Part shown: positions 1 through 64,000 of the stretch, one piece after another
Numbering within the stretch: position 1 is the first letter of the stretch
Layout: every line of letters starts with the position of its first letter
Assembly (NCBI GenBank): GCA_020845575.1
Contig: JADLFL010000035.1
Span: forward strand, 1 to 64,000
Length of the DNA: 64,000 nt
From: Acidobacteriota bacterium
GTDB taxonomy: Bacteria > Acidobacteriota > Vicinamibacteria > Vicinamibacterales > Vicinamibacteraceae
Direction of reading: 5' to 3'
The notes under the pieces: generated by a model
What the model was told of the DNA's origin: nothing
Databases searched by the model: none
Seen by the model: the letters and a program-made list of their open reading frames with translations, nothing else
Position numbers and translations under genes: made by a program

Positions 1-122
1 CTCCGCGTCTCCTCGTCCCCTCGTCCCCGCGGCCCGCCGCCGGTCCGCCCCCCGGACTGGCGGCGACCCTCTCCTCTGCATCGTTGTCGGCATGACGGGC
101 CTGTCGTACCGTTGAGGCCACC

Positions 123-1160
123 GTGCAACGCTTCGGAACCCTCTCGTTCGGTCACTACGGCTCGCTCGGCCGCACTCGCCCCCTCTCCGCGGCGGACTCG
201 ATGCTGCAGGCCATCGAACTCGCCGAAGGCATGGACGCCCTCGGCGTCAACGGCATCTACTTCCGCGTGCATCACTTCGCGCAGCAGCAGTCGTCGCCGA
301 TGCCCTTGCTGGCGGCCATCGCGGCGCGCACGCAGCGCATCGAAGTCGGCACGGGCGTCATCGACATGCGGTACGAGAACCCGCTCTACCTGGCCGAAGA
401 AGCGGCGGCCGTCGATCTCATCAGCGGCGGACGACTCGCGCTCGGCGTGAGTCGTGGCTCTCCCGAGACCGTGGTGCGCGGGTACGAGGCATTCGGCTAC
501 GCGGGCTCCGAGGATCCACGCGGGGCCGACCTGGCGCGCGACCACTTCGCGACGTTCATGCGCGCGATTGCCGGCGAGGGGATGGCGCAGCGCGACCCGC
601 AGAGTCCGTTCGGCGACCCGTCGGCGGGCACCGGGCTGCAGCGCGTCGAGCCCTATTCTCCAGGACTGCGATCGCGCGTCTGGTGGGGTGCCGGCGCGCG
701 CGAGTCCGCGGAATGGGCGGGGCGCATCGGCGTCAACCTCATGTCGTCGACGCTCCTGGTCGAGGACCGCGGCATCCCGTTTGATCAGTTGCAGGCCGAG
801 CAGATCGACGCCTTCCGCGCGGCGTGGCGCACTGCCGGACACGCGGGCGAACCTCGCGTGTCGGTGAGCCGCTCGATCTTCCCGCTCACGACGGCGGAGG
901 ACCATCACTACTTCGGCCGCAGTTCCGAACGCGACAGCGTGGGCTACATCGACGGCTTCCGCTCGACGTTCGGCAGGACATATGCCGCCGAGCCCGACCA
1001 ACTCATCGATCAACTGAAGGCGGATGCCGCGATCCGGAGCGCGGACACGCTCATGCTCACGATCCCGTCGCAGCTCGGTGTCGCGTTCAATCTGCGCATC
1101 GTCGAGTCGTTCGCGCGCTACGTCGCGCCGGCACTCGGCTGGCAGAGTACGCTCGGGTGA
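123..1160 (+). CDS. LLM-class flavin-dependent oxidoreductase
   Basis: Bacterial-luciferase-like monooxygenase of 345 residues, the usual length for this family of cytoplasmic beta/alpha-barrel enzymes that use FMN or F420. The N-terminal strand (FGTLSFGHYG), the stretch around residues 75-100 (IEVGTGVIDMRYENPLYLAE) and the following LISGGRLALGVSRG segment are typical of the fold. The GTG start is preceded by GAGG five bases upstream. The stop codon overlaps the start of the S9 peptidase gene by one base (TGATG), so the two are probably cotranscribed. The substrate cannot be read from the sequence. The first 122 bases of the window contain no recognisable gene. Confidence 0.88.
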   Translation: MQRFGTLSFGHYGSLGRTRPLSAADSMLQAIELAEGMDALGVNGIYFRVHHFAQQQSSPMPLLAAIAARTQRIEVGTGVIDMRYENPLYLAEEAAAVDLISGGRLALGVSRGSPETVVRGYEAFGYAGSEDPRGADLARDHFATFMRAIAGEGMAQRDPQSPFGDPSAGTGLQRVEPYSPGLRSRVWWGAGARESAEWAGRIGVNLMSSTLLVEDRGIPFDQLQAEQIDAFRAAWRTAGHAGEPRVSVSRSIFPLTTAEDHHYFGRSSERDSVGYIDGFRSTFGRTYAAEPDQLIDQLKADAAIRSADTLMLTIPSQLGVAFNLRIVESFARYVAPALGWQSTLG

Positions 1161-3331
1161 TGCGCCTCCTTCGGATTGTCGTCATCGGCGTTGTCCTCGC
1201 GTGTGCGGTGCCCTCCGGCGCGCAGACGGCGGCGTTCACCATCGAGGCGGTGACGAGCGCGCCGTTCCCCACCACCCTCACGGCGTCGGCCACGGGCGAG
1301 CGCATCGCGTGGACGCTCAACGCACAGGGCCGGCGCAACGTGTGGGTGGCCGAAGGGCCCGCCTTCGTGGCGCGTCAGCTCACCGCGTACGAGACCGACG
1401 ATGGGCAGGAGCTGAACGCGCTGCAGATTTCGGCTGATGGGGCGTGGGTCGTCTACCAGCGCGGCGGCGACTTCGGCTCCAACTGGGACGATGCCGCTCC
1501 CGTCAACCCGACGGGCGCGACGACGCCAGCGGCAGTGGGCATCTGGGCCGTGCCCTTCGGCGGCGGCGCACCGATCGCCCTCGGCGAAGGTGTGAACCCC
1601 GTGCTCTCGCCACGCTCCGACGTCGTGGTCTTCGAACGCGCGCGTCAGTTGTGGTCGGTCCCGATCGGTGGCGGTACCCCCGCCACGAAACTCTTCGACC
1701 AGCGCGGCGCGGCAGGCGACGCCAGGTTCTCGCCTGATGGATCACGCCTCGCGTTCGTATCGAGCCGTGGCGATCACGCGTTCATCGCGGTGTACACGAA
1801 CGCGTCGACGCCGGTCCGCTATCTCGCGCCGACGACGAGTCGCGATGGCTCGCCGCGGTGGTCGCCCGACGGGTCGTCGATCGCGTTCGTCCGCCGGCCT
1901 GGCGCGGGAGGTCCGCCACCCTCGTCGCTCGAACCGGCGCCCACGCCATGGAGCATCTGGATCGCCGACGTCTCGGCAGGTCACGCACAACAGCGCTGGG
2001 CAAGCGGAACGGAACCGCGCGACACGGTGCCATTCACGCACGGCGGAACGAACCTGCACTGGACCGGCACGGGACGTCTCGTGTTCCTGTCGTATCAGGA
2101 CGGCTGGCCGCACCTCTACTCGATGACGGCGAGCGGCACCGACGCGCCGCTGCTGCTCACGCCGGGCGATCACATGGCGGAGCACGTCACGATCGCACCA
2201 GACGGTCGTCACGCGCTCTACGCAGGCAATCTCGGCACGACAGCCGGCGACATCGACCGTCGTCACGTCGTGCGCGTGCCGGTCGATCGGGCCGCACCGG
2301 AAGTCCTGACACCAGGCAACGGACTCGAGTGGTCGCCCGTCGTCCTCGCCACGGGACGCGTTGCCGCGATTGGTGGCGATTCGCAGCAGGCGCCCGTGCC
2401 GTTCGCTTTCGACACGGTCGATCCCGCCGTGCGCCCGAACGGCGCGGGACGCATCGTCATCGGTGCGTCGGCGGTGCCGGCCACCTTCCCCGCCCGGCAA
2501 CTCGTCGTGCCAACGCCTGTCACGTTCACGGCGAGCGATGGCGGCCGCGTCCACGGACAGCTGTTCACGCCGGCGGGCGCCGGCACGGCGAAACGCCCGG
2601 CCATCGTCTACATCCACGGTGGCCCGATGCGGCAGATGCTGCTCGGCTGGCACTACGGAGACTACTACTGGAACGCGTACGCGCTCAACCAGTACCTTGC
2701 CAGTCGCGGCTTCATCGTGCTGTCGGTGAATTACAGGTTAGGCATCGGTTACGGCTTCGACTTCCATCGTCCGCCGAAGGCCGGTGTCGCGGGCGCGTCG
2801 GAATACCTCGACATCAAGGCCGCCGGTGAATGGCTGCGCGCGCGCGCGGACGTCGATGCCACGCGCATCGGCGTCTATGGCGGATCGTATGGCGGGTATC
2901 TCACCGCGCTCGCGCTCGGTCGCGACTCGTCGGTTTTCGCGGCGGGCGTCGACATCCATGGCGTGCACGACTTCACGAGCGACGGCGGCGGCCGCATCGG
3001 CGCGGGCGCCTGGCGCTACGAGCGTCCTGCGTCGGTGGTCGAGGCCCTTGCGCGAACCGCGTGGGAGAGCTCACCGGTCGCGAGCGTCACGACGTGGCGA
3101 TCACCGGTGCTGCTCATCCACGCCGACGACGACCGCAACGTCCGCTTCAGCCAGACCGTCGATCTGCTCCAGCGCCTGCGCGCCGCGGGCGTCGAGACCG
3201 AAGAGCTGGTGGTCGTCGACGATACGCACCATTTCCTGCGCTACGCCAACCAGCTCCGCGTGAACCAGGCGATCGCCACGTACCTGGAAAAGAAGCTCCT
3301 CACCAGAATCTCTGTCGATCAACAGCGCTGA
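1160..3331 (+). CDS. secreted S9 family prolyl oligopeptidase-like peptidase
   Basis: Serine peptidase of 723 residues, probably periplasmic or secreted. An N-terminal signal peptide (MRLLRIVVIGVVLACAVPSGA) is followed by a TolB/PD40-like beta-propeller with repeated SPDGS motifs (residues about 40-450). A C-terminal alpha/beta hydrolase follows. The catalytic residues can be placed: Ser576 in GGSYGG, Asp658 in HADDDRNV and His690 in DDTHHF. The start chosen is the ATG that overlaps the upstream stop (TGATG). A longer open frame upstream belongs to another frame of the oxidoreductase gene. Such exopeptidases remove di- or oligopeptides from short peptides; the exact specificity is not visible. 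Its stop codon abuts the stop of the convergent acetyltransferase gene (TGATCA). Confidence 0.93.
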   Translation: MRLLRIVVIGVVLACAVPSGAQTAAFTIEAVTSAPFPTTLTASATGERIAWTLNAQGRRNVWVAEGPAFVARQLTAYETDDGQELNALQISADGAWVVYQRGGDFGSNWDDAAPVNPTGATTPAAVGIWAVPFGGGAPIALGEGVNPVLSPRSDVVVFERARQLWSVPIGGGTPATKLFDQRGAAGDARFSPDGSRLAFVSSRGDHAFIAVYTNASTPVRYLAPTTSRDGSPRWSPDGSSIAFVRRPGAGGPPPSSLEPAPTPWSIWIADVSAGHAQQRWASGTEPRDTVPFTHGGTNLHWTGTGRLVFLSYQDGWPHLYSMTASGTDAPLLLTPGDHMAEHVTIAPDGRHALYAGNLGTTAGDIDRRHVVRVPVDRAAPEVLTPGNGLEWSPVVLATGRVAAIGGDSQQAPVPFAFDTVDPAVRPNGAGRIVIGASAVPATFPARQLVVPTPVTFTASDGGRVHGQLFTPAGAGTAKRPAIVYIHGGPMRQMLLGWHYGDYYWNAYALNQYLASRGFIVLSVNYRLGIGYGFDFHRPPKAGVAGASEYLDIKAAGEWLRARADVDATRIGVYGGSYGGYLTALALGRDSSVFAAGVDIHGVHDFTSDGGGRIGAGAWRYERPASVVEALARTAWESSPVASVTTWRSPVLLIHADDDRNVRFSQTVDLLQRLRAAGVETEELVVVDDTHHFLRYANQLRVNQAIATYLEKKLLTRISVDQQR

Positions 3332-4138
3332 TCAGTGCCCGGCGAGGAACGTCGAGGCGATGTAGCACGTGTGGGTGGCGATGGGCGTGTATCCCATGCG
3401 CTCGTAGACGGGCCGGCCAGCGTCGGTGGCGTGCAGGACCGTCGGCAGTTCGCCGTGCCGGTCCGCTGCGATGTCGAGCGCGTGCCGCATCGCCGCGGCG
3501 GCGTAGCCCCGGCGCTGGTGCTCCGGATGCGTGGCAACCATCGCCACGTACCGATGCCCCTCCACCAGCAGCACCGCCGCACTCGTCACCGCCGCTCCAT
3601 CGTCGGCACATCCGAGCGCGGGCACGTGCCCGTTCCAGAAGGCCGGCGCGCCGAGCAGCGACTTGGCCGCGGCCAGATCCATCCCGTATGCCGCGGAGTT
3701 GACGTCCACGAGCGCGCCGCATCCCGGTTCGTCCAGCGGCACCGAGAGCGCGAGGCCGCCGGGCGCGTCAGCGGGCACCACACGATCGGCACGCATGCCC
3801 GTCAGCGGTAGGAGCGGCGTCAGCCCGCAGCCGGCGAGGACGGCCTGCGCATCGACGCCGGACTCGATCGCCTGGTGCGTGACGACCAACAGCCACGGCA
3901 CGCCGGAGCCATCGGCCCACGCCATCGCCTCCTCCCCCGACGCGCGGAGCAACGCCGCCGTCACAGACGGCGTTGTGACGATGGCGACGTTGAAGAACGC
4001 GACGGGGACGCCACTGAACACGTACGTCACGTTCGTCGTCGTCTCGAACCTGTGCGTGGGAGACGCACGGCACATCACGCGCCATGCGTCGCGGAACTGC
4101 CCCACGCTCAGGTCCACCGGATGCCGTGCTGGCGTCAT
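3332..4138 (-). CDS. GNAT family N-acetyltransferase
   Basis: Protein of 268 residues with a C-terminal GNAT fold. The acetyl-CoA-binding loop lies in the stretch ATHPEHQRRGYAAAAM, with the Q/R-x-x-G-x-A pattern typical of the family. It is preceded by a divergent N-terminal half of about 130 residues that resembles two-domain GNAT proteins. The start ATG overlaps the stop of the TPR lipoprotein gene by four bases (ATGA), which fixes the start and indicates translational coupling. The open frame continues further upstream but only inside the TPR gene. The acceptor substrate is unknown. Confidence 0.85.
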   Translation of the reverse strand: MTPARHPVDLSVGQFRDAWRVMCRASPTHRFETTTNVTYVFSGVPVAFFNVAIVTTPSVTAALLRASGEEAMAWADGSGVPWLLVVTHQAIESGVDAQAVLAGCGLTPLLPLTGMRADRVVPADAPGGLALSVPLDEPGCGALVDVNSAAYGMDLAAAKSLLGAPAFWNGHVPALGCADDGAAVTSAAVLLVEGHRYVAMVATHPEHQRRGYAAAAMRHALDIAADRHGELPTVLHATDAGRPVYERMGYTPIATHTCYIASTFLAGH

Positions 4139-5604
4139 GGCGCCTTGGCCTCTGACGAAGACGAGAGTCGCGAACGTATGACGAGGTGCATCGGATCGCG
4201 GAGGTACTGCTTCAGCAGCTGTTCGCGCGCGAGCGCGACGCCTGCCGTATCGCCCGCCGTCTGCATGGCCACGAGAGCCTGCCACTTGCACAGGTCGTCC
4301 TCGCTCGAGCACCCGGCGAAGTGCTGCCGCGCTCCTGCCGCATCGCCGCTGGCCACCGCGAGTAGCGCCCGTCCGAAGTGCATGCTCGACTGCACCGACG
4401 CGATGTCCGGGTTCGCCGCAGCGAGCGCGTCGAGTGCCGACGACGTCTTGGTCAGCGCGGCGACGTCGCGCAATCCGCTCTCGGCCATCGCGCGTGCCAC
4501 GAGGGCCTGACGCTCGAGGCCGCGCGTCGGGCCGGGCGGAAGCGTCTTGGCGCTGACCGTGGCGAGCGCGGCAGCGACAGGGACCAGCGCGTCGCGATGG
4601 CGCCCGGCGTCGCTCAGCACCAGCGCACGACGGATCGGGACGAACGCCACATTCGTGGTGTCCGCGAGGCTGGCCTTCTCCGCAGTGTCGAGCATCGCGA
4701 GCGCACCACGCGTGTCGTGCTGGGCCATCGCGATGGCCGCCAGCGTGGCGTCGACGCCAAGCTTGTCGCTCGGGCGCGGCGCGCCGGCCCGAGCCTCCGC
4801 CAACGCATTGCGTGCGCCGGCGACGTCGCCCGCGTAGAACTTCGCGTACGCGATGCCTTCATGCGAGGCCCAGAAGCCCGGCGACAGGGCCAGGGCCTTT
4901 CCGAACGCCGCTTCGGCGTCGGCAAAGCGCCCGGCAGAGAGCAGGGCCTCGCCGAGCGAATCCTGCGCGTTCGGCTCGGTGGGCAGGATGCGCGCGTACT
5001 GTTCGAACGCGGCGACGGCACCGTCGGCGTCACCCTGCCGGAGCGCGGCGTATCCGAGGCTGTTCTGCGCGCCGCCCGCTTCGGGATTGAGTGCCGTGGC
5101 CTTTTTCAGCGACTCGACGGCCTCGGCGTACTTCGACGACTCGAGCAACTGCTGCCCGCGAATGAAATGCCCGCGCCAGTCGCCGGGGGCCAGTTCGGTG
5201 ACGCGCGCGTACGCGGCGCTCGCCTTCGCGACGTCGCCGGTCCGCGCGGCCGCGATGCCCTCCACGAGCGCGCGCTCGGCCGCCGGCAGACCGGCCGCGG
5301 CCGCGGCCGCGGCTTCGAGCTCCGTAGTGCCGTTGGCACCGGGCACCGTGTAGCCGTGATACGCGTGCGCCAGGACGAAGTTCGAGTCCAGCGCCAACGC
5401 CTGCGCGAACGCCTCGGACGCCTCGGCCACGCGCAGGTTGTCGAGGAGCTGCTCCCCCTTCCGGAGCTGCGCCACCGCTTCGGGCGACGACGACGTCGTG
5501 GTGATCGTGGCGGCGGCAGGGGCCTGGGCGGCGCTGTCGGCGGGCGGTGCCGGCGACGTGCAGGCAGCACACAGGACGAGGACGGGCAGGAGCAGACGCT
5601 TCAT
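4135..5604 (-). CDS. TPR-repeat lipoprotein
   Basis: Protein of 489 residues that begins with a lipoprotein signal (MKRLLLPVLVLCAACTSP, lipobox LCAAC), so it is likely lipid-anchored in the cell envelope. The mature part is almost entirely helical TPR repeats, for example FAQALALDSNFVLAHAYHGY and KATALNPEAGGAQNSLGYAA. A run of GCGGCC hexamers encodes a short polyalanine stretch (EAAAAAAAG). TPR scaffolds bind other proteins; no catalytic domain is visible. The gene is divergent from the neighbouring Ser/Thr kinase across a 98-bp spacer and is followed by the coupled acetyltransferase gene. The kinase has similar TPRs, so a shared pathway is possible but not shown. Confidence 0.88.
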   Translation of the reverse strand: MKRLLLPVLVLCAACTSPAPPADSAAQAPAAATITTTSSSPEAVAQLRKGEQLLDNLRVAEASEAFAQALALDSNFVLAHAYHGYTVPGANGTTELEAAAAAAAGLPAAERALVEGIAAARTGDVAKASAAYARVTELAPGDWRGHFIRGQQLLESSKYAEAVESLKKATALNPEAGGAQNSLGYAALRQGDADGAVAAFEQYARILPTEPNAQDSLGEALLSAGRFADAEAAFGKALALSPGFWASHEGIAYAKFYAGDVAGARNALAEARAGAPRPSDKLGVDATLAAIAMAQHDTRGALAMLDTAEKASLADTTNVAFVPIRRALVLSDAGRHRDALVPVAAALATVSAKTLPPGPTRGLERQALVARAMAESGLRDVAALTKTSSALDALAAANPDIASVQSSMHFGRALLAVASGDAAGARQHFAGCSSEDDLCKWQALVAMQTAGDTAGVALAREQLLKQYLRDPMHLVIRSRLSSSSEAKAP

Positions 5605-5702
5605 CGAAGATTCTCCAGTGAACGGTAAGGGACTCGAGAGGGCATGCGAGAATCGGCCGACAATCCCCTCATCTTCATGACGCACGCGACGGATCACACG
5701 CC

Positions 5703-8700
5703 GTGACAGGCCTCGAAGCGGACGCCGCCGCGCGCTGGGCACGCGCGCGGGAGGTCTTCGATGCCGTCGTCGTCCTGCCGGCGGCGGATCGCGATGTCGC
5801 GCTCGCCGCGCTGTGTGGAGGCGACGCCGCTCTGCGCGGCGAGGTCGTGTCGCTCCTGCTGCACGACAGCCCTGACGATGACGCCATCGCGCGGCTGGTG
5901 GCCGACGCCGCCGGCGACATCGTGGGCGTTTCCTCGAGCGCCAGCGCCGACGCGTTTCCGCCAACCTCCGATCGCTACCGCATCGTTGCGCGTCTCGGCG
6001 GAGGCGGCATGGGCGACGTGTTCCTTGCCGAAGACGCCGCGCTCGGCCGGCGCGTCGCGCTCAAGGTGCCGCGAGGCCACGTGACCACCGATGCAACGGC
6101 CCGCAGGAGGCTGCGCGACGAAGCGCACGCGGCGGCGGCCATCAATCACCCGCACGTCTGCATCGTCCACGACGTCGGCGATGGTCCCGACGGGCGCCCC
6201 TTCATCGCGATGGAGCTCATCGAAGGCGAGACGCTGGCGTCGCGTCTCGCCGCAGGCCCGCTTCCGCTGGCCGACGTGCTGACGCTCGGCATCCAGGCCG
6301 CCGCGGCGCTGCACGCTGCCCACGCGATCGGCGTGGTCCATCGCGACCTGAAGCCGTCCAACATCATGTGGACGGCACACGGCATCAAGCTGCTCGACTT
6401 CGGGCTGGCGACAGCCGTGCGCACCGTTGACACACGCGACGATGGCGCGCGCGCGCCAGGTGGATTCGCGGGCACCGTACCGTACATGAGTCCGGAGCAG
6501 GTGCGCGGCGAACCGCTCGACCACCGCACGGACCTCTTCTCGCTCGGCGTGGTCCTCTACGAAGCCGTCACTGGGCGATTACCGTTCGACGAACCGACAG
6601 CCGCACGGACGGCCGATGCGATCGTCACGCGCGAGCCAGCGCCGCCAGAAGAGATCGTGCCCGGCCTGCCGTCCGATCTGTCGCGCGTGTTGGCGCGCGC
6701 CCTCGCCAAAGTGCGCGACGCGCGCTACGCGGACGCCGCAACGCTTGCCGACGACCTGCGGGTGGTCGCCTCCACGCACGCGCGGCCTGTGCGTCGACGA
6801 GGTCACATGGCTGTTGCCGCGCTCGCGGCAACGGTACTGGTCGGCGCCGCCGTCGCATCGGGCACGCACACGGGGTGGCCCTTCGAGGCGACGGTGCGAC
6901 GCGCGGCGGCGACGCCGCCCGTGGTTCGCCCGGTCAGCGGCCCGACGAGCCTCTCCGTCCTCGTGGCAGATTTCTCCAACGCGACGGGCGACGCCACGTT
7001 CGACGGCACGCTGCGCGAGAGTCTCATCGTGCAGCTCCAGCAGACGCCGTTCCTGCGCGTCCTGCCGCCGTCGAGCGTGGACGAGACGCTGCGGCAGATG
7101 ACGCGCGCGCCGGGCACCCGCCTCACGGCGCCGGTGGCCGCGGAAGTCGCGCAACGACGCGGGCTTGCCGCGTGGATTTCGGGAGCGATCGAGTCGACGC
7201 GCGACGGACTGGTCGTCACGCTGCGAGTCACCCGCACCGACAGCGGCGATGTCGTCGCACGCGAGCGCGTCGAGGTCCGCGATCGCGATGCCGTCCTTGG
7301 TGCGCTCGGCGACGCCGCCGCACGACTGCGCCAGACGCTGGGGGAGTCGCAGCAGTCGATCGGCCGGTTCAACGTGCCCACCGCGCAGGCCACGACGGCG
7401 TCGCTCGACGCACTCAAGGCCTACACGCTGGGGGCCGAGCGGTCGGCGAGCGGTGACTACGGCGTGGCGGCGGCGCTCTACGAGCGCGCGGTGCAGATCG
7501 ATCCCGAGTTCGCGCTGGCCTACCAGGCGCTCGCACGCGAGCAGGCCAACGAGATGTACGCGCACGATGTGGTCGCGGCGTCTGCCACGCGGGCCTACGA
7601 GCTCAGGACGCGCACCACTGGCCAGGAACGCTTCAACATCGAGACCGAATACCACTCGAGTGTCTCAGGCGCGCTCGATCGCGCGTCCGCGACAGCCGGG
7701 CAGTGGAAGGCCGCCTATCCGGCCGACTGGCGTCCGCACCACGTGCTCGCGCACCTGCACTACACCCTCGGGCAGTACGCCGAGGGTGTGCAATCGGGTC
7801 GCGAGGCCGTTCGCCTCAATCCAGACGTGGCTGCTGCCTACTCCAACCTCGCCGGTTCGCTCTTCGCGCTCGGGCGCTTCGTCGAGGCGCGCGACGTCTA
7901 CCACGAGGCGATGGCGCGCGGTCTCGACGCGCCGGAGTACCACGCGTTCCTGTGGCGGATCGCCTACTACACCGGTGACACCGAGGGCATGCAGCGGCAG
8001 ATGGCGTGGGCGTCGAGCAGCGCGTCATGGGCGTCCAACATGCCCGCGCTCGCAGCCGCCCTTCAGGGACAGTGGGCTACCGCGCGATCGGCGACGCAGC
8101 TCGCCTCGGCGGGTTTCGCGCGGCGCCGCATGCCCGGCCTCGTGGCGTATGCCGCGCGCTACGAGGCACTCACGGGCGCGCTGGTCGGCGATTGCCGGAC
8201 CACCCGGCGGAGCGCCCCTGTGGTACTGGGCTACGACGTCTCCGACGTGCGCGCCAGCGTGGTACTCGCGCTGGCGTTGTGCGGCCGCACCGATCTCGAT
8301 CCTGTCATTCGGTCGCTGCGTCGCGCGCAGCCAGACAGCACCGTCCTCACTCACGGGTGGCTCCCGGCGATCGACGGCGCGACGGCGCTCGCACGACGAC
8401 GGCCGATCGAGGCGATTGCCGCGTTGCACGACGCGGCCCGCTACGACGGCGCCGCCGAATCCTGGCCGACCTACGTGCGGGGGTTGGCGCTGCTGCAGGC
8501 CGGAGAGGCCGCTGATGCAGAGGCGGCGTTTGCCAGGATTGTCGACCAGCCCGGCCGCGCGTTGTGGTTCCCACTGGCGCCCTTGTCACGCCTGGGGATC
8601 GCGAGAGCGCGACGACTGGCCGGCGACAACGAGGGCGCCCGCCGCGCGTACGACCAGTTCTTCACGACATGGAAGGACGCCGACGCCGACCTCCCCGTCA

Positions 8701-8738
8701 TCGTGGCCGCCCGCCAGGAATACGCGCGATTGCCGTAA
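5703..8738 (+). CDS. Ser/Thr protein kinase with TolB-like and TPR sensor region
   Basis: Membrane-anchored Hanks-type kinase of 1011 residues. The kinase domain (about 90-350) has the glycine loop GGGGMGDVF near residue 99, the catalytic loop HRDLKPSN near 216, an intact DFG and YMSPEQ. A single transmembrane helix follows (about 368-388, MAVAALAATVLVGAAVAS). The extracytoplasmic part has a TolB-like N-domain (SVLVADFSNATGDATFDGTL) and then many TPRs. Start is GTG. This architecture is common in Acidobacteriota, where it is thought to phosphorylate regulators in response to envelope signals. It converges with an ECF sigma factor gene with only three bases between the stop codons. All key kinase residues are present, so it should be active. 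Confidence 0.93.
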   Translation: MTGLEADAAARWARAREVFDAVVVLPAADRDVALAALCGGDAALRGEVVSLLLHDSPDDDAIARLVADAAGDIVGVSSSASADAFPPTSDRYRIVARLGGGGMGDVFLAEDAALGRRVALKVPRGHVTTDATARRRLRDEAHAAAAINHPHVCIVHDVGDGPDGRPFIAMELIEGETLASRLAAGPLPLADVLTLGIQAAAALHAAHAIGVVHRDLKPSNIMWTAHGIKLLDFGLATAVRTVDTRDDGARAPGGFAGTVPYMSPEQVRGEPLDHRTDLFSLGVVLYEAVTGRLPFDEPTAARTADAIVTREPAPPEEIVPGLPSDLSRVLARALAKVRDARYADAATLADDLRVVASTHARPVRRRGHMAVAALAATVLVGAAVASGTHTGWPFEATVRRAAATPPVVRPVSGPTSLSVLVADFSNATGDATFDGTLRESLIVQLQQTPFLRVLPPSSVDETLRQMTRAPGTRLTAPVAAEVAQRRGLAAWISGAIESTRDGLVVTLRVTRTDSGDVVARERVEVRDRDAVLGALGDAAARLRQTLGESQQSIGRFNVPTAQATTASLDALKAYTLGAERSASGDYGVAAALYERAVQIDPEFALAYQALAREQANEMYAHDVVAASATRAYELRTRTTGQERFNIETEYHSSVSGALDRASATAGQWKAAYPADWRPHHVLAHLHYTLGQYAEGVQSGREAVRLNPDVAAAYSNLAGSLFALGRFVEARDVYHEAMARGLDAPEYHAFLWRIAYYTGDTEGMQRQMAWASSSASWASNMPALAAALQGQWATARSATQLASAGFARRRMPGLVAYAARYEALTGALVGDCRTTRRSAPVVLGYDVSDVRASVVLALALCGRTDLDPVIRSLRRAQPDSTVLTHGWLPAIDGATALARRRPIEAIAALHDAARYDGAAESWPTYVRGLALLQAGEAADAEAAFARIVDQPGRALWFPLAPLSRLGIARARRLAGDNEGARRAYDQFFTTWKDADADLPVIVAARQEYARLP

Positions 8739-8741
8739 CCG

Positions 8742-9299
8742 TCAGGACTGGGACAACTGGCGGCGCAGCCACGCGCGGCCGTGGCGCAGGTCGCGATCGA
8801 CTGTCGCGTCCGACACGCCCAGCGCGGCACCGATCTCGGCGTGCGTGAGGCCGCCGAAGTAGCACAGATCGAGCGCCTCGGCCTGCCGCGCGTCGATGGC
8901 CTTCAGGCGTTCGAGCGCCTCGTCGAGACACAGCAGATCGACCGACCTCGCCGTCTCTCCGGCGATCCCGTCTGTCAGGGTGACCCGCTGGTCGGCCCCG
9001 CCGCGCTTCTGCGTGCGGCGTGTGCGCGCGTGCTCGACGAGGATGCGCCGCATCACGGTGGCCGCCACGCTCACGAAATGCGTGCGCGTACGCCAGTCGA
9101 CCTGCGCACCGGCGAGCCGCAGGTAGGCCTCGTGGACGAGCAGCGTGGGCTGCAGCGAGTGCCCCTGTGCCTCCCGCTGGAGATGCCCGCGCGCCACGCG
9201 GTGCAGTTCGCCGTACACCAGCGGGATCAACCTGTCGTAGGCATCATGACTACCGCCTTGCCACTCCTGCAGCAACTCGAGGACGCCATCCTGACTCAT
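8742..9299 (-). CDS. ECF RNA polymerase sigma factor
   Basis: Sigma-70 family factor of 185 residues, of the ECF subgroup often paired with Ser/Thr kinases (TIGR02999-like). The sequence has region 2 (LIPLVYGELHRVARGHLQRE and HSLQPTLLVHEAYLRL) and region 4 (DLCYFGGLTHAEIGAALGVS). No anti-sigma gene is adjacent; in this subgroup a TPR kinase usually takes the partner role, and one converges here. The gene also lies only 24 bases downstream of nrdB on the same strand, so it may be read through from the nrdAB transcript. No clear Shine-Dalgarno sequence precedes it. Confidence 0.92.
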   Translation of the reverse strand: MSQDGVLELLQEWQGGSHDAYDRLIPLVYGELHRVARGHLQREAQGHSLQPTLLVHEAYLRLAGAQVDWRTRTHFVSVAATVMRRILVEHARTRRTQKRGGADQRVTLTDGIAGETARSVDLLCLDEALERLKAIDARQAEALDLCYFGGLTHAEIGAALGVSDATVDRDLRHGRAWLRRQLSQS

Positions 9300-9323
9300 C
9301 TGTAGCGCATGATACGCCCGCTG

Positions 9324-10406
9324 TCACCACTTCAACGCCGATCCCGTCTGGTACTCGGTGACGCGGGTCTCGAAGAAGTTCTTCTCCTTCTTGAGGTCCA
9401 TCGCTTCCGACATCCACGGGAACGGGTTCTCCTGCGCAGACGGGAACACGGGGGCCAGACCGAGCTGTGCGCAACGGCGGTTCGTGATCACGTGCATGTA
9501 CTGCGCGCAGAGGTCGGCGTTGAGGCCGAGCAGACCGCGCGGCATGGTGTCGCGCCCATACGCCACTTCGAGCGCGCACGCGTCGTGCAGCATGCTGCGC
9601 ACCTCGTCCTGCAGGTCCGGCGTCCACAGGTGCGGGTTCTCGACCTTGATCTGGTTGATGACGTCGATGCCGAAGTTCAGGTGCAGCGACTCGTCGCGCA
9701 GGATGTACTGGTACTGCTCCGCGATGCCCACCATCTTGTTGCGCCGGCCGAGCGAGAGGATCTGCGCAAAGCCCGTGTAGAACCACATCCCCTCGAACAC
9801 GACGTAGAACGCCACGAGGTCGCGCAGGAACGCCCTGTCGGCATCGGGCGTGCCGGTGGAGAACTGCGGATCGGACAGGTTCTGCGTGTAGCGGAGCGCC
9901 CACGACGCCTTGTCGGTGATCGAGGGCACTTCCCTGTACATGTTGAACAGCTCGCCCTCGTCGAGGCCGAGGCTCTCGCAGATGTACTGGAACGTGTGCG
10001 TGTGGATCGCTTCCTCGAACGCCTGACGCAGCAGGTACTGCCGGCACTCCGGGTTGGTGAGGTGCCTGTAGATCGCGAGCACGATGTTGTTGGCGACCAG
10101 CGACTCCGACGCCGCGAAGAATCCGAGGTTCCGCTTCACCATCCGCCGCTCATCGTCGGACAGGCCCGTGAGCGACTTCCACAGCGCGATGTCGGCCTGC
10201 ATGGACACCTCGGTCGGCATCCAGTGGTTGTTGCACGCGGAGAGATAGCGCTCCCACGCCCAGCGGTACTTGAGCGGCAGCAACTGGTTCACGTCGGCGC
10301 GGCAGTTGATCATCGCCTTGTCGTCGACGCGCGGACGCGCGCCAGAGCGATCGATTTCGCCGAGGCCCGTCGTGGTGGAAAGATGGGTTGTCGTCACGGC
10401 TGTCAC
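9324..10406 (-). CDS. nrdB: ribonucleotide reductase small subunit, class Ic-like
   Basis: R2 subunit of 360 residues that makes dNTPs together with NrdA. The six metal ligands can be placed: Glu101, Glu132, His135, Glu205, Glu239 and His242. The position of the radical tyrosine, four residues after the first ligand histidine, is Phe139 (EAIHTHTF). This is the signature of class Ic enzymes such as Chlamydia trachomatis NrdB, which use a Mn/Fe cofactor instead of a tyrosyl radical; a constant offset of 12 aligns all ligands from memory of that protein. The first ligand is Glu rather than Asp, also as in class Ic. The GTG start overlaps the nrdA stop (GTGA). Cofactor identity is inferred. Confidence 0.95.
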
Positions 10407-13216
10407 TGGCAGGCCTCGCAATCGGGGTTGTCGATCGCGCAGGCGCTCACGACGCCCGCAGATGGTGCGGCTACGGCGTTCAGACGCGCGTCTGGCCCCT
10501 TCAGCGTGCTCCGCTCGACGTGCGTCGCCGCACGCGATCGCAGGTAGTAGGTGGTCTTGAGGCCGCTGCGCCACGCGAGGCGGTACATCGCGTCGAGCTT
10601 CGGACCATCGGGGCGATCGACGTAGAGGTTCAGCGACTGCGCCTGGTCGATCCACTTCTGCCGACGCGCCGCGGCGGCGATGAGCCACGCGGGATCGATC
10701 TCGAACGCCGTGGCGTAGAGCGCTCGCAGGTCGGCCGGAATCCGGTCGATGGCTTCGAGGCTGCCGTCGTAGTACTTCAGGTCGTTCACCATCACCTCGT
10801 CCCACAACCCGGCGGCCTTCAGGTCTTCCACCAGGTACGGATTGACGACGGTGAAGTTGCCGGACATGTTGGCCTTCACGTAGAGGTTCTGGAACGTCGG
10901 CTCGATCGACTGGCTCACGCCGCAGATGTTGGCAATGGTTGCCGTCGGCGCGATCGCCATCACGTTGGAGTTGCGCATGCCGACGTCCATGACGCGCGCG
11001 CGCAGCGGCGCCCAGTCGAGACGGCTCGTCGTGTCGACGGCGATGTCCTCGCCCCGCGCCTCACCCAGGATCGCGATCGAATCGCACGGCAGGACGCCGC
11101 GACTCCAGAGCGAGCCCTCGAACGTTTCGTACCGGCCGCGTTCGGCCGCGAGATGCGTCGACGCCTCGATCGCGTGGTACGCCACGTGTTCCATGCTCGC
11201 GTCGGCGAACGTGATGGCATCGTCTGACGCATACGGCACGCGCATGCGGTGCAGCGCGTCCTGGAATCCCATCACGCCGAGGCCCACCGGACGATGCCGC
11301 CGGTTCGAGCGGCGCGCCTGAGGAATCGTGTAGTAGTTGATGTCGATCACGTTGTCGAGCATGCGGACGGCCGTGTGCACGGTGCGGCGCAGTCTGGCGG
11401 TGTCCAGCCCGCCTGACGTCACGTGCGCGGCGAGATTGATCGACCCGAGGTTGCACACGGCGACCTCATCGTCGGTCGTGTTGAGCGTGATTTCGGTACA
11501 CAGGTTCGAGGAGTGCACGACGCCGTCGTGCTGCTGCGGAGAGCGCGCGTTGCACGCGTCCTTGAACGTGATCCACGGATGTCCCGTCTCGAACAGCATC
11601 GTCAGCATCCGGCGCCAGAGATCGACGGCGCGCACGCGCCTGCACACGCGCACCTCGCCGCGGTCGACGGCGGCTTCCGCCTGTGCGTACGCATCGGCGA
11701 ACGCCTGGCCCCACGCGTCGTGCAGCGACGGCCACTCGTCGGGCGACAGCAGCGTCCAGTGGGCGTCGGCCTCCACGCGCTGCATGAAGAGATCGGGAAT
11801 CCACAGCGCCGTGTGCATGTCATGCGTGCGGCGGCGCTCGTCGCCAGTGTTCTTGCGCAGTTCGAGGAATTCCTCGACGTCGATGTGCCACGGCTCGAGA
11901 TACGCGCATACCGCACCGGCGCGCTTGCCGCCCTGGTTCACGGCAATCGCCGTATCGTTGGCCACCTTCAGGAAGGGCACGATGCCCTGCGAGTCGCCGT
12001 TGGTGCCCTTGATGCGGGCGCCGAGGCCGCGTACGCGCGTCCAGTCGTTGCCGAGCCCGCCCGCGTACTTGGAGAGCAGCGCGTTGTCGCGCAGCGCGCT
12101 GAAGATGCCATCGAGATCGTCGGGCACCGTCGTGAGGAAGCACGACGAGAGCTGCGGCCGGCGCGTGCCCGCGTTGAAGAGCGTGGGCGTCGAGCACATG
12201 AAGTCGAACGACGAGAGCAGGTCGTAGAACTCGATCGCGCGCGCGTCCCTGTCGTCTTCTCGCAGCGCAAGCCCCATCGCCACGCGCATGAAGAACGCCT
12301 GCGGCAGCTCGAAGCGCACGCCGTCGCTGTGCAGCACGTAGCGGTCGTGCAGCGTCTGGAGGCCGAGGAACTGGAACTGCCTGTCGCGTGACGGATCGAG
12401 CGCCGACGCGAGCCGCGGCAGATCGAAGGTCGCGAGCGCGGGATCGAGCAGGTCCAGTGCGATGCCCCGTTCGACGAACGCCGGGAAATAGCGCGCGTAC
12501 GCGTCGGCGTCCATCACGGCGGGAACGTCGCCGAGCACGAAGCGGACCGCGTCGCGGGTGAAGTCGTCGAGCAGCAGTCGCGCCGCCACGTACGCATATG
12601 CCGGATCGACGTCGATGAGGACGCGCGCCGCCATGATCGTCGCGAGTTGCAACTCGTGTTCCGCGATGCCGTCGTAGATGTTCCGCCGGGCGTCGGCCAA
12701 GAGGCGATCCACCGAGACGCCCGTCAGGCCGTCGCACGCACGGGCGATCTGCGTGCGCCACGCGTCGACGTCGAGCGGCGCCTGCGTGCCATCGGCGAGA
12801 CGCACGTGCAGGACGGGCGCCGGCGCCGGCGTCGGCTGTTCCGCGCGACGCGCCTCCGCGCGCGCCTCGCGATAGAGCACGTATGCACGCGCGACCTTGC
12901 GGTGCTCGGCACGCATCAACGCGAGCTCGACCTGGTCCTGGACGTCCTCGATGTGCAGCGCACGCGACTTGCCGGCGCGGCGGGTGAGCGCGTCACAAAC
13001 GGAGGCCGTCAGCGTCTCGAGGATTTCGTGCAGGCGCGGCGATCCCGTAGCGCCTGGACCTTCGACAGCGAGAAAGGCTTTGGCGATGGCCGCCCGGATC
13101 TTGCCGGGATCCCACTCGGCGACGGCGCCGGACCGCTTGATGACGCGCAGCGTGCCCGGAGGCGGCGGCGATGGGGGTGTGAGGGAATCGTGTGCAGCGA
13201 CGAGCGTAGCGGACAT
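10403..13216 (-). CDS. nrdA: ribonucleotide reductase large subunit
   Basis: Catalytic R1 subunit of 937 residues that reduces ribonucleotides to deoxyribonucleotides. An N-terminal ATP-cone (about 25-115, [19 protein letters not shown]) gives allosteric overall-activity control. The barrel contains the active-site cysteines in SSCFL, NLCTEI and [10 protein letters not shown]. The C-terminus ends with a mobile redox pair (DCEACQ). The start at 13216 has AGGAGG nine bases upstream; a GTG 16 codons earlier has no ribosome site. It is followed by nrdB with a four-base overlap. The leader contains a cobalamin riboswitch and a probable NrdR operator, so expression should respond to both B12 and dNTP status. 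Confidence 0.96.
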
Positions 13217-13329
13217 CCGGGCCTGCCTCCTGGTCCCGATACGGAGACGACAGGAGGACGCCACGACACGGTTCCGGTGAGTGCCCGGACACGTCGCACA
13301 GCGGCCTCGGGGATCCCCGCCCGAGAAAC

Positions 13330-13510
13330 GTGAACGCCCACGGCAGGTCTCCTGGCTTGCGGGTCGTCGCCACGCCGCCTGGCCTTCCCGGTGCTCATGG
13401 CACCAGTGGCACTCGCACGCGCGGATGGCTCGCCGCTCACAGTTGCGGAGTCAGCTCCGGCCTTGCCGCCCGCAGGCAGCGCACCGGATTCCCTCTTTCG
13501 CCCGATCTGA
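13330..13510 (-). promoter_or_regulatory. cobalamin (B12) riboswitch upstream of nrdAB
   Basis: Read on the minus strand, the leader contains the conserved riboswitch blocks in order. GAATCCGGTGCG is followed by CCGGAGCTGACTCCGCAACTGT, then GCCACTGG, the GGGAAGGCCAGG segment, and the B12 box AGCCAGGAGACCTGCC (13342-13357), which matches the consensus exactly. The element ends about 115 bases before the nrdA start. Known cobalamin riboswitches in front of class I reductases shut the gene off when B12 is plentiful and a B12-dependent class II enzyme can work. A class II gene is not in this window. The outer boundaries are approximate. Confidence 0.93.
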
Positions 13511-13527
13511 TCGATCGGCGACCGTGA

Positions 13528-13564
13528 ACGCAATATCTAGTAGCAGAAGCGGGGTGGATGTCAA
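13528..13564 (-). promoter_or_regulatory. nrdAB promoter with candidate NrdR box
   Basis: On the minus strand a perfect -35 TTGACA (13564-13559) is followed after 16-19 bases by TACTAG or TAGATA. This -10 region lies within CTACTAGATATTGCGT (13543-13528), which matches 12 of 16 positions of the NrdR box pattern ACACTATATATTGTGT. NrdR represses RNR genes by covering the promoter. A second box about 31 bases away, usual for NrdR, is not clear. The riboswitch begins just downstream, so the transcript would carry it. Confidence 0.55.
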
Positions 13565-13670
13565 CATCTGGACATTGTCAAAGGCGAATGACGAATGCTG
13601 AATGAAGAATGTCGGGACGGCATGTGGCGGCAAGTCGGGTTCTGAATGCCGACCCTACCTTGCCCGATCC

Positions 13671-13705
13671 GGCATTCGGCATTCGGCATTCGGCATTCGG
13701 CATTC
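13671..13705. repeat. heptamer tandem repeat, 5 x GGCATTC
   Basis: Five perfect copies of GGCATTC lie immediately past the stop of the small lipoprotein gene. Degenerate relatives (GAATGAC, GAATGCT, GAATGAA) extend upstream between 13584 and 13650. It belongs to a family of 7-bp arrays found in several spacers of this window. Confidence 0.95.
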
Positions 13706-13707
13706 CC

Positions 13708-14064
13708 CTACCGGTCTCTGTAGATGCGCAGGGCGACCTTGGTGGGGTCGGCGGGGTCTATGGCGACCGGGAGGACAGCGCCGGGCTGGATTTGCGGGAT
13801 GTCGAGACGGCCGATGCGGCCGCGGGTCTCGACTTCGTAGGGCTCGCCCGACACGGGCCGCACCTCGAGCCGGAACGCGACGATGGGGTCGTCGTTGAGC
13901 GTCATGCCCGTGTCGCGAATCTCGAGAACGAGGGCTTCCGCCGTCTGCCCGACGCGCCTGATGCGCTTGGCTTCGCCTTCGCCCGAGAGTTTGTCGACGA
14001 GGGTGCATCCCGAGAGCGATGCGCACACTACGAGCCCCACGAGCAGTCCACGTACGCCGTTCAC
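13708..14064 (-). CDS. small lipoprotein with DUF3592-like domain
   Basis: Protein of 118 residues with a lipoprotein signal (GLLVGLVVCASLSGC, lipobox LSGC). The mature part (TAEALVLEIRDTGMTLNDDP, then a segment ending IDPADPTKVALRIY) looks like a DUF3592-type beta domain, a family of unknown function often found in envelope proteins. The start is a GTG at 14064; an ATG further up would make the protein translate through the heptamer array at 14104-14163, which is unlikely. No clear Shine-Dalgarno is seen. It is divergent from the SGNH hydrolase gene. Confidence 0.7.
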   Translation of the reverse strand: MNGVRGLLVGLVVCASLSGCTLVDKLSGEGEAKRIRRVGQTAEALVLEIRDTGMTLNDDPIVAFRLEVRPVSGEPYEVETRGRIGRLDIPQIQPGAVLPVAIDPADPTKVALRIYRDR

Positions 14065-14103
14065 ATGAGGATCAACGCCGATGCCGCGGCGGACGCACGA
14101 TAT

Positions 14104-14163
14104 CCGGCAACCGGCAACCGGCAACCGGCAACCGGCAACCGGCAACCGGCAACCGGCAACCGG
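14104..14163. repeat. heptamer tandem repeat, 8 x CCGGCAA
   Basis: Eight uninterrupted copies of CCGGCAA plus a partial unit (CCGG) lie in the divergent spacer between the small lipoprotein gene and the SGNH hydrolase gene. A separate 15-bp direct repeat (CGACATCGCGGCATT) follows at about 14207-14236. The same unit in reverse orientation occurs at 29743 and 45562. Confidence 0.97.
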
Positions 14164-14235
14164 GACTGACTGCCGGATGAATCCGGCAGCTCATATGGAG
14201 GACCCGACATCGCGGCATTCCCGACATCGCGGCAT

Positions 14236-14246
14236 TACCATCCCCC
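14236..14246 (+). promoter_or_regulatory. leaderless -10 promoter of SGNH hydrolase
   Basis: TACCAT is followed by five C residues and then the ATG start. This spacing puts the transcription start at or within a base or two of the start codon, and no Shine-Dalgarno is present. Confidence 0.5.
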
Positions 14247-15353
14247 ATGGCCATTCGACTCTGCCTGTTGCTCCTGACCCTGATGCCGCTCGCCGTCGGT
14301 GCGCAGCCGGCCGCCGACGCGCCGCAGCCGGTGCGGTGGCACGCCGTGACGCAGGATCTGCTCGACGGGCAGGGCTGGCGCGAGACGGCGCGGCCCTTCG
14401 ACAGGCTGCCCGCGCGGGCCGAGGGTGTGGTCAGGCAGCCGGTGTGGGACCTGTCGAGACACTCCGCGGGGCTGAGCCTGCGCTTCACGAGCGACGCCAC
14501 GCGCATCCGCATCAGGTGGACCGTCACGCTCGATCGACTCGCGCTGCCGCACATGCCGGCCACCGGCGTGAGCGGCCTCGACGTGTACGCGAAAGATGGC
14601 GGGGCGTGGCGATTCGTGGGAGGCGCGCGGCCCACGCAGTCGCCGACCAACGACGCGGAGGTCATCACGGGCATGGCGGCCGTGTCTCGCGAGTTCCTCG
14701 TCTACCTGCCGCTGTACAACGGCGTGTCGCAGCTCGAGATCGGCGTGCCCGAGGAGGCCGCCTTCCGCTTCGAGCCGCGCGCCTCGTCCCGCCCGCTCGT
14801 CGTCTATGGCACGTCGATCACGCAGGGCTGCTGCGCCAGCCGGCCCGGCATGGTGTACACCGCGATCCTCGGCAGACGGCTCGGCGTCCCGGTGATCAAC
14901 CTGGGATTCTCCGGCAACGGCAAGGCGGAGCCCGAGATGGCGCGCCTGCTCACCGAACTCGATCCGGCGGTGTACGTGCTGGACTCGCTCCCCAACATGA
15001 CGCCCGAGCAGGTCGTCGAGCGCATGCCGGCGCTCATCGAGACGATCCGCGCCGCGAGGCCGCACACGCCCATCGTGCTCGTCGAGCACCTGCTCTATCC
15101 GAACAGCCGCTTCCGCCCGCAGAAGGCCGCCGACATCGCCTCGTCCAATGCATCGCTCAGGCGCATCCACGACGCGCGACGCAAGGCCGGTGACAGGTTC
15201 ATCACCGTCGTGTCGAGCGCAACGCTGCTCGGCACCGACGGCGACGGCACCGTGGACGACAGCCATCCGACTGAACTCGGCTTCGAGCGCATGGCCGACG
15301 GCCTGGAGCCCCACCTGCGGCGCGTGCTGCCACGGGAGCCGCGCGCACGTTGA
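14247..15353 (+). CDS. secreted SGNH/GDSL-type hydrolase
   Basis: Esterase-like protein of 368 residues with a signal peptide (MAIRLCLLLLTLMPLAVGAQ). An N-terminal beta-sandwich (about 30-175) precedes the SGNH domain, the two-domain layout of carbohydrate acetyl-esterases and their relatives. The catalytic Ser lies in the GTSIT motif near residue 189, the Gly and Asn blocks in NLGFSGNG and LDSLPNMTPEQ, and the Asp-His pair in DDSHPTELG near 339. It probably deacylates a sugar or polysaccharide outside the cytoplasm; the substrate is inferred only from the fold. It converges with the efflux operon. Confidence 0.88.
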   Translation: MAIRLCLLLLTLMPLAVGAQPAADAPQPVRWHAVTQDLLDGQGWRETARPFDRLPARAEGVVRQPVWDLSRHSAGLSLRFTSDATRIRIRWTVTLDRLALPHMPATGVSGLDVYAKDGGAWRFVGGARPTQSPTNDAEVITGMAAVSREFLVYLPLYNGVSQLEIGVPEEAAFRFEPRASSRPLVVYGTSITQGCCASRPGMVYTAILGRRLGVPVINLGFSGNGKAEPEMARLLTELDPAVYVLDSLPNMTPEQVVERMPALIETIRAARPHTPIVLVEHLLYPNSRFRPQKAADIASSNASLRRIHDARRKAGDRFITVVSSATLLGTDGDGTVDDSHPTELGFERMADGLEPHLRRVLPREPRAR

Positions 15354-15361
15354 CGCTGGGG

Positions 15362-16570
15362 CTACTCGTGGCGGAGGGCCTCGATGGGATCGAGCTGCGC
15401 CGCGCGCCTGGCCGGCAGGTAGCCGAACAGCACACCCAGGCCCGCCGAGAACGCAAAGGCGATCACGTTGATGCGCGTGTCGAACACGAACGGCACCATC
15501 ATCGCGCCCGACAGCACGATTGACGCGATGGTGGCCAGCGCCAGACCGATGACGCCGCCGAGCGACGACAGCGTCACCGCCTCGATGAGGAACTGCGACA
15601 GCACTTCCCGCTCGAGGGCCCCGATCGCCAGGCGCGTGCCGATCTCGCGCGTGCGCTCGGTGACCGACACGAGCATGATGTTCATGATGCCGATGCCGCC
15701 CACCAGCAGGCTCACGCCGGCCACGGCGCCGAGCAGCATCGTGAGCAACCTGGTCGTTCCCGTCATCGTCTGGGCGATTTCGCGCGTGTCGAGCACGTTG
15801 AAGTCGTCGTTCTCGCCCGCCGTGATCCGCCGCCGTTCGCGCATCAGTTCTTCGATCGAGGCCTTGACGCGATCGGTGGACGCACCGTCGCGCGCGGCGA
15901 CGGTCAGTTGGCTCACGTTCTGGTTGCCTGTCACGCGACGCTGGAGCGTCCGCAGCGGGATCACCACCGTGTCGTCCTGGTCGCGCCCCATCGACGCCTG
16001 GCCCTTCGAGGCCAGCAGCCCGATGACGTCGCACGTGAACTGCTTCACGCGGATGACGCTGCCGACGGGATTGGCGGCGCCGAACAGCTTGTTCCGCACC
16101 GTCTCGCCGATGACGCACACGGCTGCCCCCGATCGCTCCTCGGCTTCGGAGAAGACACGGCCTGACGCGATCGTCCAGTTGGCGGCGGTGAAGTAGCCGG
16201 ACGTGGTGCCTGTCACCGACGTCGTCCAGTTGCGCGCCATGGCCACGACCGTCGTCGACTGGCTCGCGCTCGGCGCAACCGCACGCAGGCCGCTGACCTG
16301 ATCCTCGATCGCCCTGGCGTCGGCGACCTTGAAGAGGGGCGCTGACGACCCGGCCGATCCCGGCCCGCCTCGCTGCCCAGGCATCACGATGAGCAGGTTG
16401 CTCCCCAGGCTCGCGATCTGCGCGGAGACCGACTGCGTGGTGCCGTTGCCGAGCGTCACCATCGTGACCACCGCCGTCACGCCGATCCCGTGGCCGAGCA
16501 TGGTGAGGACCGACCGCAACTTGGTGCGGGCGAGTCCGCGCAGGGCGAGCAGGATCGTGTTGAGCAGCAT
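15362..16570 (-). CDS. MacB-type ABC transporter permease
   Basis: Permease of 402 residues from the MacB/FtsX class. One N-terminal transmembrane helix near 20-45 is followed by a periplasmic MacB_PCD domain (about 50-235) and three C-terminal helices, with the conserved GGIGIMNIMLVSVTERTREIG segment between helices two and three. The start overlaps the ATPase stop by one base. It is the last gene of a six-gene minus-strand group (response regulator, histidine kinase, TolC-like, MacA-like, ATPase, permease). MacB transporters use ATP in the cytoplasm to drive export of toxins or peptides from the periplasm through a TolC channel. Confidence 0.9.
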   Translation of the reverse strand: MLLNTILLALRGLARTKLRSVLTMLGHGIGVTAVVTMVTLGNGTTQSVSAQIASLGSNLLIVMPGQRGGPGSAGSSAPLFKVADARAIEDQVSGLRAVAPSASQSTTVVAMARNWTTSVTGTTSGYFTAANWTIASGRVFSEAEERSGAAVCVIGETVRNKLFGAANPVGSVIRVKQFTCDVIGLLASKGQASMGRDQDDTVVIPLRTLQRRVTGNQNVSQLTVAARDGASTDRVKASIEELMRERRRITAGENDDFNVLDTREIAQTMTGTTRLLTMLLGAVAGVSLLVGGIGIMNIMLVSVTERTREIGTRLAIGALEREVLSQFLIEAVTLSSLGGVIGLALATIASIVLSGAMMVPFVFDTRINVIAFAFSAGLGVLFGYLPARRAAQLDPIEALRHE

Positions 16571-17343
16571 CAGTGCACCGGCTCCTTCCGTGTGTCGCGA
16601 TCGATGAGGCCGTCAACGAAGTGGATCGTGCGGTCGGCATGCGCGGCGATGTCCGGCTCGTGCGTGACCATCAGCACCGTGATCCCGCGACCGCGATTGA
16701 GCGACGTGATCAGATCCATGATTTCGCGGCTGCGCTGCGTGTCGAGGTTGCCCGTCGGCTCATCGGCCAGCAGCACGTCGGGGTCGGTGACGAGCGCGCG
16801 CGCGATCGCCACGCGCTGCTGCTGGCCACCGGACAGTTCACCCGGCGTGTGCGTCGCCCACCGCGTGAGGCCCACGAGTTCGAGCGCCTCCATGGCGCGC
16901 CGGTTGCGTTCGCGGCTGCCGACGCCGCGATACAGCATCGGCAGTTCCACGTTCTCGAGCGCCGTGGTGCGCGCCAGCAGATTGAAGCCCTGGAACACGA
17001 ATCCGAAGCAGTGCCGGCGCAACAGCGCCCGCTGGTTGCGCGACAGGCGGTCCACCTGCACGTCACGGAAGCGGTAGTGCCCGGACGAGGGTGTGTCGAG
17101 GCAGCCGAGGACGTTCATCATCGTGGACTTGCCCGATCCGCTGGGCCCGGTGATCGCGACGAACTCGCCCCGGCGGATGGAGAAGCTGACACCGCGCAAC
17201 GCCTGGAACGCCGACGACCCTTCGCCATAGGTCTTGGTGACGTCGGCGATGTCGATGATGACGTCGCGTGGCTCGATGACAGGGGCCGGCGATGGCGCAG
17301 CTGCCGCAGGCGCCATCGACTCGCGTTCGAGCGTGAGGGTCAT
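16570..17343 (-). CDS. MacB-type ABC transporter ATP-binding protein
   Basis: ATPase of 257 residues. Walker A is GPSGSGKST (66-74), the signature is LSGGQQQRVAIARAL, Walker B is LLADEPTGNLD, and the H-loop follows in VTHEPDIAAHAD. An N-terminal extension of about 25 Pro/Ala-rich residues precedes the domain. It overlaps the adaptor gene by four bases (ATGA) and the permease gene by one, so the three parts are made as a unit. In classical MacB the ATPase and permease are fused; here they are split, as in many LolD-like systems. Confidence 0.93.
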   Translation of the reverse strand: MTLTLERESMAPAAAAPSPAPVIEPRDVIIDIADVTKTYGEGSSAFQALRGVSFSIRRGEFVAITGPSGSGKSTMMNVLGCLDTPSSGHYRFRDVQVDRLSRNQRALLRRHCFGFVFQGFNLLARTTALENVELPMLYRGVGSRERNRRAMEALELVGLTRWATHTPGELSGGQQQRVAIARALVTDPDVLLADEPTGNLDTQRSREIMDLITSLNRGRGITVLMVTHEPDIAAHADRTIHFVDGLIDRDTRKEPVH

Positions 17344-18623
17344 GACTGCGTCCCCGCGACGTATTCGGTGATCACCTGATCTCCATCCGCCAGTTCGCCA
17401 GACGTGACTGCCGTGTGGCGCCCATCGCTCTGCCCGACGGTAACCGACACGCTCACCGCCTGTCCGTCGCGCAGCACCCAGAGCGCGCGCGAGCCGTCAG
17501 TGGGCGTCGCCTCCGTCTGTCGCGGCGTCTGCTGCGGGGGACGAGGCATGATGCTGAATCCACGACTCGCCGCGGCCGTGGCTGGCGGCGTGAAGCGCAG
17601 GGCGGCGTTGGGCCCGAGCAGCGCGTTCTCGACGGATGCCGTGGCGATGTCCGCCGATGCCGTCATGCCGGGTCTGAGGCTGAGATCGTCGTTCTCGACC
17701 ACCAGCACCGTCGCATACGACACGACGTCGGTGGTCGTCGTGGCGCCGTAGGCCACGCGCGTCACGGTGGCCGTGTACGTGCGGTCCGGATACGCGTCGA
17801 CGCTGAACGTCGCCGCCTGACCATCGGCCACGCGGCCGACATCCGCCTCGTCCACGTCCACCTCGAGCTCCATCTTGCGGAGGTCCTCGGCAATGGTGAA
17901 CAGCGTGGCCACCTGGAGCGATGCCGCCACGGTCTGTCCGGGTTCGACCGATCGCTTCAGCACGACGCCGTTGATGGGCGACCGGATCGACGCCTTCGAA
18001 AGATTGATCTGATCGGAACTCAACGCCGCCCTGGCCTCGGTGACGGTCGCCGCCGTACTGGCACGGTCGGCCTCGGCTCGCGCGAGCGTGGCTTCCGCGC
18101 TCTCCATCTCGGCCTTCGACGGTACCCTGCCGCCCGACAGTCGCGAGACTTCGCGAAAGCGGTCGAGTGCGGCGGAGGCTTCCTTCACCGTGGCCTCCGA
18201 CTGCGCCAGGCGTGCCTGCGCCGACGCCAGCGTCGCCTGCGATCGCGTGATCTGGTCGCGCAGGCGCTCGGTGTCGAGCCGGGCCAGTTCCTGTCCCTTC
18301 TTCACCGTCTGGTTGTCGTCGACGAACACCGACTCGACCAGGCCTGACAGCTCGCTGCCCACCTCGACGGTATTGGTCGGCTGCAGGTTACCTGTCGCGG
18401 CCACCTTCACGTCGAGACGGCCGCGCGTGGCTGCTTCGGTGACGTATCGGGTGGATGCCGCCGCCGCGGCTGCCTGCTGTGCGCGACTCTGCCAGATCCA
18501 CACGCCACCGCCGACGAGGCACGCGACGACGACCCAGGTGACGAGGCGCGTCAGGCGACGCGATCCGGTGTCGTTGGCGAGAATGGCCGAAAGGTCGGCC
18601 CGGGACTGTGTCGTCGTCTTCAT
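17340..18623 (-). CDS. MacA-like periplasmic adaptor (membrane fusion protein)
   Basis: HlyD/RND-type adaptor of 427 residues. A single N-terminal membrane helix (about 25-47) is followed by a lipoyl half-motif, a long coiled-coil hairpin (about 110-215, rich in Ala, Glu, Arg and Ser) and the beta-barrel with the conserved SPINGVVLKRSVEPGQTV segment. It links the inner-membrane transporter to the TolC-like channel. It overlaps the ATPase gene and the outer-membrane gene by four bases each. Confidence 0.92.
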   Translation of the reverse strand: MKTTTQSRADLSAILANDTGSRRLTRLVTWVVVACLVGGGVWIWQSRAQQAAAAAASTRYVTEAATRGRLDVKVAATGNLQPTNTVEVGSELSGLVESVFVDDNQTVKKGQELARLDTERLRDQITRSQATLASAQARLAQSEATVKEASAALDRFREVSRLSGGRVPSKAEMESAEATLARAEADRASTAATVTEARAALSSDQINLSKASIRSPINGVVLKRSVEPGQTVAASLQVATLFTIAEDLRKMELEVDVDEADVGRVADGQAATFSVDAYPDRTYTATVTRVAYGATTTTDVVSYATVLVVENDDLSLRPGMTASADIATASVENALLGPNAALRFTPPATAAASRGFSIMPRPPQQTPRQTEATPTDGSRALWVLRDGQAVSVSVTVGQSDGRHTAVTSGELADGDQVITEYVAGTQS

Positions 18624-20089
18624 GATGTGGCCTTCTCCGCGAGTGTCGCGGTCGTCGCCTCGAGCGACCAGCCGCCGCCCATGGCCTTGTAGAGCTGAAT
18701 CACGGCGTTGAGGCGTTCACCTTCGCCCTGCGCCACGCTTTCCTGCAGCGTGAGCACAGAGCGTTCCGTGTTCAGCACGGTCTGGAAGTCGGTCAATCCG
18801 GCGCTGTACTGGCTGCGCGCCAGGAGCACCGCGTTCTCGGCCGCCGTTGTGGCCGCCCGCAACGACTGCAGGCGCTGCCGCGTGGACTCGAACGACACGA
18901 GCGCCGACTCCACGTCTTCGAGCGCCGTGAGCACGGTGCTCTCGTAGTTCACGACCGCCTGTTCCTGTACGGCGTTCTGAATCGCGATCTGCTGGCGGAT
19001 GCGCCCGCCGTCCAACAGCGTCTGCGCGAGGCCGGCAGCCATCGACGCCACGGTGGTCGTGCCACCCGTCATCGCGCCGGTGAGCACCTCGACGCCGAGC
19101 GTGCCGGACAACGAGAACCGCGGGTGGCGCCGAAGACTGGCCTGCGCGAGACGGGCGGTCTCCGCCACGATGCGCAATTCCGCCGCGCGTACGTCGGGAC
19201 GCTGCCTCAGCGTGTCTGCCGGAATGCCCACGGCGATTTCTGCAGGCACGGACGGCAGCGGCGCTGACCGGCGCAGCGACTCGGTCAGCGTGCCTGCGGC
19301 GGCACCCGTCAACGTCGCAAGGCGATAGGTCGCCTGCGTGATGCCCGCTTCAAGCGCGGGGATCTGCGCGCGTGTCTGTTCGACGTTCGTTCGCGCCTGC
19401 TCCACGTCGATGCTGCCCACCAGACCGGCCTGCGCACGAAAGCCCGTGAGTTCGAGTGTCTCTGCCTGGCTGGCTTCGTTGCGCCGCGCGATCTCCAGCC
19501 TGGCCTGCAGGGTCCGCAGCTCTGCGTAGCTCAGTGCGACTTCGGCTGCCAGCGATACATGCGTGGCCTGCAGGTCGGCCACCGTCGCCGCGAGATCGGC
19601 GCGCGCGGCATCGATGCCGCGACGCGTGCCGCCGAAGACATCGGGTTCCCAACTGGCATCCAGGCTGGCGCCATACGACCCCGTGAGTACGTTGTTGGTG
19701 ACTGTCTGCGATCCATCCGGCGAGAACACACGGTTCGCGCTGCGCCGCCCGCTGGCCGATCCCGAGGCCGAGACCGTCGGCCACAGGTCAGCGGCAGCCT
19801 GGGCCTGCTGCGCGCGTGACTGCCGCAACCGCGCCTGCGCAAGCTGTACCGTCGGGCTCTCGTGGAGCGCGCGTTCGATGAGGGACGTGAGCGTCTCGTC
19901 GCCGAGGTGGGTCCACCACTGCGAGAGGTCCTCGGCGCTCGTCGTGACGACGCCGTGTGCCGTCGATGTCCAGGCAGACGACTGCGCCGGCGCCGCCGTG
20001 ACCGGCACACCGGCCCGTGCCACACAGCCCGCCGTCAGGCCGGTGAGGATGATCAGAGAGAGTCGAGCGTGGATGTGTGCCATCGCCAT
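18620..20089 (-). CDS. TolC/NodT-family outer membrane efflux lipoprotein
   Basis: Outer-membrane channel of 489 residues with a lipoprotein signal (LIILTGLTAGC, cysteine near 22), as in NodT/OprM proteins. The two internal OEP repeats are visible: LIERALHESPTVQLAQARLR starts the first and IPADTLRQRPDVRAAELRI starts the second. A second ATG two codons in is an equally good start. It should form the trimeric tunnel for the MacAB-like pump encoded just downstream. Confidence 0.92.
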   Translation of the reverse strand: MAMAHIHARLSLIILTGLTAGCVARAGVPVTAAPAQSSAWTSTAHGVVTTSAEDLSQWWTHLGDETLTSLIERALHESPTVQLAQARLRQSRAQQAQAAADLWPTVSASGSASGRRSANRVFSPDGSQTVTNNVLTGSYGASLDASWEPDVFGGTRRGIDAARADLAATVADLQATHVSLAAEVALSYAELRTLQARLEIARRNEASQAETLELTGFRAQAGLVGSIDVEQARTNVEQTRAQIPALEAGITQATYRLATLTGAAAGTLTESLRRSAPLPSVPAEIAVGIPADTLRQRPDVRAAELRIVAETARLAQASLRRHPRFSLSGTLGVEVLTGAMTGGTTTVASMAAGLAQTLLDGGRIRQQIAIQNAVQEQAVVNYESTVLTALEDVESALVSFESTRQRLQSLRAATTAAENAVLLARSQYSAGLTDFQTVLNTERSVLTLQESVAQGEGERLNAVIQLYKAMGGGWSLEATTATLAEKATS

Positions 20090-20159
20090 GTCCTGATCGG
20101 TTGGACGATGGCGCGCACACGATGCCCGTCACGACGTGTCGCGGTTGTGTAAAGAAATG

Positions 20160-21422
20160 TCAGCGCGGCAGACGGATCGTCACGCGCAGGCCGCCGCCGG
20201 CCGCGTTCTCGGCCGCGATCGTCCCCTCGTGGAGCGCAATCGCACGGCGCGCGATCGCCAGTCCGAGCCCCACGCCGCCGGACGACTGGCTGCGATCGAT
20301 GCCGACACGGTGAAACGGCGTGAAGATGCGTTCGATGTCAGTCGCCGGTACGCCGGGCCCGTGATCGCGGATGCTGATCGTGGCCGCGTCGTCGGCCTCA
20401 TCGATCGCCACCTGCACGCGCGTGCCGGCGGGCGTGTGTCGAACCGCGTTGCGCAGCACGTTGTCCACGGCGCTGGCGATGAGCGTCGCGCGCCCGTTCA
20501 CCGTCGGATGGGCCGACACGACGACGTCCACGGCCTTGTCCTGCTGCGACGCCTCGAAATCCGCATCCGCGGCAACGTCGCGCACCAGGGCGGCCAGGTC
20601 GAGGCGCGCGGCCGCTTCAGCCGTCTCGTCGTGCTCCGCCCGCGCGAGCGACAGCACGCGACCGATCAGGTCGTTCATGCGATCGGCTTCCGTCTCGATC
20701 CGCGCGAGATCGGTCTCGGCGGCCGACCCCGCCTTTCGGCGTGCCAGTTCCAGCGCGACGTGCAGGCGCGCGAGCGGCGATCGGAGCTCGTGCGAGATGT
20801 CCGAGAGAAGCTGGTTCTGCGCGGTCACCAGGGCTTCGATGCGCCCGGCCATCGCGTTGAAGTCGCGGCCGAGGTCGCCGATCTCGTCGTGCCGCACGGA
20901 CGTGGCTGCGCTGGCACGCGCCTGCAGGTCGCCGGCCGCGAGACGATGGCTGGCGTCGCGCACGTCGCGAATGGGACGCGCAAGGGACCGCGCCACCAGG
21001 AAGCACACGATGCCGGAGACGAGAATGGCCAGCACCACCGCGGTGTAGGGGAACGACGGGCGCAGTCGCAGATCCCTGAAGCCGTCGAGCGCGGTGCCGG
21101 CGGCGGTGAACGACGCGCCTGCACCGTCAGTGACGACGCGGCGCGTGGCATGGGTCGCGGCCGCGTCTCCACATACGAGCTGCCCCGATGCGTCGACGAG
21201 AGACATCGCCATGCGACCGCGCTCGGCGAGCACTGCCATGTACGCGTCGCACGCCTCCTTCCCTTCACGCTCGAAGAGACCCGCGGCGACCAGCCCGTGC
21301 TGGTGCAGATGGTCGGCGAAGCGCACGCTCGACCCCTCGTTCGGCAGGACGGCGAACGCGGCGATGAGGACGGCGAAGATCAGCCAGAAGCTCAGGAAGA
21401 TCGTGAGGGCGATGCCGCGCAT
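20160..21422 (-). CDS. sensor histidine kinase, CpxA-like
   Basis: Membrane histidine kinase of 420 residues. Transmembrane helices at about 5-26 and 125-145 flank a periplasmic sensor of about 95 residues; a HAMP domain follows (ARPIRDVRDASHRLAAGDL). The phospho-acceptor is His211 (DISHELRSPLARL). The ATPase domain has the N box NVLRNAVRHTP and G boxes IRDHGPGVP and GGVGLGLAIARR. It follows its response regulator gene by four bases and precedes the efflux genes by 70 bases, so the pair probably controls efflux in response to envelope stress or a toxic compound. Confidence 0.93.
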   Translation of the reverse strand: MRGIALTIFLSFWLIFAVLIAAFAVLPNEGSSVRFADHLHQHGLVAAGLFEREGKEACDAYMAVLAERGRMAMSLVDASGQLVCGDAAATHATRRVVTDGAGASFTAAGTALDGFRDLRLRPSFPYTAVVLAILVSGIVCFLVARSLARPIRDVRDASHRLAAGDLQARASAATSVRHDEIGDLGRDFNAMAGRIEALVTAQNQLLSDISHELRSPLARLHVALELARRKAGSAAETDLARIETEADRMNDLIGRVLSLARAEHDETAEAAARLDLAALVRDVAADADFEASQQDKAVDVVVSAHPTVNGRATLIASAVDNVLRNAVRHTPAGTRVQVAIDEADDAATISIRDHGPGVPATDIERIFTPFHRVGIDRSQSSGGVGLGLAIARRAIALHEGTIAAENAAGGGLRVTIRLPR

Positions 21423-21426
21423 GGAG

Positions 21427-22128
21427 TCACCGTCCTCTCGCCGATACCGTGTAGATGTAGCCGATGCCGCGGATCGTCTTGATGCGTTCGTCGCCGCCGG
21501 CGCGCGGGCCGAGCTTCCGCCGCAGACGGCTGATGTGCATGTCGACGCTGCGATCGAACGGCTCGAACCGGCGGCCGAGGACGTGCTCGGCGATGGCCTC
21601 GCGCGTCACGGTCTGGCCCGCGTCGGCGAGGAGCGCGCGCAGGATGTCGAACTCCACGGCCGTCAGGTCGACGAGTTCCCCATTGCGATCCACCGTACGC
21701 GCCGCTGGGTCGAGGACGACGTCATCGACCGCCAGGGTCTCGCGATCGTGACCGACAAACGGGGTCTCGACGCGCCGGAGCACGGCGCGGATGCGCGCCG
21801 TCAGCTCGCGGGGATTGAACGGCTTGGGGACGTAGTCGTCGGCACCGATCTCGAGTCCGACGATGCGATCGATGTCGGCACCGCGTGCGGTGAGCAGGAT
21901 CACCGGCACGCGCGACGTCCGCCGCAGCGCGCGCAACACGTCGAAGCCGTTCTCGCCTGGCAGCATCACGTCGAGGATCACGAGCTGGTATCCGCCGGTG
22001 GCCGCGCGTGCCGCCGCGTCGGCCCCGCTCGCGAGCGTGTCGATCTCGAACCCCTCCTGCCCGAGCAGTTCGCTCAGCATGCCGGTCAGCTCGACATCGT
22101 CGTCGACGATGAGCAGGCGCGTCGCCAT
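21427..22128 (-). CDS. OmpR/CpxR-family response regulator
   Basis: Regulator of 233 residues. The receiver domain has the phospho-acceptor Asp53 (ILDVMLPGENG) and acidic pair Asp9/Asp10. The C-terminal winged helix contains VEFDILRALLADAGQTVTREAI and the DNA-reading stretch DRSVDMHISRLRRKLG. It is the first gene of the minus-strand efflux group and probably activates that group and its own promoter. Confidence 0.94.
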   Translation of the reverse strand: MATRLLIVDDDVELTGMLSELLGQEGFEIDTLASGADAAARAATGGYQLVILDVMLPGENGFDVLRALRRTSRVPVILLTARGADIDRIVGLEIGADDYVPKPFNPRELTARIRAVLRRVETPFVGHDRETLAVDDVVLDPAARTVDRNGELVDLTAVEFDILRALLADAGQTVTREAIAEHVLGRRFEPFDRSVDMHISRLRRKLGPRAGGDERIKTIRGIGYIYTVSARGR

Positions 22129-22334
22129 CCCGCCGCACTATGCCCGATGCCGAGGCGCGACTCAATCGCGACATCGACCGAGAACCGCCGCCGTCGTACG
22201 TCTCTCGGCGCGTGGTAAGGCATCTCCCCGTCGTTGCCTGACGCTCAGGCGTCGAGCAGTGCGCTCGCCGTCCGGACGAAGGCACGACGTCCTCGTCAAG
22301 CGGAGATCGCCATAGGCATGGCAATCTACCACCC

Positions 22335-23021
22335 ATGGATCAGGTAGGGCTCGTCGAGATGGTGGGCGCCGCGGCGTTCTTCGGCTATCTCATCTGGGCC
22401 TTCATCTTCATGCAGTTCCTGCGCGACAGGATCATGCAGCGCATCGGACGGGCACTCGGCACGACGGTGGCCGAATCGTACGGCCAGGACGATGCGGCAG
22501 GCCTGATCATGGCCAACAACACCGCCGGCCTCTACGAGGGCGATCCCGACGCACCTGTCACTGCCCGGGTGGGTGTGGCCATCGCCGACTTCGTCGTGCT
22601 CGTCCTCGGCATCATGGGACCGTTCACGATGCTGGGACTGTGCGGTTACTACCTGGGCGACAGCGGACTGTTGTTCCGCTGGGAGGGCATGGTAACGGGC
22701 ACGTCGGTCCGCATCGTCTCGCTCGAGCCGGCGGAGATGCGCAACGGCACCGGTGAGATCTCGGTCGTCATCGCCAACCAGGGCACGGTCACGGCGCTGC
22801 AGTGCCGGGCGGGCAAGGCCGACTATACGTCGGCGGATGGGTACACGAACGCGTCGAGCAAGGACACACTGTTCGATCTCGCGCCCGGTGACTCCCGGAC
22901 GACAATCCTCACGCTTCACTCGCCGCGACCGGTACCCGGCACGCATCGTCTGCGGATCGAGGTCGAGTGCCGCTACCGCACGAAAGACCAGGTCTCCACC
23001 ACGCTCCACGTCGTCGATTGA
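22335..23021 (+). CDS. membrane protein of unknown function
   Basis: I do not recognise this 228-residue protein. Two hydrophobic stretches are clear: about 8-32 (VGAAAFFGYLIWAFIFMQFL) and about 82-108 (VLVLGIMGPFTMLGLCGYYL). The last 110 residues (from TSVRIVSLEPAEMRNGTGEI) look like an extracytoplasmic beta-sandwich domain with two cysteines (ALQCRAG and EVECRYR) that could form a disulphide. The 15 bases TGGCAATCTACCACC that end one base before the ATG recur at 58313. No Shine-Dalgarno is visible. It converges with cpaF. Confidence 0.75.
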   Translation: MDQVGLVEMVGAAAFFGYLIWAFIFMQFLRDRIMQRIGRALGTTVAESYGQDDAAGLIMANNTAGLYEGDPDAPVTARVGVAIADFVVLVLGIMGPFTMLGLCGYYLGDSGLLFRWEGMVTGTSVRIVSLEPAEMRNGTGEISVVIANQGTVTALQCRAGKADYTSADGYTNASSKDTLFDLAPGDSRTTILTLHSPRPVPGTHRLRIEVECRYRTKDQVSTTLHVVD

Positions 23022-23046
23022 CGGCAACGCGGAGGGCTTCGGGGCG

Positions 23047-24132
23047 TCACTCGTCGCGGCCGGCGAGTATCGCGTCGGTGCTGGAACCGGCAACGAGCTT
23101 CAGCTTGTCGAAGAACTTCGGCCTCCGGCCGCTCGCGACGAACTCGCCGACCGCTCGGCCGTCCTTGTCGTAGCCGTCGAGGCGATACGTGAACAGCGGC
23201 TCCAGCACCACCTGCCCGTCCTCGACGCGGCTGACTTCGGTGATGTCCGTAATCCGGCGGACGCCGTCCTGCATGATGTGATGCTGCAACACGAGATCGA
23301 CGCTGTTGCTGATCTGTCGCTGGATGGCCCAGAGGGGCATCTCGAGGCCTTTCGAGAGCAGCATCAGCTCCAGTCGTGCGATCGCATGTGCGGGCGTGCT
23401 CGCGTGCAGGACAGCCATCGATCCGTCGTGCCCGCTCGTCATCGCGTGCACCATCTCGAACGCTTCCTCGCCGCGGATCTCGCCGACGATGATGCGGGTG
23501 GGCCGCATGCGGAGGCTGTTGCGGAGGAGGTCGCCGAGCGAGATCGCTCCGGCACCTTCGGCATTGGCGCGCCGCGCTTCGAGGCGCACGCAGTGCCGCA
23601 CGGCGAGGTCGAGCTCCGCCGTGTCTTCGATCACCACCACGCGCTCGCCGCCGCGGATCTCGTTGGCGAGGATGCCGAGCGTGGTCGTCTTGCCCGACCC
23701 CGTGCCCCCGGCGAACACGATGTTGAGGCGGGCGCGGACGGCGCACGAGAGGAACTCGGCCATCCCCCATGTGAGCGTGCCGCGGTCGATGAGGTCGCGC
23801 AGCGTGCGCACCGCGTGCGTGAACTTGCGGATCGTGACCGCGGATCCCTGCAGCGACACGGGGGCGATGCAGACATTGACGCGCGAGCCGTCTTCCATGC
23901 GGAAGTCGGCCATCGGCGTCCGCGCGCTCACGCCGCGCCCCGACGCCACGACGAGGTTGTCCACGAGCAGGTCGAGTTGTGCCGGCGTCGCGAACACCGA
24001 CGGCACCTCCTGCATGCGGCCCTCGCGCTCCACGAACACCTGTTGCGGCCCGTTGATCATGATCTCGGTGACCGACGGGTCGTCGAGCAACGGCCGGATC
24101 GGCGCGAGGCCGGGTTTGTCTATCAAACGCAT
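23047..24132 (-). CDS. CpaF/TadA-family secretion ATPase
   Basis: Type II/IV secretion ATPase of 361 residues. An N-terminal domain (PSVTEIMINGPQQVFVEREG) is typical of CpaF. Walker A is GGTGSGKTT (142-150). The Asp and His boxes and Walker B follow (VVIEDTAELDL, then RMRPTRIIVGEIRGEEAFEM). CpaF normally powers Tad/Flp pilus assembly, but no pilin, peptidase or platform gene is nearby, so this is a solitary copy. The protein is slightly shorter than typical CpaF because the long N-terminal extension is absent. Its promoter lies next to a composite heptamer array. Confidence 0.92.
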   Translation of the reverse strand: MRLIDKPGLAPIRPLLDDPSVTEIMINGPQQVFVEREGRMQEVPSVFATPAQLDLLVDNLVVASGRGVSARTPMADFRMEDGSRVNVCIAPVSLQGSAVTIRKFTHAVRTLRDLIDRGTLTWGMAEFLSCAVRARLNIVFAGGTGSGKTTTLGILANEIRGGERVVVIEDTAELDLAVRHCVRLEARRANAEGAGAISLGDLLRNSLRMRPTRIIVGEIRGEEAFEMVHAMTSGHDGSMAVLHASTPAHAIARLELMLLSKGLEMPLWAIQRQISNSVDLVLQHHIMQDGVRRITDITEVSRVEDGQVVLEPLFTYRLDGYDKDGRAVGEFVASGRRPKFFDKLKLVAGSSTDAILAGRDE

Positions 24133-24144
24133 GGGGGAATAGTA
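24133..24144 (-). promoter_or_regulatory. leaderless -10 promoter of cpaF-like gene
   Basis: On the minus strand TACTAT is followed by TCCCCC and the ATG, so transcription would start at the A of the start codon. No Shine-Dalgarno is present. Confidence 0.55.
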
Positions 24145-24151
24145 CGTTCAA

Positions 24152-24211
24152 CCGGGCACCGGGCACCGGGCACCGGGCACCGACATTCAGCATTCGGCAT
24201 TCGGCATTCCC
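24152..24211. repeat. composite heptamer array, 4 x CCGGGCA then 4 x CATTCRG
   Basis: Four copies of CCGGGCA (24152-24179) plus a partial unit run directly into four copies of CATTCAG/CATTCGG/CATTCCC (24184-24211). Two unit types that occur separately elsewhere in this window are joined here. They fill most of the 89-bp spacer between the cpaF-like start and the ThuA-like stop. Confidence 0.95.
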
Positions 24212-24221
24212 GGCACTACTG

Positions 24222-24983
24222 TTACTTTGCCGCCCAGACCACCGCGCGCGTCACGAGGTCCAGGTAGGCTGGCTGATCCATCGTCTCGGTGTGGTGACCG
24301 AGCGAGGTGACGAACACGCGCGCCTTGCCGTGTGTGTTGGTCCAGATCACCGGGTACGTCTTCTTCGACTCGACGCTGTATGCCTGCGCCAGCGGCGTCA
24401 TCGTCGGCCACGTGCGTTCGAGCTCGTAGAGCTCCTCCGACGGGATCGTCCACGGGCTCGGCACACCACGCATGAGCGGGTGCGAGGGATCGATGACCTC
24501 GATCGTGAGCGGGCGCTGCGAGTCGTGACGCAGGCTGAACGCGCCCATCAGCTCGCTCCACGCGCGCGTCGTCGAGCGGCGATAGCTGTGCACGCCGCCG
24601 TGGAGGATCACAGCGCCCACGCCGCTGTCGCGATGCGCGGCCGCGAGGCGCTCGATCCACGGCACGTCGACCACGTGCGAGAACGACATGTTGTAGAGGA
24701 CGACGTCGACGTCGTTGGTCCAGGCCGTGTCCTTGTGGCGATCGATGAGCGTTTCCGTCGACTTTCCGGCGGTGTGATCGATCGTCCACGTGACGTTGGC
24801 GCGCTGCGAGATGCCGGGAGGCAGGACGGCTTCCTGCTTCACGAAGTCGTGGAACCCGCCGCCCGTGACGTAGAGCGCGCGAATGGGCGTCTGGCGGGCT
24901 TGTGACGACTGCTGCTGAGCACGCGCGGACAGGCCGAGGCATGCCGCGACAAGGGCGAGCGCGACGATCGCGTGTCTGGACAT
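24222..24983 (-). CDS. secreted ThuA-like protein
   Basis: ThuA-domain protein of 253 residues (trehalose-utilization family, glutamine-amidotransferase-like fold) with a signal peptide (MSRHAIVALALVAACLGLSARA). The family segments are ALYVTGGGFHDF, VDVVLYNMSFSHV, GAVILHGGVHSYR and the late ITSLGHH-like VFVTSLGHHTETMDQPAYLD. Its role is probably in carbohydrate metabolism, but no enzyme activity is established for the secreted members. The start at 24983 fits both the signal peptide and the CATAAT promoter seven bases upstream; an open frame continues upstream without support. Confidence 0.88.
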   Translation of the reverse strand: MSRHAIVALALVAACLGLSARAQQQSSQARQTPIRALYVTGGGFHDFVKQEAVLPPGISQRANVTWTIDHTAGKSTETLIDRHKDTAWTNDVDVVLYNMSFSHVVDVPWIERLAAAHRDSGVGAVILHGGVHSYRRSTTRAWSELMGAFSLRHDSQRPLTIEVIDPSHPLMRGVPSPWTIPSEELYELERTWPTMTPLAQAYSVESKKTYPVIWTNTHGKARVFVTSLGHHTETMDQPAYLDLVTRAVVWAAK

Positions 24984-24996
24984 GATGCGGATTATG
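24984..24996 (-). promoter_or_regulatory. near-leaderless -10 promoter of ThuA-like gene
   Basis: CATAAT is followed by seven bases and the ATG on the minus strand, with no Shine-Dalgarno. Transcription should start at or next to the start codon. Confidence 0.45.
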
Positions 24997-25004
24997 GCAT
25001 CGTG

Positions 25005-25033
25005 GACGGCCGGGCTCGGAGAGCCCGACCGTC
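25005..25033. repeat. inverted repeat in divergent spacer
   Basis: GACGGCCGGGCTC and GAGCCCGACCGTC form a 13-bp stem with one mismatch around a GGA loop. It lies between the ThuA-like and TldD start codons, near the -35 region of the first and upstream of a TAGGAT -10 candidate (25055-25060) for the second. It could be an operator or a small intergenic palindrome. Confidence 0.6.
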
Positions 25034-25103
25034 GCGGCATTCTCGTCCCTGCTGTAGGATCGCCGCGTACTCCAGCAGGACGCTTGTCCATCGAGGAACG
25101 CCG

Positions 25104-26648
25104 ATGATCGATCGTCGTCAGTTCGTGCAGTCAATGGTGGCGCTGGGAGCGGCGTCGGCGGTGTCGCCGGAGGTGCTCTTCGGGCAGGGCGCCAGCGAGC
25201 TCCGCAATCTGGCCGACGCGGCGCTGGCCACGGCCACATCGCTCGGCGCGTCGTACGCCGACATCCGCATCAACCGCTACAGGAACCAGTTCATCTTCAC
25301 GCGTGACAGGCGCGTGCAGAACATCGTCAACACCGACGACTACGGCTTCGGCATCCGCCTCATCGTCGACGGGACGTGGGGCTTTGCCAGCAGCAGCGTG
25401 GTGAGCCGGGACGAGATCGCGCGCGTGGCGGCGCAGGCGGTGGCCATCGCGAAGGCCAACCGCGCGATCAACGCGGACCCCGTGCGGCTCGCACCCGTCG
25501 AGAAGTACGACACGACCTGGAATACGCCGGTCAAGAAGAGCCCCTTCGACGTGCCGCTGCAATCGAAGCTGGACCTGCTGCTGCAGATCCACGAAGAAGC
25601 GTTGAAGGTGCCCGGCGCCAGCTTCGTGGCGGCATCCATGCAGTTCGTGAACGAGCAGAAGTACTTCGCGTCGAGCGAGGGTTCGCACATCGAGCAGTCG
25701 CTGATCCGGTCGTATCCCTCGTTCAGCGTCACGGCCGTCGACAAGGCGAGCGGCAAGTTCTACTCGCGGCGGGCGCTCACGTCGCCGATGGGCATGGGCT
25801 ACGAGTACGTGGAGTCGTACCCGCTGCTCGCGGAGGCGCGCGTGGCGGCCGAAGAAGCCGTGGCGACGCACAAGGCCAAGCCCGCGCCCGTCGGATCGAA
25901 GACGCTCATCCTGCACCCGTCGAACCTCTGGCTCACGATCCACGAGTCTGTCGGCCATCCCACCGAGCTCGATCGCGCGCTCGGCTACGAAGCCAACTTC
26001 GCGGGCACGAGCTTCCTCACCACCGACAAGCTCGGCACGTTCCAGTTCGGCGCGAAGATCGTGAACCTCGTGGCCGACAAGACGCAGGAACACGGCATGG
26101 CCACCTGCGGCTACGACGATGACGGCGTCAAGACGTCGCGGTGGCACCTGGTGAAGGACGGCACGTTCGTCGACTACCAGACGACGCGCGATCAGGCGCA
26201 CCTCATCGGCCAGAAGACGTCGCACGGCTGCAGCTACGCCGACAGCTGGGGTTCGGTGCCCTTCCAGCGCATGCCCAACGTCTCGCTCGAACCGGGGACC
26301 AAGGATGTGAGCGAGGCAGACATCATCGCCGCCACCGACGACGGCGTGTACGTGAAGGGCGATTCGAGCTTCAGCATCGACCACCAGCGCTACAACTTCC
26401 AGTTCAGCGGCCAGACGTTCTGGGAAGTGAAGAACGGCCGCATCACGACGCAGTTGCGCGACCTCGCGTACCAGGCCAACACGCCGGAGTTCTGGAAGGC
26501 GTGCGACATGCTCGGCGGTCCGTCGACGTACGCGCTCAACGGCGCGTTCAGCGATGGCAAGGGCCAGCCCGTGCAGATCAACTCGGTCAGCCACGGCTGT
26601 CCGATCGCGCGTTTCTCGGGCGTCAACATCCTCAACACCGGACAGTAA
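25104..26648 (+). CDS. TldD-family metalloprotease with Tat signal
   Basis: Protein of 514 residues. TldD is the catalytic half of the TldD/TldE zinc protease that cuts unfolded peptides and trims some RiPPs. The zinc motif HExxxH is His280-Glu281-His285 (IHESVGHPTE). The N-terminus MIDRRQFVQSMVALGAASA has a twin-arginine motif (RRQF) and a hydrophobic stretch, so this copy is predicted to be exported folded; the well-studied TldD is cytoplasmic. The start has a GAGGAACG ribosome site. The partner gene follows after two bases. Confidence 0.92.
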   Translation: MIDRRQFVQSMVALGAASAVSPEVLFGQGASELRNLADAALATATSLGASYADIRINRYRNQFIFTRDRRVQNIVNTDDYGFGIRLIVDGTWGFASSSVVSRDEIARVAAQAVAIAKANRAINADPVRLAPVEKYDTTWNTPVKKSPFDVPLQSKLDLLLQIHEEALKVPGASFVAASMQFVNEQKYFASSEGSHIEQSLIRSYPSFSVTAVDKASGKFYSRRALTSPMGMGYEYVESYPLLAEARVAAEEAVATHKAKPAPVGSKTLILHPSNLWLTIHESVGHPTELDRALGYEANFAGTSFLTTDKLGTFQFGAKIVNLVADKTQEHGMATCGYDDDGVKTSRWHLVKDGTFVDYQTTRDQAHLIGQKTSHGCSYADSWGSVPFQRMPNVSLEPGTKDVSEADIIAATDDGVYVKGDSSFSIDHQRYNFQFSGQTFWEVKNGRITTQLRDLAYQANTPEFWKACDMLGGPSTYALNGAFSDGKGQPVQINSVSHGCPIARFSGVNILNTGQ

Positions 26649-26650
26649 CC

Positions 26651-27994
26651 ATGATCTGGACGAGAGAACAGGCGAAGGCACTCGTCGACCGCACGCTCGC
26701 ACTGAGCAAGGCCGAGCACACGACGGTCGCCATCGACGGCAGCGAACGCGCCAGCGTGCGGTTCGCGCGCAACTCCGTGTCCACGGCAGGCGCCACCGCC
26801 GACGTGGGCCTGGCCATCACCGCGCGCTTCGGCAAACGGTCGGGCACGGTGACCACCGCGCGCTTCGACGATGCCAGCCTGCAGACGGCGCTGCGCAACG
26901 CCGAGGAAATCGCGAAGGCCTCGCCGGAGAACCCCGAGGCGATGCCGCTCCTCGGGCCGCAGCAGTACGCCTCCTCCTCCGCGTACTTCGACGATACGGC
27001 GTCTGCCACGCCGGACTGGCGCGCATCGTCTGTCGCGACGGCGATCGATCTCGCGAAGAAGAAGGACGTGGTCACAGCGGGCTTCGTCGAGACGCAGGCG
27101 GCGATACGCACCGTGGCCAACTCCGCCGGCCTCTTCGCCTACGACAAGTACACCGCTGCCGCCTACAACCTCACCGCGCGCCTGCCCGATGGGTCAGGCT
27201 CGGGATGGGCCTCGAGGGCGTACAACCAGTTGTCGCTCCTGCGCCCCGACGTGCTCGCCGAGACGGCCATCAGCAAGGCCGCCACGGCGCGCAATCCGAC
27301 GGGCATCGAGCCTGGCGTCTACACCGTCGTGCTCGAGCCCGCCGCCGTCGCCGACATGGTGGCGTACATGTTCTTCTCCGCCGCCGCGCGGCAGGCAGAC
27401 GAAGGGCGCAGCGCGTTCGCCAGGCGTGGCGGCGGCAACAGGATCGGCGACACCATCGTCGGCGAGAACGTGCGCATCCACACCGACCCGTCGCACCCGC
27501 TCGCCCCGACGATGAGTTTCGATGGCGAGGGGCTGCCCACCGAGAAGCGCGTGTGGGTGGAGAAGGGCGTGCTCCAGAACCTGATGTACACGCGGTTCTG
27601 GGCGGAGAAGATGGGCAAGGCGCCCACCGCGTCGCCGTCGAACCTGATCATGGACGGCGGCACCGAGACCGTCAGCGATCTGATCGCGGGCACGCGCCGC
27701 GGACTGCTCGTGACGCGGTTCTGGTACATCCGCCCGCTCGATCCGCAGACGCTCCTGCTCACGGGACTCACGCGCGACGGCCTGTTCCTCATCGAGGACG
27801 GCAAGGTGACGCGCCCGGTCAAGAACATGCGCTGGAACGAGAGCCCGATCGTAGCCCTGAGCAACGTCGACGCGATGACGGCACCGGAACGCGTCGTGAG
27901 CGGCGAAGGCATCGGCGCGTCGGGGTTGTCGCTGGTGTGTCCCGCCGCGCGCATCAGGGAGTTCCGGTTCTCGAGCGGCTCGGACGCCGTGTGA
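26651..27994 (+). CDS. TldE/PmbA-family protease partner subunit
   Basis: Non-catalytic half of the TldD/TldE protease, 447 residues. It lacks the HExxxH motif and keeps the TldE-like core (IEPGVYTVVLEPAAVADMVAYM) and the C-terminal GLFLIEDGKVTRPVKNMRWNES segment. Unlike its TldD partner it has no signal peptide; the N-terminus MIWTREQAKALVDRTLALSK is a plain amphipathic helix. If the pair acts outside the cytoplasm, this subunit would have to be carried along by the Tat-exported TldD. The stop overlaps the next start by one base (TGATG). Confidence 0.9.
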   Translation: MIWTREQAKALVDRTLALSKAEHTTVAIDGSERASVRFARNSVSTAGATADVGLAITARFGKRSGTVTTARFDDASLQTALRNAEEIAKASPENPEAMPLLGPQQYASSSAYFDDTASATPDWRASSVATAIDLAKKKDVVTAGFVETQAAIRTVANSAGLFAYDKYTAAAYNLTARLPDGSGSGWASRAYNQLSLLRPDVLAETAISKAATARNPTGIEPGVYTVVLEPAAVADMVAYMFFSAAARQADEGRSAFARRGGGNRIGDTIVGENVRIHTDPSHPLAPTMSFDGEGLPTEKRVWVEKGVLQNLMYTRFWAEKMGKAPTASPSNLIMDGGTETVSDLIAGTRRGLLVTRFWYIRPLDPQTLLLTGLTRDGLFLIEDGKVTRPVKNMRWNESPIVALSNVDAMTAPERVVSGEGIGASGLSLVCPAARIREFRFSSGSDAV

Positions 27995-28878
27995 TGCGTC
28001 GCCGGCATGGCGTGCTCGCGGCGGTGCTGGTGATGTGCGGCGGCGTCCTTGCGTCGGGTCAGGAGTGGGCGTTCCCGTGGCCGCAGGGCCGCATCGCGCA
28101 GTACACGGCGAAGCGCGCCACTGGTCCGATCGTGATGGACGGACGCCTCGACGAGGCCGACTGGCAGCACGCCGAGCGGTCGCCGCGATTCTCCGATCTG
28201 CTCGCCGGACGCCCGGGGGTCCACGACACGCGCGCCGCCGTGTTGTGGGACGACACGCACCTGTACGTCGGGTACTGGATCGAGGAGCCCTTCGTCGCGG
28301 CAACGCTCACCGAACGCGACGCGCCGATCTACAAGGACAACGACGTCGAGCTCTTCATCGCGGGACGCGACGCGTACTACGAGTTCGAGATCAACGCGTT
28401 CGGCACGATCTACGAAGTGTTCTTCGTGTGGGAGCAGCAGTATGCGTCGAGCGGATATGCCGCGCGGCCCGAGTTCGATCGCGCGCGCGACGGCGTGCGG
28501 CCGTTCAACGGCGTGGGCCTGAAGAACCATCCGCGCGGCCGCCGGATCGGCTACTGGAACTGGGACATGCCCGGCCTTGTCACGGCCGTCCACGTCGACG
28601 GCACGATCAACGACAACTCGGACAGGGATCGCGGCTGGTCGGTGGAACTGCGGATCCCGTGGAAGTCGCTCGAACCCCTCGCGATGCCAGACGGCCGCTC
28701 GCTACCACCGCGCGACGGCGACGTCTGGGCGATGGACTTCTCGCGCTTCAACACGTACAAGGAAGCCGCCCCCGCGCGTGACCCCGGCGGCTGGGCGTGG
28801 AGCCCGCACGGCGTATGGGACTCGCACGTCCCCGAGCTCTTCACGCGCGTCCGCTTCTCGGCCGAACGGGTACGGTAG
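27994..28878 (+). CDS. secreted CBM9/DOMON-like carbohydrate-binding protein
   Basis: Protein of 294 residues with a signal peptide (MRRRHGVLAAVLVMCGGVLASGQ) and one carbohydrate-binding family 9-like domain (about 45-285). Family features are MDGRLDEADW, ARAAVLWDDTHLYVGYWIEE-type strands, VELFIAGRDAYYEFEINAFG and the closing WSVELRIPWKSL. These proteins bind glycans outside the cell and often occur alone in Acidobacteriota and Bacteroidota. The start overlaps the TldE stop, which fixes it. Confidence 0.85.
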   Translation: MRRRHGVLAAVLVMCGGVLASGQEWAFPWPQGRIAQYTAKRATGPIVMDGRLDEADWQHAERSPRFSDLLAGRPGVHDTRAAVLWDDTHLYVGYWIEEPFVAATLTERDAPIYKDNDVELFIAGRDAYYEFEINAFGTIYEVFFVWEQQYASSGYAARPEFDRARDGVRPFNGVGLKNHPRGRRIGYWNWDMPGLVTAVHVDGTINDNSDRDRGWSVELRIPWKSLEPLAMPDGRSLPPRDGDVWAMDFSRFNTYKEAAPARDPGGWAWSPHGVWDSHVPELFTRVRFSAERVR

Positions 28879-28899
28879 GGCGCTTACGGCAGTTCGGCC

Positions 28900-29742
28900 A
28901 TGTCCACGCTGCCTCCGTTGTCCGACGCACAGGTGCGCCGCTATCTGGCTCGGGTTGGCCATGCGGGTTCGATCGCGCCGACGCTCTCGACGCTGCGCGC
29001 ACTGCATCGCGCCCATCTGTTGGCGATCCCTTACGAGAATCTCGACATCCACTTCGGCGTACCGATCGTGCTCGATCCCGAAGCGATGTTCGAGAAGCTG
29101 ATCGACCGGCGGCGCGGCGGCTGGTGCTACGAGATGAACGGCGTGTTCGGGCGCGTGCTCGAGACGCTCGGCTTCCGGGTACACTACCTCGCGGGTGCCG
29201 TGGGCCGCGCCACACGCGGCGAGCAGGCCGAGGGCAACCATCTCGTGCTGCTGGTCACACTCGGTCAGGAGTGGATCGTCGACGTGGGCTTCGGCGACGG
29301 GTTCCTGACGCCGCTTCCACTCGAACCCGGCCGCTATCGCCGCGGCTTTCTGCGATTCGGCGTCACGCGCGCCGGGGAACGCTGGCGCGTCGACAACCAC
29401 CGGTTCGGCGGTGCCGACGGTTTCGACTTCATGCGCACGCCACGTGCGCTCGACGCGTTCGCCGCGAAGTGCCACGATCTGCAGACCTCGCCCGAATCCG
29501 GGTTCGTCCGATCGACAGTGTGCCAACGCTTCGTTGGCTACGGCCTGGTGACGCTGCGCGGCGCCACCCTGCGCGACGTCACGCGCGCGGGCGTGACGAG
29601 TCGCGTGCTGCGCGATGCCGACGAGTTCGTGCAGGTCCTCGCCGACAGATTCGACCTGCACCTGCCCGACGCCGTCACGCTCTGGCCGAAGGTGTGGGCC
29701 AGCCACGAAACCTGGCTCGCCACGACGCCCGGTGCCCGCTGA
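28900..29742 (+). CDS. arylamine N-acetyltransferase
   Basis: NAT-family enzyme of 280 residues that moves acetyl from acetyl-CoA to arylamines or hydrazines. The catalytic triad is complete: Cys76 (RGGWCYEMN), His114 (EGNHLVLLV) and Asp128 (WIVDVGFGD). The length fits the bacterial family. The ATG lies 21 bases after the CBM9-like gene. A heptamer array begins directly after its stop codon. Confidence 0.93.
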   Translation: MSTLPPLSDAQVRRYLARVGHAGSIAPTLSTLRALHRAHLLAIPYENLDIHFGVPIVLDPEAMFEKLIDRRRGGWCYEMNGVFGRVLETLGFRVHYLAGAVGRATRGEQAEGNHLVLLVTLGQEWIVDVGFGDGFLTPLPLEPGRYRRGFLRFGVTRAGERWRVDNHRFGGADGFDFMRTPRALDAFAAKCHDLQTSPESGFVRSTVCQRFVGYGLVTLRGATLRDVTRAGVTSRVLRDADEFVQVLADRFDLHLPDAVTLWPKVWASHETWLATTPGAR

Positions 29743-29797
29743 CCGGTTGCCGGTTTGCCGGTTGCCGGTTGCCGGTTGCCGGTTGCCGGTTGCCGGT
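29743..29797. repeat. heptamer tandem repeat, about 7 x CCGGTTG
   Basis: The array begins on the base after the NAT stop codon and contains seven CCGGTTG units, one of which has an extra T (CCGGTTTG, 29750-29757). Its last copies provide TTGCCG sequences upstream of the TACACT -10 of the next gene. It is the reverse complement of the CCGGCAA unit at 14104. Confidence 0.97.
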
Positions 29798-29808
29798 ACA
29801 CTTCCCCC
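29797..29808 (+). promoter_or_regulatory. leaderless promoter of YVTN-propeller gene
   Basis: TACACT (29797-29802) is followed by TCCCCC and the ATG. A -35-like TTGCCG from the heptamer array lies 15 bases upstream (29776-29781). There is no Shine-Dalgarno. Confidence 0.5.
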
Positions 29809-30828
29809 ATGTCCCTCTCCCCCTCGCTTCGTCTCGGCAGGCGCGCGGCGCTGCTGAGTGGTCTTCTTCTGGTCGCCGGCCTGCCGGCGGTGCACGCGCA
29901 GGTCCCGGGACTCACGGGCACGCTCGTCGTGACCAACAAGACGCCGTCCACGGCGACGGTCGTCGACGTCGCATCGGGGCGCACGCTGGCCACGCTGCCC
30001 ACGGGCACCAACCCGCACGAGGTCATCGTCACCACCGACGGTGCGCTGGCTGCGATCACCAACTACGGCGGCGAGCGGCGCACGCTCACGGTGATCGACG
30101 TCCCCGGCCTGAAGGTGGCGCGCACGATCGACCTCGGCGAGCATCGCGCGCCGCACGGGATCGCTGGCCTGCCCGGCAATCGCCTGGTAGCCGTGACGTG
30201 CGAGCTGACGCGCGCCGTGCTGATCGTGGACATCGTCGAGGGTGTGGTGCGTCACGCGATCTCGACCGATGCCGGCGGATCGCACATGGTCGGCGTGACG
30301 GCTGACGGGGCGTTCGGCTACACCGGCGACATGCGCGACGACAGCGTGACGCGCCTCGACCTGACGACGAACCGTCTGGTGCGCAGCTACCCGGTACCCG
30401 GCGTGCCTGAAGCCATCGACGTCACGCCCGATGGGAAGGAAGTCTGGGTCGGCAGCAATCGCCTGGGTCAGGTGAGCGTGCTCGATCCGCAGACGGGCGC
30501 CGTGACGACAGCGACGACGGGCATGAAGTGGCCGTACAGGATGCTGTTCACGCCTGACGGGAAGCAGGTGATCGTGCCCGATCCCACGCTGAACATCGTG
30601 CGCTTCATCGACCGCGCCGCACGTAAGGAGATCGCGACACTTCCGCTCGCGGGCGCGCCGCAGGGCATCACCATCACGCCGGACGGACGGTACGCCTTCC
30701 AGTCGCTCAGCGCCGAGACGCGCGTGGCGATCATCGACCCGGCGTCGCGCACCGTCGTCGGACACCTGTCTGTCGGCGAGACGCCCGATGGCGTCGCGTA
30801 CACGACGCGCGTCGTGCCGGCGCGCTGA
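29809..30828 (+). CDS. secreted YVTN-family beta-propeller protein
   Basis: Protein of 339 residues. The N-terminus has a signal with two arginines before the hydrophobic part (GRRAALLSGLLLVAGLPAVHA), possibly Tat. The rest is a seven-bladed propeller built from YVTN-type repeats, for example LVVTNKTPSTATVVDVASGRT, AVTCELTRAVLIVDI and ITITPDGRYAFQS. Such propellers are surface or periplasmic ligand-binding proteins; no catalytic site is visible. A longer open frame upstream only reads the repeat array and is not used. Confidence 0.88.
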   Translation: MSLSPSLRLGRRAALLSGLLLVAGLPAVHAQVPGLTGTLVVTNKTPSTATVVDVASGRTLATLPTGTNPHEVIVTTDGALAAITNYGGERRTLTVIDVPGLKVARTIDLGEHRAPHGIAGLPGNRLVAVTCELTRAVLIVDIVEGVVRHAISTDAGGSHMVGVTADGAFGYTGDMRDDSVTRLDLTTNRLVRSYPVPGVPEAIDVTPDGKEVWVGSNRLGQVSVLDPQTGAVTTATTGMKWPYRMLFTPDGKQVIVPDPTLNIVRFIDRAARKEIATLPLAGAPQGITITPDGRYAFQSLSAETRVAIIDPASRTVVGHLSVGETPDGVAYTTRVVPAR

Positions 30829-30834
30829 AACGGA

Positions 30835-30862
30835 GAGCGCACGGGCTGACGCCCGTGCGCTC
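30835..30862. terminator. bidirectional hairpin terminator
   Basis: A perfect 12-bp stem (GAGCGCACGGGC / GCCCGTGCGCTC) with a TGAC loop lies in the 57-bp gap between two convergent genes. There is no T-tract, so it may act as a roadblock or mRNA 3' end stabiliser for both. Confidence 0.7.
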
Positions 30863-30885
30863 CATCCTGATGTCGCGAGTTGCCC

Positions 30886-33800
30886 CTACTGCAGGCGCGT
30901 GGCAGGCAGGCTGACGCCGGTCTTCCAGGTTCCGGTCCCGAGCGACCAGTAGATGGACTCCTCGACGACGATCGGCGTGGCATTGAGGCTGTCCACGCGC
31001 GCACTGAATCGCCTGTCTCTGGCGGTCGGGAACTCACCCGCCACGTTCAGCGTCTGTCGGCGACCGACAGGGACCATGTACTCGCGACTCTCCGAGGGCG
31101 TGCCATCCTCGAATGCGATGGTCACGCGCACGATCGCGTCGGCGTCCGACGGATTGGCGACCAGCAGATACGTCGCGGCCCCCTGCGGTCCGCCTGCCAC
31201 GCCGTCGCCCATGGCGAACGAGAGCGCTGGCGCGAGCAGACCGGTACCGCCGTGGCCCTCTTCCCACCCGGGCTGCCCGTTGGTGGACCACCACATCGCG
31301 CGCTCGGCGATGATCGGCACATCGTTCTTCGACGTCACGTGCATGCCGAGACCCGTCCAGCTCTCCCAGTCGTGCTCCTTGTCGAGCGGGACCGTCACAC
31401 GACTCCTGGGCCCGACGATGTGTGTGCGCGTCACCCCTTCACCATGGTCGGGGAGATACCGTACGTCGACCTCCGCCGTCGTGTCCGAGGGGTTGACCAG
31501 GAGGAGGAACGAGTCGAAGAACGGACCTGCCGAGCCCTCGGCGAAGAACCACTCCGTGCCGATCCCGGGCGATCCGAAGGACGTCTCGCCGGCTTCGAAC
31601 CTGCCGTCGCGAATGATGTAGGTCGCGCGCTCGGCGACGAGGGGCGCCGACGCACGCACCACCGTTCCGAAGCCCTGATCCTGCAGTTCAGGTCCTTCCT
31701 GATTGACCCACACCGTCTGGCGCGAGTGCTTCGGCACGAAGTAGCTGCGCATCACGGAGTAGCCGTTCCCCGATACGAGGTACTCGACGTCGGCCGTGAT
31801 GTCCTCCTCGGTCGGGTTGGTGAGCAGGAGGAACGTGTGCAGTCCTTCGTGCGTGGTGCCTTCCGCGAAGTACCACGTGGGCGAGAGGGGCATCGCGCGT
31901 TCCGCCGTCGCGCCTTCGCCGCGGCGGTTCCACGTCATCGTGCGGTTGCTCACGACGGCCTCGTCGGCTTCCACGCGGATGCCGAACGCGTGGTTCTGCA
32001 GACCGGCAATCATCGACGTATCCACCGTAAGGCGACCCTGCGGGCGGCTCCTCACCAGGTGCTTCACGACGGTCGCGTCGTCCAGATAGAAGGTGAGCTG
32101 GACGGCCGACTCGAACGGCGCGGGGTTGTAGAAGTTCAGCCACGTCGTGAACGGATCCTGCGCGGTACCTTCGGCAAAGAAGATCCCGTGCTGGCCATTC
32201 GGATGCGTGTTGGCTTCGAACTCCTCGAAGTTGCTCTTGCCGTCGCCGTCGGGGTCACTCGCGGCGTCGTTCGGATCGTGCGGATCGAGTCCGTAGAACT
32301 CCTCCCACACGTCGGGGATGCCGTCACCGTCGGAGTCGACGGTCGGCGCCGAGGGATCCATCGGATTGGTCGGATCGGGTGCCGGCGGCTCCGGCTGACC
32401 GGGCTGCGTCGGCTCCGTGGGTTCGGTCGGCGTCGGCTCGGGACGCTCGTACGGCGTGTAGGCCTTCACGAGCGTGCCGTTGCCACCGGGCAGGACCAGT
32501 TGCACGTCGAGCGGATGACCGGCCGGCAGCGGCGGCGTCACGAACCTGACGATGGAGTCGGACTCCACGACGACCTTCGGAGCCGGCACGCCGCCCACCA
32601 ACACCGTGGGCGTCACGCCAGGCGTACCCGGCAGCGTGAAGCCGGCGCCGTGGATGCTCACGAGCGTCCCACCCTCTGCGGGGCCTGACGCGGGATAGAT
32701 GTGCGTCACGTAGAACGGCGGCGGAACGACGTTCACCACGAACGTCCGCGTGGTCGTCACCTGACCATCGAAGACCTCGACCGTCACCGTGACCGGGCCC
32801 TGCTTGTAGGGCACCGGCGTGATGGTGAACGTGCCCGTCGAGCCGCCACCGTAGGTGACGGTGCTCGTCTGCGCCGTACCAGGCACGCTGCTCGTGACGG
32901 TGATGCTGATCGGCTCCGATTCGCCTGGACCTGGAGACAGGCTCGTCAGCGTGATCGTCTGCGGACCATCGCTCCAGTGCATCGTCAGATTCGTGGGCTG
33001 ATCGACAGTGGGCGCGTCGTTCACCGGCGTCACCGTGAGGTCCACCGTCGTGACGGCGCTGGTCGCGAGGCCGTCATTGGCGCGATAGGTGAACGAGTCG
33101 GGGCCGAAGTAGTTCGCGGGCGGCGTGTAGACGAAGCTGCCGTCGGCGTTGAATGACAGCGTGCCGTGCGTGGGCCCGCTCACCTGTACGGCCGTGAGGG
33201 GGTTGACGTCAGCATCGGTGTCGTTGGCGAGTACGCCAAGCCCCGCATTGACGGTGAGTACGCCGTCCTCGGCCACCGTGTAGGTGTCGGTGACGCCGAC
33301 AGGCGCGCTGTTGGGCGTGATCACGTCGTTGTCGGCCGCCGCGTTGTTGGATGGGTCGAGGTCCGTGACGCCCACCCCGACGGCGATGCTGGCGGGCATC
33401 GAGAGCGTGCCTGACGCGCCCGTCACGGTCCCCGTGACCGTGTAGATGGCGCTGCTGTTGGCCGCCAGATCGACAACCTGGCTGATCGCGCCGTTTCCGC
33501 TGGCGACAGGGCACGCCCCGCCACCTGACAGGGCACACGTCCATGTGACGTTGCTGAGGCCGGCAGGCGGCGTGGCCGTCACGGTGGACCCATTGACGGC
33601 GACGTTGCTCAGGTTGCTGGCCGTGATCGTGTAGGTCGTGGTCTGACCGGAGATGACACCCGTCTGACCATTGTCGACGTCGACCTTCAGGTCGACGAGC
33701 GTGTTGTTGGTGACGCTCGTGTTGACCACGGGTCCGAGCAGTGCGGGCTCGTTGGTACCCTCGATGCTGTAGTTGCCTGCCGCGATGGTGCCCGAGGCGC

Positions 33801-34797
33801 CGCCGTTGACGTTGACGACGATGTCGATCGGATGGAGCTGGTCGACGGGCAGCGTCCCGATGTTGCACGTGACGACGCCGGCCGACTGCGTGCAGCTGTT
33901 GAGAGAATCGCTCACGGAGACGAAGGTCGTCTGCGGCGGTACCGTGAACTTCACGACGCCGTTCTGCAGGTCGCCGGTCCCCTGGTTGCGCGCCGTCAGG
34001 TGGTACGTCATCTGGCCGCCGGGATTGACCTGCGCTGGGGCGGTCGCGATGACGCTCGGACCTGGAATTTGCGATCCGAACGCGTCGACGTACACCCATC
34101 CCGCGTGGCCACCCGGCGAGCAGCGCGAGGCGATGGCTTCGAGCTCGATCTCGTCGCCCACGGCGAGAGACGCATTGCCCGGCGCGATGTCCACGATCTG
34201 CCAGTCGGTGAAGGTGTAACCACTGTGGGTCTTCCACGGCACGCCTGGTTCGGCGGCATACGACATTCGCTCGTAGAGCACCGCGTTCCCGCGCGACTTG
34301 TTGCGCACGATGATGAAGAACCATGCCTGCTGGTGGCCGGCATGTGAGCCGTCGGCCAACACCGGCGCGTACGCGAGCCGGATGTGGACCTTGCCGTCGA
34401 GGCTGTCCACGTCAGACGACTGGACCGTCGTCGATTGCTTCAACGCGTTCGCATTGTTGCTGCTGCCCGCGTAGTTCACGACGGCGGCGAAGTCGCCGAA
34501 CCGCGGTACCTTCAACTGGTTGTTCGTCTCGGTGACCGAAACCGAGAAGGGACCACTTCCCAGCGTCCCGACCACGAATGTGTTGTTGGCACCGCCCGTG
34601 TTCCTGACGATGCTGCTGGCCCCATACGGTGCGGAGCCAGTCAAACTGGGGTTCAGGAACGTGGTGACAGTCCAACTCGACAGGTTTCCGTTCTCGAACC
34701 CACCATTGGTGAACAGGGCGAGACTTCCAACGCCCGATGCGACGATGGCGGACAGGACCAGTCCGACACGCCAGCGCAAGGCAACCGATTTCCGCAT
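30886..34797 (-). CDS. large secreted multidomain protein (DUF11, cadherin-like, IPT/TIG)
   Basis: Extracellular protein of 1303 residues with a signal peptide (about 1-28). Domains in order: a jelly-roll-like N-domain (about 30-240), two DUF11 repeats (about 245-480), a tandem-95/cadherin-like repeat (about 495-590, ANDTDADVNPLTAVQVSGP), an Ig-like domain (600-690), an IPT/TIG domain (693-778, HIYPASGPAEGGTLVSIHGAGF), a Pro/Thr linker (784-815) and a calcium-binding TSP3 segment (818-865, DSDGDGIPDVWEEFYGLDPH). Four C-terminal modules of about 100 residues follow, each opened by a motif like WFFAEG and containing FLLLVNP. It is probably a cell-surface adhesin or matrix protein. The start has GGAG five bases upstream; an open frame of 89 more codons has no support. 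Confidence 0.9.
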   Translation of the reverse strand: MRKSVALRWRVGLVLSAIVASGVGSLALFTNGGFENGNLSSWTVTTFLNPSLTGSAPYGASSIVRNTGGANNTFVVGTLGSGPFSVSVTETNNQLKVPRFGDFAAVVNYAGSSNNANALKQSTTVQSSDVDSLDGKVHIRLAYAPVLADGSHAGHQQAWFFIIVRNKSRGNAVLYERMSYAAEPGVPWKTHSGYTFTDWQIVDIAPGNASLAVGDEIELEAIASRCSPGGHAGWVYVDAFGSQIPGPSVIATAPAQVNPGGQMTYHLTARNQGTGDLQNGVVKFTVPPQTTFVSVSDSLNSCTQSAGVVTCNIGTLPVDQLHPIDIVVNVNGGASGTIAAGNYSIEGTNEPALLGPVVNTSVTNNTLVDLKVDVDNGQTGVISGQTTTYTITASNLSNVAVNGSTVTATPPAGLSNVTWTCALSGGGACPVASGNGAISQVVDLAANSSAIYTVTGTVTGASGTLSMPASIAVGVGVTDLDPSNNAAADNDVITPNSAPVGVTDTYTVAEDGVLTVNAGLGVLANDTDADVNPLTAVQVSGPTHGTLSFNADGSFVYTPPANYFGPDSFTYRANDGLATSAVTTVDLTVTPVNDAPTVDQPTNLTMHWSDGPQTITLTSLSPGPGESEPISITVTSSVPGTAQTSTVTYGGGSTGTFTITPVPYKQGPVTVTVEVFDGQVTTTRTFVVNVVPPPFYVTHIYPASGPAEGGTLVSIHGAGFTLPGTPGVTPTVLVGGVPAPKVVVESDSIVRFVTPPLPAGHPLDVQLVLPGGNGTLVKAYTPYERPEPTPTEPTEPTQPGQPEPPAPDPTNPMDPSAPTVDSDGDGIPDVWEEFYGLDPHDPNDAASDPDGDGKSNFEEFEANTHPNGQHGIFFAEGTAQDPFTTWLNFYNPAPFESAVQLTFYLDDATVVKHLVRSRPQGRLTVDTSMIAGLQNHAFGIRVEADEAVVSNRTMTWNRRGEGATAERAMPLSPTWYFAEGTTHEGLHTFLLLTNPTEEDITADVEYLVSGNGYSVMRSYFVPKHSRQTVWVNQEGPELQDQGFGTVVRASAPLVAERATYIIRDGRFEAGETSFGSPGIGTEWFFAEGSAGPFFDSFLLLVNPSDTTAEVDVRYLPDHGEGVTRTHIVGPRSRVTVPLDKEHDWESWTGLGMHVTSKNDVPIIAERAMWWSTNGQPGWEEGHGGTGLLAPALSFAMGDGVAGGPQGAATYLLVANPSDADAIVRVTIAFEDGTPSESREYMVPVGRRQTLNVAGEFPTARDRRFSARVDSLNATPIVVEESIYWSLGTGTWKTGVSLPATRLQ

Positions 34798-34890
34798 AAC
34801 CACTCCGAAAGGCTGGGGTCTTCCGAACACGCCAGTCATTGGCGCGCAGAACTCCTGCCTCCGCACAATCGGAATTCGGGACCATTTCTT

Positions 34891-34902
34891 GAAACGCGTT
34901 TC
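34891..34902. promoter_or_regulatory. GAAACGCGTTTC palindrome, candidate operator
   Basis: A perfect 12-bp palindrome lies in the 207-bp divergent spacer between the large secreted protein and a small secreted protein. The GAAAC-CG-GTTTC form resembles operators of LacI-family repressors. No such repressor is encoded in the window. Confidence 0.35.
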
Positions 34903-35004
34903 GTGTGGGCCGGGCTGTGAAAGGAAATCCGGAGGATCGCGCTTGGTGGGGTAGAGAGAATGCCGCGATGCCGGAATGCCGCGAATGAGGGGAATGGAGA
35001 CAAC

Positions 35005-35535
35005 ATGCGCACACGACGAATCCTGACGGCGGGACTGCTGGCGGTGGCGATCCTTGCCCTGCACTCAGGGGCGGCCTTCGCGCAGAAGGCGGCGGCAACA
35101 GCGGCGGCGGAGAGGAACGTCACGGGGGGCACCGCGACGCTGGGATCCGAGCGCCTCACGTACACGGCCGGCGTCGCCTGGTTCGACAGGTACGACGACA
35201 GCGACGATCGGATCACGATCGCGTTCTTCGATCGCACGCCGACGCCCGCGATGCGCAAGAGCCGAGACGCGGCCGATGAGGCGCCCGGCAGGCTGGTACT
35301 GCACCTGAAGCGCGGCGCACCGCTGACCATTGCGTCCGTCACGTTCTGTTTCGTCGGCGCCGACTTCCCCGTCGATGGTGCGATCGGCAACAACGCAGAC
35401 GCGCGGGGCTGCGGCCTCGCGGTGTTGAGCGGCACGGCGAAGCCTGGCGGGACCGTCACGGCGCAACTGAAGGGGACCGGCCCGGGCAAGCCCTGGACGT
35501 GGGACCTGCGCGTGAATCTGCCGATCGAACCGTAG
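35005..35535 (+). CDS. small secreted protein of unknown function
   Basis: I do not recognise this 176-residue protein. A signal peptide (MRTRRILTAGLLAVAILALHSGAAFA) precedes a beta-rich domain with two cysteines about 30 residues apart (SVTFCFVG and ARGCGLAV). The start has GGAGA four to five bases upstream; the open frame extends 15 codons earlier without a ribosome site. It is divergent from the large secreted protein and is followed after 52 bases by the second ECF sigma factor gene. Confidence 0.75.
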   Translation: MRTRRILTAGLLAVAILALHSGAAFAQKAAATAAAERNVTGGTATLGSERLTYTAGVAWFDRYDDSDDRITIAFFDRTPTPAMRKSRDAADEAPGRLVLHLKRGAPLTIASVTFCFVGADFPVDGAIGNNADARGCGLAVLSGTAKPGGTVTAQLKGTGPGKPWTWDLRVNLPIEP

Positions 35536-35575
35536 TCACGACAACTGGAGCGCCTGGTGCTCGTGAGGCCGGGGC

Positions 35576-35587
35576 TATACTCCCGCC
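35576..35587 (+). promoter_or_regulatory. leaderless -10 promoter of ECF sigma factor
   Basis: TATACT is followed by CCCGCC and then ATG, so the transcript should begin at the start codon. No Shine-Dalgarno is present. Confidence 0.55.
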
Positions 35588-36157
35588 ATGGCGGGAGACG
35601 TCACGACGCTGCTGGCGCGCTGGAGCGACGGCGATCGCGACGCTCTCGACGAGTTGATGCCGCTGGTCTACGGCGAGTTGCGCCACAACGCAGGCGCATA
35701 TCTGCGCCGGGAACGCGACGACCACACGCTCCAGCCGACGGCACTCGTCCACGAGACGTGGCTGCGACTGGTGCGCCAGGGCAACCCCTCATTCGAACAT
35801 CGGCGCCAGTTCTACGCGCTCGCGGCGCAGGTGATGCGGCGGATCCTGATCGACCATGCGCGCGCCACCCGCGCCGACAAACGCGGGGGCGACCACATGC
35901 GCGTGGCGTGTGCGTCCGACGTCGGCACGGATGCACCGGCGTTCGAGGACCTGCTGTCGCTCGACGCCGCCCTCGCACGGCTGGCGACAGCCAACGCACG
36001 GCAGGCGCAGGTCATCGAGCTGCGCTACTTCGGCGGCCTGAACGTGGAGGAAGCCGCCGACGTGCTCGGCGTCTCACCGGCCACTGTGAGCCGGGATCAG
36101 AAGGTGGCCGAAGCGTGGCTCGGCCAGGCGATGGCCGATGACGGCGAACAGGACTGA
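35588..36157 (+). CDS. ECF RNA polymerase sigma factor
   Basis: Sigma factor of 189 residues of the same kinase-linked ECF subgroup as the one at 8742. Region 2 is seen in LMPLVYGELRHNAGAYLRRE and LQPTALVHETWLRL, region 4 in IELRYFGGLNVEEAADVLGV followed by SPATVSRDQKVAEAWL. It overlaps the start of the downstream kinase gene by 20 bases, so the two are translationally linked and probably form one signalling unit. Confidence 0.94.
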   Translation: MAGDVTTLLARWSDGDRDALDELMPLVYGELRHNAGAYLRRERDDHTLQPTALVHETWLRLVRQGNPSFEHRRQFYALAAQVMRRILIDHARATRADKRGGDHMRVACASDVGTDAPAFEDLLSLDAALARLATANARQAQVIELRYFGGLNVEEAADVLGVSPATVSRDQKVAEAWLGQAMADDGEQD

Positions 36158-38642
36158 TACCGGCGCGCCGCTCGATCCGGTGCTGTGGGAACGCGTCGAG
36201 CGCGCGTTCCTCGCTCTCGAACACGTCCCGGCAGACGAGCGGGACGCCGCGATCGCAAGCCATGCGGCCGGCGATGCCAGCCTCGCGCGCATCCTGCGGC
36301 GCATGCTGGGCGCGGCCGAACACGCACCCGCGCGCATCGGAGACGCCATCGCGCGTGCCGCCGACGCCGTCGCGGCCATCGCACCCGGTTCGTGGATCGG
36401 ACGCCGTGTCGGCTCATACGTCGTCCTGCGCGAGATCGGACGCGGGGGCATGGGTCTCGTGTTCGAGGCCGCACGCGCCGACGCGGCGTTCGACAAGCGC
36501 GTGGCGCTCAAGGTCGCTCCCGACTGGCGCGGGGGCGACGACTCGGCCGCCCGCTTCCGCGCGGAGCGCCAGATCCTCGCCGGTCTCGAACACCCCAACA
36601 TCGCGCGGCTGCTCGACGGCGGCACGGAAGACGGCGTGCCGTACTTCGCGATGGAGCTCGTTGACGGCGAGCCCATCACTGCGTATTGCAACAGGCACGG
36701 CCTCGACCTCGACGCGCGCCTGCGCCTCTTCATCGACGTGTGTCTCGCGGTCGAATACGCGCACGACCATCTCGTGGTGCATCGCGACATCAAGCCGGCC
36801 AACATCCTCGTCACGGCAGGCGGCGTGCCCAAGCTCCTCGACTTCGGCATCGCCAAGGTGCTCGGCGGACGCGCCGCAGACGCCACGCTCACGGCGGTCA
36901 CCGCGTGGACGCCGGCGTACGTGAGTCCCGAACAAGTGCGCGGATGGCCGATCACGGTCCGCACCGACGTCTATTCGCTTGGCCTCGTGCTCTACGAACT
37001 GGTGTGCGAGTCGCGTGCCCGGAGTACGGAGACGACAGCCGACGCGAGCCTCGTCGCCGCACTCTCCGAGGCCGCACTCGACGCGCCGAGCGCACGTCTG
37101 CGCGCGGCCGGCCGGCGCGATCTGGCCAGGCGCGTGGCAGGCGACATCGACACCATCACGCTCACGGCCGTGAGTCATGCACCCGACGAGCGCTACCGCT
37201 CCGTGGCGGAGTTGCGCGACGACATCACGCGCGTGCTCACGAACCGCCCGATTCGCGCACGCATGGCGAGTCCGCTGCACCGTGCGCGCAAGTTCGTGGC
37301 ACGCCACGCCGTTGCCGTGACGGCCGTCGCCATCGCCGCGACGCTCGCCGTCGCCGGACTCGTATCGGCGCTGAACGAAGGGCGCAAGGCCGATCGTCGC
37401 TTCCAGCAGGTGCGGGCGCTCGCCAACACGTTCGTCACCGACGTCCACGACCGTATCGCCATGCTGCCGGGATCCACGGAAGCACGCCACGCGATCGTGC
37501 AGACGGCCCTCACGTACCTCGAGAGCCTGCGCGCCGACGTCGGGACCGACGCGGCCCTGGCCGTCGAGCTCGCGAGCGCGTACGAAAAGGTCGGCTCCGC
37601 GCAGGGGCTGCCGACAGGGCCGAACCTCGGGAACACGGAAGGCGCGCTGGCAAGTTACGACACGGGCATCGCGCTGCTGCAGCCGTTCGCGTCACAGGAA
37701 AACGCGGCGAGACAGACGGTGTCGCTGCTGAATCTCCGCGGCGTCGTGAGACGCGCACGTGGGGATGTCGATGGCGCGATCGCCGATCTCGACGAGGGCG
37801 TCGCCATCGGGCGCCGGCTGCTGGCAGCCCGTCCGGACGACATCGCCACGATGGATGTCCTGGGCAGCATCGTGGCCAACAGAGGCCGCGCCGCATTCGA
37901 ACGGCGTGATTTCGGCGCCGCCGAACGAGACGGGACCGATGCGATGGCGCTCGCGGAGCGCCTCGTCGCGGCCGCGCCGCAGAACTCCCTCCACAGGAAC
38001 TCGCTCGCGGCGGCACACCTGGCCGTCGGTACCGCGCAGCTCGGGGCGGGGAGGCTCACCGACGCCGCGACGCACTACAGGGAATCCACGACGATCCGTG
38101 AGGCGTTGGTGCACGAGCACCCCGACAACGCCGCATACCGTCGCGCGCTCGCCATCGGCTACGGCACGCTCGGTGACGTGCTCGGATACAGGCCCGACAA
38201 TCTCGGGGATACCGATGGCGCCGTCACCGCGTTCACGAAAGCCGCCGCACTCATCGAGCAGGCGCGCGCCGAGGATCCGAAGGATCGGCGTGCGCTGTAC
38301 GACCTCGCGAACGTCCACGTGCGGCTCGGACGCGTGTACGCGAACGCGCAGCCGGCACGGATGGACGACGCCTTGTCGGCCCTCGAGCGGGCCACCTCGA
38401 ACGTCGACAGCCTCCTCGCCGAGGATCCGGAGGTCCTCACGTACCGCTACCTGCGATTCGTGGTGCTGAGAGACAAGGGCTACGCGCTGGCCCGGATCGG
38501 ACGGCGAACGGCCGCCATCACGGCACTGGAGGACGCCGCCAAGGTCGGTGCCGCGCTGCGTGGAGGCCCGAACGACGCGACCGTCGCCGATGCGATGACG
38601 GTCATCGCGACTCGCCTCGACGAACTTCGCCTCGCACGGTGA
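36138..38642 (+). CDS. Ser/Thr protein kinase with TPR region
   Basis: Membrane kinase of 834 residues. Glycine loop GRGGMGLVFEA near 101, catalytic loop HRDIKPAN near 215, DFGIAKVL and YVSPEQ are intact. A transmembrane helix near 390-410 (AVTAVAIAATLAVAGLVSAL) separates the kinase from a TPR-rich C-terminal half (for example LASAYEKVGSAQGLPTGPNL). It lacks the TolB-like domain of the kinase at 5703. The start inside the sigma-factor gene is supported by the 20-base overlap and domain completeness. The RiPP-like locus lies directly downstream on the opposite strand. Confidence 0.94.
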   Translation: MTANRTDTGAPLDPVLWERVERAFLALEHVPADERDAAIASHAAGDASLARILRRMLGAAEHAPARIGDAIARAADAVAAIAPGSWIGRRVGSYVVLREIGRGGMGLVFEAARADAAFDKRVALKVAPDWRGGDDSAARFRAERQILAGLEHPNIARLLDGGTEDGVPYFAMELVDGEPITAYCNRHGLDLDARLRLFIDVCLAVEYAHDHLVVHRDIKPANILVTAGGVPKLLDFGIAKVLGGRAADATLTAVTAWTPAYVSPEQVRGWPITVRTDVYSLGLVLYELVCESRARSTETTADASLVAALSEAALDAPSARLRAAGRRDLARRVAGDIDTITLTAVSHAPDERYRSVAELRDDITRVLTNRPIRARMASPLHRARKFVARHAVAVTAVAIAATLAVAGLVSALNEGRKADRRFQQVRALANTFVTDVHDRIAMLPGSTEARHAIVQTALTYLESLRADVGTDAALAVELASAYEKVGSAQGLPTGPNLGNTEGALASYDTGIALLQPFASQENAARQTVSLLNLRGVVRRARGDVDGAIADLDEGVAIGRRLLAARPDDIATMDVLGSIVANRGRAAFERRDFGAAERDGTDAMALAERLVAAAPQNSLHRNSLAAAHLAVGTAQLGAGRLTDAATHYRESTTIREALVHEHPDNAAYRRALAIGYGTLGDVLGYRPDNLGDTDGAVTAFTKAAALIEQARAEDPKDRRALYDLANVHVRLGRVYANAQPARMDDALSALERATSNVDSLLAEDPEVLTYRYLRFVVLRDKGYALARIGRRTAAITALEDAAKVGAALRGGPNDATVADAMTVIATRLDELRLAR

Positions 38643-38670
38643 AGGGAGTGGGAGTCACGCCTGAGAGGGT

Positions 38671-38689
38671 GTGCGTGACGCAAACGCAC
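38671..38689. terminator. weak hairpin between convergent genes
   Basis: GTGCGT and ACGCAC form a 6-bp stem with a 7-base loop in the short gap between the kinase gene and the precursor-peptide gene. There is no T-tract. Confidence 0.3.
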
Positions 38690-38698
38690 GAGCGCTGA

Positions 38699-38839
38699 CT
38701 AGAACTCGGACGCGGCAGAGGGCCTCTGCTGCGTCATCCGCGCCAGGTCGCCGTGATCGACGACACGAGGCGTCTGGTACGGCTTGCGTGGCGTCTTCTC
38801 CGTCCCGGGAACGGTCGTTTTGAGCGTGCATGAAGTCAA
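38699..38839 (-). CDS. RiPP precursor peptide with lasso-type leader
   Basis: Peptide of 46 residues starting at TTG. The central part YQTPRVVDHGDLARMT fits the lasso leader pattern Y-x2-P-x-[LV]-x3-G-x5-T that is read by PqqD-like B1 proteins. The Thr at the usual penultimate leader position leaves QRPSAASEF as a 9-residue core, with Glu at position 8 and only Phe after it. Start choice: AGGAGA lies seven bases upstream (38852-38847), and the TTG overlaps the stop of the HPr-kinase-like gene as TTGA. An in-frame ATG at 38887 would give 62 residues but has no such signal. The core has two Ser residues that the kinase could modify. A lasso ring of eight residues would leave a one-residue tail, so a threaded lasso is unlikely. 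Confidence 0.75.
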   Translation of the reverse strand: MTSCTLKTTVPGTEKTPRKPYQTPRVVDHGDLARMTQQRPSAASEF

Positions 38840-39756
38840 CGACGAATCTCCTGTTGAGGTAATGCCGACGCAAGTGTAGCACGCCATGGCGCGGCGACTA
38901 TCCCCTCCAGCGCGTCGACGACGGCGGGGATGACGGTCAACTCACGCGGTCGTCGAAGCGACCACACGGGCACACGCGCCGCGAGGTGCGCACACTGCCG
39001 CAGGTGCCGGGCACGCTGGATGTCGACGAGCAGCGGCCGGCAGAACGAGTACCGCACCAGCTCGATTGCGGCAGCACCGGGGTCGAGACGCTCGCACGCG
39101 AAGTCCCCATCGTCGAGCGTCACCAGCGCCGCTATCGGAGCCGGGTCCGACGCGAGAGCCGGCAAGGCATAGGTACGCTTGTCTGCGGCCATCCACGACG
39201 CCCGGACCTCGACGCCCGCCGGCGGCTCGTGCAGACGCACGAATGGCGCGTGGGGATGCACGCGCGGGTGGTCTCCGTCCCCGGCGTCCACGACGGCGAT
39301 GTCATCGGCGAGCAGGGCGTGCCCGCGGCCGGCACACGCCGTCGCCATGGTGGACTTGCCAACGCCGGAGTGGGCGAGCACGACGACGGCTGCCGAACCG
39401 ATCCGGATGACAGCCCCATGCAGGACCAGACGCCCGCGCTGCATCGCCGCAACAGCCAGCAGGGGGCCTGTCAGCCACTGCGCCAATGTCCCTGGCTCGA
39501 CGTCGGCCTGAGGCCAGGCGAGCACGTATGCACCGTCCTCGACGATGAAACGCCCGGCGCCGGCAGCCACGACCCTGACGCGCCGGCCATCGGAACTGGC
39601 CTCGTGGGTGTCGCCATCAGGCGGCGGCATACCTCGGCGGTCGACGATGGTGAGATCGGCGGCGGCAGCGGGATCGGCGGCGGGGACGCCGGGCAACTCG
39701 AATGGCGATCGCACGACCATTCCGCCGAGCCGGTATCGGCGTTCGATCATCGTCAT
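38836..39756 (-). CDS. HPr kinase/phosphatase-like protein of a RiPP locus
   Basis: Protein of 306 residues with a P-loop HSGVGKST (129-136) and a nearby DD pair (151-152), as in the C-terminal domain of HPr kinase. A less conserved N-terminal domain of about 100 residues precedes it. Relatives in paeninodin-type lasso clusters phosphorylate the C-terminal Ser of the precursor. Here the gene ends inside the start of the precursor gene (four-base TTGA overlap), which ties the kinase to that peptide. Two ATG codons (39756 and 39750) are possible starts; another at 39789 is less likely. No PTS genes are in the window, so a role in carbon control is unlikely. Confidence 0.85.
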   Translation of the reverse strand: MTMIERRYRLGGMVVRSPFELPGVPAADPAAAADLTIVDRRGMPPPDGDTHEASSDGRRVRVVAAGAGRFIVEDGAYVLAWPQADVEPGTLAQWLTGPLLAVAAMQRGRLVLHGAVIRIGSAAVVVLAHSGVGKSTMATACAGRGHALLADDIAVVDAGDGDHPRVHPHAPFVRLHEPPAGVEVRASWMAADKRTYALPALASDPAPIAALVTLDDGDFACERLDPGAAAIELVRYSFCRPLLVDIQRARHLRQCAHLAARVPVWSLRRPRELTVIPAVVDALEGIVAAPWRATLASALPQQEIRR

Positions 39757-39822
39757 GACGTCGCAGTGTGGGCCACGCCGCGCGTGCATGGCAAACGGAA
39801 GCGCGTCGATGGCTCTCGTGGC

Positions 39823-40131
39823 ATGATGGACCTCGTGCTCACCCCCGGCTCGCGATTGGTGGCTCGCGCCGACGTGCTCGGTAGTAGTGTCGGCGACGAG
39901 GCCAGCATTCTGCTGGATCCCGTGGCGGGCCGGTACTTCACCATCGAGGGGGCGGGCACGAGCGCGTGGGCGGCACTCGCCGTCCCCGTGACGTTCGATG
40001 CGCTGTGCGCGCGCGTCACGGCGGAGTTCGACGTGGACGATGCCACCTGCGAACGCGACATGCGCGATCTCGTGACGCGCCTGATCGACCTCGGACTCGT
40101 CCGCGTCCTGGACGAGCACGACGCGGACTGA
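39823..40131 (+). CDS. PqqD-like RiPP recognition protein (lasso B1-like)
   Basis: Protein of 102 residues with a PqqD-type winged-helix fold, the RiPP recognition element that binds leader peptides. It has the family pattern of an early strand with a GDEASILLDPVAGRYFTIEG hairpin and a C-terminal helix pair (FDVDDATCERDMRDLVTRLI). It sits three bases before the B2 gene and is divergent from the HPr-kinase-like gene across a 66-bp spacer. It should deliver the precursor to the B2 protease. A second ATG lies one codon downstream. Confidence 0.88.
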   Translation: MMDLVLTPGSRLVARADVLGSSVGDEASILLDPVAGRYFTIEGAGTSAWAALAVPVTFDALCARVTAEFDVDDATCERDMRDLVTRLIDLGLVRVLDEHDAD

Positions 40132-40133
40132 CC

Positions 40134-40526
40134 ATGCTGTCGCGTCTCTGGCGCCTCGCGATCGCCGCGACCGTCGTCGCCGTGGTTCGCGTGTGCCTGT
40201 GGACGCTGCCCTTCGCGCGCGTCGAGCGCCTCGTCACGCGTGGGCGCACATGGCGGTTCGGCGCCGTACGGGAGATGCCCACGCACGTCGCCGGGCGCGT
40301 CCACCGCATCGCGCGCTTCATTCCTTCGGCCTCCTGTCTCACACGCGCGCTTGCCACGCAGATCCTGTTGGCGTGGCAGGGACAGGCGTCCACGGTTCGC
40401 TACGGCGCCCGTCACGACGCCGCGGGGTTCGCCGCGCATGCGTGGGTCGAGATCGACGGACGGTCGCTCGATGCGTTGTCGAGCGACTACCGGCCGTTGC
40501 ACCCGGCGGGAGTGCCGCGTGGCTGA
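40134..40526 (+). CDS. lasso-type B2 protease (transglutaminase-like)
   Basis: Protein of 130 residues of the family that removes the leader in lasso peptide biosynthesis. A hydrophobic N-terminal segment is followed by the papain-like core. The probable catalytic residues are Cys68 (SASCLTRAL), His102 (FAAHAWVEIDG) and Asp108. The spacing matches the known B2 pattern C-x2-R-A-L and H-A-W-V-E. B1 and B2 are separate genes here, as in Gram-positive-type lasso clusters. It overlaps the nucleotidyltransferase start by eight bases. Confidence 0.9.
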   Translation: MLSRLWRLAIAATVVAVVRVCLWTLPFARVERLVTRGRTWRFGAVREMPTHVAGRVHRIARFIPSASCLTRALATQILLAWQGQASTVRYGARHDAAGFAAHAWVEIDGRSLDALSSDYRPLHPAGVPRG

Positions 40527-41688
40527 TCGCATGGCCAGGCGGCTGGTCGCGCTCGCAACAGGCGACGTGGCGAGCCGGCCACCTGTCCGCCGTAGCCCCG
40601 ACGACGAGCGGGGCGCGACGTCGGGCGAAGGTGGAGGCCCGGCCCCCGCAGACGATCACGTCGTGCGGACGCTGTACACGCAAGGGTTGTTGTCGTGGGG
40701 ACACGACGTGGCAGTCGCCGACGGGTGGCCAGCAGATGTACGCGAACGGATCGCGCGCCTGCGGGCCGACGCCGTGAGCAGGGCACTGGCACAAGCGGCG
40801 TTGCTGACGACCCTGCGGCAGGAGGCCGAGCACGCCGGCATCCCGCTGATGGTGCTCAAGGGCATCGCCCTCTCGACGGCCCTGTACGGCGACCTTGCGC
40901 GCCGCCACTCCGTCGATCTCGACGTGCTCGTCTCACCCGTCCACGCGGGCACCATCGCCGGAGTGCTGCGCGGTCTCGGTTTCGTACCGGGCCACCCATG
41001 GCAGGACGGCGGGTCGGACGAGTTCACGCGATGGGCCCGGCTGCACCATGAGTTCGCGTTCACCGACGCACGCGGCCGGGTCGTCGAACTGCACGCGCGA
41101 CTCACTGGTCCCTTGATGGGACGCAGCCGCCCCTTCGAGGCGTTGTGGCACGACCGTCGAGAGGTGCGGCTCGGCAGTTGCCACGTGGCCATGCCGTCGT
41201 GGGAAGACAGCGTTCCGCACCTTGCGGTCCACGGCTTCTGCCATGGATGGGAACGGCTGTCGTGGATCGCCGACATCGCCGCCATCGCGACGCGCGCCGA
41301 CGTCGACTGGGATCGCACGCGTACGCTGGCCGGCGAGTTGCGGTGCGTCACGGCCGTGGAAGCGGCACTCGGGATCAGTCACGCCCTGTTCGACACGCCG
41401 TTGCCGTGGCGTCCCGGCGCGCGTGCCGATCGCGCGGCGCGTGCCGTCGTGACGCGGATCGAACGCGGACGATTCAAGCCGCCCTTCGCCGACTGGCTCG
41501 GCGATCACTTCCGCAGCAGGGATGGCTGGATCGATGTCGCCCGGCACGCGTGGGCGTTGTGGCGTGTGCCGGCCGCGGATGATGCCAGCCCCGGCGAGTG
41601 GCCGCCGTCGGCGCTGTCGCTGACGTGGCGGCGCCCGCTCCGCCTGGTCCGTCGCCACGTGATCCGCGGCACGCGCGACGCCGCCTGA
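40519..41688 (+). CDS. nucleotidyltransferase of RiPP/lasso-type clusters
   Basis: Protein of 389 residues of the NTP_transf_5 family. The diagnostic motif is LKGIALSTALYGDLARRH followed by SVDLDVLV, with Asp133 and Asp135 as probable metal ligands. The rest is mostly helical. Such proteins are frequent in lasso clusters that also carry an HPr-kinase-like gene, and may nucleotidylate the phosphopeptide; this is not proven. The GTG at 40519 overlaps the B2 gene. Residues about 19-44 are low-complexity (RPPVRRSPDDERG, TSGEGGGPAPADDH) and coincide with a REP-like palindrome, so GTG 40663 (341 residues) is a credible alternative start. Confidence 0.85.
   Translation: MADRMARRLVALATGDVASRPPVRRSPDDERGATSGEGGGPAPADDHVVRTLYTQGLLSWGHDVAVADGWPADVRERIARLRADAVSRALAQAALLTTLRQEAEHAGIPLMVLKGIALSTALYGDLARRHSVDLDVLVSPVHAGTIAGVLRGLGFVPGHPWQDGGSDEFTRWARLHHEFAFTDARGRVVELHARLTGPLMGRSRPFEALWHDRREVRLGSCHVAMPSWEDSVPHLAVHGFCHGWERLSWIADIAAIATRADVDWDRTRTLAGELRCVTAVEAALGISHALFDTPLPWRPGARADRAARAVVTRIERGRFKPPFADWLGDHFRSRDGWIDVARHAWALWRVPAADDASPGEWPPSALSLTWRRPLRLVRRHVIRGTRDAA
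40576..40645. repeat. REP-like palindromic element, copy 1
   Basis: The segments GTCCGCCGTAGCCCC and GGGCGAAGGTGGAGGCCC flank a 20-base insert. Nearly the same segments occur at 58863-58917. The element lies inside the 5' part of the nucleotidyltransferase open frame. Confidence 0.6.
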
Positions 41689-41692
41689 CGCG

Positions 41693-42592
41693 TCAGCGGC
41701 GCAGCACGCTCTGGAGCAGGTCTCCGAGCTGGCGCGACGTGAACTGGTTTCCCTCGATGTTGGCCACGAGTACGCCCTGCCGATCGATCACCGCGGTTCG
41801 CGAGGTGTGGTTCATGAATCCCTCGTCGAGGAAGTAGTCGACACCGAACGTGTCGCACACGCGGCGGACCTCGGCGGGATCGCCCGTGAGAAAGCGCCAG
41901 CCATCCGTCGCCGCACGCAGCGCCGTCCTGGCGTACGCCGCCAGGACTTCCGGCGTGTCGCGCACGGGATCGAACGTGATCGTCAGGAAGACGAGGTCGT
42001 CCTCGAGCTCTGTGCTGAACCGTCGCTGCTGGGCGCCGAACTGATTGGCCACTCGGAAGCAGAACTGCGGCTGGGTGCAGCTCGTGTAGATGAAGTTGAC
42101 CGCCACGACGCGGCCCCGCAGATCGGACAGCCTCACCACGCGCCGCGTGTGATCGATCAACCGGAAGTCCGGAACCGCTGTCCCGACGGCGATGCCGCCG
42201 CGCGCCTGACCGGTGACCATCTCGGAGAGCACCGAGAGCCTGTTGGCCGTGAACGGATCCTGCTCCGCCGTGCGGTACTGGAGCACGCGGACGCCTTCGG
42301 CGTGCGAGGAATCTGGCCCCATCACGAGCGTGAACGTGATGCGCGCGCCCGGGTGCACGCCATCGAGTTCCTTGCTGTCGCGCACCTCGAACGGCATCGT
42401 CATCGCCGGCATCACGCCCTCGATGTCCTCGTGCGAGACAGTCATCTGCTCACGGGTCGGGTGGACCTCGATCACCATGCCGGCGACCTGGTGACGCGTG
42501 GTTGCCTCGTCCTGTGCGACAACCGGGGCGCTCCAGGCGATGGACGCGGCGGCGAGGAGGCCGAGCGTTCTAGTGCGCGTGCGTGGCGGCAC
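41693..42592 (-). CDS. SCO family copper chaperone fused to CusF-like domain
   Basis: Periplasmic protein of 299 residues with a signal peptide (about 1-27). A CusF-like domain (about 33-105) has a His and Met-x-Met set (SHEDIEG, MPAMTM) in which the CusF Trp is replaced by Met. The C-terminal thioredoxin-like SCO domain has Cys172 and Cys178 in CTQPQFC, a C-x5-C variant of the usual C-x3-C, and the copper His262 (FMNHTSRT). SCO proteins load copper into cytochrome oxidase or act as redox chaperones. The GTG start overlaps the end of the ASPIC/UnbV gene by 23 bases, so the two are probably cotranscribed. Confidence 0.9.
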   Translation of the reverse strand: MPPRTRTRTLGLLAAASIAWSAPVVAQDEATTRHQVAGMVIEVHPTREQMTVSHEDIEGVMPAMTMPFEVRDSKELDGVHPGARITFTLVMGPDSSHAEGVRVLQYRTAEQDPFTANRLSVLSEMVTGQARGGIAVGTAVPDFRLIDHTRRVVRLSDLRGRVVAVNFIYTSCTQPQFCFRVANQFGAQQRRFSTELEDDLVFLTITFDPVRDTPEVLAAYARTALRAATDGWRFLTGDPAEVRRVCDTFGVDYFLDEGFMNHTSRTAVIDRQGVLVANIEGNQFTSRQLGDLLQSVLRR

Positions 42593-45206
42593 GGGACGTC
42601 ACCTTTCCGAGTGGGAGTACAGCGCGCGCGAGCGGCTTGGCGACGGGCTCGAACTCCGTGATCTCGAACGTCTGGTTCGCGGTCAGGTTCGTGAAGCGCT
42701 GACGCGTGTTGGTCGACGGCCACCACACGTCCACCCGCACGACGCGATCGGCCTTGCCGAGTCCGATGTGCTGCAGGAGCGGGGAGCCCCCGAACGATCC
42801 GCCCGTCGTCACCGTGCGATGCATGACGCGCTGGCCGGCGGGCCCCTCGGCCGTCACGGCGATCCGCGCGCCGATCGCGCTGCGGTTGCTCTTGACGCCC
42901 ACCAGTTTCAACGCCAGCCAGTCGTTGCCGTGGCCGGGGTTGCGGAAGAGGCGCACGGCGTGGGAGTCGCCCGGCACCGCGCCGCCCACCTCGAAGACGA
43001 TGTCCTGGTCACCATCGTTGTCGAGATCGGCGAACGACACCCCGTGACCCTTGTGCAGTTCACCGGTCCCCGACGAGAACGTCACGTCCACGAAGCGCGT
43101 GCCGTCCTTGTTGCGCAACAGCGAGCTCGGCGTGAGCGCGCCGTAGGACGGGTTGCCGGTCCCGAGATAGATGTCGAGCCAGCCGTCGTTGTCGATGTCG
43201 CCGAAGTTGGCGCCCATCGGCATGAACACCTTGCCGAGGCCGACCGCCATCGACACGTCGGCGAAGGTGCCGTCGCCCTTGTTGCGATAGAGCTTCAGCG
43301 TGGTGCCGTTCGGCGGCAGGCCGAGGTAGGTGCGCGCCGACTCGACGACTGACGTGTAGTAGCTGGTGACGAACAGGTCCTGCCAGCCATCGTTGTCGTA
43401 GTCGAACGCCCACGACGCGAACGCCTTCAGCGAGCCGGGCACACCGGCGGCCAACGCCACTTCGGTAAACGTGCGGTCGCGGTTGTTGCGATAGAGGAAG
43501 CTCTCGCCGGTGAGGTTGGACGCATACAGGTCCTGCCAGCCGTCGTTGTCGTAGTCGAACGCCACCACGCCCTTGGTGAACGCGACGTGCGTCAGGCCCG
43601 CCGCCTTCCCGATCTCGCGGAACGTGCCGTCGCCCTGGTTCAGATGGAGCTGCGCCTCGCCGCCCTCCTGGCCGACGAAGATGTCGAGCAGCCCGTCGTT
43701 GTCGATGTCGGTCCACACGGCCGCCTGCGTCGCGGTGATCGGCCCGTCGAGGCCGGCGGCCACCGTGACGTCCGCGAAGCCGCCCTTGCAGTCGTTGCGC
43801 AGCAGCGACTTGCGCTGCGGACGGTCCCAACCTCCGCGCAACACCAGGATGTCCACGCACCCGTCGTTGTCGTAGTCGGCGTGCACCGCATTGAGGCCGC
43901 CGAGCTGCCCCGTGAGCCCCGACGCGGCGGTGACGTCCGCGAACGTGCCGTCGGGCAGCCGACGGAACGACTTCATCTGCGCGCAGGGGTCCGAGCTCGA
44001 GGTGATGAAGTCGAGCAGGCCATCGTTGTCGAAGTCGTCGACGAGCGACGACCCTGACGTCGCCACGGAGTGCAGCCCCACGTCCCTCGCCACGTCGGTG
44101 AAGCGACCGAGGTCTTCTGCGGATTCGAACGTGGACGGCGGGATGAGGTGCGCGGGCGGCACTTCCTTCGGATAGCCCCCCACCGTCATGTAGGCGATGT
44201 TGAGCATCCACTTCACTTCGAGCTCGTCGGGCCTGTGCGACAGGTAGCGGAGGAAGTGCTCGATCGCCTTGCGGGAGGCCGTGGTGTCGGCATACGGCGC
44301 GAGACCCAGCGGCGTCAGCAGGCAGCGATCGTCGGCGTGCTCCTGCACGCTGTTGTCCATCTCCGCCTTCCGCAACCACGCGATGCCGAGCGCCTCTTCG
44401 AGCTGGACGGCCGTGGGATCCGACGGTGACGCATGCGTGACCACCAGCGCGAGCGCCTTCGAGAACTGATCGATGACCGCGTCCATCCGCCCGCTGTACG
44501 CATACGTCTGTCCGAGCCCGAAGTGCAGTTGCAGCACGCGCGGCGGCGGCATGGTCACTGCCGCGCCACCAGGCCCCAGCAGTTGTTCGTACCGGCGTGT
44601 GAGGCTGTCAACGGCGTCGCGGCGCGCCTGGCAGATGCTGCCCGGGAGCGTGTTCCACCCGTCGGGTTTCGGCAGGGCATCCTGCCCGGTCAACACCTCG
44701 CCGAAGCCCGAGATGTTCAGCACGTACTTCACGCTTCCCGACGCCGTCAGCCCGGGGTTGGTGGGGTCGGGTCTGGCGCCGACTGCCGCGCCGTGCGACA
44801 CGACCTGCACGAGCGCGAAGCCGGCGGGCACCGCCACCACCGACGTGACCTGTCCCGGTCGGACACCGCGCAGCGCGTCACGCAATTCGGGGCGGAGCTG
44901 CGCCGGGTCGATCGAACCCAGCAGCCCGCCGTCCGGGGCCGACGGATCGACAGAATGCTCGCGCGCCAGCGTCGCGAAGTCCTCGCCCGCCTTCGCCCGT
45001 GCAAGCACGCGCTGCGCCTCGCTCTCCGACGCCACGATGAGGATCCGCAGCACCACGGGTCCTTGCCCGGCATCCTGCATCGCCGCACTCGCGCGGACGT
45101 GGAGGCCGATGCACACGGCAATAGTCACGAGCAGCAGGCCCCACGGCCTGAGGACAGGGCGGAAGATCGAGCGAATCAAGCGATCGAATGTACGGCACTC
45201 AGGCAC
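42570..45206 (-). CDS. CRTAC1-type FG-GAP/ASPIC-UnbV protein with N-terminal parvulin domain
   Basis: Secreted protein of 878 residues. After a signal/anchor (about 15-42) comes a parvulin-type PPIase domain (about 50-140, AKAGEDFATLAREHSVDPSA then GGLLGSIDP). A TPR-like helical part follows (about 215-345), then seven or so FG-GAP/VCBS repeats with DYDNDGWQDL-type calcium loops (about 370-760). The C-terminus is an ASPIC/UnbV domain (about 795-860, GARIAVTAEGPAGQR). FG-GAP/ASPIC proteins are thought to be surface binding proteins; the fusion with a prolyl isomerase is unusual. The start is GTG. It leads into the SCO gene. Confidence 0.9.
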   Translation of the reverse strand: MPECRTFDRLIRSIFRPVLRPWGLLLVTIAVCIGLHVRASAAMQDAGQGPVVLRILIVASESEAQRVLARAKAGEDFATLAREHSVDPSAPDGGLLGSIDPAQLRPELRDALRGVRPGQVTSVVAVPAGFALVQVVSHGAAVGARPDPTNPGLTASGSVKYVLNISGFGEVLTGQDALPKPDGWNTLPGSICQARRDAVDSLTRRYEQLLGPGGAAVTMPPPRVLQLHFGLGQTYAYSGRMDAVIDQFSKALALVVTHASPSDPTAVQLEEALGIAWLRKAEMDNSVQEHADDRCLLTPLGLAPYADTTASRKAIEHFLRYLSHRPDELEVKWMLNIAYMTVGGYPKEVPPAHLIPPSTFESAEDLGRFTDVARDVGLHSVATSGSSLVDDFDNDGLLDFITSSSDPCAQMKSFRRLPDGTFADVTAASGLTGQLGGLNAVHADYDNDGCVDILVLRGGWDRPQRKSLLRNDCKGGFADVTVAAGLDGPITATQAAVWTDIDNDGLLDIFVGQEGGEAQLHLNQGDGTFREIGKAAGLTHVAFTKGVVAFDYDNDGWQDLYASNLTGESFLYRNNRDRTFTEVALAAGVPGSLKAFASWAFDYDNDGWQDLFVTSYYTSVVESARTYLGLPPNGTTLKLYRNKGDGTFADVSMAVGLGKVFMPMGANFGDIDNDGWLDIYLGTGNPSYGALTPSSLLRNKDGTRFVDVTFSSGTGELHKGHGVSFADLDNDGDQDIVFEVGGAVPGDSHAVRLFRNPGHGNDWLALKLVGVKSNRSAIGARIAVTAEGPAGQRVMHRTVTTGGSFGGSPLLQHIGLGKADRVVRVDVWWPSTNTRQRFTNLTANQTFEITEFEPVAKPLARAVLPLGKVTSRAATHAH

Positions 45207-45276
45207 GAACCGTGACAGCGGCCGGGCGATTCCGGTGGGGTTAGCTTCAAAGCGGCGAGAGATTAGCTGGTATGCA

Positions 45277-45492
45277 CTAGGCTAGTCCCGGCCCGTCATT
45301 CATCGCCAAGGGGAGTTCGGTGACGACAGACGCGAGGTCCACCGAGCGGATGGCGTCGAGCGCGCACTCCCAGCGCCCCTCGACGCACAGTCCGCGAATC
45401 CCTGCGTCTTCGTACGCAGCCATGGCTGCCTCGAGACAGGCCTGCCTCACGGCTTCGAGTCGTTGGTGGTCGTGCGTGTCCGTTCGCGTCAT
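45277..45492 (-). CDS. small conserved-looking protein of unknown function
   Basis: Protein of 71 residues, mostly helical (RLEAVRQACLEAAMAAYEDA then GIRGLCVEGRWECALDAIRS). Three cysteines are present. I do not know a function. GGGAG lies eight bases upstream of the ATG at 45492; an ATG at 45513 would add seven residues. It is divergent from the Rrf2 gene, and the heptamer array lies between them. A long open frame upstream reads the repeats and is not used. Confidence 0.6.
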   Translation of the reverse strand: MTRTDTHDHQRLEAVRQACLEAAMAAYEDAGIRGLCVEGRWECALDAIRSVDLASVVTELPLAMNDGPGLA

Positions 45493-45561
45493 GGCAGGGA
45501 CTCCCGCGCCCATTCTGTCTCTCTTCCCTCTTCGTCCTTCGACCTCGGGCCCCTGGGCCTC

Positions 45562-45596
45562 CCGGTTGCCGGTTGCCGGTTGCCGGTTGCCGGTTG
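45562..45596. repeat. heptamer tandem repeat, 5 x CCGGTTG
   Basis: Five perfect copies lie in the divergent spacer directly upstream of the Rrf2 promoter. The copy with TTGCCG at 45580-45585 is exactly 17 bases from the TAAACT -10 element. Confidence 0.97.
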
Positions 45597-45608
45597 CCGA
45601 TTTAAACT
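45580..45608 (+). promoter_or_regulatory. Rrf2 gene promoter using a repeat-derived -35
   Basis: TTGCCG (45580-45585), 17 bases, then TAAACT (45603-45608). The start codon is ten bases downstream, so the leader would be only a few bases long. Confidence 0.45.
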
Positions 45609-45618
45609 TGCATGGCGT

Positions 45619-46068
45619 ATGCAGCTTAACGCGTTCACCGACTACAGCCTGCGCGTCCTCGTGTATGCGGCATCGCAACCCGAGCAGCAGTGCGTGACGG
45701 CCGATGTCGCCGCGGCGTTCGGCGTGTCTCGCAACCATATGGTCAAGGTCGTCCACGCGCTGCAGCGGTTCGGGTACGTGCGGACGGTGCGCGGCAGACG
45801 CGGCGGGTTCCGCCTCGCGGCGGCGCCGGACCGCATTCGCCTCGGCGACGTCGTCAGGCGCACCGAAGGCACGCTCGCGCTCGTCGAGTGCTTCGAGACA
45901 GGGAGCGCATGCCCGCTCACGCGGGCGTGCGGCATCAAACGTGCATTGAGCAACGCGTCCAGCGCGTTCTTCGAGGTGCTCGACAGGTGGACCGTGGCCG
46001 ACGCGATCGGCGAGCCGCAGTGGGCCGCGCGCGTGCATCGGCTGCACGTCCGGAGGAAATCGGCATGA
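45619..46068 (+). CDS. Rrf2 family transcriptional regulator, NsrR-like
   Basis: Regulator of 149 residues. The winged helix-turn-helix is at about 25-65 (VAAAFGVSRNHMVKVVHALQ). Three cysteines, Cys91, Cys98 and Cys104 (C-x6-C-x5-C), match the 4Fe-4S ligands of NsrR-type nitric oxide sensors. The family opening MQLNAFTDYSLRVLVYAA is typical of NsrR. The stop overlaps the start of the truncated haemoglobin gene (ATGA), which fits a nitric-oxide-responsive operon in which the sensor controls its detoxifying partner. Confidence 0.92.
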   Translation: MQLNAFTDYSLRVLVYAASQPEQQCVTADVAAAFGVSRNHMVKVVHALQRFGYVRTVRGRRGGFRLAAAPDRIRLGDVVRRTEGTLALVECFETGSACPLTRACGIKRALSNASSAFFEVLDRWTVADAIGEPQWAARVHRLHVRRKSA

Positions 46069-46436
46069 CAGACATCACTTCGCGTCCGGACATCGAACGC
46101 CTCGTCGACACGTTCTACGGACTCGTGCGGGGAGACGACCTGCTGGGCCCGATCTTCGATGACGTCGCGCACGTCGACTGGGCCGAACACCTGCCCAAGA
46201 TGTACGCCTTCTGGGACGCGGTGCTCTTCGGCACGCCGGGGTTCAAGGGCAACCCGCTCGCGACGCACGTCATGCTCTCGCGCAAGACGCCGCTCGCCGA
46301 ACGCGAGTTCGGCAGATGGATCACGCTCTTCCACCAGACCGTCGACCAGGAGTTCGCCGGGCCGATGGCCACCGAAGCCAAGCGGCGAGCCGAGCAGATC
46401 GCCATGACCATGCAGTACCACGTCAACGCGCATTGA
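46065..46436 (+). CDS. group III truncated haemoglobin
   Basis: Haem protein of 123 residues. The group III signature is seen in FYGLVRGDDLLGPIF, HLPKMYAFWDAVLFG and FKGNPLATH, where His68 is the probable proximal haem ligand. It probably binds NO or O2, or handles reactive nitrogen species. GGAGG lies eight bases before the ATG, which overlaps the regulator stop. Its pairing with an NsrR-like regulator supports a role in NO defence. Confidence 0.92.
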   Translation: MTDITSRPDIERLVDTFYGLVRGDDLLGPIFDDVAHVDWAEHLPKMYAFWDAVLFGTPGFKGNPLATHVMLSRKTPLAEREFGRWITLFHQTVDQEFAGPMATEAKRRAEQIAMTMQYHVNAH

Positions 46437-46487
46437 CGGAGGCCTCGGTGCAGGGGTGGTAGGCTGACTGCCGAGGAGCCCTCCCTG

Positions 46488-47675
46488 ATGAAGCGCCGCC
46501 ATTTCGTCAATTCGCTCACGTCCGGGCTCGTCGGTGTGCTGGGCACCAGCCGCGAGGCTACGGCGGTCGCGACGCAGGGGCCATCGCCCGTTCGTACGCC
46601 GCTCGTGCTGATGGCACCGCGTCCCGATGGTGTCGAGGCGATCTGGGCGGTGAACCGCCTCTGCACGGGCCGCGTCGAGTGGGAGGCCGCCGACGGCACG
46701 CGCGGGAACACGGCCACCACGTCGTTCGGCTTCGTCCCGCAGGGCGAACACGTCCTGCGCGTGCGTCTGCAGGGCTTCACGCCAGGCGCGACGTATCGGC
46801 TTCGCACCGTGACGCGGGCCGCCGGAGAGACGGCCGAGATCCCGAGTGCGTGGAAGTCGTTCCGGACGCTGGATCCGTCAGCGGCTCGTACGTCGTTCGT
46901 CGTCTGGAACGACACCCACATCCACGACGAGACCATCAAGCGCCTTCACGAGGTGACGCCCGCCGCCGACTTCCTCGTCTGGAACGGCGACACGTGCAAC
47001 GACTGGAAGACGTCGGACATCCTCGTGCCGACGCTGCTGCACCCCGGAGAGTGCGACATCACGGAAGGCCGGCCCCTGCTCCTCACGTTCGGCAATCACG
47101 ACGTGCGGGGACCTCGCGCATTCGAGATGCCCGACATCGTCGCCACGCCGTCGGCGCGCCCCTTCTACGCCTTCAGGTCTGGACCCGTCGCGGTGATCTG
47201 CCTGCACACGGGCGAAGACAAGCCCGACGACCATCCCAGTTTCGGCGGCCGCGTCGCGTTCGATGCGCTGCGCAGGGAACAGGCGGCCTGGCTGGCCGAC
47301 ACGATTCGGCAGCCGGGCATCAGCGACGCGCCGTATCGCGTGGTGTTCTGCCACATCCCGCTGCGGTGGCTCGATGAAGGTCCGCAGGACTACGCCGCCA
47401 CGGGGTTCGATCGCCACAGCGGCCGCAGCCGCGCCGCGTGGCACGACTCGCTCGTGGCGTGGAAGACACAGGTCATCGTCTCCGGCCACACGCACCGCCG
47501 CGCGTGGCTGCCTCCCACCACCGAATTCCCGTACGGCCAACTCGTCGGCGGCGGTCCGAGGCTCGAGGGCGCCACATGGATCGGCGGCGCCGCCGACGCG
47601 CAACAGCTCACGCTGCAGGTGCACGACCTCCAGGGCACCGTCCAGGAAACCGTGTCCTTCAAGCCCCTCCGGTAG
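46488..47675 (+). CDS. Tat-exported metallophosphoesterase
   Basis: Calcineurin-like phosphoesterase of 395 residues. The N-terminus MKRRHFVNSLTSGLVGVL is a Tat signal. A fibronectin-like N-domain (about 40-125) precedes the catalytic domain, whose metal-binding motifs are NDTHIHDE, NGDTCND, GNHDVRG, CHIPLRW and SGHTHRR. It resembles purple-acid-phosphatase-type secreted enzymes. The substrate is unknown. A GAGGAG ribosome site precedes the ATG. Confidence 0.9.
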   Translation: MKRRHFVNSLTSGLVGVLGTSREATAVATQGPSPVRTPLVLMAPRPDGVEAIWAVNRLCTGRVEWEAADGTRGNTATTSFGFVPQGEHVLRVRLQGFTPGATYRLRTVTRAAGETAEIPSAWKSFRTLDPSAARTSFVVWNDTHIHDETIKRLHEVTPAADFLVWNGDTCNDWKTSDILVPTLLHPGECDITEGRPLLLTFGNHDVRGPRAFEMPDIVATPSARPFYAFRSGPVAVICLHTGEDKPDDHPSFGGRVAFDALRREQAAWLADTIRQPGISDAPYRVVFCHIPLRWLDEGPQDYAATGFDRHSGRSRAAWHDSLVAWKTQVIVSGHTHRRAWLPPTTEFPYGQLVGGGPRLEGATWIGGAADAQQLTLQVHDLQGTVQETVSFKPLR

Positions 47676-47698
47676 AACCCGCCGGGGCGCGCGGGAAT

Positions 47699-47712
47699 CC
47701 GGTGCCCGGTGC
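47699..47712. repeat. heptamer repeat, 2 x CCGGTGC
   Basis: Two copies, the reverse complement phase of the CCGGGCA unit type, lie just after the phosphoesterase gene. The rest of the 186-bp spacer up to the hemerythrin gene shows no gene. Confidence 0.7.
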
Positions 47713-47849
47713 CTCGACGCTCGGACTGGACGAGTCGTGGACGGGCCCACCACCATGACGCGCATCAAGCAAGAACTCCAGGCACAATCGGCGACGCCAG
47801 TGAGCCATTGGCGATCGTCGCGGTCCTGAATGGCGCACCCTCGGTGCGT

Positions 47850-47861
47850 CATAATCGGGAC
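47850..47861 (+). promoter_or_regulatory. leaderless -10 promoter of hemerythrin gene
   Basis: CATAAT is followed by CGGGAC and a GTG start codon. The spacing suggests a leaderless transcript and supports the choice of GTG as start. Confidence 0.5.
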
Positions 47862-48428
47862 GTGCGCATCCAGATCGGGGGACAGACGCATCACGGGTTC
47901 GACGAGCCGCTCGGGCTGCTGAGCGACTGCCATCGGCGGATCGAGCACTTCCTGCAGGTGCTCGTCACCGTCGACCAGCGCCTGTCCGGTGGTCGGCTCG
48001 ACGCCGAGCACCGGCACGCACTCGAAGCGGCCGTGAAGTACTTCGAGCAGGCAGCGCCGCACCATACGGCCGACGAGGAGGACAGCCTGTTCCCGCGTCT
48101 GCGCGCCAACGGTGATGCCGACGTCCGGAGGGCACTGTCACTCGTGCAGCGGCTCGAACGCGACCACGACACGGCCGACGCGCACCACGACGTCGTGAAC
48201 GGGCTCGTGCATCGCTGGCTGCAGGATGACGGACTCGCCGCGCCGGAAGCGGCAGCGCTGCGTCAGCATCTGGCGGCGTTGCAGGCACTGTACCGAGCCC
48301 ACATCGCCGTTGAGGACGATGAAGTGTTTCCCGTTGCCGCCCGCGTCCTCGACGAACGGACACTGCAACAGATCGGTCAGGAGATGGCCGAGCGCCGCGG
48401 CGTGTCAGTGCCAGCAGACGTGTCCTGA
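47862..48428 (+). CDS. hemerythrin HHE domain protein
   Basis: Helical protein of 188 residues with the HHE cation-binding fold. Probable di-iron ligands occur in CHRRIEHFL (about 27-33), HHTADEEDSLFP, ERDHDTADAHHD and HIAVEDDEVFP. These proteins bind O2, NO or act in iron-sulphur repair. Its location two genes after an NsrR-like regulator and a truncated haemoglobin fits the nitrosative stress theme. The start is GTG; an upstream frame is open but has no signal. Confidence 0.88.
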   Translation: MRIQIGGQTHHGFDEPLGLLSDCHRRIEHFLQVLVTVDQRLSGGRLDAEHRHALEAAVKYFEQAAPHHTADEEDSLFPRLRANGDADVRRALSLVQRLERDHDTADAHHDVVNGLVHRWLQDDGLAAPEAAALRQHLAALQALYRAHIAVEDDEVFPVAARVLDERTLQQIGQEMAERRGVSVPADVS

Positions 48429-48446
48429 CCGGGCACCGGGCACCGG
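48429..48446. repeat. heptamer repeat, 2 x CCGGGCA
   Basis: Two copies plus CCGG begin on the base after the hemerythrin stop codon. The 257-bp spacer up to the PEP-CTERM gene holds no recognisable gene. Confidence 0.8.
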
Positions 48447-48685
48447 AACTCAGACGTCGGGCGCGGGCCGGCGACAGGACCCGCGCCTTCACGCCCGCTC
48501 GCGATTGCTTCACGGGCTCTTCCAGCCCGTTGGTCAGCCGTGCGCCCACTCGGATCACCGGCGTCGGCTCGCTCGGGGCGGGGAACACCGGCTGGAGAGC
48601 GATGACGCGGATGCCGTTCTGCAGGCGATCCCGGCAACCAGGGAGCGGCTCGACCTGGACGTCGAGTTGGCGTCACCGGCCGACT

Positions 48686-49759
48686 TCATCCCCGCAAGGA
48701 CGTCGCCGACTGCTCGCACGTGGTCTGCTGACGCGAGCAACGCGATCCAGTTGACCGTCCTGCCGGACGGCCAGTAGCACGCAGAAGCGCGGCGCCGAGC
48801 ATGCCGCAGGCGACGAGCAACAGCCCGCCCGGTTCGGGAACGGTGGTCTGGTCGTCCGAGCCGGCGTCGTCGAGCGACGTGAGCCTGAACCAGCCGTCCG
48901 ACGAGAGGGTCATCGGGTCGCCGAGGAACGCCTCGGCCAGGACCTCGGCGCGCGCCGCGCCGACATACGCGTACATGTCGTAGTAGACGGTCAGTTCGCC
49001 ATACGGCGGGATCGACGGCAGCGCGAGCGTTGCTGCGTACGCGCCGATGTCCATCCGGAAAGTGTTGCCGTCCAATGTGGTCGTCAGATCCGCGTGGCCG
49101 CTGCTCGTCGTCTGGACCTGATGCGGCGGCGGTAGTCCTGAGTCGCCGTCCATACGGACGTAGTAGTCGAGGAGCGAGCCCGTCGTCTCGTCCCACGTGC
49201 CCCCGAACCCGCCCGCCGGACTCTTGAGTACGTAGTCGATCGACGCAATCACGCGTCCGAAGACCGCGTCGAAGGTCTCGGAGAAGTCGGTGATCTCGAT
49301 GTGTCCGGCTGGGATCCCGAACGAGAACTGCATGAGATCGAGGCTGCGGTCGTCATGGCTGTTCTTGATCGTCATGCTCATCCGCGCGAGTGCGACGGAT
49401 CCGCCGGGCGCGCCGACGTTCTTGTCGATGCCCACTTCGAGCGTGCTGGCATCGGCCAACGCCGACCCGAATCCGCTGTCGGGGTTACCCGCCGCGTACG
49501 CCACGTAGCTCTCGTTCCTGTCGCCGGAGCCGGGAACGACAGGCTGGGCGGTATAGGGCCTGACCGCGAGATACTCGCGAATCGGAAACGCGATCGGCAG
49601 GCCATCCCGGAGATCCGACGACCCGAAGATGAGACGCACGCCGGTGTTCACCTCGTACGACACTCCGATCAGGTCGAACGGCTCTGCCGCGGCGGGCGTC
49701 GCCAGGAGCCACGGCAGAGCCATGACCATCAGCAGGCGTGCGGTTGGTCGTCTTGTCAT
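48686..49759 (-). CDS. PEP-CTERM sorting domain protein
   Basis: Secreted protein of 357 residues. Signal peptide MTRRPTARLLMVMALPWLLATPAAA; a beta-rich body follows. The C-terminal sorting signal VPEPGGLLLVACGMLGAALLRA is recognised by exosortase, which anchors or releases such proteins, often together with exopolysaccharide. About 30 residues follow the Arg after the hydrophobic segment (ending TSLRG), longer than the usual few, so a late frameshift or read-through of the normal stop is possible. GGAGG lies six bases before the ATG. It is divergent from the third ECF sigma gene. Confidence 0.82.
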   Translation of the reverse strand: MTRRPTARLLMVMALPWLLATPAAAEPFDLIGVSYEVNTGVRLIFGSSDLRDGLPIAFPIREYLAVRPYTAQPVVPGSGDRNESYVAYAAGNPDSGFGSALADASTLEVGIDKNVGAPGGSVALARMSMTIKNSHDDRSLDLMQFSFGIPAGHIEITDFSETFDAVFGRVIASIDYVLKSPAGGFGGTWDETTGSLLDYYVRMDGDSGLPPPHQVQTTSSGHADLTTTLDGNTFRMDIGAYAATLALPSIPPYGELTVYYDMYAYVGAARAEVLAEAFLGDPMTLSSDGWFRLTSLDDAGSDDQTTVPEPGGLLLVACGMLGAALLRATGRPAGRSTGSRCSRQQTTCEQSATSLRG

Positions 49760-49813
49760 CGTTTCCTCCACAACTGGGGATCGCGTCGACCGCGCGTGAA
49801 CCTGGTCACGCCC

Positions 49814-50395
49814 ATGGAAGGCCCTGTCACACGGTGTCTGTCGGAATGGCGCGAGGGCGATACGAGTGCGAGGGATCGGCTCGTGCCGCTCGTGTATGGC
49901 GAGCTGCGATCGCTGGCGCGACGCCAGCTCGCCCGTGAGTCGGCGGCGCACACGCTGTCGGCAACAGCACTCGTCCACGAGGTCTACCTTCGCCTCCTGC
50001 GGCAGCGGCAGATCGCGGCGCACGACCGTCAGGCGTTCCTGCTCGTGGCGGGCGCGGCGATGCGGCGCGTGCTCGTCGACCACGCGCGTGCCCACCGGCG
50101 CCTCAAGCGAGGCGCCGCGCAACACGTGGCGTCGCTCGACGATGTGGAGGTGCCGATCCTGAGCGCACTCGAGATGGAGGAGGTGCTCGCAATCGACGCG
50201 GCGCTCGACGCACTCGACGCCCGGAACGCACGTGCCAGGCAGGTCATCGAATGCCGGATCTTCGGCGGCCTCACGCTCGAGGAAACCGCACACGCACTGA
50301 ACCTGTCGCCGAAAACCGTACAGCGCAGTTGGACGACAGGGCTGGCCTGGTTGCGCAACGTCATCGGCGTCCCCGCCGTCGACACGCGGTCCTGA
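49814..50395 (+). CDS. ECF RNA polymerase sigma factor
   Basis: Third kinase-linked ECF sigma factor, 193 residues. Region 2 is in LVPLVYGELRSLARRQLARE and TLSATALVHEVYLRL; region 4 is in IECRIFGGLTLEETAHALNL followed by SPKTVQRSW. An upstream GTG at 49796 would add six residues. It precedes the kinase gene by 16 bases and is divergent from the PEP-CTERM gene, a possible target. Confidence 0.92.
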   Translation: MEGPVTRCLSEWREGDTSARDRLVPLVYGELRSLARRQLARESAAHTLSATALVHEVYLRLLRQRQIAAHDRQAFLLVAGAAMRRVLVDHARAHRRLKRGAAQHVASLDDVEVPILSALEMEEVLAIDAALDALDARNARARQVIECRIFGGLTLEETAHALNLSPKTVQRSWTTGLAWLRNVIGVPAVDTRS

Positions 50396-50411
50396 TCGCG
50401 GTTGCCACGTC

Positions 50412-53063
50412 GTGAGCACGGAGTCCTGGGATCGACTGGAAGAGCTGTCCACGCAGTTGCGCGACCTGCCGGACTCCGCGCGCACCGCGGCGCTCGACGC
50501 CGCCGGGGTGGATGCATCGCTGCGAGCGGAGGTCGAGACGCTCTTGCGCGCGTCGACTGACGACACCCGTCTGTCGATCGAACGGCTCGTGCAAGACGAG
50601 GTGTCGAGTGAGGAGCGCGACACCGACTCGTGGCTGGGCCAGAGGCTTGGCCCGTGGCGGGTCGCACGTGCGATCGGTCGAGGCGGCATGGGCGTGGTGT
50701 ACGCCGCGGCCCGATGCGACGGCGCGTTCGATCTCGAAGTCGCGGTCAAGCTGTTGCAGTCCGGCGCTCGGAATCCATCTGCCGTCGAGCGCTTCCGCAT
50801 CGAACGACAGGTGCTGGCGGCGCTGAAGCATCCGTGCATCGCGGGTCTGGTCGATGGTGGCTTCGCACCGGACGGCACGCCGTACCTGGTCATGGAACTG
50901 GTGGACGGCGTGCCGATCGTGCGCTGGGCAACGGACTCCGGCGCACCGGCAGCGGATCGCCTGCGGTTGTTCCGACGCGTGTGCGACGCCGTGCAGCACG
51001 CGCATCGCGCCCTCGTCGTGCATCGCGACATCAAGCCGTCCAACATCCTCGTCACGCGCGACGGCGACGTGAAACTGATGGACTTCGGCATCGCGAAGCT
51101 GCTGGAACCGTCGACGTGGGGATTGCGCGAAACGGACACGCGCGTGGAGATGCGCGCGCTGACGCCCGCGTACGCGGCGCCTGAGCAGGTCCGCGGCGAT
51201 CCCGTCACGACGGCCACCGACGTCTACGCGCTCGGCGTCCTGCTGCACGAGTTGTTGACCGGCGTGCGCCCGGGACACACACCGGCGACGACGCTGGCTC
51301 GCGATCTCGATCGCATCATCGGCAAAGCCATCGCGGACGACCCGGATCGTCGCTACGCCTCCGCCGGACAACTCGGCGAAGAGATCGCGCGCTATCTCGA
51401 GGGACGGCCGGTGCTCGCGCAGCCAGACACCCTCGGGTATCGCGTCAGGACGTTCGTGCGGCGCAATCCCGTGGCAGTGGGTCTTGCCACCACCATCGTC
51501 GTGAGCCTTGCCGTGTTCGCGGCCATCTCCGCCTGGCAGGCGCGCGTGCTCGCCGAACAACGGCGCGTGGCGCAACACGAACGCGACACGGCCAATCACG
51601 TCGTCGGCGTCCTCGTCGATCTGTTCCAGACCACCAACCCGTCCGTGCGGCCCGACGGCCATCGCATGGCCCTGGGAGAGTTCCTGGCCGGCGCCCAGGT
51701 GCGTGCCCTCGACTCGCTGCGCGACGCGCCTGAGGTGAGGGCGCGCCTTCAGTACGTGTTCGGACGGATCCACCTGACGCGCGGCGCGTACGCCGACGCG
51801 CGGCGTTCCCTGGAGGACGCCGGTACGTCGCTGCGCGCGGCCGGCGGCACCGATTCGCCGGAGACGCTCGACGTCCTCGTCGCGCTCGGCGAGACATGGC
51901 ATCACGCCGGCGATTCCGCGCGCGCCACGGCGCTGCTCGAAGAGGCACTGACGCGTCATCGCACCGCATACGGCGATCGCGATCTGCGGACGGCTGCCGC
52001 ACTGCAGGCACTGGCGCCAGCCGTGGCGACCACCGATTTCGTCCGGTCCCGTGCGTTGCTCGTCGAGTCGCTGGAGATACGGCGCGCGCTCCTGCCGGCA
52101 ACGGATCGACTCGTCGGCGAGGCACTCGCGTCACTCGCCGCGCACCATCACAGGCGTGGCGAGGCCGACCAGGCGCGGCGCTACTACACGGACGCGCTGG
52201 CGGTCTTCCGGACACCGGCCCTCCGGAGGCATCCGACGGCGATCAGTCTGCGTGGCGATCATGCCACGTTGCTCGACAGCCTCGGGGCGCACGACGAGGC
52301 GGCAGCGCTGCAGGCCGAGGCGCTGGAGTTGGGTCGATCGATCGTCGGACGCGAGAGCCTCGTTGTCGCGAATCTCCTCAACAACTCCGGCGTGACGCTG
52401 CAGTGGCTCGGCCGGCACCGCGAGGCGGAGGCGCACTATCGGGAATCGTTCGAGATCCATCGTGGACTGCTCGGCGATGGTCATCTCCGCACGCGCAATG
52501 TCGCGCGAGGCATCGGCCGCGCGCTGACCATGCAACGCCGTCACGCCGAAGCCCTGAACTGGTTCGATCGCGCCATCGCCGATCCACTCGGAGACGACGA
52601 GGAATTGCGCGCCGGCGTGTGGGGCATGCGCGCACAGCGCGCGCGTGTCCTGTCGGCACTCGATCGCCCCGGAGACGCCGTCAGCGAAGCCTCGCGTGCT
52701 GTCGGCGCGCTGTCACGCATGGCCGCCGCGCCAGGCGCCGACAACACCGCACGCGTCAGCGCGCGAGCGGCGCTGGGAACGGCGCGTGTGACGCTGGGCC
52801 ATCTCCTCGTGAATGCCGACCGCACCACGGACGCCGAAGCCCTCATCGTCGACGCGCTCACAGGCATGACCGGGCTCGACGCGTCGCACCCGCGACGCGC
52901 GGAAGCCGAGTGCGAGCTCGCACGCGCGCGTCTCGCCCGCCAGTCGACGGATGTGGAGTGGGCGCGCCTGGCTGCGTGCCTGCCGCGCTACAGCGCGTGG
53001 CCGCTGGCCGAGCAGGATGCCGTCGAGGCGCTGGCGCGCCTGCACGCGGCGCGCCCGCGATGA
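50412..53063 (+). CDS. Ser/Thr protein kinase with TPR region
   Basis: Membrane kinase of 883 residues. Glycine loop GRGGMGVVYAA near 88, catalytic loop HRDIKPSN near 204, DFGIAKLL and YAAPEQ are intact. One transmembrane helix lies near 354-375 (AVGLATTIVVSLAVFAAISA). The C-terminal half is TPRs, including the short 42-residue kind (ETLDVLVALGETWHHAGDSA). The start is GTG. It pairs with the ECF factor just upstream. Confidence 0.94.
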   Translation: MSTESWDRLEELSTQLRDLPDSARTAALDAAGVDASLRAEVETLLRASTDDTRLSIERLVQDEVSSEERDTDSWLGQRLGPWRVARAIGRGGMGVVYAAARCDGAFDLEVAVKLLQSGARNPSAVERFRIERQVLAALKHPCIAGLVDGGFAPDGTPYLVMELVDGVPIVRWATDSGAPAADRLRLFRRVCDAVQHAHRALVVHRDIKPSNILVTRDGDVKLMDFGIAKLLEPSTWGLRETDTRVEMRALTPAYAAPEQVRGDPVTTATDVYALGVLLHELLTGVRPGHTPATTLARDLDRIIGKAIADDPDRRYASAGQLGEEIARYLEGRPVLAQPDTLGYRVRTFVRRNPVAVGLATTIVVSLAVFAAISAWQARVLAEQRRVAQHERDTANHVVGVLVDLFQTTNPSVRPDGHRMALGEFLAGAQVRALDSLRDAPEVRARLQYVFGRIHLTRGAYADARRSLEDAGTSLRAAGGTDSPETLDVLVALGETWHHAGDSARATALLEEALTRHRTAYGDRDLRTAAALQALAPAVATTDFVRSRALLVESLEIRRALLPATDRLVGEALASLAAHHHRRGEADQARRYYTDALAVFRTPALRRHPTAISLRGDHATLLDSLGAHDEAAALQAEALELGRSIVGRESLVVANLLNNSGVTLQWLGRHREAEAHYRESFEIHRGLLGDGHLRTRNVARGIGRALTMQRRHAEALNWFDRAIADPLGDDEELRAGVWGMRAQRARVLSALDRPGDAVSEASRAVGALSRMAAAPGADNTARVSARAALGTARVTLGHLLVNADRTTDAEALIVDALTGMTGLDASHPRRAEAECELARARLARQSTDVEWARLAACLPRYSAWPLAEQDAVEALARLHAARPR

Positions 53064-53100
53064 TGGCATCCGCTGTTGCGCGATCGCGTGCGAAGTTCCG

Positions 53101-53694
53101 TTACGACACCCAGGCGCGATCGCCCGACTGCTCGCCGGCGCGCCTGACGCGCCAGGCCTGCTGCAGGTGACGACGGCCGTGCGCGGCGAGGACGTGCAGG
53201 CCCGTGGCCAGGCTGAAGCGCAGGCCCGTGAAGAGCGGGTTCCAGTACATCACGCCGGCAAGATCGAGGTCGGCATACGTGCGCAGGAACGCGAGGACGG
53301 CGCTGTTGGACGTCAGGAAGCGATCCGACCCATCGCGCAACGAGACGGCCGGCCGAGGGCGAATCGCGCGCGGCGCGCCAACCGTGATGGGCGATTTCGC
53401 CGCGGGCTCCATCGACCGCACGACCCAGCCACCGAACAGGCCGGGGACCGCCGGGCCACGGCGGAGGCGTCCCTTCGCCAGTGCACGCGTCGCCGGGCCT
53501 TCCATCGCCGTCAGGTATGCGGTGTTGCCGGCGGCCATGTGGTCGAGACACTCGGCCACGCTCCATGACCCGGGCGCCGGATTCCACGTTCCCTGCTCCC
53601 CGGTCAGGCCGCTGACGAGGACGCGCGCCTCCTCCTCGTTCGCCTCGAGCGCGCGCTCGAGCGCCACGATATCCGGATGCGTCACCGTCATCAC
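53101..53694 (-). CDS. DinB family protein
   Basis: Four-helix protein of 197 residues of the DinB/YfiT fold. The metal-site histidines are probably in ECLDHMAAGN and in HVLAAHGRRHLQQ. Members include thiol-dependent metal transferases such as bacillithiol S-transferases, but most have unknown roles. It converges with the third kinase gene with 37 bases between. The second Met is an equally good start. Confidence 0.85.
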   Translation of the reverse strand: MMTVTHPDIVALERALEANEEEARVLVSGLTGEQGTWNPAPGSWSVAECLDHMAAGNTAYLTAMEGPATRALAKGRLRRGPAVPGLFGGWVVRSMEPAAKSPITVGAPRAIRPRPAVSLRDGSDRFLTSNSAVLAFLRTYADLDLAGVMYWNPLFTGLRFSLATGLHVLAAHGRRHLQQAWRVRRAGEQSGDRAWVS

Positions 53695-53862
53695 GCCATG
53701 CCTCCCCCTTCGCCCCCAGAATCATCCCACGCCGGACGGGCCATGGACGCGGCCCTGCTCGGCGGACATCCTGCAGCGGCGCGATGCGGCAGGCCCACGG
53801 CTCGTGGATGGTGCCGGCCGCACGCTCGCCAACGTGTCTTCACCTGCGGTACGGTTACGGCG

Positions 53863-54474
53863 GTGATCGCACTCCTCGTCTTCGCGCTGGCGGCGCTATC
53901 GCTGTCGACACAGGCACCGTCATCCACGACGCCGGGCACCGTTCCCATCGTCATCGAGACGGCACTGGGATCGATCGACGCGGAGGTCGATCTCGTGCGT
54001 GCGCCGATCACGGCCGCCAACTTCCTGCGCTATGTCGATGCGGGTCTGTTCGACCAGGGCGACTTCCACCGCACCGTGCGTCCCGACACCGAATCGCGGA
54101 AGGACTACCCCATCGAAGTGGTGCAGGGTCGGATGAACCGCGCGCGGCGCGACGAGTCGTTTCCCGCCATCATGCTGGAACCGACGCGCGTCACGGGCAT
54201 CACGCATACCGATGGTGTGTTGTCGATGGCTCGCAGCGGGCCCGACACCGCGACCGACGAGTTCTTCATCGTGATCGGCAGCCAGCCGACGCTCGACTTC
54301 GGCGGTCTCCGCAACGCCGATGGCCAGGGCTTCGCCGCATTCGGCCGCGTCACGCGTGGGCTGGACGTGGTCCGCCGCATCCAGGCAGCGCCCGTTGCAC
54401 CCGGTACACAGACGCTGACCCCGCCGATCGCCATCACGCGCATCCGTCGCGTCGACCGCGCTCCGCGCCCGTAG
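53863..54474 (+). CDS. secreted cyclophilin-type peptidyl-prolyl isomerase
   Basis: Protein of 203 residues with a short signal (VIALLVFALAALSLSTQA). The cyclophilin core is seen in VIETALGSIDAEVD, APITAANFLRYVDAG, FHRTVRPDT, SMARSGPDTATDEFFIVIG and FAAFGRVTRGLDVVRRIQ. The usual active-site Trp is absent, so activity may be weak. The start is a GTG with a TACGGT -10 seven bases upstream; an ATG at 53743 would add 40 residues and lose the signal peptide. Confidence 0.82.
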   Translation: MIALLVFALAALSLSTQAPSSTTPGTVPIVIETALGSIDAEVDLVRAPITAANFLRYVDAGLFDQGDFHRTVRPDTESRKDYPIEVVQGRMNRARRDESFPAIMLEPTRVTGITHTDGVLSMARSGPDTATDEFFIVIGSQPTLDFGGLRNADGQGFAAFGRVTRGLDVVRRIQAAPVAPGTQTLTPPIAITRIRRVDRAPRP

Positions 54475-54517
54475 GGACCGCTTCCTCTCCCTTCGGCAGT
54501 CTCGACGTATCGAGTCC

Positions 54518-55675
54518 TCACACGAGTCGGATCGGCAGTCGGCGCCATCCGCCGACGGGATACGTCTCACGCTCCGCGGCGACATCGTCGGCCAGCCCGA
54601 TCGACGTCGTGTGCTGCAGCAGGGCGTCTGTCGCCGCCACGAGTTCGAGCGTGGCGAGCGGACGGCCAGGGCACACGTGTACACCAGCGCCGTACACCAG
54701 GTTGTGCGCGGCATTCTCGGCAGGACGATACGCGTCCGGATCGTCGAAGACCGCTTCGTCACGATTGGCCGACGTCCAGTTCAGGTACACGCGCGTCCCC
54801 GCGTCGAGCCGGAATCCCGCCACATCGGTGTCACGCGTGACGAGGCGACGGTTGACGAGGAACGGGTCGTCGATGCGGAGCATCTCGTCGATCGCCGGCG
54901 CCAGGCCGCTGGCGTCGGCGCGCAGTTCCGCCTGGACGTCCGGATGCGTCGCCAGGAAGTGGATCACGACACCAAGAGCGGCCGCGATGGAGCCGAGATC
55001 GCCAGCCGTCCAGTTCCGGAGGATCGACACGACGTCGGCGTCGCTCAGCGGACGGTCCTCGACACGAACGCGAAGCAGTTCGGTCGTCGGGTCCGCCGGT
55101 GCCGCATCACCACGGGCGCGACGACCGCGCACCTGCTCCGCGACGATCTCGTCGAACGCGGCGGCGACGGCGGCTGTCTGCGAACGGTCGGCAGACCGCG
55201 TGGCCGCATGGTTCTCCACCATCCACGCAACCAGCCGCTCCTCGACGCCGTGCCACCCGAGCCACTCGACCTGCGCGTGGACGGCGAACGGATAGCCGAT
55301 GTCGACCACGGCGTCCACGACGGCATCGCGCGGCACGGCAGACACGATCCGTTCGGCGCACGCACGCACGCGCGGTTCCAGTTCGCGCATGCGTTCCGAC
55401 GTGAAGAACGGGTCGATGACGGCGCGGAACGCCGCATGCTCGGGCGGATCGAGACTGTTGGGCACCTGACGATACCCGGACACAGCCGATGAGAACGTGC
55501 CCGGGTCCAGGGCGGCTGCCGCGACGTCCGCATGCCGGAAGAGCGTGACGCCGCGCGGCGAACGCGCGACAGGGCATGTCGCCCGCCCGCGATCGTACGT
55601 GGCGCGCTGGTCGGCCAGGGACTCGGCAGACAGCGGCTCCCACAGGGGGATCTCGTCTCCAGCGCGCAGTGTCAT
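54518..55675 (-). CDS. cytochrome P450, atypical I-helix
   Basis: P450 of 385 residues, a soluble bacterial type. The heme ligand is Cys335 (LVYGAGVHVCPG), and the ExxR motif is Glu264-Arg267 (IDEMLRID). In the I-helix, the acid-alcohol pair that activates oxygen is missing: the AGxE(T)T position reads AGDLGS (224-229). That suggests peroxide use or a non-oxygenase reaction. No ferredoxin or reductase is adjacent. It follows a DUF2249 gene by 15 bases, so the two are probably cotranscribed. Confidence 0.9.
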   Translation of the reverse strand: MTLRAGDEIPLWEPLSAESLADQRATYDRGRATCPVARSPRGVTLFRHADVAAAALDPGTFSSAVSGYRQVPNSLDPPEHAAFRAVIDPFFTSERMRELEPRVRACAERIVSAVPRDAVVDAVVDIGYPFAVHAQVEWLGWHGVEERLVAWMVENHAATRSADRSQTAAVAAAFDEIVAEQVRGRRARGDAAPADPTTELLRVRVEDRPLSDADVVSILRNWTAGDLGSIAAALGVVIHFLATHPDVQAELRADASGLAPAIDEMLRIDDPFLVNRRLVTRDTDVAGFRLDAGTRVYLNWTSANRDEAVFDDPDAYRPAENAAHNLVYGAGVHVCPGRPLATLELVAATDALLQHTTSIGLADDVAAERETYPVGGWRRLPIRLV

Positions 55676-55690
55676 GTCAGGTGGTGACGA

Positions 55691-55951
55691 TCAGGCGCCC
55701 AGCTTCTCGAAGTCGATGACGATCATACCTGGCTCGCGCTGGACGTACGCGATTCCGACCGCGTCACCGTAACGGGCTTCGATCTGCGCCAGGAGCGGCA
55801 GCGGATCGTGGTCGTTGCAGAACCGCATCGTCTCGCCTGGCACGAGTGCGTCGAGCGCGCCGAAGATGGCAGCGTGGCGAAATCGCTTGGCGATGCCACG
55901 TGCGTCGAAGGGGTAGAGCTGGTCGGCCTGAAGGTGCAGGTGCGTAGCCAT
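55691..55951 (-). CDS. DUF2249 domain protein
   Basis: Protein of 86 residues with the DUF2249 pattern (LDARxIxxxxRHxxIFxxxxxLxPGExxxxxNDHDPxPLL; here FDARGIAKRFRHAAIFGALD and FCNDHDPLPLLAQI). The family is of unknown biochemical function and is often linked to nitric oxide or redox genes. Internal ATGs at 55951 and 55963 are possible; the domain fits the shorter form. It lies directly upstream of the P450 gene. Confidence 0.8.
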   Translation of the reverse strand: MATHLHLQADQLYPFDARGIAKRFRHAAIFGALDALVPGETMRFCNDHDPLPLLAQIEARYGDAVGIAYVQREPGMIVIDFEKLGA

Positions 55952-56068
55952 GCCGCCGAGCATGACGCGTCTGCCGCGCCCATACCTTGCGGCAGCGCAA
56001 ACGATCGGTCTGTCGTCGCACCGCACCCGTCCCCGCGCGCGCAGGGTGACGCATGCGTTGCCCTGCCT

Positions 56069-58297
56069 TCACGGCGTCTTCAGTCCCCTGCGTCGTTCCA
56101 TCGCGCTCGCGTCCGTGCCACGAAAGGTGGTCGACAGCGCGCCGAGGGTCACGGTGATCGGACCTGCGGCCGGGCGTCTCGTTCCCTGCTCGTCGACGAG
56201 CGTCAGCGGTTCGGCGTCCAGTGGGAGGTTCACGCGAGTGGATGCTCCGGCCTCGAGCGTCACGCGACGGAACGCCGCCAGCGCCCTGCGCGGCGCGGAC
56301 CCGCCTGCACCCTCGTGTGTCACGAAGGCGAGCACCACATCGTCACCGGCACGCGCGCCGGTATTGGTGACAGTGACCGAGAGCACGGGTGTCGCGCCCA
56401 CCTCGCGGGTCGACTCCACGCGCAGATCGTCGTATCGGAATGTCGTGTAGCTGCGTCCGTGTCCGAACGGCCACAGCGGCTGGCCCGAGAAGTAGCGGTA
56501 CGTCCGCTCGCGCATGGAGTACTCGCTGAACGGCGGCAGGTCGGCCGTCGATGCGTAGAACGTCACGGGCAGGCGACCTCCCGGGTCGGCGTCGCCGAAC
56601 AGGACGTCTGCCACCGCGGCTCCGCCTTCACCACCCGGATACCACGCGACGAGGATGGCGTTGGCGCGCGCCTTGATCGTGGGAATCGCCTGCGCACTGC
56701 CTCCCGTGATCACCACGATCATCGGCTTGCCGAGTGCCGCGACCTCGTCGAAAAGCTGGACCTGCGGTGAGGGGAGTTCGATCGCCCGGCGATCGCCGCC
56801 GGGATTGCTCTTGTCCTCGCCCTCTTCGCCTTCCTGCCTGGCCGTGAGGCCCAGGACCATCACCACGGCATCGCTGGACCCGGCTACGTCAACCGCTTTG
56901 CGCCGGGCTTCGGACGTGCCGCGCGTGATGTCGCTCCCACGCGCGCTCGTGACAGTCATGCCGCGCGACGCGGCGGCCTGCCGAAGCCCGGCGAGGATCG
57001 TGACCGGAGCCGACGGCGTGCCGTTGTAGTTGCCGATCAGGGCGTCGAGATCGTCGGCGGTGGGACCGATGACGGCCAGGCGCGTCAGCGTCGGCGCGAA
57101 GGGCAGCACGCCGTCGTTCTCGAGGAGCACGAGCGACTTGCGCGCGACGTCGCGATTGAGCGCGCGGTGCGCCGTCGAATCGTTCAGTGCATACGGGGTC
57201 CGCGCGTATGCCACGCGCTCGGGGGGGTCGAACAGGCCGAGCCGCATCCGCGCCGTGAACAGTCGCGTGAGCGCGCGATCGATGTCAGCCTCGGTGAGCA
57301 GGCCGCGCTGCACGGCTGCGGCGAGGTGACGGAAGTCGCTTCCGCATTCGAGATCGGTGCCGGCCCTGACGGCCTGCGCGGACGCCACCGCCGCATCGGC
57401 TGAATACCGGTGCCGTTTCCACATGTCGTTGATGGCACCACAGTCGGTGACCACGTATCCGTCGAATCCCCAGCGTGCGCGCAACAGGTCGTCGAGCAGC
57501 GCGCGGCTGCCGCTGACGGGCACCCCGTCGACCGCGTTGTAGGCGGTCATCACGGACAGCACGCCGCCGTCGCGAACCGCCCGCTCGAAGTGCGGCAGGT
57601 ACGTTTCCGCGAGATCGCGCCGGCTCACTCTCGCATCGAACGTGTGCCGGCCGGCTTCCGGACCGCTGTGCACGGCGTAGTGCTTCGCCGTGGTGATGGT
57701 CTTGAGGTAGCGCGGATCGTCGCCCTGCATGCCGCGGATGAATGCGACGGCCATGCGACCCGCGAGCACCGGGTCCTCGCCGTAGGTCTCGTGGCCGCGG
57801 CCCCAGCGGGGATCGCGAAAGATGTTGATGTTGGGCGAGAAGAAGGTCAGGCCCTGATAGCGACCGCGCTGGCCCTGGCGTACGAACTCATGATGCTTGG
57901 CGCGAGCCTCGTCGCCGATGGCGGTGGCCACGCGCTGCATCAGCGGCTCGTCGAACGTCGCGGCCAGCGCAATCGCCTGCGGGAACACCGTGGCAACGCC
58001 AGCTCGCGCCACGCCGTGCAGGGCCTCGTTCCACCAGCCATAGGCAGGGACGCCGAGCCTGTCGATGGCCGGCGCCTGGTCCATCATCTGGCCGACCTTC
58101 TCGTCGAGCGTCATCGCTCCGACCAGCGCCGAGACGCGCTGGGCGGTCGGCAGATCGGGGTCGAGCCATGGCCGGCTCTCCGATCGTGTCTGCGCGATCG
58201 GCGACGAGGCTGCCATGGCGCAGGCTGCCGCCATCGCGCACAGCGCCCGGCTCACCCTTGCGAGTGTGTATGCTGCGTGCCGGCCGTGAATGGTCAT
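56069..58297 (-). CDS. GH3 family beta-glycosidase, xylosidase-like
   Basis: Secreted glycoside hydrolase of 742 residues. Signal peptide at about 1-36. The N-terminal barrel has the family motifs NEALHGVARAG and KHYAVHSG, and the catalytic nucleophile is Asp285 (VVTDCGAIND). The second alpha/beta domain carries GEEGEDKSNPGG, where the acid/base Glu is expected. A fibronectin III-like domain ends the protein (VSVTVTNTGARAGDDVV-like segment). The WWNEALHGVARAG signature is typical of beta-xylosidase/arabinosidase members. It probably releases xylose or glucose from plant-derived oligosaccharides. GGGGAG lies eight bases before the ATG. Confidence 0.93.
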   Translation of the reverse strand: MTIHGRHAAYTLARVSRALCAMAAACAMAASSPIAQTRSESRPWLDPDLPTAQRVSALVGAMTLDEKVGQMMDQAPAIDRLGVPAYGWWNEALHGVARAGVATVFPQAIALAATFDEPLMQRVATAIGDEARAKHHEFVRQGQRGRYQGLTFFSPNINIFRDPRWGRGHETYGEDPVLAGRMAVAFIRGMQGDDPRYLKTITTAKHYAVHSGPEAGRHTFDARVSRRDLAETYLPHFERAVRDGGVLSVMTAYNAVDGVPVSGSRALLDDLLRARWGFDGYVVTDCGAINDMWKRHRYSADAAVASAQAVRAGTDLECGSDFRHLAAAVQRGLLTEADIDRALTRLFTARMRLGLFDPPERVAYARTPYALNDSTAHRALNRDVARKSLVLLENDGVLPFAPTLTRLAVIGPTADDLDALIGNYNGTPSAPVTILAGLRQAAASRGMTVTSARGSDITRGTSEARRKAVDVAGSSDAVVMVLGLTARQEGEEGEDKSNPGGDRRAIELPSPQVQLFDEVAALGKPMIVVITGGSAQAIPTIKARANAILVAWYPGGEGGAAVADVLFGDADPGGRLPVTFYASTADLPPFSEYSMRERTYRYFSGQPLWPFGHGRSYTTFRYDDLRVESTREVGATPVLSVTVTNTGARAGDDVVLAFVTHEGAGGSAPRRALAAFRRVTLEAGASTRVNLPLDAEPLTLVDEQGTRRPAAGPITVTLGALSTTFRGTDASAMERRRGLKTP

Positions 58298-58375
58298 CGT
58301 CGTCGCTCCCCGTGGCAATCTACCACCGGGATCTTCTTGCTGGCCTCGCGCCGGATTCATTCGTTGGAGGATGCC

Positions 58376-58672
58376 ATGCACGGACAAATCAACAAGATCA
58401 CCGCCGTTCCGGAGCACAGGGCCGCACTTCAGGAGCTGCTGTTGACGGGCATCGACGAGATGCCCGGGTGCCTCTCCTACATCGTGTCCGCAGACACCAG
58501 TGATGCGAACGTCCTGTGGGTGACCGAAGTCTGGGACAGTGAGCGCAGTCAGGAAGCGTCGCTGGAAGTGCCGGCGATCAAGCAAGCCATCGCGGCCGCC
58601 ATGCCGATGATCGCCGGCTTCGATCGCATTGCGACAGTCAGTCCCGTCGGCGGCACAGGCCTCGGTGCGTAG
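58376..58672 (+). CDS. antibiotic biosynthesis monooxygenase (ABM) domain protein
   Basis: Protein of 98 residues with the dimeric ABM ferredoxin-like fold. Typical segments are AVPEHRAALQELL, EMPGCLSYIVS, and VLWVTEVWDSERSQEASLE. Such proteins include quinol monooxygenases and heme oxygenase-like enzymes; the substrate is not known. GGAGG lies five bases before the ATG. It is divergent from the GH3 gene, and the 15-mer TGGCAATCTACCACC lies 48 bases before its start. Confidence 0.88.
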   Translation: MHGQINKITAVPEHRAALQELLLTGIDEMPGCLSYIVSADTSDANVLWVTEVWDSERSQEASLEVPAIKQAIAAAMPMIAGFDRIATVSPVGGTGLGA

Positions 58673-59095
58673 AGCCGGGCGGCGGCTCCTGCCAACGCTG
58701 CCGCGCAACGGAGGTGGATGCCGCTCCGTCGCACGCTCCGGGTCGTAGCCCGCATCCCTGGTGACAAGTCGACGCGATGGCCGTGCCGCTGGCAACGATG
58801 ACGTGGGTGCCGGGGCTGAGCTGATCGGAGGTGACGGCCGCCGGGCCAACCCCCGAAGCACGGGCCGGGCACCCGTCCGCCGCAGCCCGGAGGGCGAAGG
58901 TGGAAGCCCGGCCCGTGTGAGAACGGTGATGTTTCGCCACCGACAATGCCGCGTCGATTGACTTGCGTTGCGGCTTCCGTGGACAATCCGGGCTCCGTTG
59001 GTGGCTGCTGTCCTCCGAAGGTCGTGTCGCGACGTCTTGCGGCGGCCCGATTTCCCGCGCACCGTGTCGAGCGAAGACACCCAGGTGTAGGCCTG
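58673..59095. other. 423-bp spacer with REP-like palindrome
   Basis: No credible gene is seen. The main feature is a palindromic element at 58863-58917 (listed separately). A start for the patatin gene further up at 58946 is open but lacks domain or ribosome-site support. Confidence 0.6.
58863..58917. repeat. REP-like palindromic element, copy 2
   Basis: A perfect outer stem (GGGCCGGGC / GCCCGGCCC) encloses GTCCGCCGCAGCCC and GGGCGAAGGTGGA. The same inner segments occur at 40576-40645, so this is likely a dispersed intergenic repeat. Confidence 0.7.
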
Positions 59096-60916
59096 ATGCA
59101 ACAGGATTCGATGGCGGCCATCCTGGCGCAGGCGACACCGTCGCTGTTCCGCTCGCTGACGGACGCGGCGCTGCGGGGCCTGGAACCAGAACTCTCGATG
59201 GTGAGGCTCGACAGCGGTGAGACGCTGTTCACCGCGGGCGCGCACGCCGACGCCGTGTACGTGGTGGTGTCCGGCCGCCTGCGCGCCGTGCTCCAGGACG
59301 ATCGCGGGGAGCGCGTGCTCGGCGAGATCGGTCGCGGCGAGTCGGTGGGCGAGATGGCGCTCCTCAGTGGCGAACCCCGCTCTGCGACCGTGTACGCCAT
59401 CCGCGACACCGATCTCATCAAGCTGAGCAAGGCCGGGTTCGAGAGGCTCGTCGACCGCCAGCCTGCCGTCACGCTCGAACTCGCCCGCCTGATCATCGCG
59501 CGCTATCAACAGGCACTCGACGCACGCGCCGCCAGCCAGCCGATCGCGCTCGCCGTGATCCCCTGCGATGCGGCGGCAGCGGCCCAGGACTGCGCGGGCA
59601 GGCTCGTGCGCGCGCTGTCTGCCCAACGACGCGTGCTCCACGTCGAGCCCGAACGGCTGCGTGCCGAGCACGGGCTCCCTGCCGAGTGGCTGGCCGACGA
59701 TGCGGGAAGTCGGTCGCTGGCCGCCTGGCTGCACGAGCAGGAAGTCAGTCACGACCATCTGGTCTACGCCGGCGACCCTCGCGCGTCCGCGTGGACGCGA
59801 CTGTGCCTGCGACAGGCCGACCTCGTGCTGTTGGTCGGGACGGGGTCGCCATCGAGCATCGACGGCAGCCTCCTCGATCTGATTCAGGACGGCAGTGCCA
59901 GGCAGACGGCGCGCAGGGAACTGGCGCTGTTGTACGACAGTGCGCGCGGGGCGCCGCGTGGGACGGGGGACTGGCTCGCCCGCGTGCCTGTCGTCGCCCA
60001 TCACCACGTCGACCCGGGGAGTCCGCGCGACTGCGCGCGGCTCGCGCGGCTGCTCACCGGCACGGCCACCTGTCTCGTACTCGGGGGCGGAGGCGCACGC
60101 GGACTGGCGCACATCGGGGTGCTGCGCGCGCTGGAAGAAGCGGGGCTCGCCGTCGACGTGATCGGCGGCACGAGTATCGGCGCCATCATCGGCGCCCAGT
60201 ACGCGTCAGGCTGGGACGCCGCGCGTGTGCTCGACGAGACCCGCCGGAGATTCGTCGACGCGGGCACGCTGAACGACTACACGATCCCCATGATCGCGTT
60301 GCTGCGGGGGAAGCGCTACTTCGGCGCGCTCCAGCACCTGTTCGGCGATCGGCGGATCGAGGACCTGCCATTCACGTACTACTGCGTGTCGACGAACCTG
60401 ACGCGCGGTGTGACGACGGCGCACCACGCCGGACCGCTCTGCAAGTGGATCGCCGCCAGCATCGCCGTCCCCGGGGTGGGGCCACCGATCTTCCATGACG
60501 GGGAAGTGCTCGTCGACGGCGGTGTGCTCAACAATCTGCCGGTGGACTTCATGCGGGGCCTCGGGCGTGGACTCGTGCTGGCCTCGGCCGTGTCTCCGGC
60601 GTTCACGATGCAGGTCGACGCCGCCACCGAGGACTTCACCTCCCCCTGGCGACTCGCGTTCAATCGCCTCAACCCGCTGGCCACGCCGGTCCGCGTGCCG
60701 ACCATGGCGAGCATCCTGATGCGCGCGGCGTCCCTGCCGAGGCGTCCGGCGAAGGATCAGATTGCCGACCTCGTCTTCGAGCCGCCGCTCGAGGAATTCA
60801 AGCTGCTCGAATGGCGCTCGATCGACAAGCTGGTGGACATCGGCTATCGCACGGCCGTGGCGTCGCTCGAACGATGGCCAGGCACCGCGAGCCTGGCCAG
60901 GCGAGAAAAGGAGTGA
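59096..60916 (+). CDS. cNMP-binding patatin-like phospholipase (NTE type)
   Basis: Protein of 606 residues. The N-terminal cyclic-nucleotide-binding domain (about 18-135) has an intact phosphate cassette (VGEMALLSGEPRSATVY). A middle Rossmann-like domain (about 150-310) follows. The patatin domain has the oxyanion loop GGGGARG (330-336), nucleophile Ser360 in GTSIG and Asp474 in DGG. This layout is that of neuropathy target esterase relatives that deacylate phospholipids or lysophospholipids. It is followed after 14 bases by a second cNMP-domain gene. The ATG at 59111 is another possible start. Confidence 0.92.
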   Translation: MQQDSMAAILAQATPSLFRSLTDAALRGLEPELSMVRLDSGETLFTAGAHADAVYVVVSGRLRAVLQDDRGERVLGEIGRGESVGEMALLSGEPRSATVYAIRDTDLIKLSKAGFERLVDRQPAVTLELARLIIARYQQALDARAASQPIALAVIPCDAAAAAQDCAGRLVRALSAQRRVLHVEPERLRAEHGLPAEWLADDAGSRSLAAWLHEQEVSHDHLVYAGDPRASAWTRLCLRQADLVLLVGTGSPSSIDGSLLDLIQDGSARQTARRELALLYDSARGAPRGTGDWLARVPVVAHHHVDPGSPRDCARLARLLTGTATCLVLGGGGARGLAHIGVLRALEEAGLAVDVIGGTSIGAIIGAQYASGWDAARVLDETRRRFVDAGTLNDYTIPMIALLRGKRYFGALQHLFGDRRIEDLPFTYYCVSTNLTRGVTTAHHAGPLCKWIAASIAVPGVGPPIFHDGEVLVDGGVLNNLPVDFMRGLGRGLVLASAVSPAFTMQVDAATEDFTSPWRLAFNRLNPLATPVRVPTMASILMRAASLPRRPAKDQIADLVFEPPLEEFKLLEWRSIDKLVDIGYRTAVASLERWPGTASLARREKE

Positions 60917-60930
60917 AGGAGTGATGGTCG

Positions 60931-62196
60931 ATGGACGGTAGCCAACAGCGTCTCGCGTCTCTGCAGGCGGTTCCTCTCTTTGCGTCGTGCGCGGCCGAAG
61001 AGATCTCCGAGATCGCGAGCGTGCTCGAGACTGTCGACGTGGCGGCCGGGACTGTCGTCTTCCGGGAGCGCGACCCCGGCGTCGACATGTACATCATTCA
61101 GACCGGTGCCGTCCGGATCGTGTCTGAGGGACCATCCGGCCAGACGATCGCCGAGCTCGGCACTGGCGACGTCTTCGGCGAGATGGCCCTCATCACGGGC
61201 TTCCCGCGATCGGCGTCGGCGATTGCGTCGACGGACGCCAGGCTCTGGCGGCTCGAGAAGGACCGTTTCGACACCCTGATCCGGAGCTACCCGTCGCTGA
61301 GCGTCACGCTGAGCCGCGTCCTCAGCCAGCGGGTCCGGCGGACAGCCACCCTGGGCCGGGAGTTGACCGGCCGCACGGCGCTCGTCACCGGCGCGTCGAA
61401 GGGGATCGGGACCTACATCGCCCGCGCGCTGGCGCGCGAGGGCATGAATCTGGTGCTCACGGCACGGTCGGCCGAGGCGCTCGAGGAGCTTCGCCAGGAA
61501 GTCGAGGCGCTCGGCGTGCGCGCGATCGCCATTCCCGCCGACGTGAGCGACAAGGCCGATCTCCAGGCGCTGGTGGTGCGCGCCATCTCGGAGTTCGGTT
61601 CGATCGACCTGCTCGTCAACAACGCCGGCATGCTGCTGACGCTCGCGTACCACAAGGTGTTCCCGCAGGAAATCGACGACCTGATTCGCGTCAACCTGGC
61701 CGGCCCCATGTTCCTCAGCTGGCTCGTACTTCCGGGTATGCTCGAACGTGGCTCGGGCCACATCGTCAACGTCGGGTCGCTCGCGGGGAAGTACGGGCCC
61801 GCGTACAACGAGCTCTACTCGTCGACGAAGGCGGCGCTCATCGCGTTCACGCAGTCGTTCCGCGCCTCGTATCGGGAGTCGGGCGTCAGTGCGTCGGCCG
61901 TCTGTCCGGGGTTTGTCGAAACGGGCATGTACGCGCGATCGCGCAAGCACGGCCTGCGGGCACCGCGCGTCCTTGGCTCGACGACGCCGGAAGCCGTCGC
62001 CGCGGCGGTCGTACGTGCGGTGAAGAAGGATCAACCGGAGATCATCCTGAATCCCGGGCCGATTCGGTTGATTCTGGCGCTGCCCACGCTGATGCCGGGC
62101 ATCGCCGAGTGGGCGCGACGACAGATCGGGGCCGACACCCTCTATCGCAAGGCCGCCGAGATTCGCGCGCAGCGACGCGCGGAGACCGGGCGCTAG
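60931..62196 (+). CDS. cNMP-binding domain fused to short-chain dehydrogenase
   Basis: Fusion protein of 421 residues. The first 135 residues are a cNMP-binding domain with the cassette FGEMALITGFPRSASAIA (Glu84 and Arg93 kept). Residues 145-400 are a classical SDR: TGASKGIG (153-160), NNAG (230-233), and the catalytic Ser283, Tyr296, Lys300. The NAD(P) enzyme probably acts on a hydrophobic or lipid substrate, as its C-terminus is hydrophobic (GPIRLILALPTLMPG). GGAG lies nine bases upstream of the ATG. It sits 14 bases after the patatin gene and 15 before a DevB-like gene. A fusion of these two domains is unusual. Confidence 0.9.
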   Translation: MDGSQQRLASLQAVPLFASCAAEEISEIASVLETVDVAAGTVVFRERDPGVDMYIIQTGAVRIVSEGPSGQTIAELGTGDVFGEMALITGFPRSASAIASTDARLWRLEKDRFDTLIRSYPSLSVTLSRVLSQRVRRTATLGRELTGRTALVTGASKGIGTYIARALAREGMNLVLTARSAEALEELRQEVEALGVRAIAIPADVSDKADLQALVVRAISEFGSIDLLVNNAGMLLTLAYHKVFPQEIDDLIRVNLAGPMFLSWLVLPGMLERGSGHIVNVGSLAGKYGPAYNELYSSTKAALIAFTQSFRASYRESGVSASAVCPGFVETGMYARSRKHGLRAPRVLGSTTPEAVAAAVVRAVKKDQPEIILNPGPIRLILALPTLMPGIAEWARRQIGADTLYRKAAEIRAQRRAETGR

Positions 62197-62211
62197 CCTG
62201 AAGGCCTACCC

Positions 62212-63279
62212 ATGAACCGTGTGACGCTCTCTCTGGCGCTACTCGTCCTGCTGGCCGTGGCGGCGCTGGCGATGTTTCTTCGGGTCTCGCGCCAGGACAC
62301 GACAGCCGCTGCACAACCGACGCGGGGCGCCGCCGTGGCGTCCATCGGCGCCCTCGGCCGGATCGAGCCCGGTGACGGTGTCGTGCGCCTGGCCGCCCGC
62401 AGCCTGAGCGGGCAGCCGTCGATCGTCTCCAGCCTGCGCGTTCGCGAGGGCGACACCGTCACGGCCGGGCGGGTGATCGGCGAGCTGGACAGCACCGTGC
62501 AGCTCGAGGCCCAATCGGTGCTCGCGCAGGCCAGGGTCGCCGTGGCGCGGCGGCGGCTCGAGCAGGTGCGCGCAGGCGCGAAGGCGTCGCTGATCGCGGC
62601 GCAACAGGCAGAGATCGATCGCCTCTCCGTCGAACTCGAGGACGCGCGCAAGCATCTCGCGCGGTATGAGACGCTGGTCGCCAACCGCGCGGCCGCCGAG
62701 GCCGAACTGGACCGGGCACGCACCCGAGCCGAATCACTGGCCAGGCAACGGCAGCAGGCCGGAGACCAGCTCGTCGCGCTGTCCGAAGTCCGTCAAGTGG
62801 ATGTCGACGTCGCGCGGGCGGAGCTGGACGCCAGCATTCGCGAGAGCGAGCGCGCCCGCGCGGAGCATGCGGCCAGCCTCATCCGCTCGCCGCTCGACGG
62901 ACGCATCGTGAAGATCCATGCATGGCCCGGTGAAGAGGTGGGCCCGAACGGCATCCTGGAGCTCGCGAGCACGGAGCCGATGTACGTGCTCGCCGAAGTC
63001 TCCGAGGTCGACATGGCGCGTCTGCAGCCGGGCCTTCGAGCCCGCGTCACGGGCTTTGGCCTGCCCGCGCCGCTCGAAGGGACGGTTGAAACCGTTGGCT
63101 TACGGGTTCGGGAGAACAGCGTCGTCCACCTGGACCCGGCCGCGTTCAACGACACGCGGATCGTCGAAGCCAGGATCAGACTCGATGATGGCGCGAAGGT
63201 CGCCCACCTCATCCACCTGCGCGTGAACGTCGTGATCGACCTGTCGTCGACACCCGCCGCTCCGCGTGCCGGCCGATGA
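62212..63279 (+). CDS. DevB-family ABC exporter membrane fusion protein
   Basis: Adaptor of 355 residues of the HlyD/DevB type. A membrane helix (about 5-24), a lipoyl half (IGALGRIEPGDGVVRLA), a coiled-coil hairpin (about 85-205), and a barrel part (LIRSPLDGRIVKIHAWPGEE) are visible. DevB works with DevC and DevA; in cyanobacteria this exporter moves glycolipids into the heterocyst wall. The stop overlaps the start of the permease gene (ATGA). Confidence 0.9.
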   Translation: MNRVTLSLALLVLLAVAALAMFLRVSRQDTTAAAQPTRGAAVASIGALGRIEPGDGVVRLAARSLSGQPSIVSSLRVREGDTVTAGRVIGELDSTVQLEAQSVLAQARVAVARRRLEQVRAGAKASLIAAQQAEIDRLSVELEDARKHLARYETLVANRAAAEAELDRARTRAESLARQRQQAGDQLVALSEVRQVDVDVARAELDASIRESERARAEHAASLIRSPLDGRIVKIHAWPGEEVGPNGILELASTEPMYVLAEVSEVDMARLQPGLRARVTGFGLPAPLEGTVETVGLRVRENSVVHLDPAAFNDTRIVEARIRLDDGAKVAHLIHLRVNVVIDLSSTPAAPRAGR

Positions 63280-64000
63280 TCAACAGGCTCGCCTGGCACC
63301 AGCTCACCAGCGAGCGCCTGCGCCTCGCAGCCGCCGTTGCCGGCATCACGTTCATCGTGCTGCTGCAGTTGATGCAGCTCGGTTTCCGTTCGGCGCTGTT
63401 TGCGGCGGCGACCCGTGCGTTCGTCCCGCTCCAGGCCGACATCGTGCTCACCAGCCCGAAGTACGAGTTCGTCGTCGCCGCGAGCGCGTTCGCGCGACAG
63501 CGGCTCTACCAGGCGCTGATGCACGCCGACGTCGTGTCGGTCGCCGCGGTGAACTCCGGCGTGACGGCCATCATGGACGAGGAGACGCGCCACGTTCGCC
63601 AGATCACCGTACTCGGCATCAGCCCCGACGAAGGCGCGTTCGATCCGGCGTCCCTGAACGGTGACTTCTCCTCCCTCGGTCTCGCGGACACCGTGTTGCT
63701 CGATGCGAAGACCAGGCCCGAGTACCGTCCGATTCTCGCGGCCTTCCGCCGGAACCATGCGCTCGTTGCCGAAGTGGGCGGACGGCGGCTCGAGGTCACC
63801 GGCCTCTTCGAGCTCGGCGTGGACTTCACGGGGAATCCGCATCTTCTCACGAGCCACACGACGTTTCGCCGGATCTTCCACACCCCGGAGGGCGCGATCC
63901 AGATCGGCCTCGTCCGTGTGCGTCCCGGCGCCAACGTCGACGTCGTGCGCGCGGAACTGGAAGCGACGCTCCCGTCAGATGTGGAGGTGCTGACCAAGCA
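63276..64000 (+). CDS. DevC-family ABC transporter permease (incomplete at window end)
   Basis: The frame starts at the ATG that overlaps the DevB stop and stays open to the end of the window (241 codons seen). The N-terminal helix (AAAVAGITFIVLLQLMQLGF) and the following periplasmic MacB_PCD-like part (IVLTSPKYEFVVAASAFARQ, ITVLGISPDEGAFDPASLNG) match DevC-type FtsX-like permeases. The C-terminal helices and a probable ATPase gene lie beyond the window. Confidence 0.88.
   Translation, partial: MINRLAWHQLTSERLRLAAAVAGITFIVLLQLMQLGFRSALFAAATRAFVPLQADIVLTSPKYEFVVAASAFARQRLYQALMHADVVSVAAVNSGVTAIMDEETRHVRQITVLGISPDEGAFDPASLNGDFSSLGLADTVLLDAKTRPEYRPILAAFRRNHALVAEVGGRRLEVTGLFELGVDFTGNPHLLTSHTTFRRIFHTPEGAIQIGLVRVRPGANVDVVRAELEATLPSDVEVLTK

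Follow-up and report, generated by a model that had tools for sequence, protein, structure and literature searches.

The closest described systems are lasso peptide clusters that carry both a kinase and a nucleotidyltransferase, i.e., bsf of Bradymonas sediminis (PMC10368454) and the paeninodin and pseudomycoidin clusters (PMC8498205). With the locus analyzed here, they share the leader motif YxxP...G.....T, split B1 and B2 proteins, an HprK-like kinase (K), a nucleotidyltransferase (N), and the adjacency of B2 and the nucleotidyltransferase gene (NT). BsfK phosphorylates Ser3 of the core with strong help from B1 (PMC10368454), and for the pseudomycoidin nucleotidyltransferase, an addition of hexoses to the phosphate was reported (PMC8498205). 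Unlike these clusters, the branch described here has no macrolactam synthetase C, no D was noted, and five of its six cores lack a ring acid. It further differs from them by offering no C-terminal Ser to the kinase, by an N-terminal Gln of the core, and by its link to YYY, Agl23, GT2, and FAD-oxidoreductase genes.

Two other described systems share single aspects with the locus. The HPr-rel-A system (TIGR04352/TIGR04353) also combines a distant HprK-like kinase with a PqqD-like protein, but our K and B1 score only 39.6 and 18.7 with its models, which need 200 and 35, respectively, and unlike HPr-rel-A, our locus has B2 and a lasso-type leader. Genes for Chlor_Arch_YYY (TIGR03662) and Agl23 (TIGR03663, 'flippase activity-associated') are found as adjacent pairs, as is also the case at a second locus of our genome on contig C40, where, in contrast to six other YYY-bearing genomes of the class, they are accompanied by K, A (precursor), and B1 genes. 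In the open-access literature that we searched, we found no description of such a combined system; other literature may hold one.

Results

The analyzed stretch of 64,000 nucleotides (the window) belongs to an acidobacterial genome (G000) with an assembly of 4.57 Mb in 78 contigs that is 96% complete, and 193 genomes of its class were used for comparison. The locus is arranged as K-A on the minus strand, diverging from B1-B2-NT on the plus strand, and it is flanked by a Ser/Thr kinase-TPR gene and a SCO1/CusF gene. When rechecked on the sequence, the coordinates from the preceding sequence-only reading were correct for both gene groups. K (38836–39756, minus strand) encodes an HPr-kinase-like peptide kinase of 306 residues, and its coupling to the precursor gene, as proposed by that reading, is evident from the TTG start of A, which overlaps the TGA stop of K (TTGA) and is preceded by an AGGAGA. 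On the plus strand, B1 (39823–40131), B2 (40134–40526), and NT (40519–41688) indeed form a tight operon, in which successive genes overlap or are only a few bases apart; the GTG start of NT overlaps the end of B2. A Ser/Thr protein kinase gene convergent to K(-A) occurs in the window (36138–38642) and in genome G090 (locus L051, 5793–7526), and it is absent from G088; this neighborhood may be due to chance.

The genes of the locus are all intact. K matches Hpr_kinase_C (E=4e-7) and has the His, P-loop (GxGKST), and DD (ADD) that are typical of paeninodin-type kinases; its active-site residues are mostly intact, with the first P-loop Gly replaced by Ala, a position that is Gly in three of five K proteins. 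B1, the putative leader-binding protein (RRE), matches PqqD with E=1e-12, and the solved structures nearest to it in sequence are lasso RREs, namely the lasso PqqD-family chaperone 9x90 and TbiB1. The transglutaminase-like B2 (families Transglut_core3/lasso B2), a predicted leader peptidase, reaches 67 bits with NF033537 (lasso_biosyn_B2; cut-off 33) and has an intact catalytic triad of Cys68, His102, and Asp108. The locus thus has the pair of B1 (RRE) and B2 leader peptidase that characterizes lasso biosynthesis. NT matches PF14907 (NTP_transf_5) with E=1e-45, and its DxD motif (RRHSVDLDVLV) is intact.

The precursor A (38699–38839, minus strand) comprises 46 residues (MTSCTLKTTVPGTEKTPRKPYQTPRVVDHGDLARMTQQRPSAASEF). 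Its leader part up to Thr-Gln (38729–38839) contains the motif Y..P.....G.....T that is found in all six homologues, corresponding to the YxxP...G....T pattern of lasso biosynthesis. Although A alone scores 17.4 bits with the lasso-leader model NF033521, just under the cut-off of 19 bits, the motif and the homologues clearly support the earlier view that A is a precursor with a lasso leader. A profile made solely from precursors of other genomes matches A with E=2e-10 among the 611 open reading frames of the window, and A is therefore not a chance match. Profiles in which one genome at a time was left out recover every family member, with E-values from 3e-8 to 7e-12. In the alignment of the six homologues, R, P, Y, P, G, and T of the leader and one Pro of the core are invariant. 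In a wider search, full-length relatives of A were detected only in G000, G088, and G090, and phylum-wide matches cover mainly the leader.

By the Thr(-2) rule of lasso leaders, A is predicted to be cleaved after Thr-Gln, and the predicted core, QRPSAASEF (38702–38728, minus strand), has only nine residues, with Glu8 followed by a single Phe. We compared the six cores of the family with 39 cyclase-linked precursors, using Fisher tests that count related genomes as independent. The family cores are Ser/Thr/Pro-rich, with S/T/P content above that of the cyclase-linked precursors (p=1e-4), and Gln is found at core position 1 in five of six, as compared to 2 of 39 (p=1e-4). An Asp or Glu at core positions 7–9 is present in one of six family cores versus 32 of 39 controls (p=0.003). 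This one is the window core, whose Glu8 is followed by a one-residue tail, whereas the tails of the 32 acid-bearing controls have at least six residues. A ring acid at position 7–9 together with a threadable tail is thus not found in the window core, which is, as read from its residues, too short for a threaded lasso and also much shorter than the cores of its homologues, and the other five cores have no such acid. The tails are acidic-aromatic (EF, DEF, EEF, FED), and the C-terminal residues of the six precursors are F, F, F, A, A, and L. Among the cyclase-linked precursors, L191 (6796–7056) has a core QCTPPGCKPK... with two Cys and no ring acid, and further C-linked precursors without ring acid occur at L010, L190, L192, and L195.

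In agreement with the claim that no cyclase gene lies to the left or right of the locus, a search with the C profile detected none in the window, and none was detected at 60–79.9 kb of contig C35 either. An AsnB-like macrolactam synthetase, which defines lasso biosynthesis, is also not found elsewhere in this 96% complete assembly, as we saw when following the suggestion to search the rest of the genome. The assembly contains eight PF00733 matches: three plain AsnB proteins, one AsnB-like protein near a glycosyltransferase gene, one near a radical-SAM-like gene, one Cys-less copy in a polysaccharide cluster (C51, L021), and two short matches in other open frames. The best of these reaches 288 bits with the lasso-C profile, similar to genus mates that have no B2 (269–286 bits) and below true lasso C proteins (355–957 bits). 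In the tree, the matches from G000, G088, and G090 group with AsnB, except for L005 (30 bits, on a very long branch), which falls elsewhere. On the basis of profile score, tree, and gene context, we rejected the asparagine-synthetase matches of the genome as a C acting in trans. By profile and tree, no lasso-type C was found in the assemblies of G000, G088, and G090, all of which consist of many contigs.

To place the locus among its relatives, most B2 loci of the class that scored above the family cut-off were retrieved and annotated. The nearest B2 proteins are those of G090 (50% identity) and G088 (42%), and in the B2 tree, the window and L051 of G090 pair up with support of 98/94, and L052 of G088 is placed beside them. 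Both genomes have kept K//B1-B2-NT without C, as the sequence-only reading had asked to be compared, and the C-less state is thus seen in three genomes of two families. The recurrence of the same gene set with homologous precursors in two further genomes indicates that the absence of C is real and not an effect of an assembly edge. The G090 contig contains no C over 198–234.6 kb; the G088 contig is only 10 kb long, and that C is absent there is therefore taken from the search of the whole genome. In G088, A follows K, and the K-A order is common to the window, L052, C40, and contig C477 of G088; G090 has two tandem precursors about 4 kb beyond NT.

The layout with C in or beside the gene set occurs in L058 and L059, and in rearranged form in L110, and it is therefore probable that the ancestor of the trio of G000, G088, and G090 lost C. 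The nearest B2 proteins beyond the trio that are encoded on long contigs mostly have C adjoining. Four genus mates of the window genome have no B2, no A, and no YYY; in the remaining two members of the family, there are true lasso loci that include C. A B2 scan of genome contigs gave only five loci, all of them distant. G161 and G069 were left out as members of the C-less branch, as their C is elsewhere or at a contig end. In G161, B1-B2-K-NT is located on C15 (L063) and a lasso-type C on C32 (L221), which means that C in trans can occur in the class.

A search with the G088 and G090 precursors detected further precursors in the window genome on contig C40 (A') and in G088 on C477. The C40 locus is arranged as K'-A'-Chlor_Arch_YYY-Agl23-like//FAD-oxidoreductase-GT2-B1', and K' and B1' are 44% and 41% identical to the window proteins. 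This locus has neither B2 nor NT, and as B2 of the window is the only PF13471 match in the 4.57-Mb assembly, it is the sole candidate peptidase of its family for A'. The start of YYY lies within a few nucleotides of the A' stop, and precursors adjoin YYY in G088 (C477) and G090 as well, whereas no YYY adjoins the window copy or the copy on G088:C638. The YYY and Agl23-like proteins of C40 exceed the curated cut-offs of TIGR03662 and TIGR03663. True YYY proteins are found in nine of the 193 class genomes, including G000, G088, and G090 (p=7e-5, with relatedness ignored), and in comparison to the four genus mates, B2, A, and YYY occur together only in G000. In the six other YYY-bearing class genomes, the YYY/Agl23 genes have no K, B1, or A nearby, and the link is therefore not obligatory. 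When the YYY and Agl23 profiles were searched against solved structures, no informative match was obtained, the TIM matches being weak and local.

Discussion

We consider it fairly probable that the locus represents a functional branch of the lasso machinery that does without a cyclase; its chemistry, the sequence of reactions, the connection to a glycan, and the product are what we infer from its genes. As C is missing, the core is too short, the relatives are alike, and sugar genes are linked, the product is probably another kind of small modified peptide. The locus deviates from lasso systems in two of their defining features, the C enzyme and the core architecture, and it possibly represents a separate RiPP type, although this branch is known from three genomes only, all in many contigs. 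The proposal of a leader-cleaved, modified linear peptide of a distinct RiPP type thus holds in so far as C is missing and the gene set is conserved, but not with respect to a paeninodin-style target of K. A C-terminal Ser, which is the kinase target in the paeninodin type (PMC8498205), is present in none of the six precursors, and K is hence unlikely to act there.

In the pathway that we envisage, B1 would bind precursor A through its lasso-like leader, and K would phosphorylate a Ser or Thr in the first part of the core, probably one that closely follows the conserved Pro; the BsfK precedent makes such a residue near this Pro the likeliest target. NT would then add a further group onto that phosphate. 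Nucleotidylation, as originally suggested, is just one option, since the pseudomycoidin enzyme reportedly adds hexoses (PMC8498205). B2 would cut after Thr-Gln and thereby set free a short peptide that is no lasso and begins with Gln, and the single B2 would serve both A and A'. Both B1 binding and B2 cleavage are expected from homology. The mature product may be sugar-modified or coupled to the polyprenyl-sugar pathway of YYY/Agl23. Taken together, and more tentatively, these genes might define a new RiPP type in which lasso-leader precursors and B1, B2, K, and NT, without a cyclase, yield Gln-headed, S/T/P-rich peptides that first receive a phosphate and are afterwards glycosylated via YYY/Agl23 and the polyprenyl-sugar pathway, with one peptidase for two loci; we regard this complete scheme as doubtful. 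The initial interpretation was largely right and had overlooked the second K-A locus, the YYY/Agl23 sugar link, and the C-bearing relatives L058 and L059.

Other explanations have to be weighed against a working cyclase-less branch. The locus could be the remnant of a lasso cluster in which C was deleted from K-C//B1-B2-NT while the rest persists or decays, the nine-residue core being a truncated leftover. The presence of C in or adjoining the same gene set in L058 and L059 (rearranged in L110), the short core in comparison to those of the homologues, and a lone damaged B2 with an in-frame TAG in G048 would fit such decay. However, none of the five genes is damaged, three genomes from two families have the same set without C, and the tandem precursors in G090 and second precursor loci with conserved core features in G000 and G088 are not what a remnant would show, which makes this explanation unlikely. 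Even less probable is an ordinary lasso peptide with C encoded elsewhere in the genome. Split clusters such as that of G161 do occur in the class, and G000 has its eight PF00733 places, with the Cys-less one on C51, but the matches of the trio fall into the AsnB part of the tree, save the remote L005; the C51 gene belongs to a polysaccharide cluster, and similar low-scoring counterparts exist in the B2-less genus mates. In five of the six cores, the ring acid is missing, and in the sixth, a single residue follows it. The earlier suggestion of a C enzyme in trans is weak for this locus. Both explanations are less likely than a working cyclase-less branch.

It is also conceivable that the peptide is not exported and acts on the sugar-lipid system of YYY/Agl23 as a modified regulator or carrier; a phosphorylated form of the peptide could, e.g., control the glycan or carry it. 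The position of A' immediately upstream of YYY, the same neighborhood in G088:C477 and G090, the acidic-aromatic tails, and the fact that no exporter was identified point in this direction. As neither the window copy nor the G088:C638 copy has YYY beside it, and as a leader peptidase implies that a mature peptide is released, we give this role a rather low probability.

If the working cyclase-less branch is confirmed, the module of lasso leader, B1, B2, K, and NT can function apart from lasso formation, and a branch is overlooked when genomes are mined with C as a requirement. The locus also offers a testable starting point for finding out what Chlor_Arch_YYY proteins do and which groups PF14907 nucleotidyltransferases attach to peptides.

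Independently of this branch, the class contains apparently C-less loci that may be of different types (L055/L056, L070, L088, L089, L123, and L127). One such second type is represented by L055 (11729–12016, minus strand; G071) and L056 (3526–3699, plus strand; G072), whose precursors end in VVKASGSGAVTIGAGVG and ...GNVTIGAGVG, respectively, and have a core without Asp or Glu; B1, B2, and NT adjoin, in L055 also K. A lasso C is encoded elsewhere in G071, and none was seen in G072. The contig end at L056 (1–500) contains repeated frame fragments (SPRLISRGSIEA) with near-regular spacing, possibly a CRISPR array. In L070 (5526–5975), a PqqD-like B1 has a C-terminus that resembles a fused precursor (WDAPTVTPHGRPLAQVILSPFDPTVPIPE) within a B1-K-B2-NT locus without C, and L088 and L089 are similar to L070 in content.
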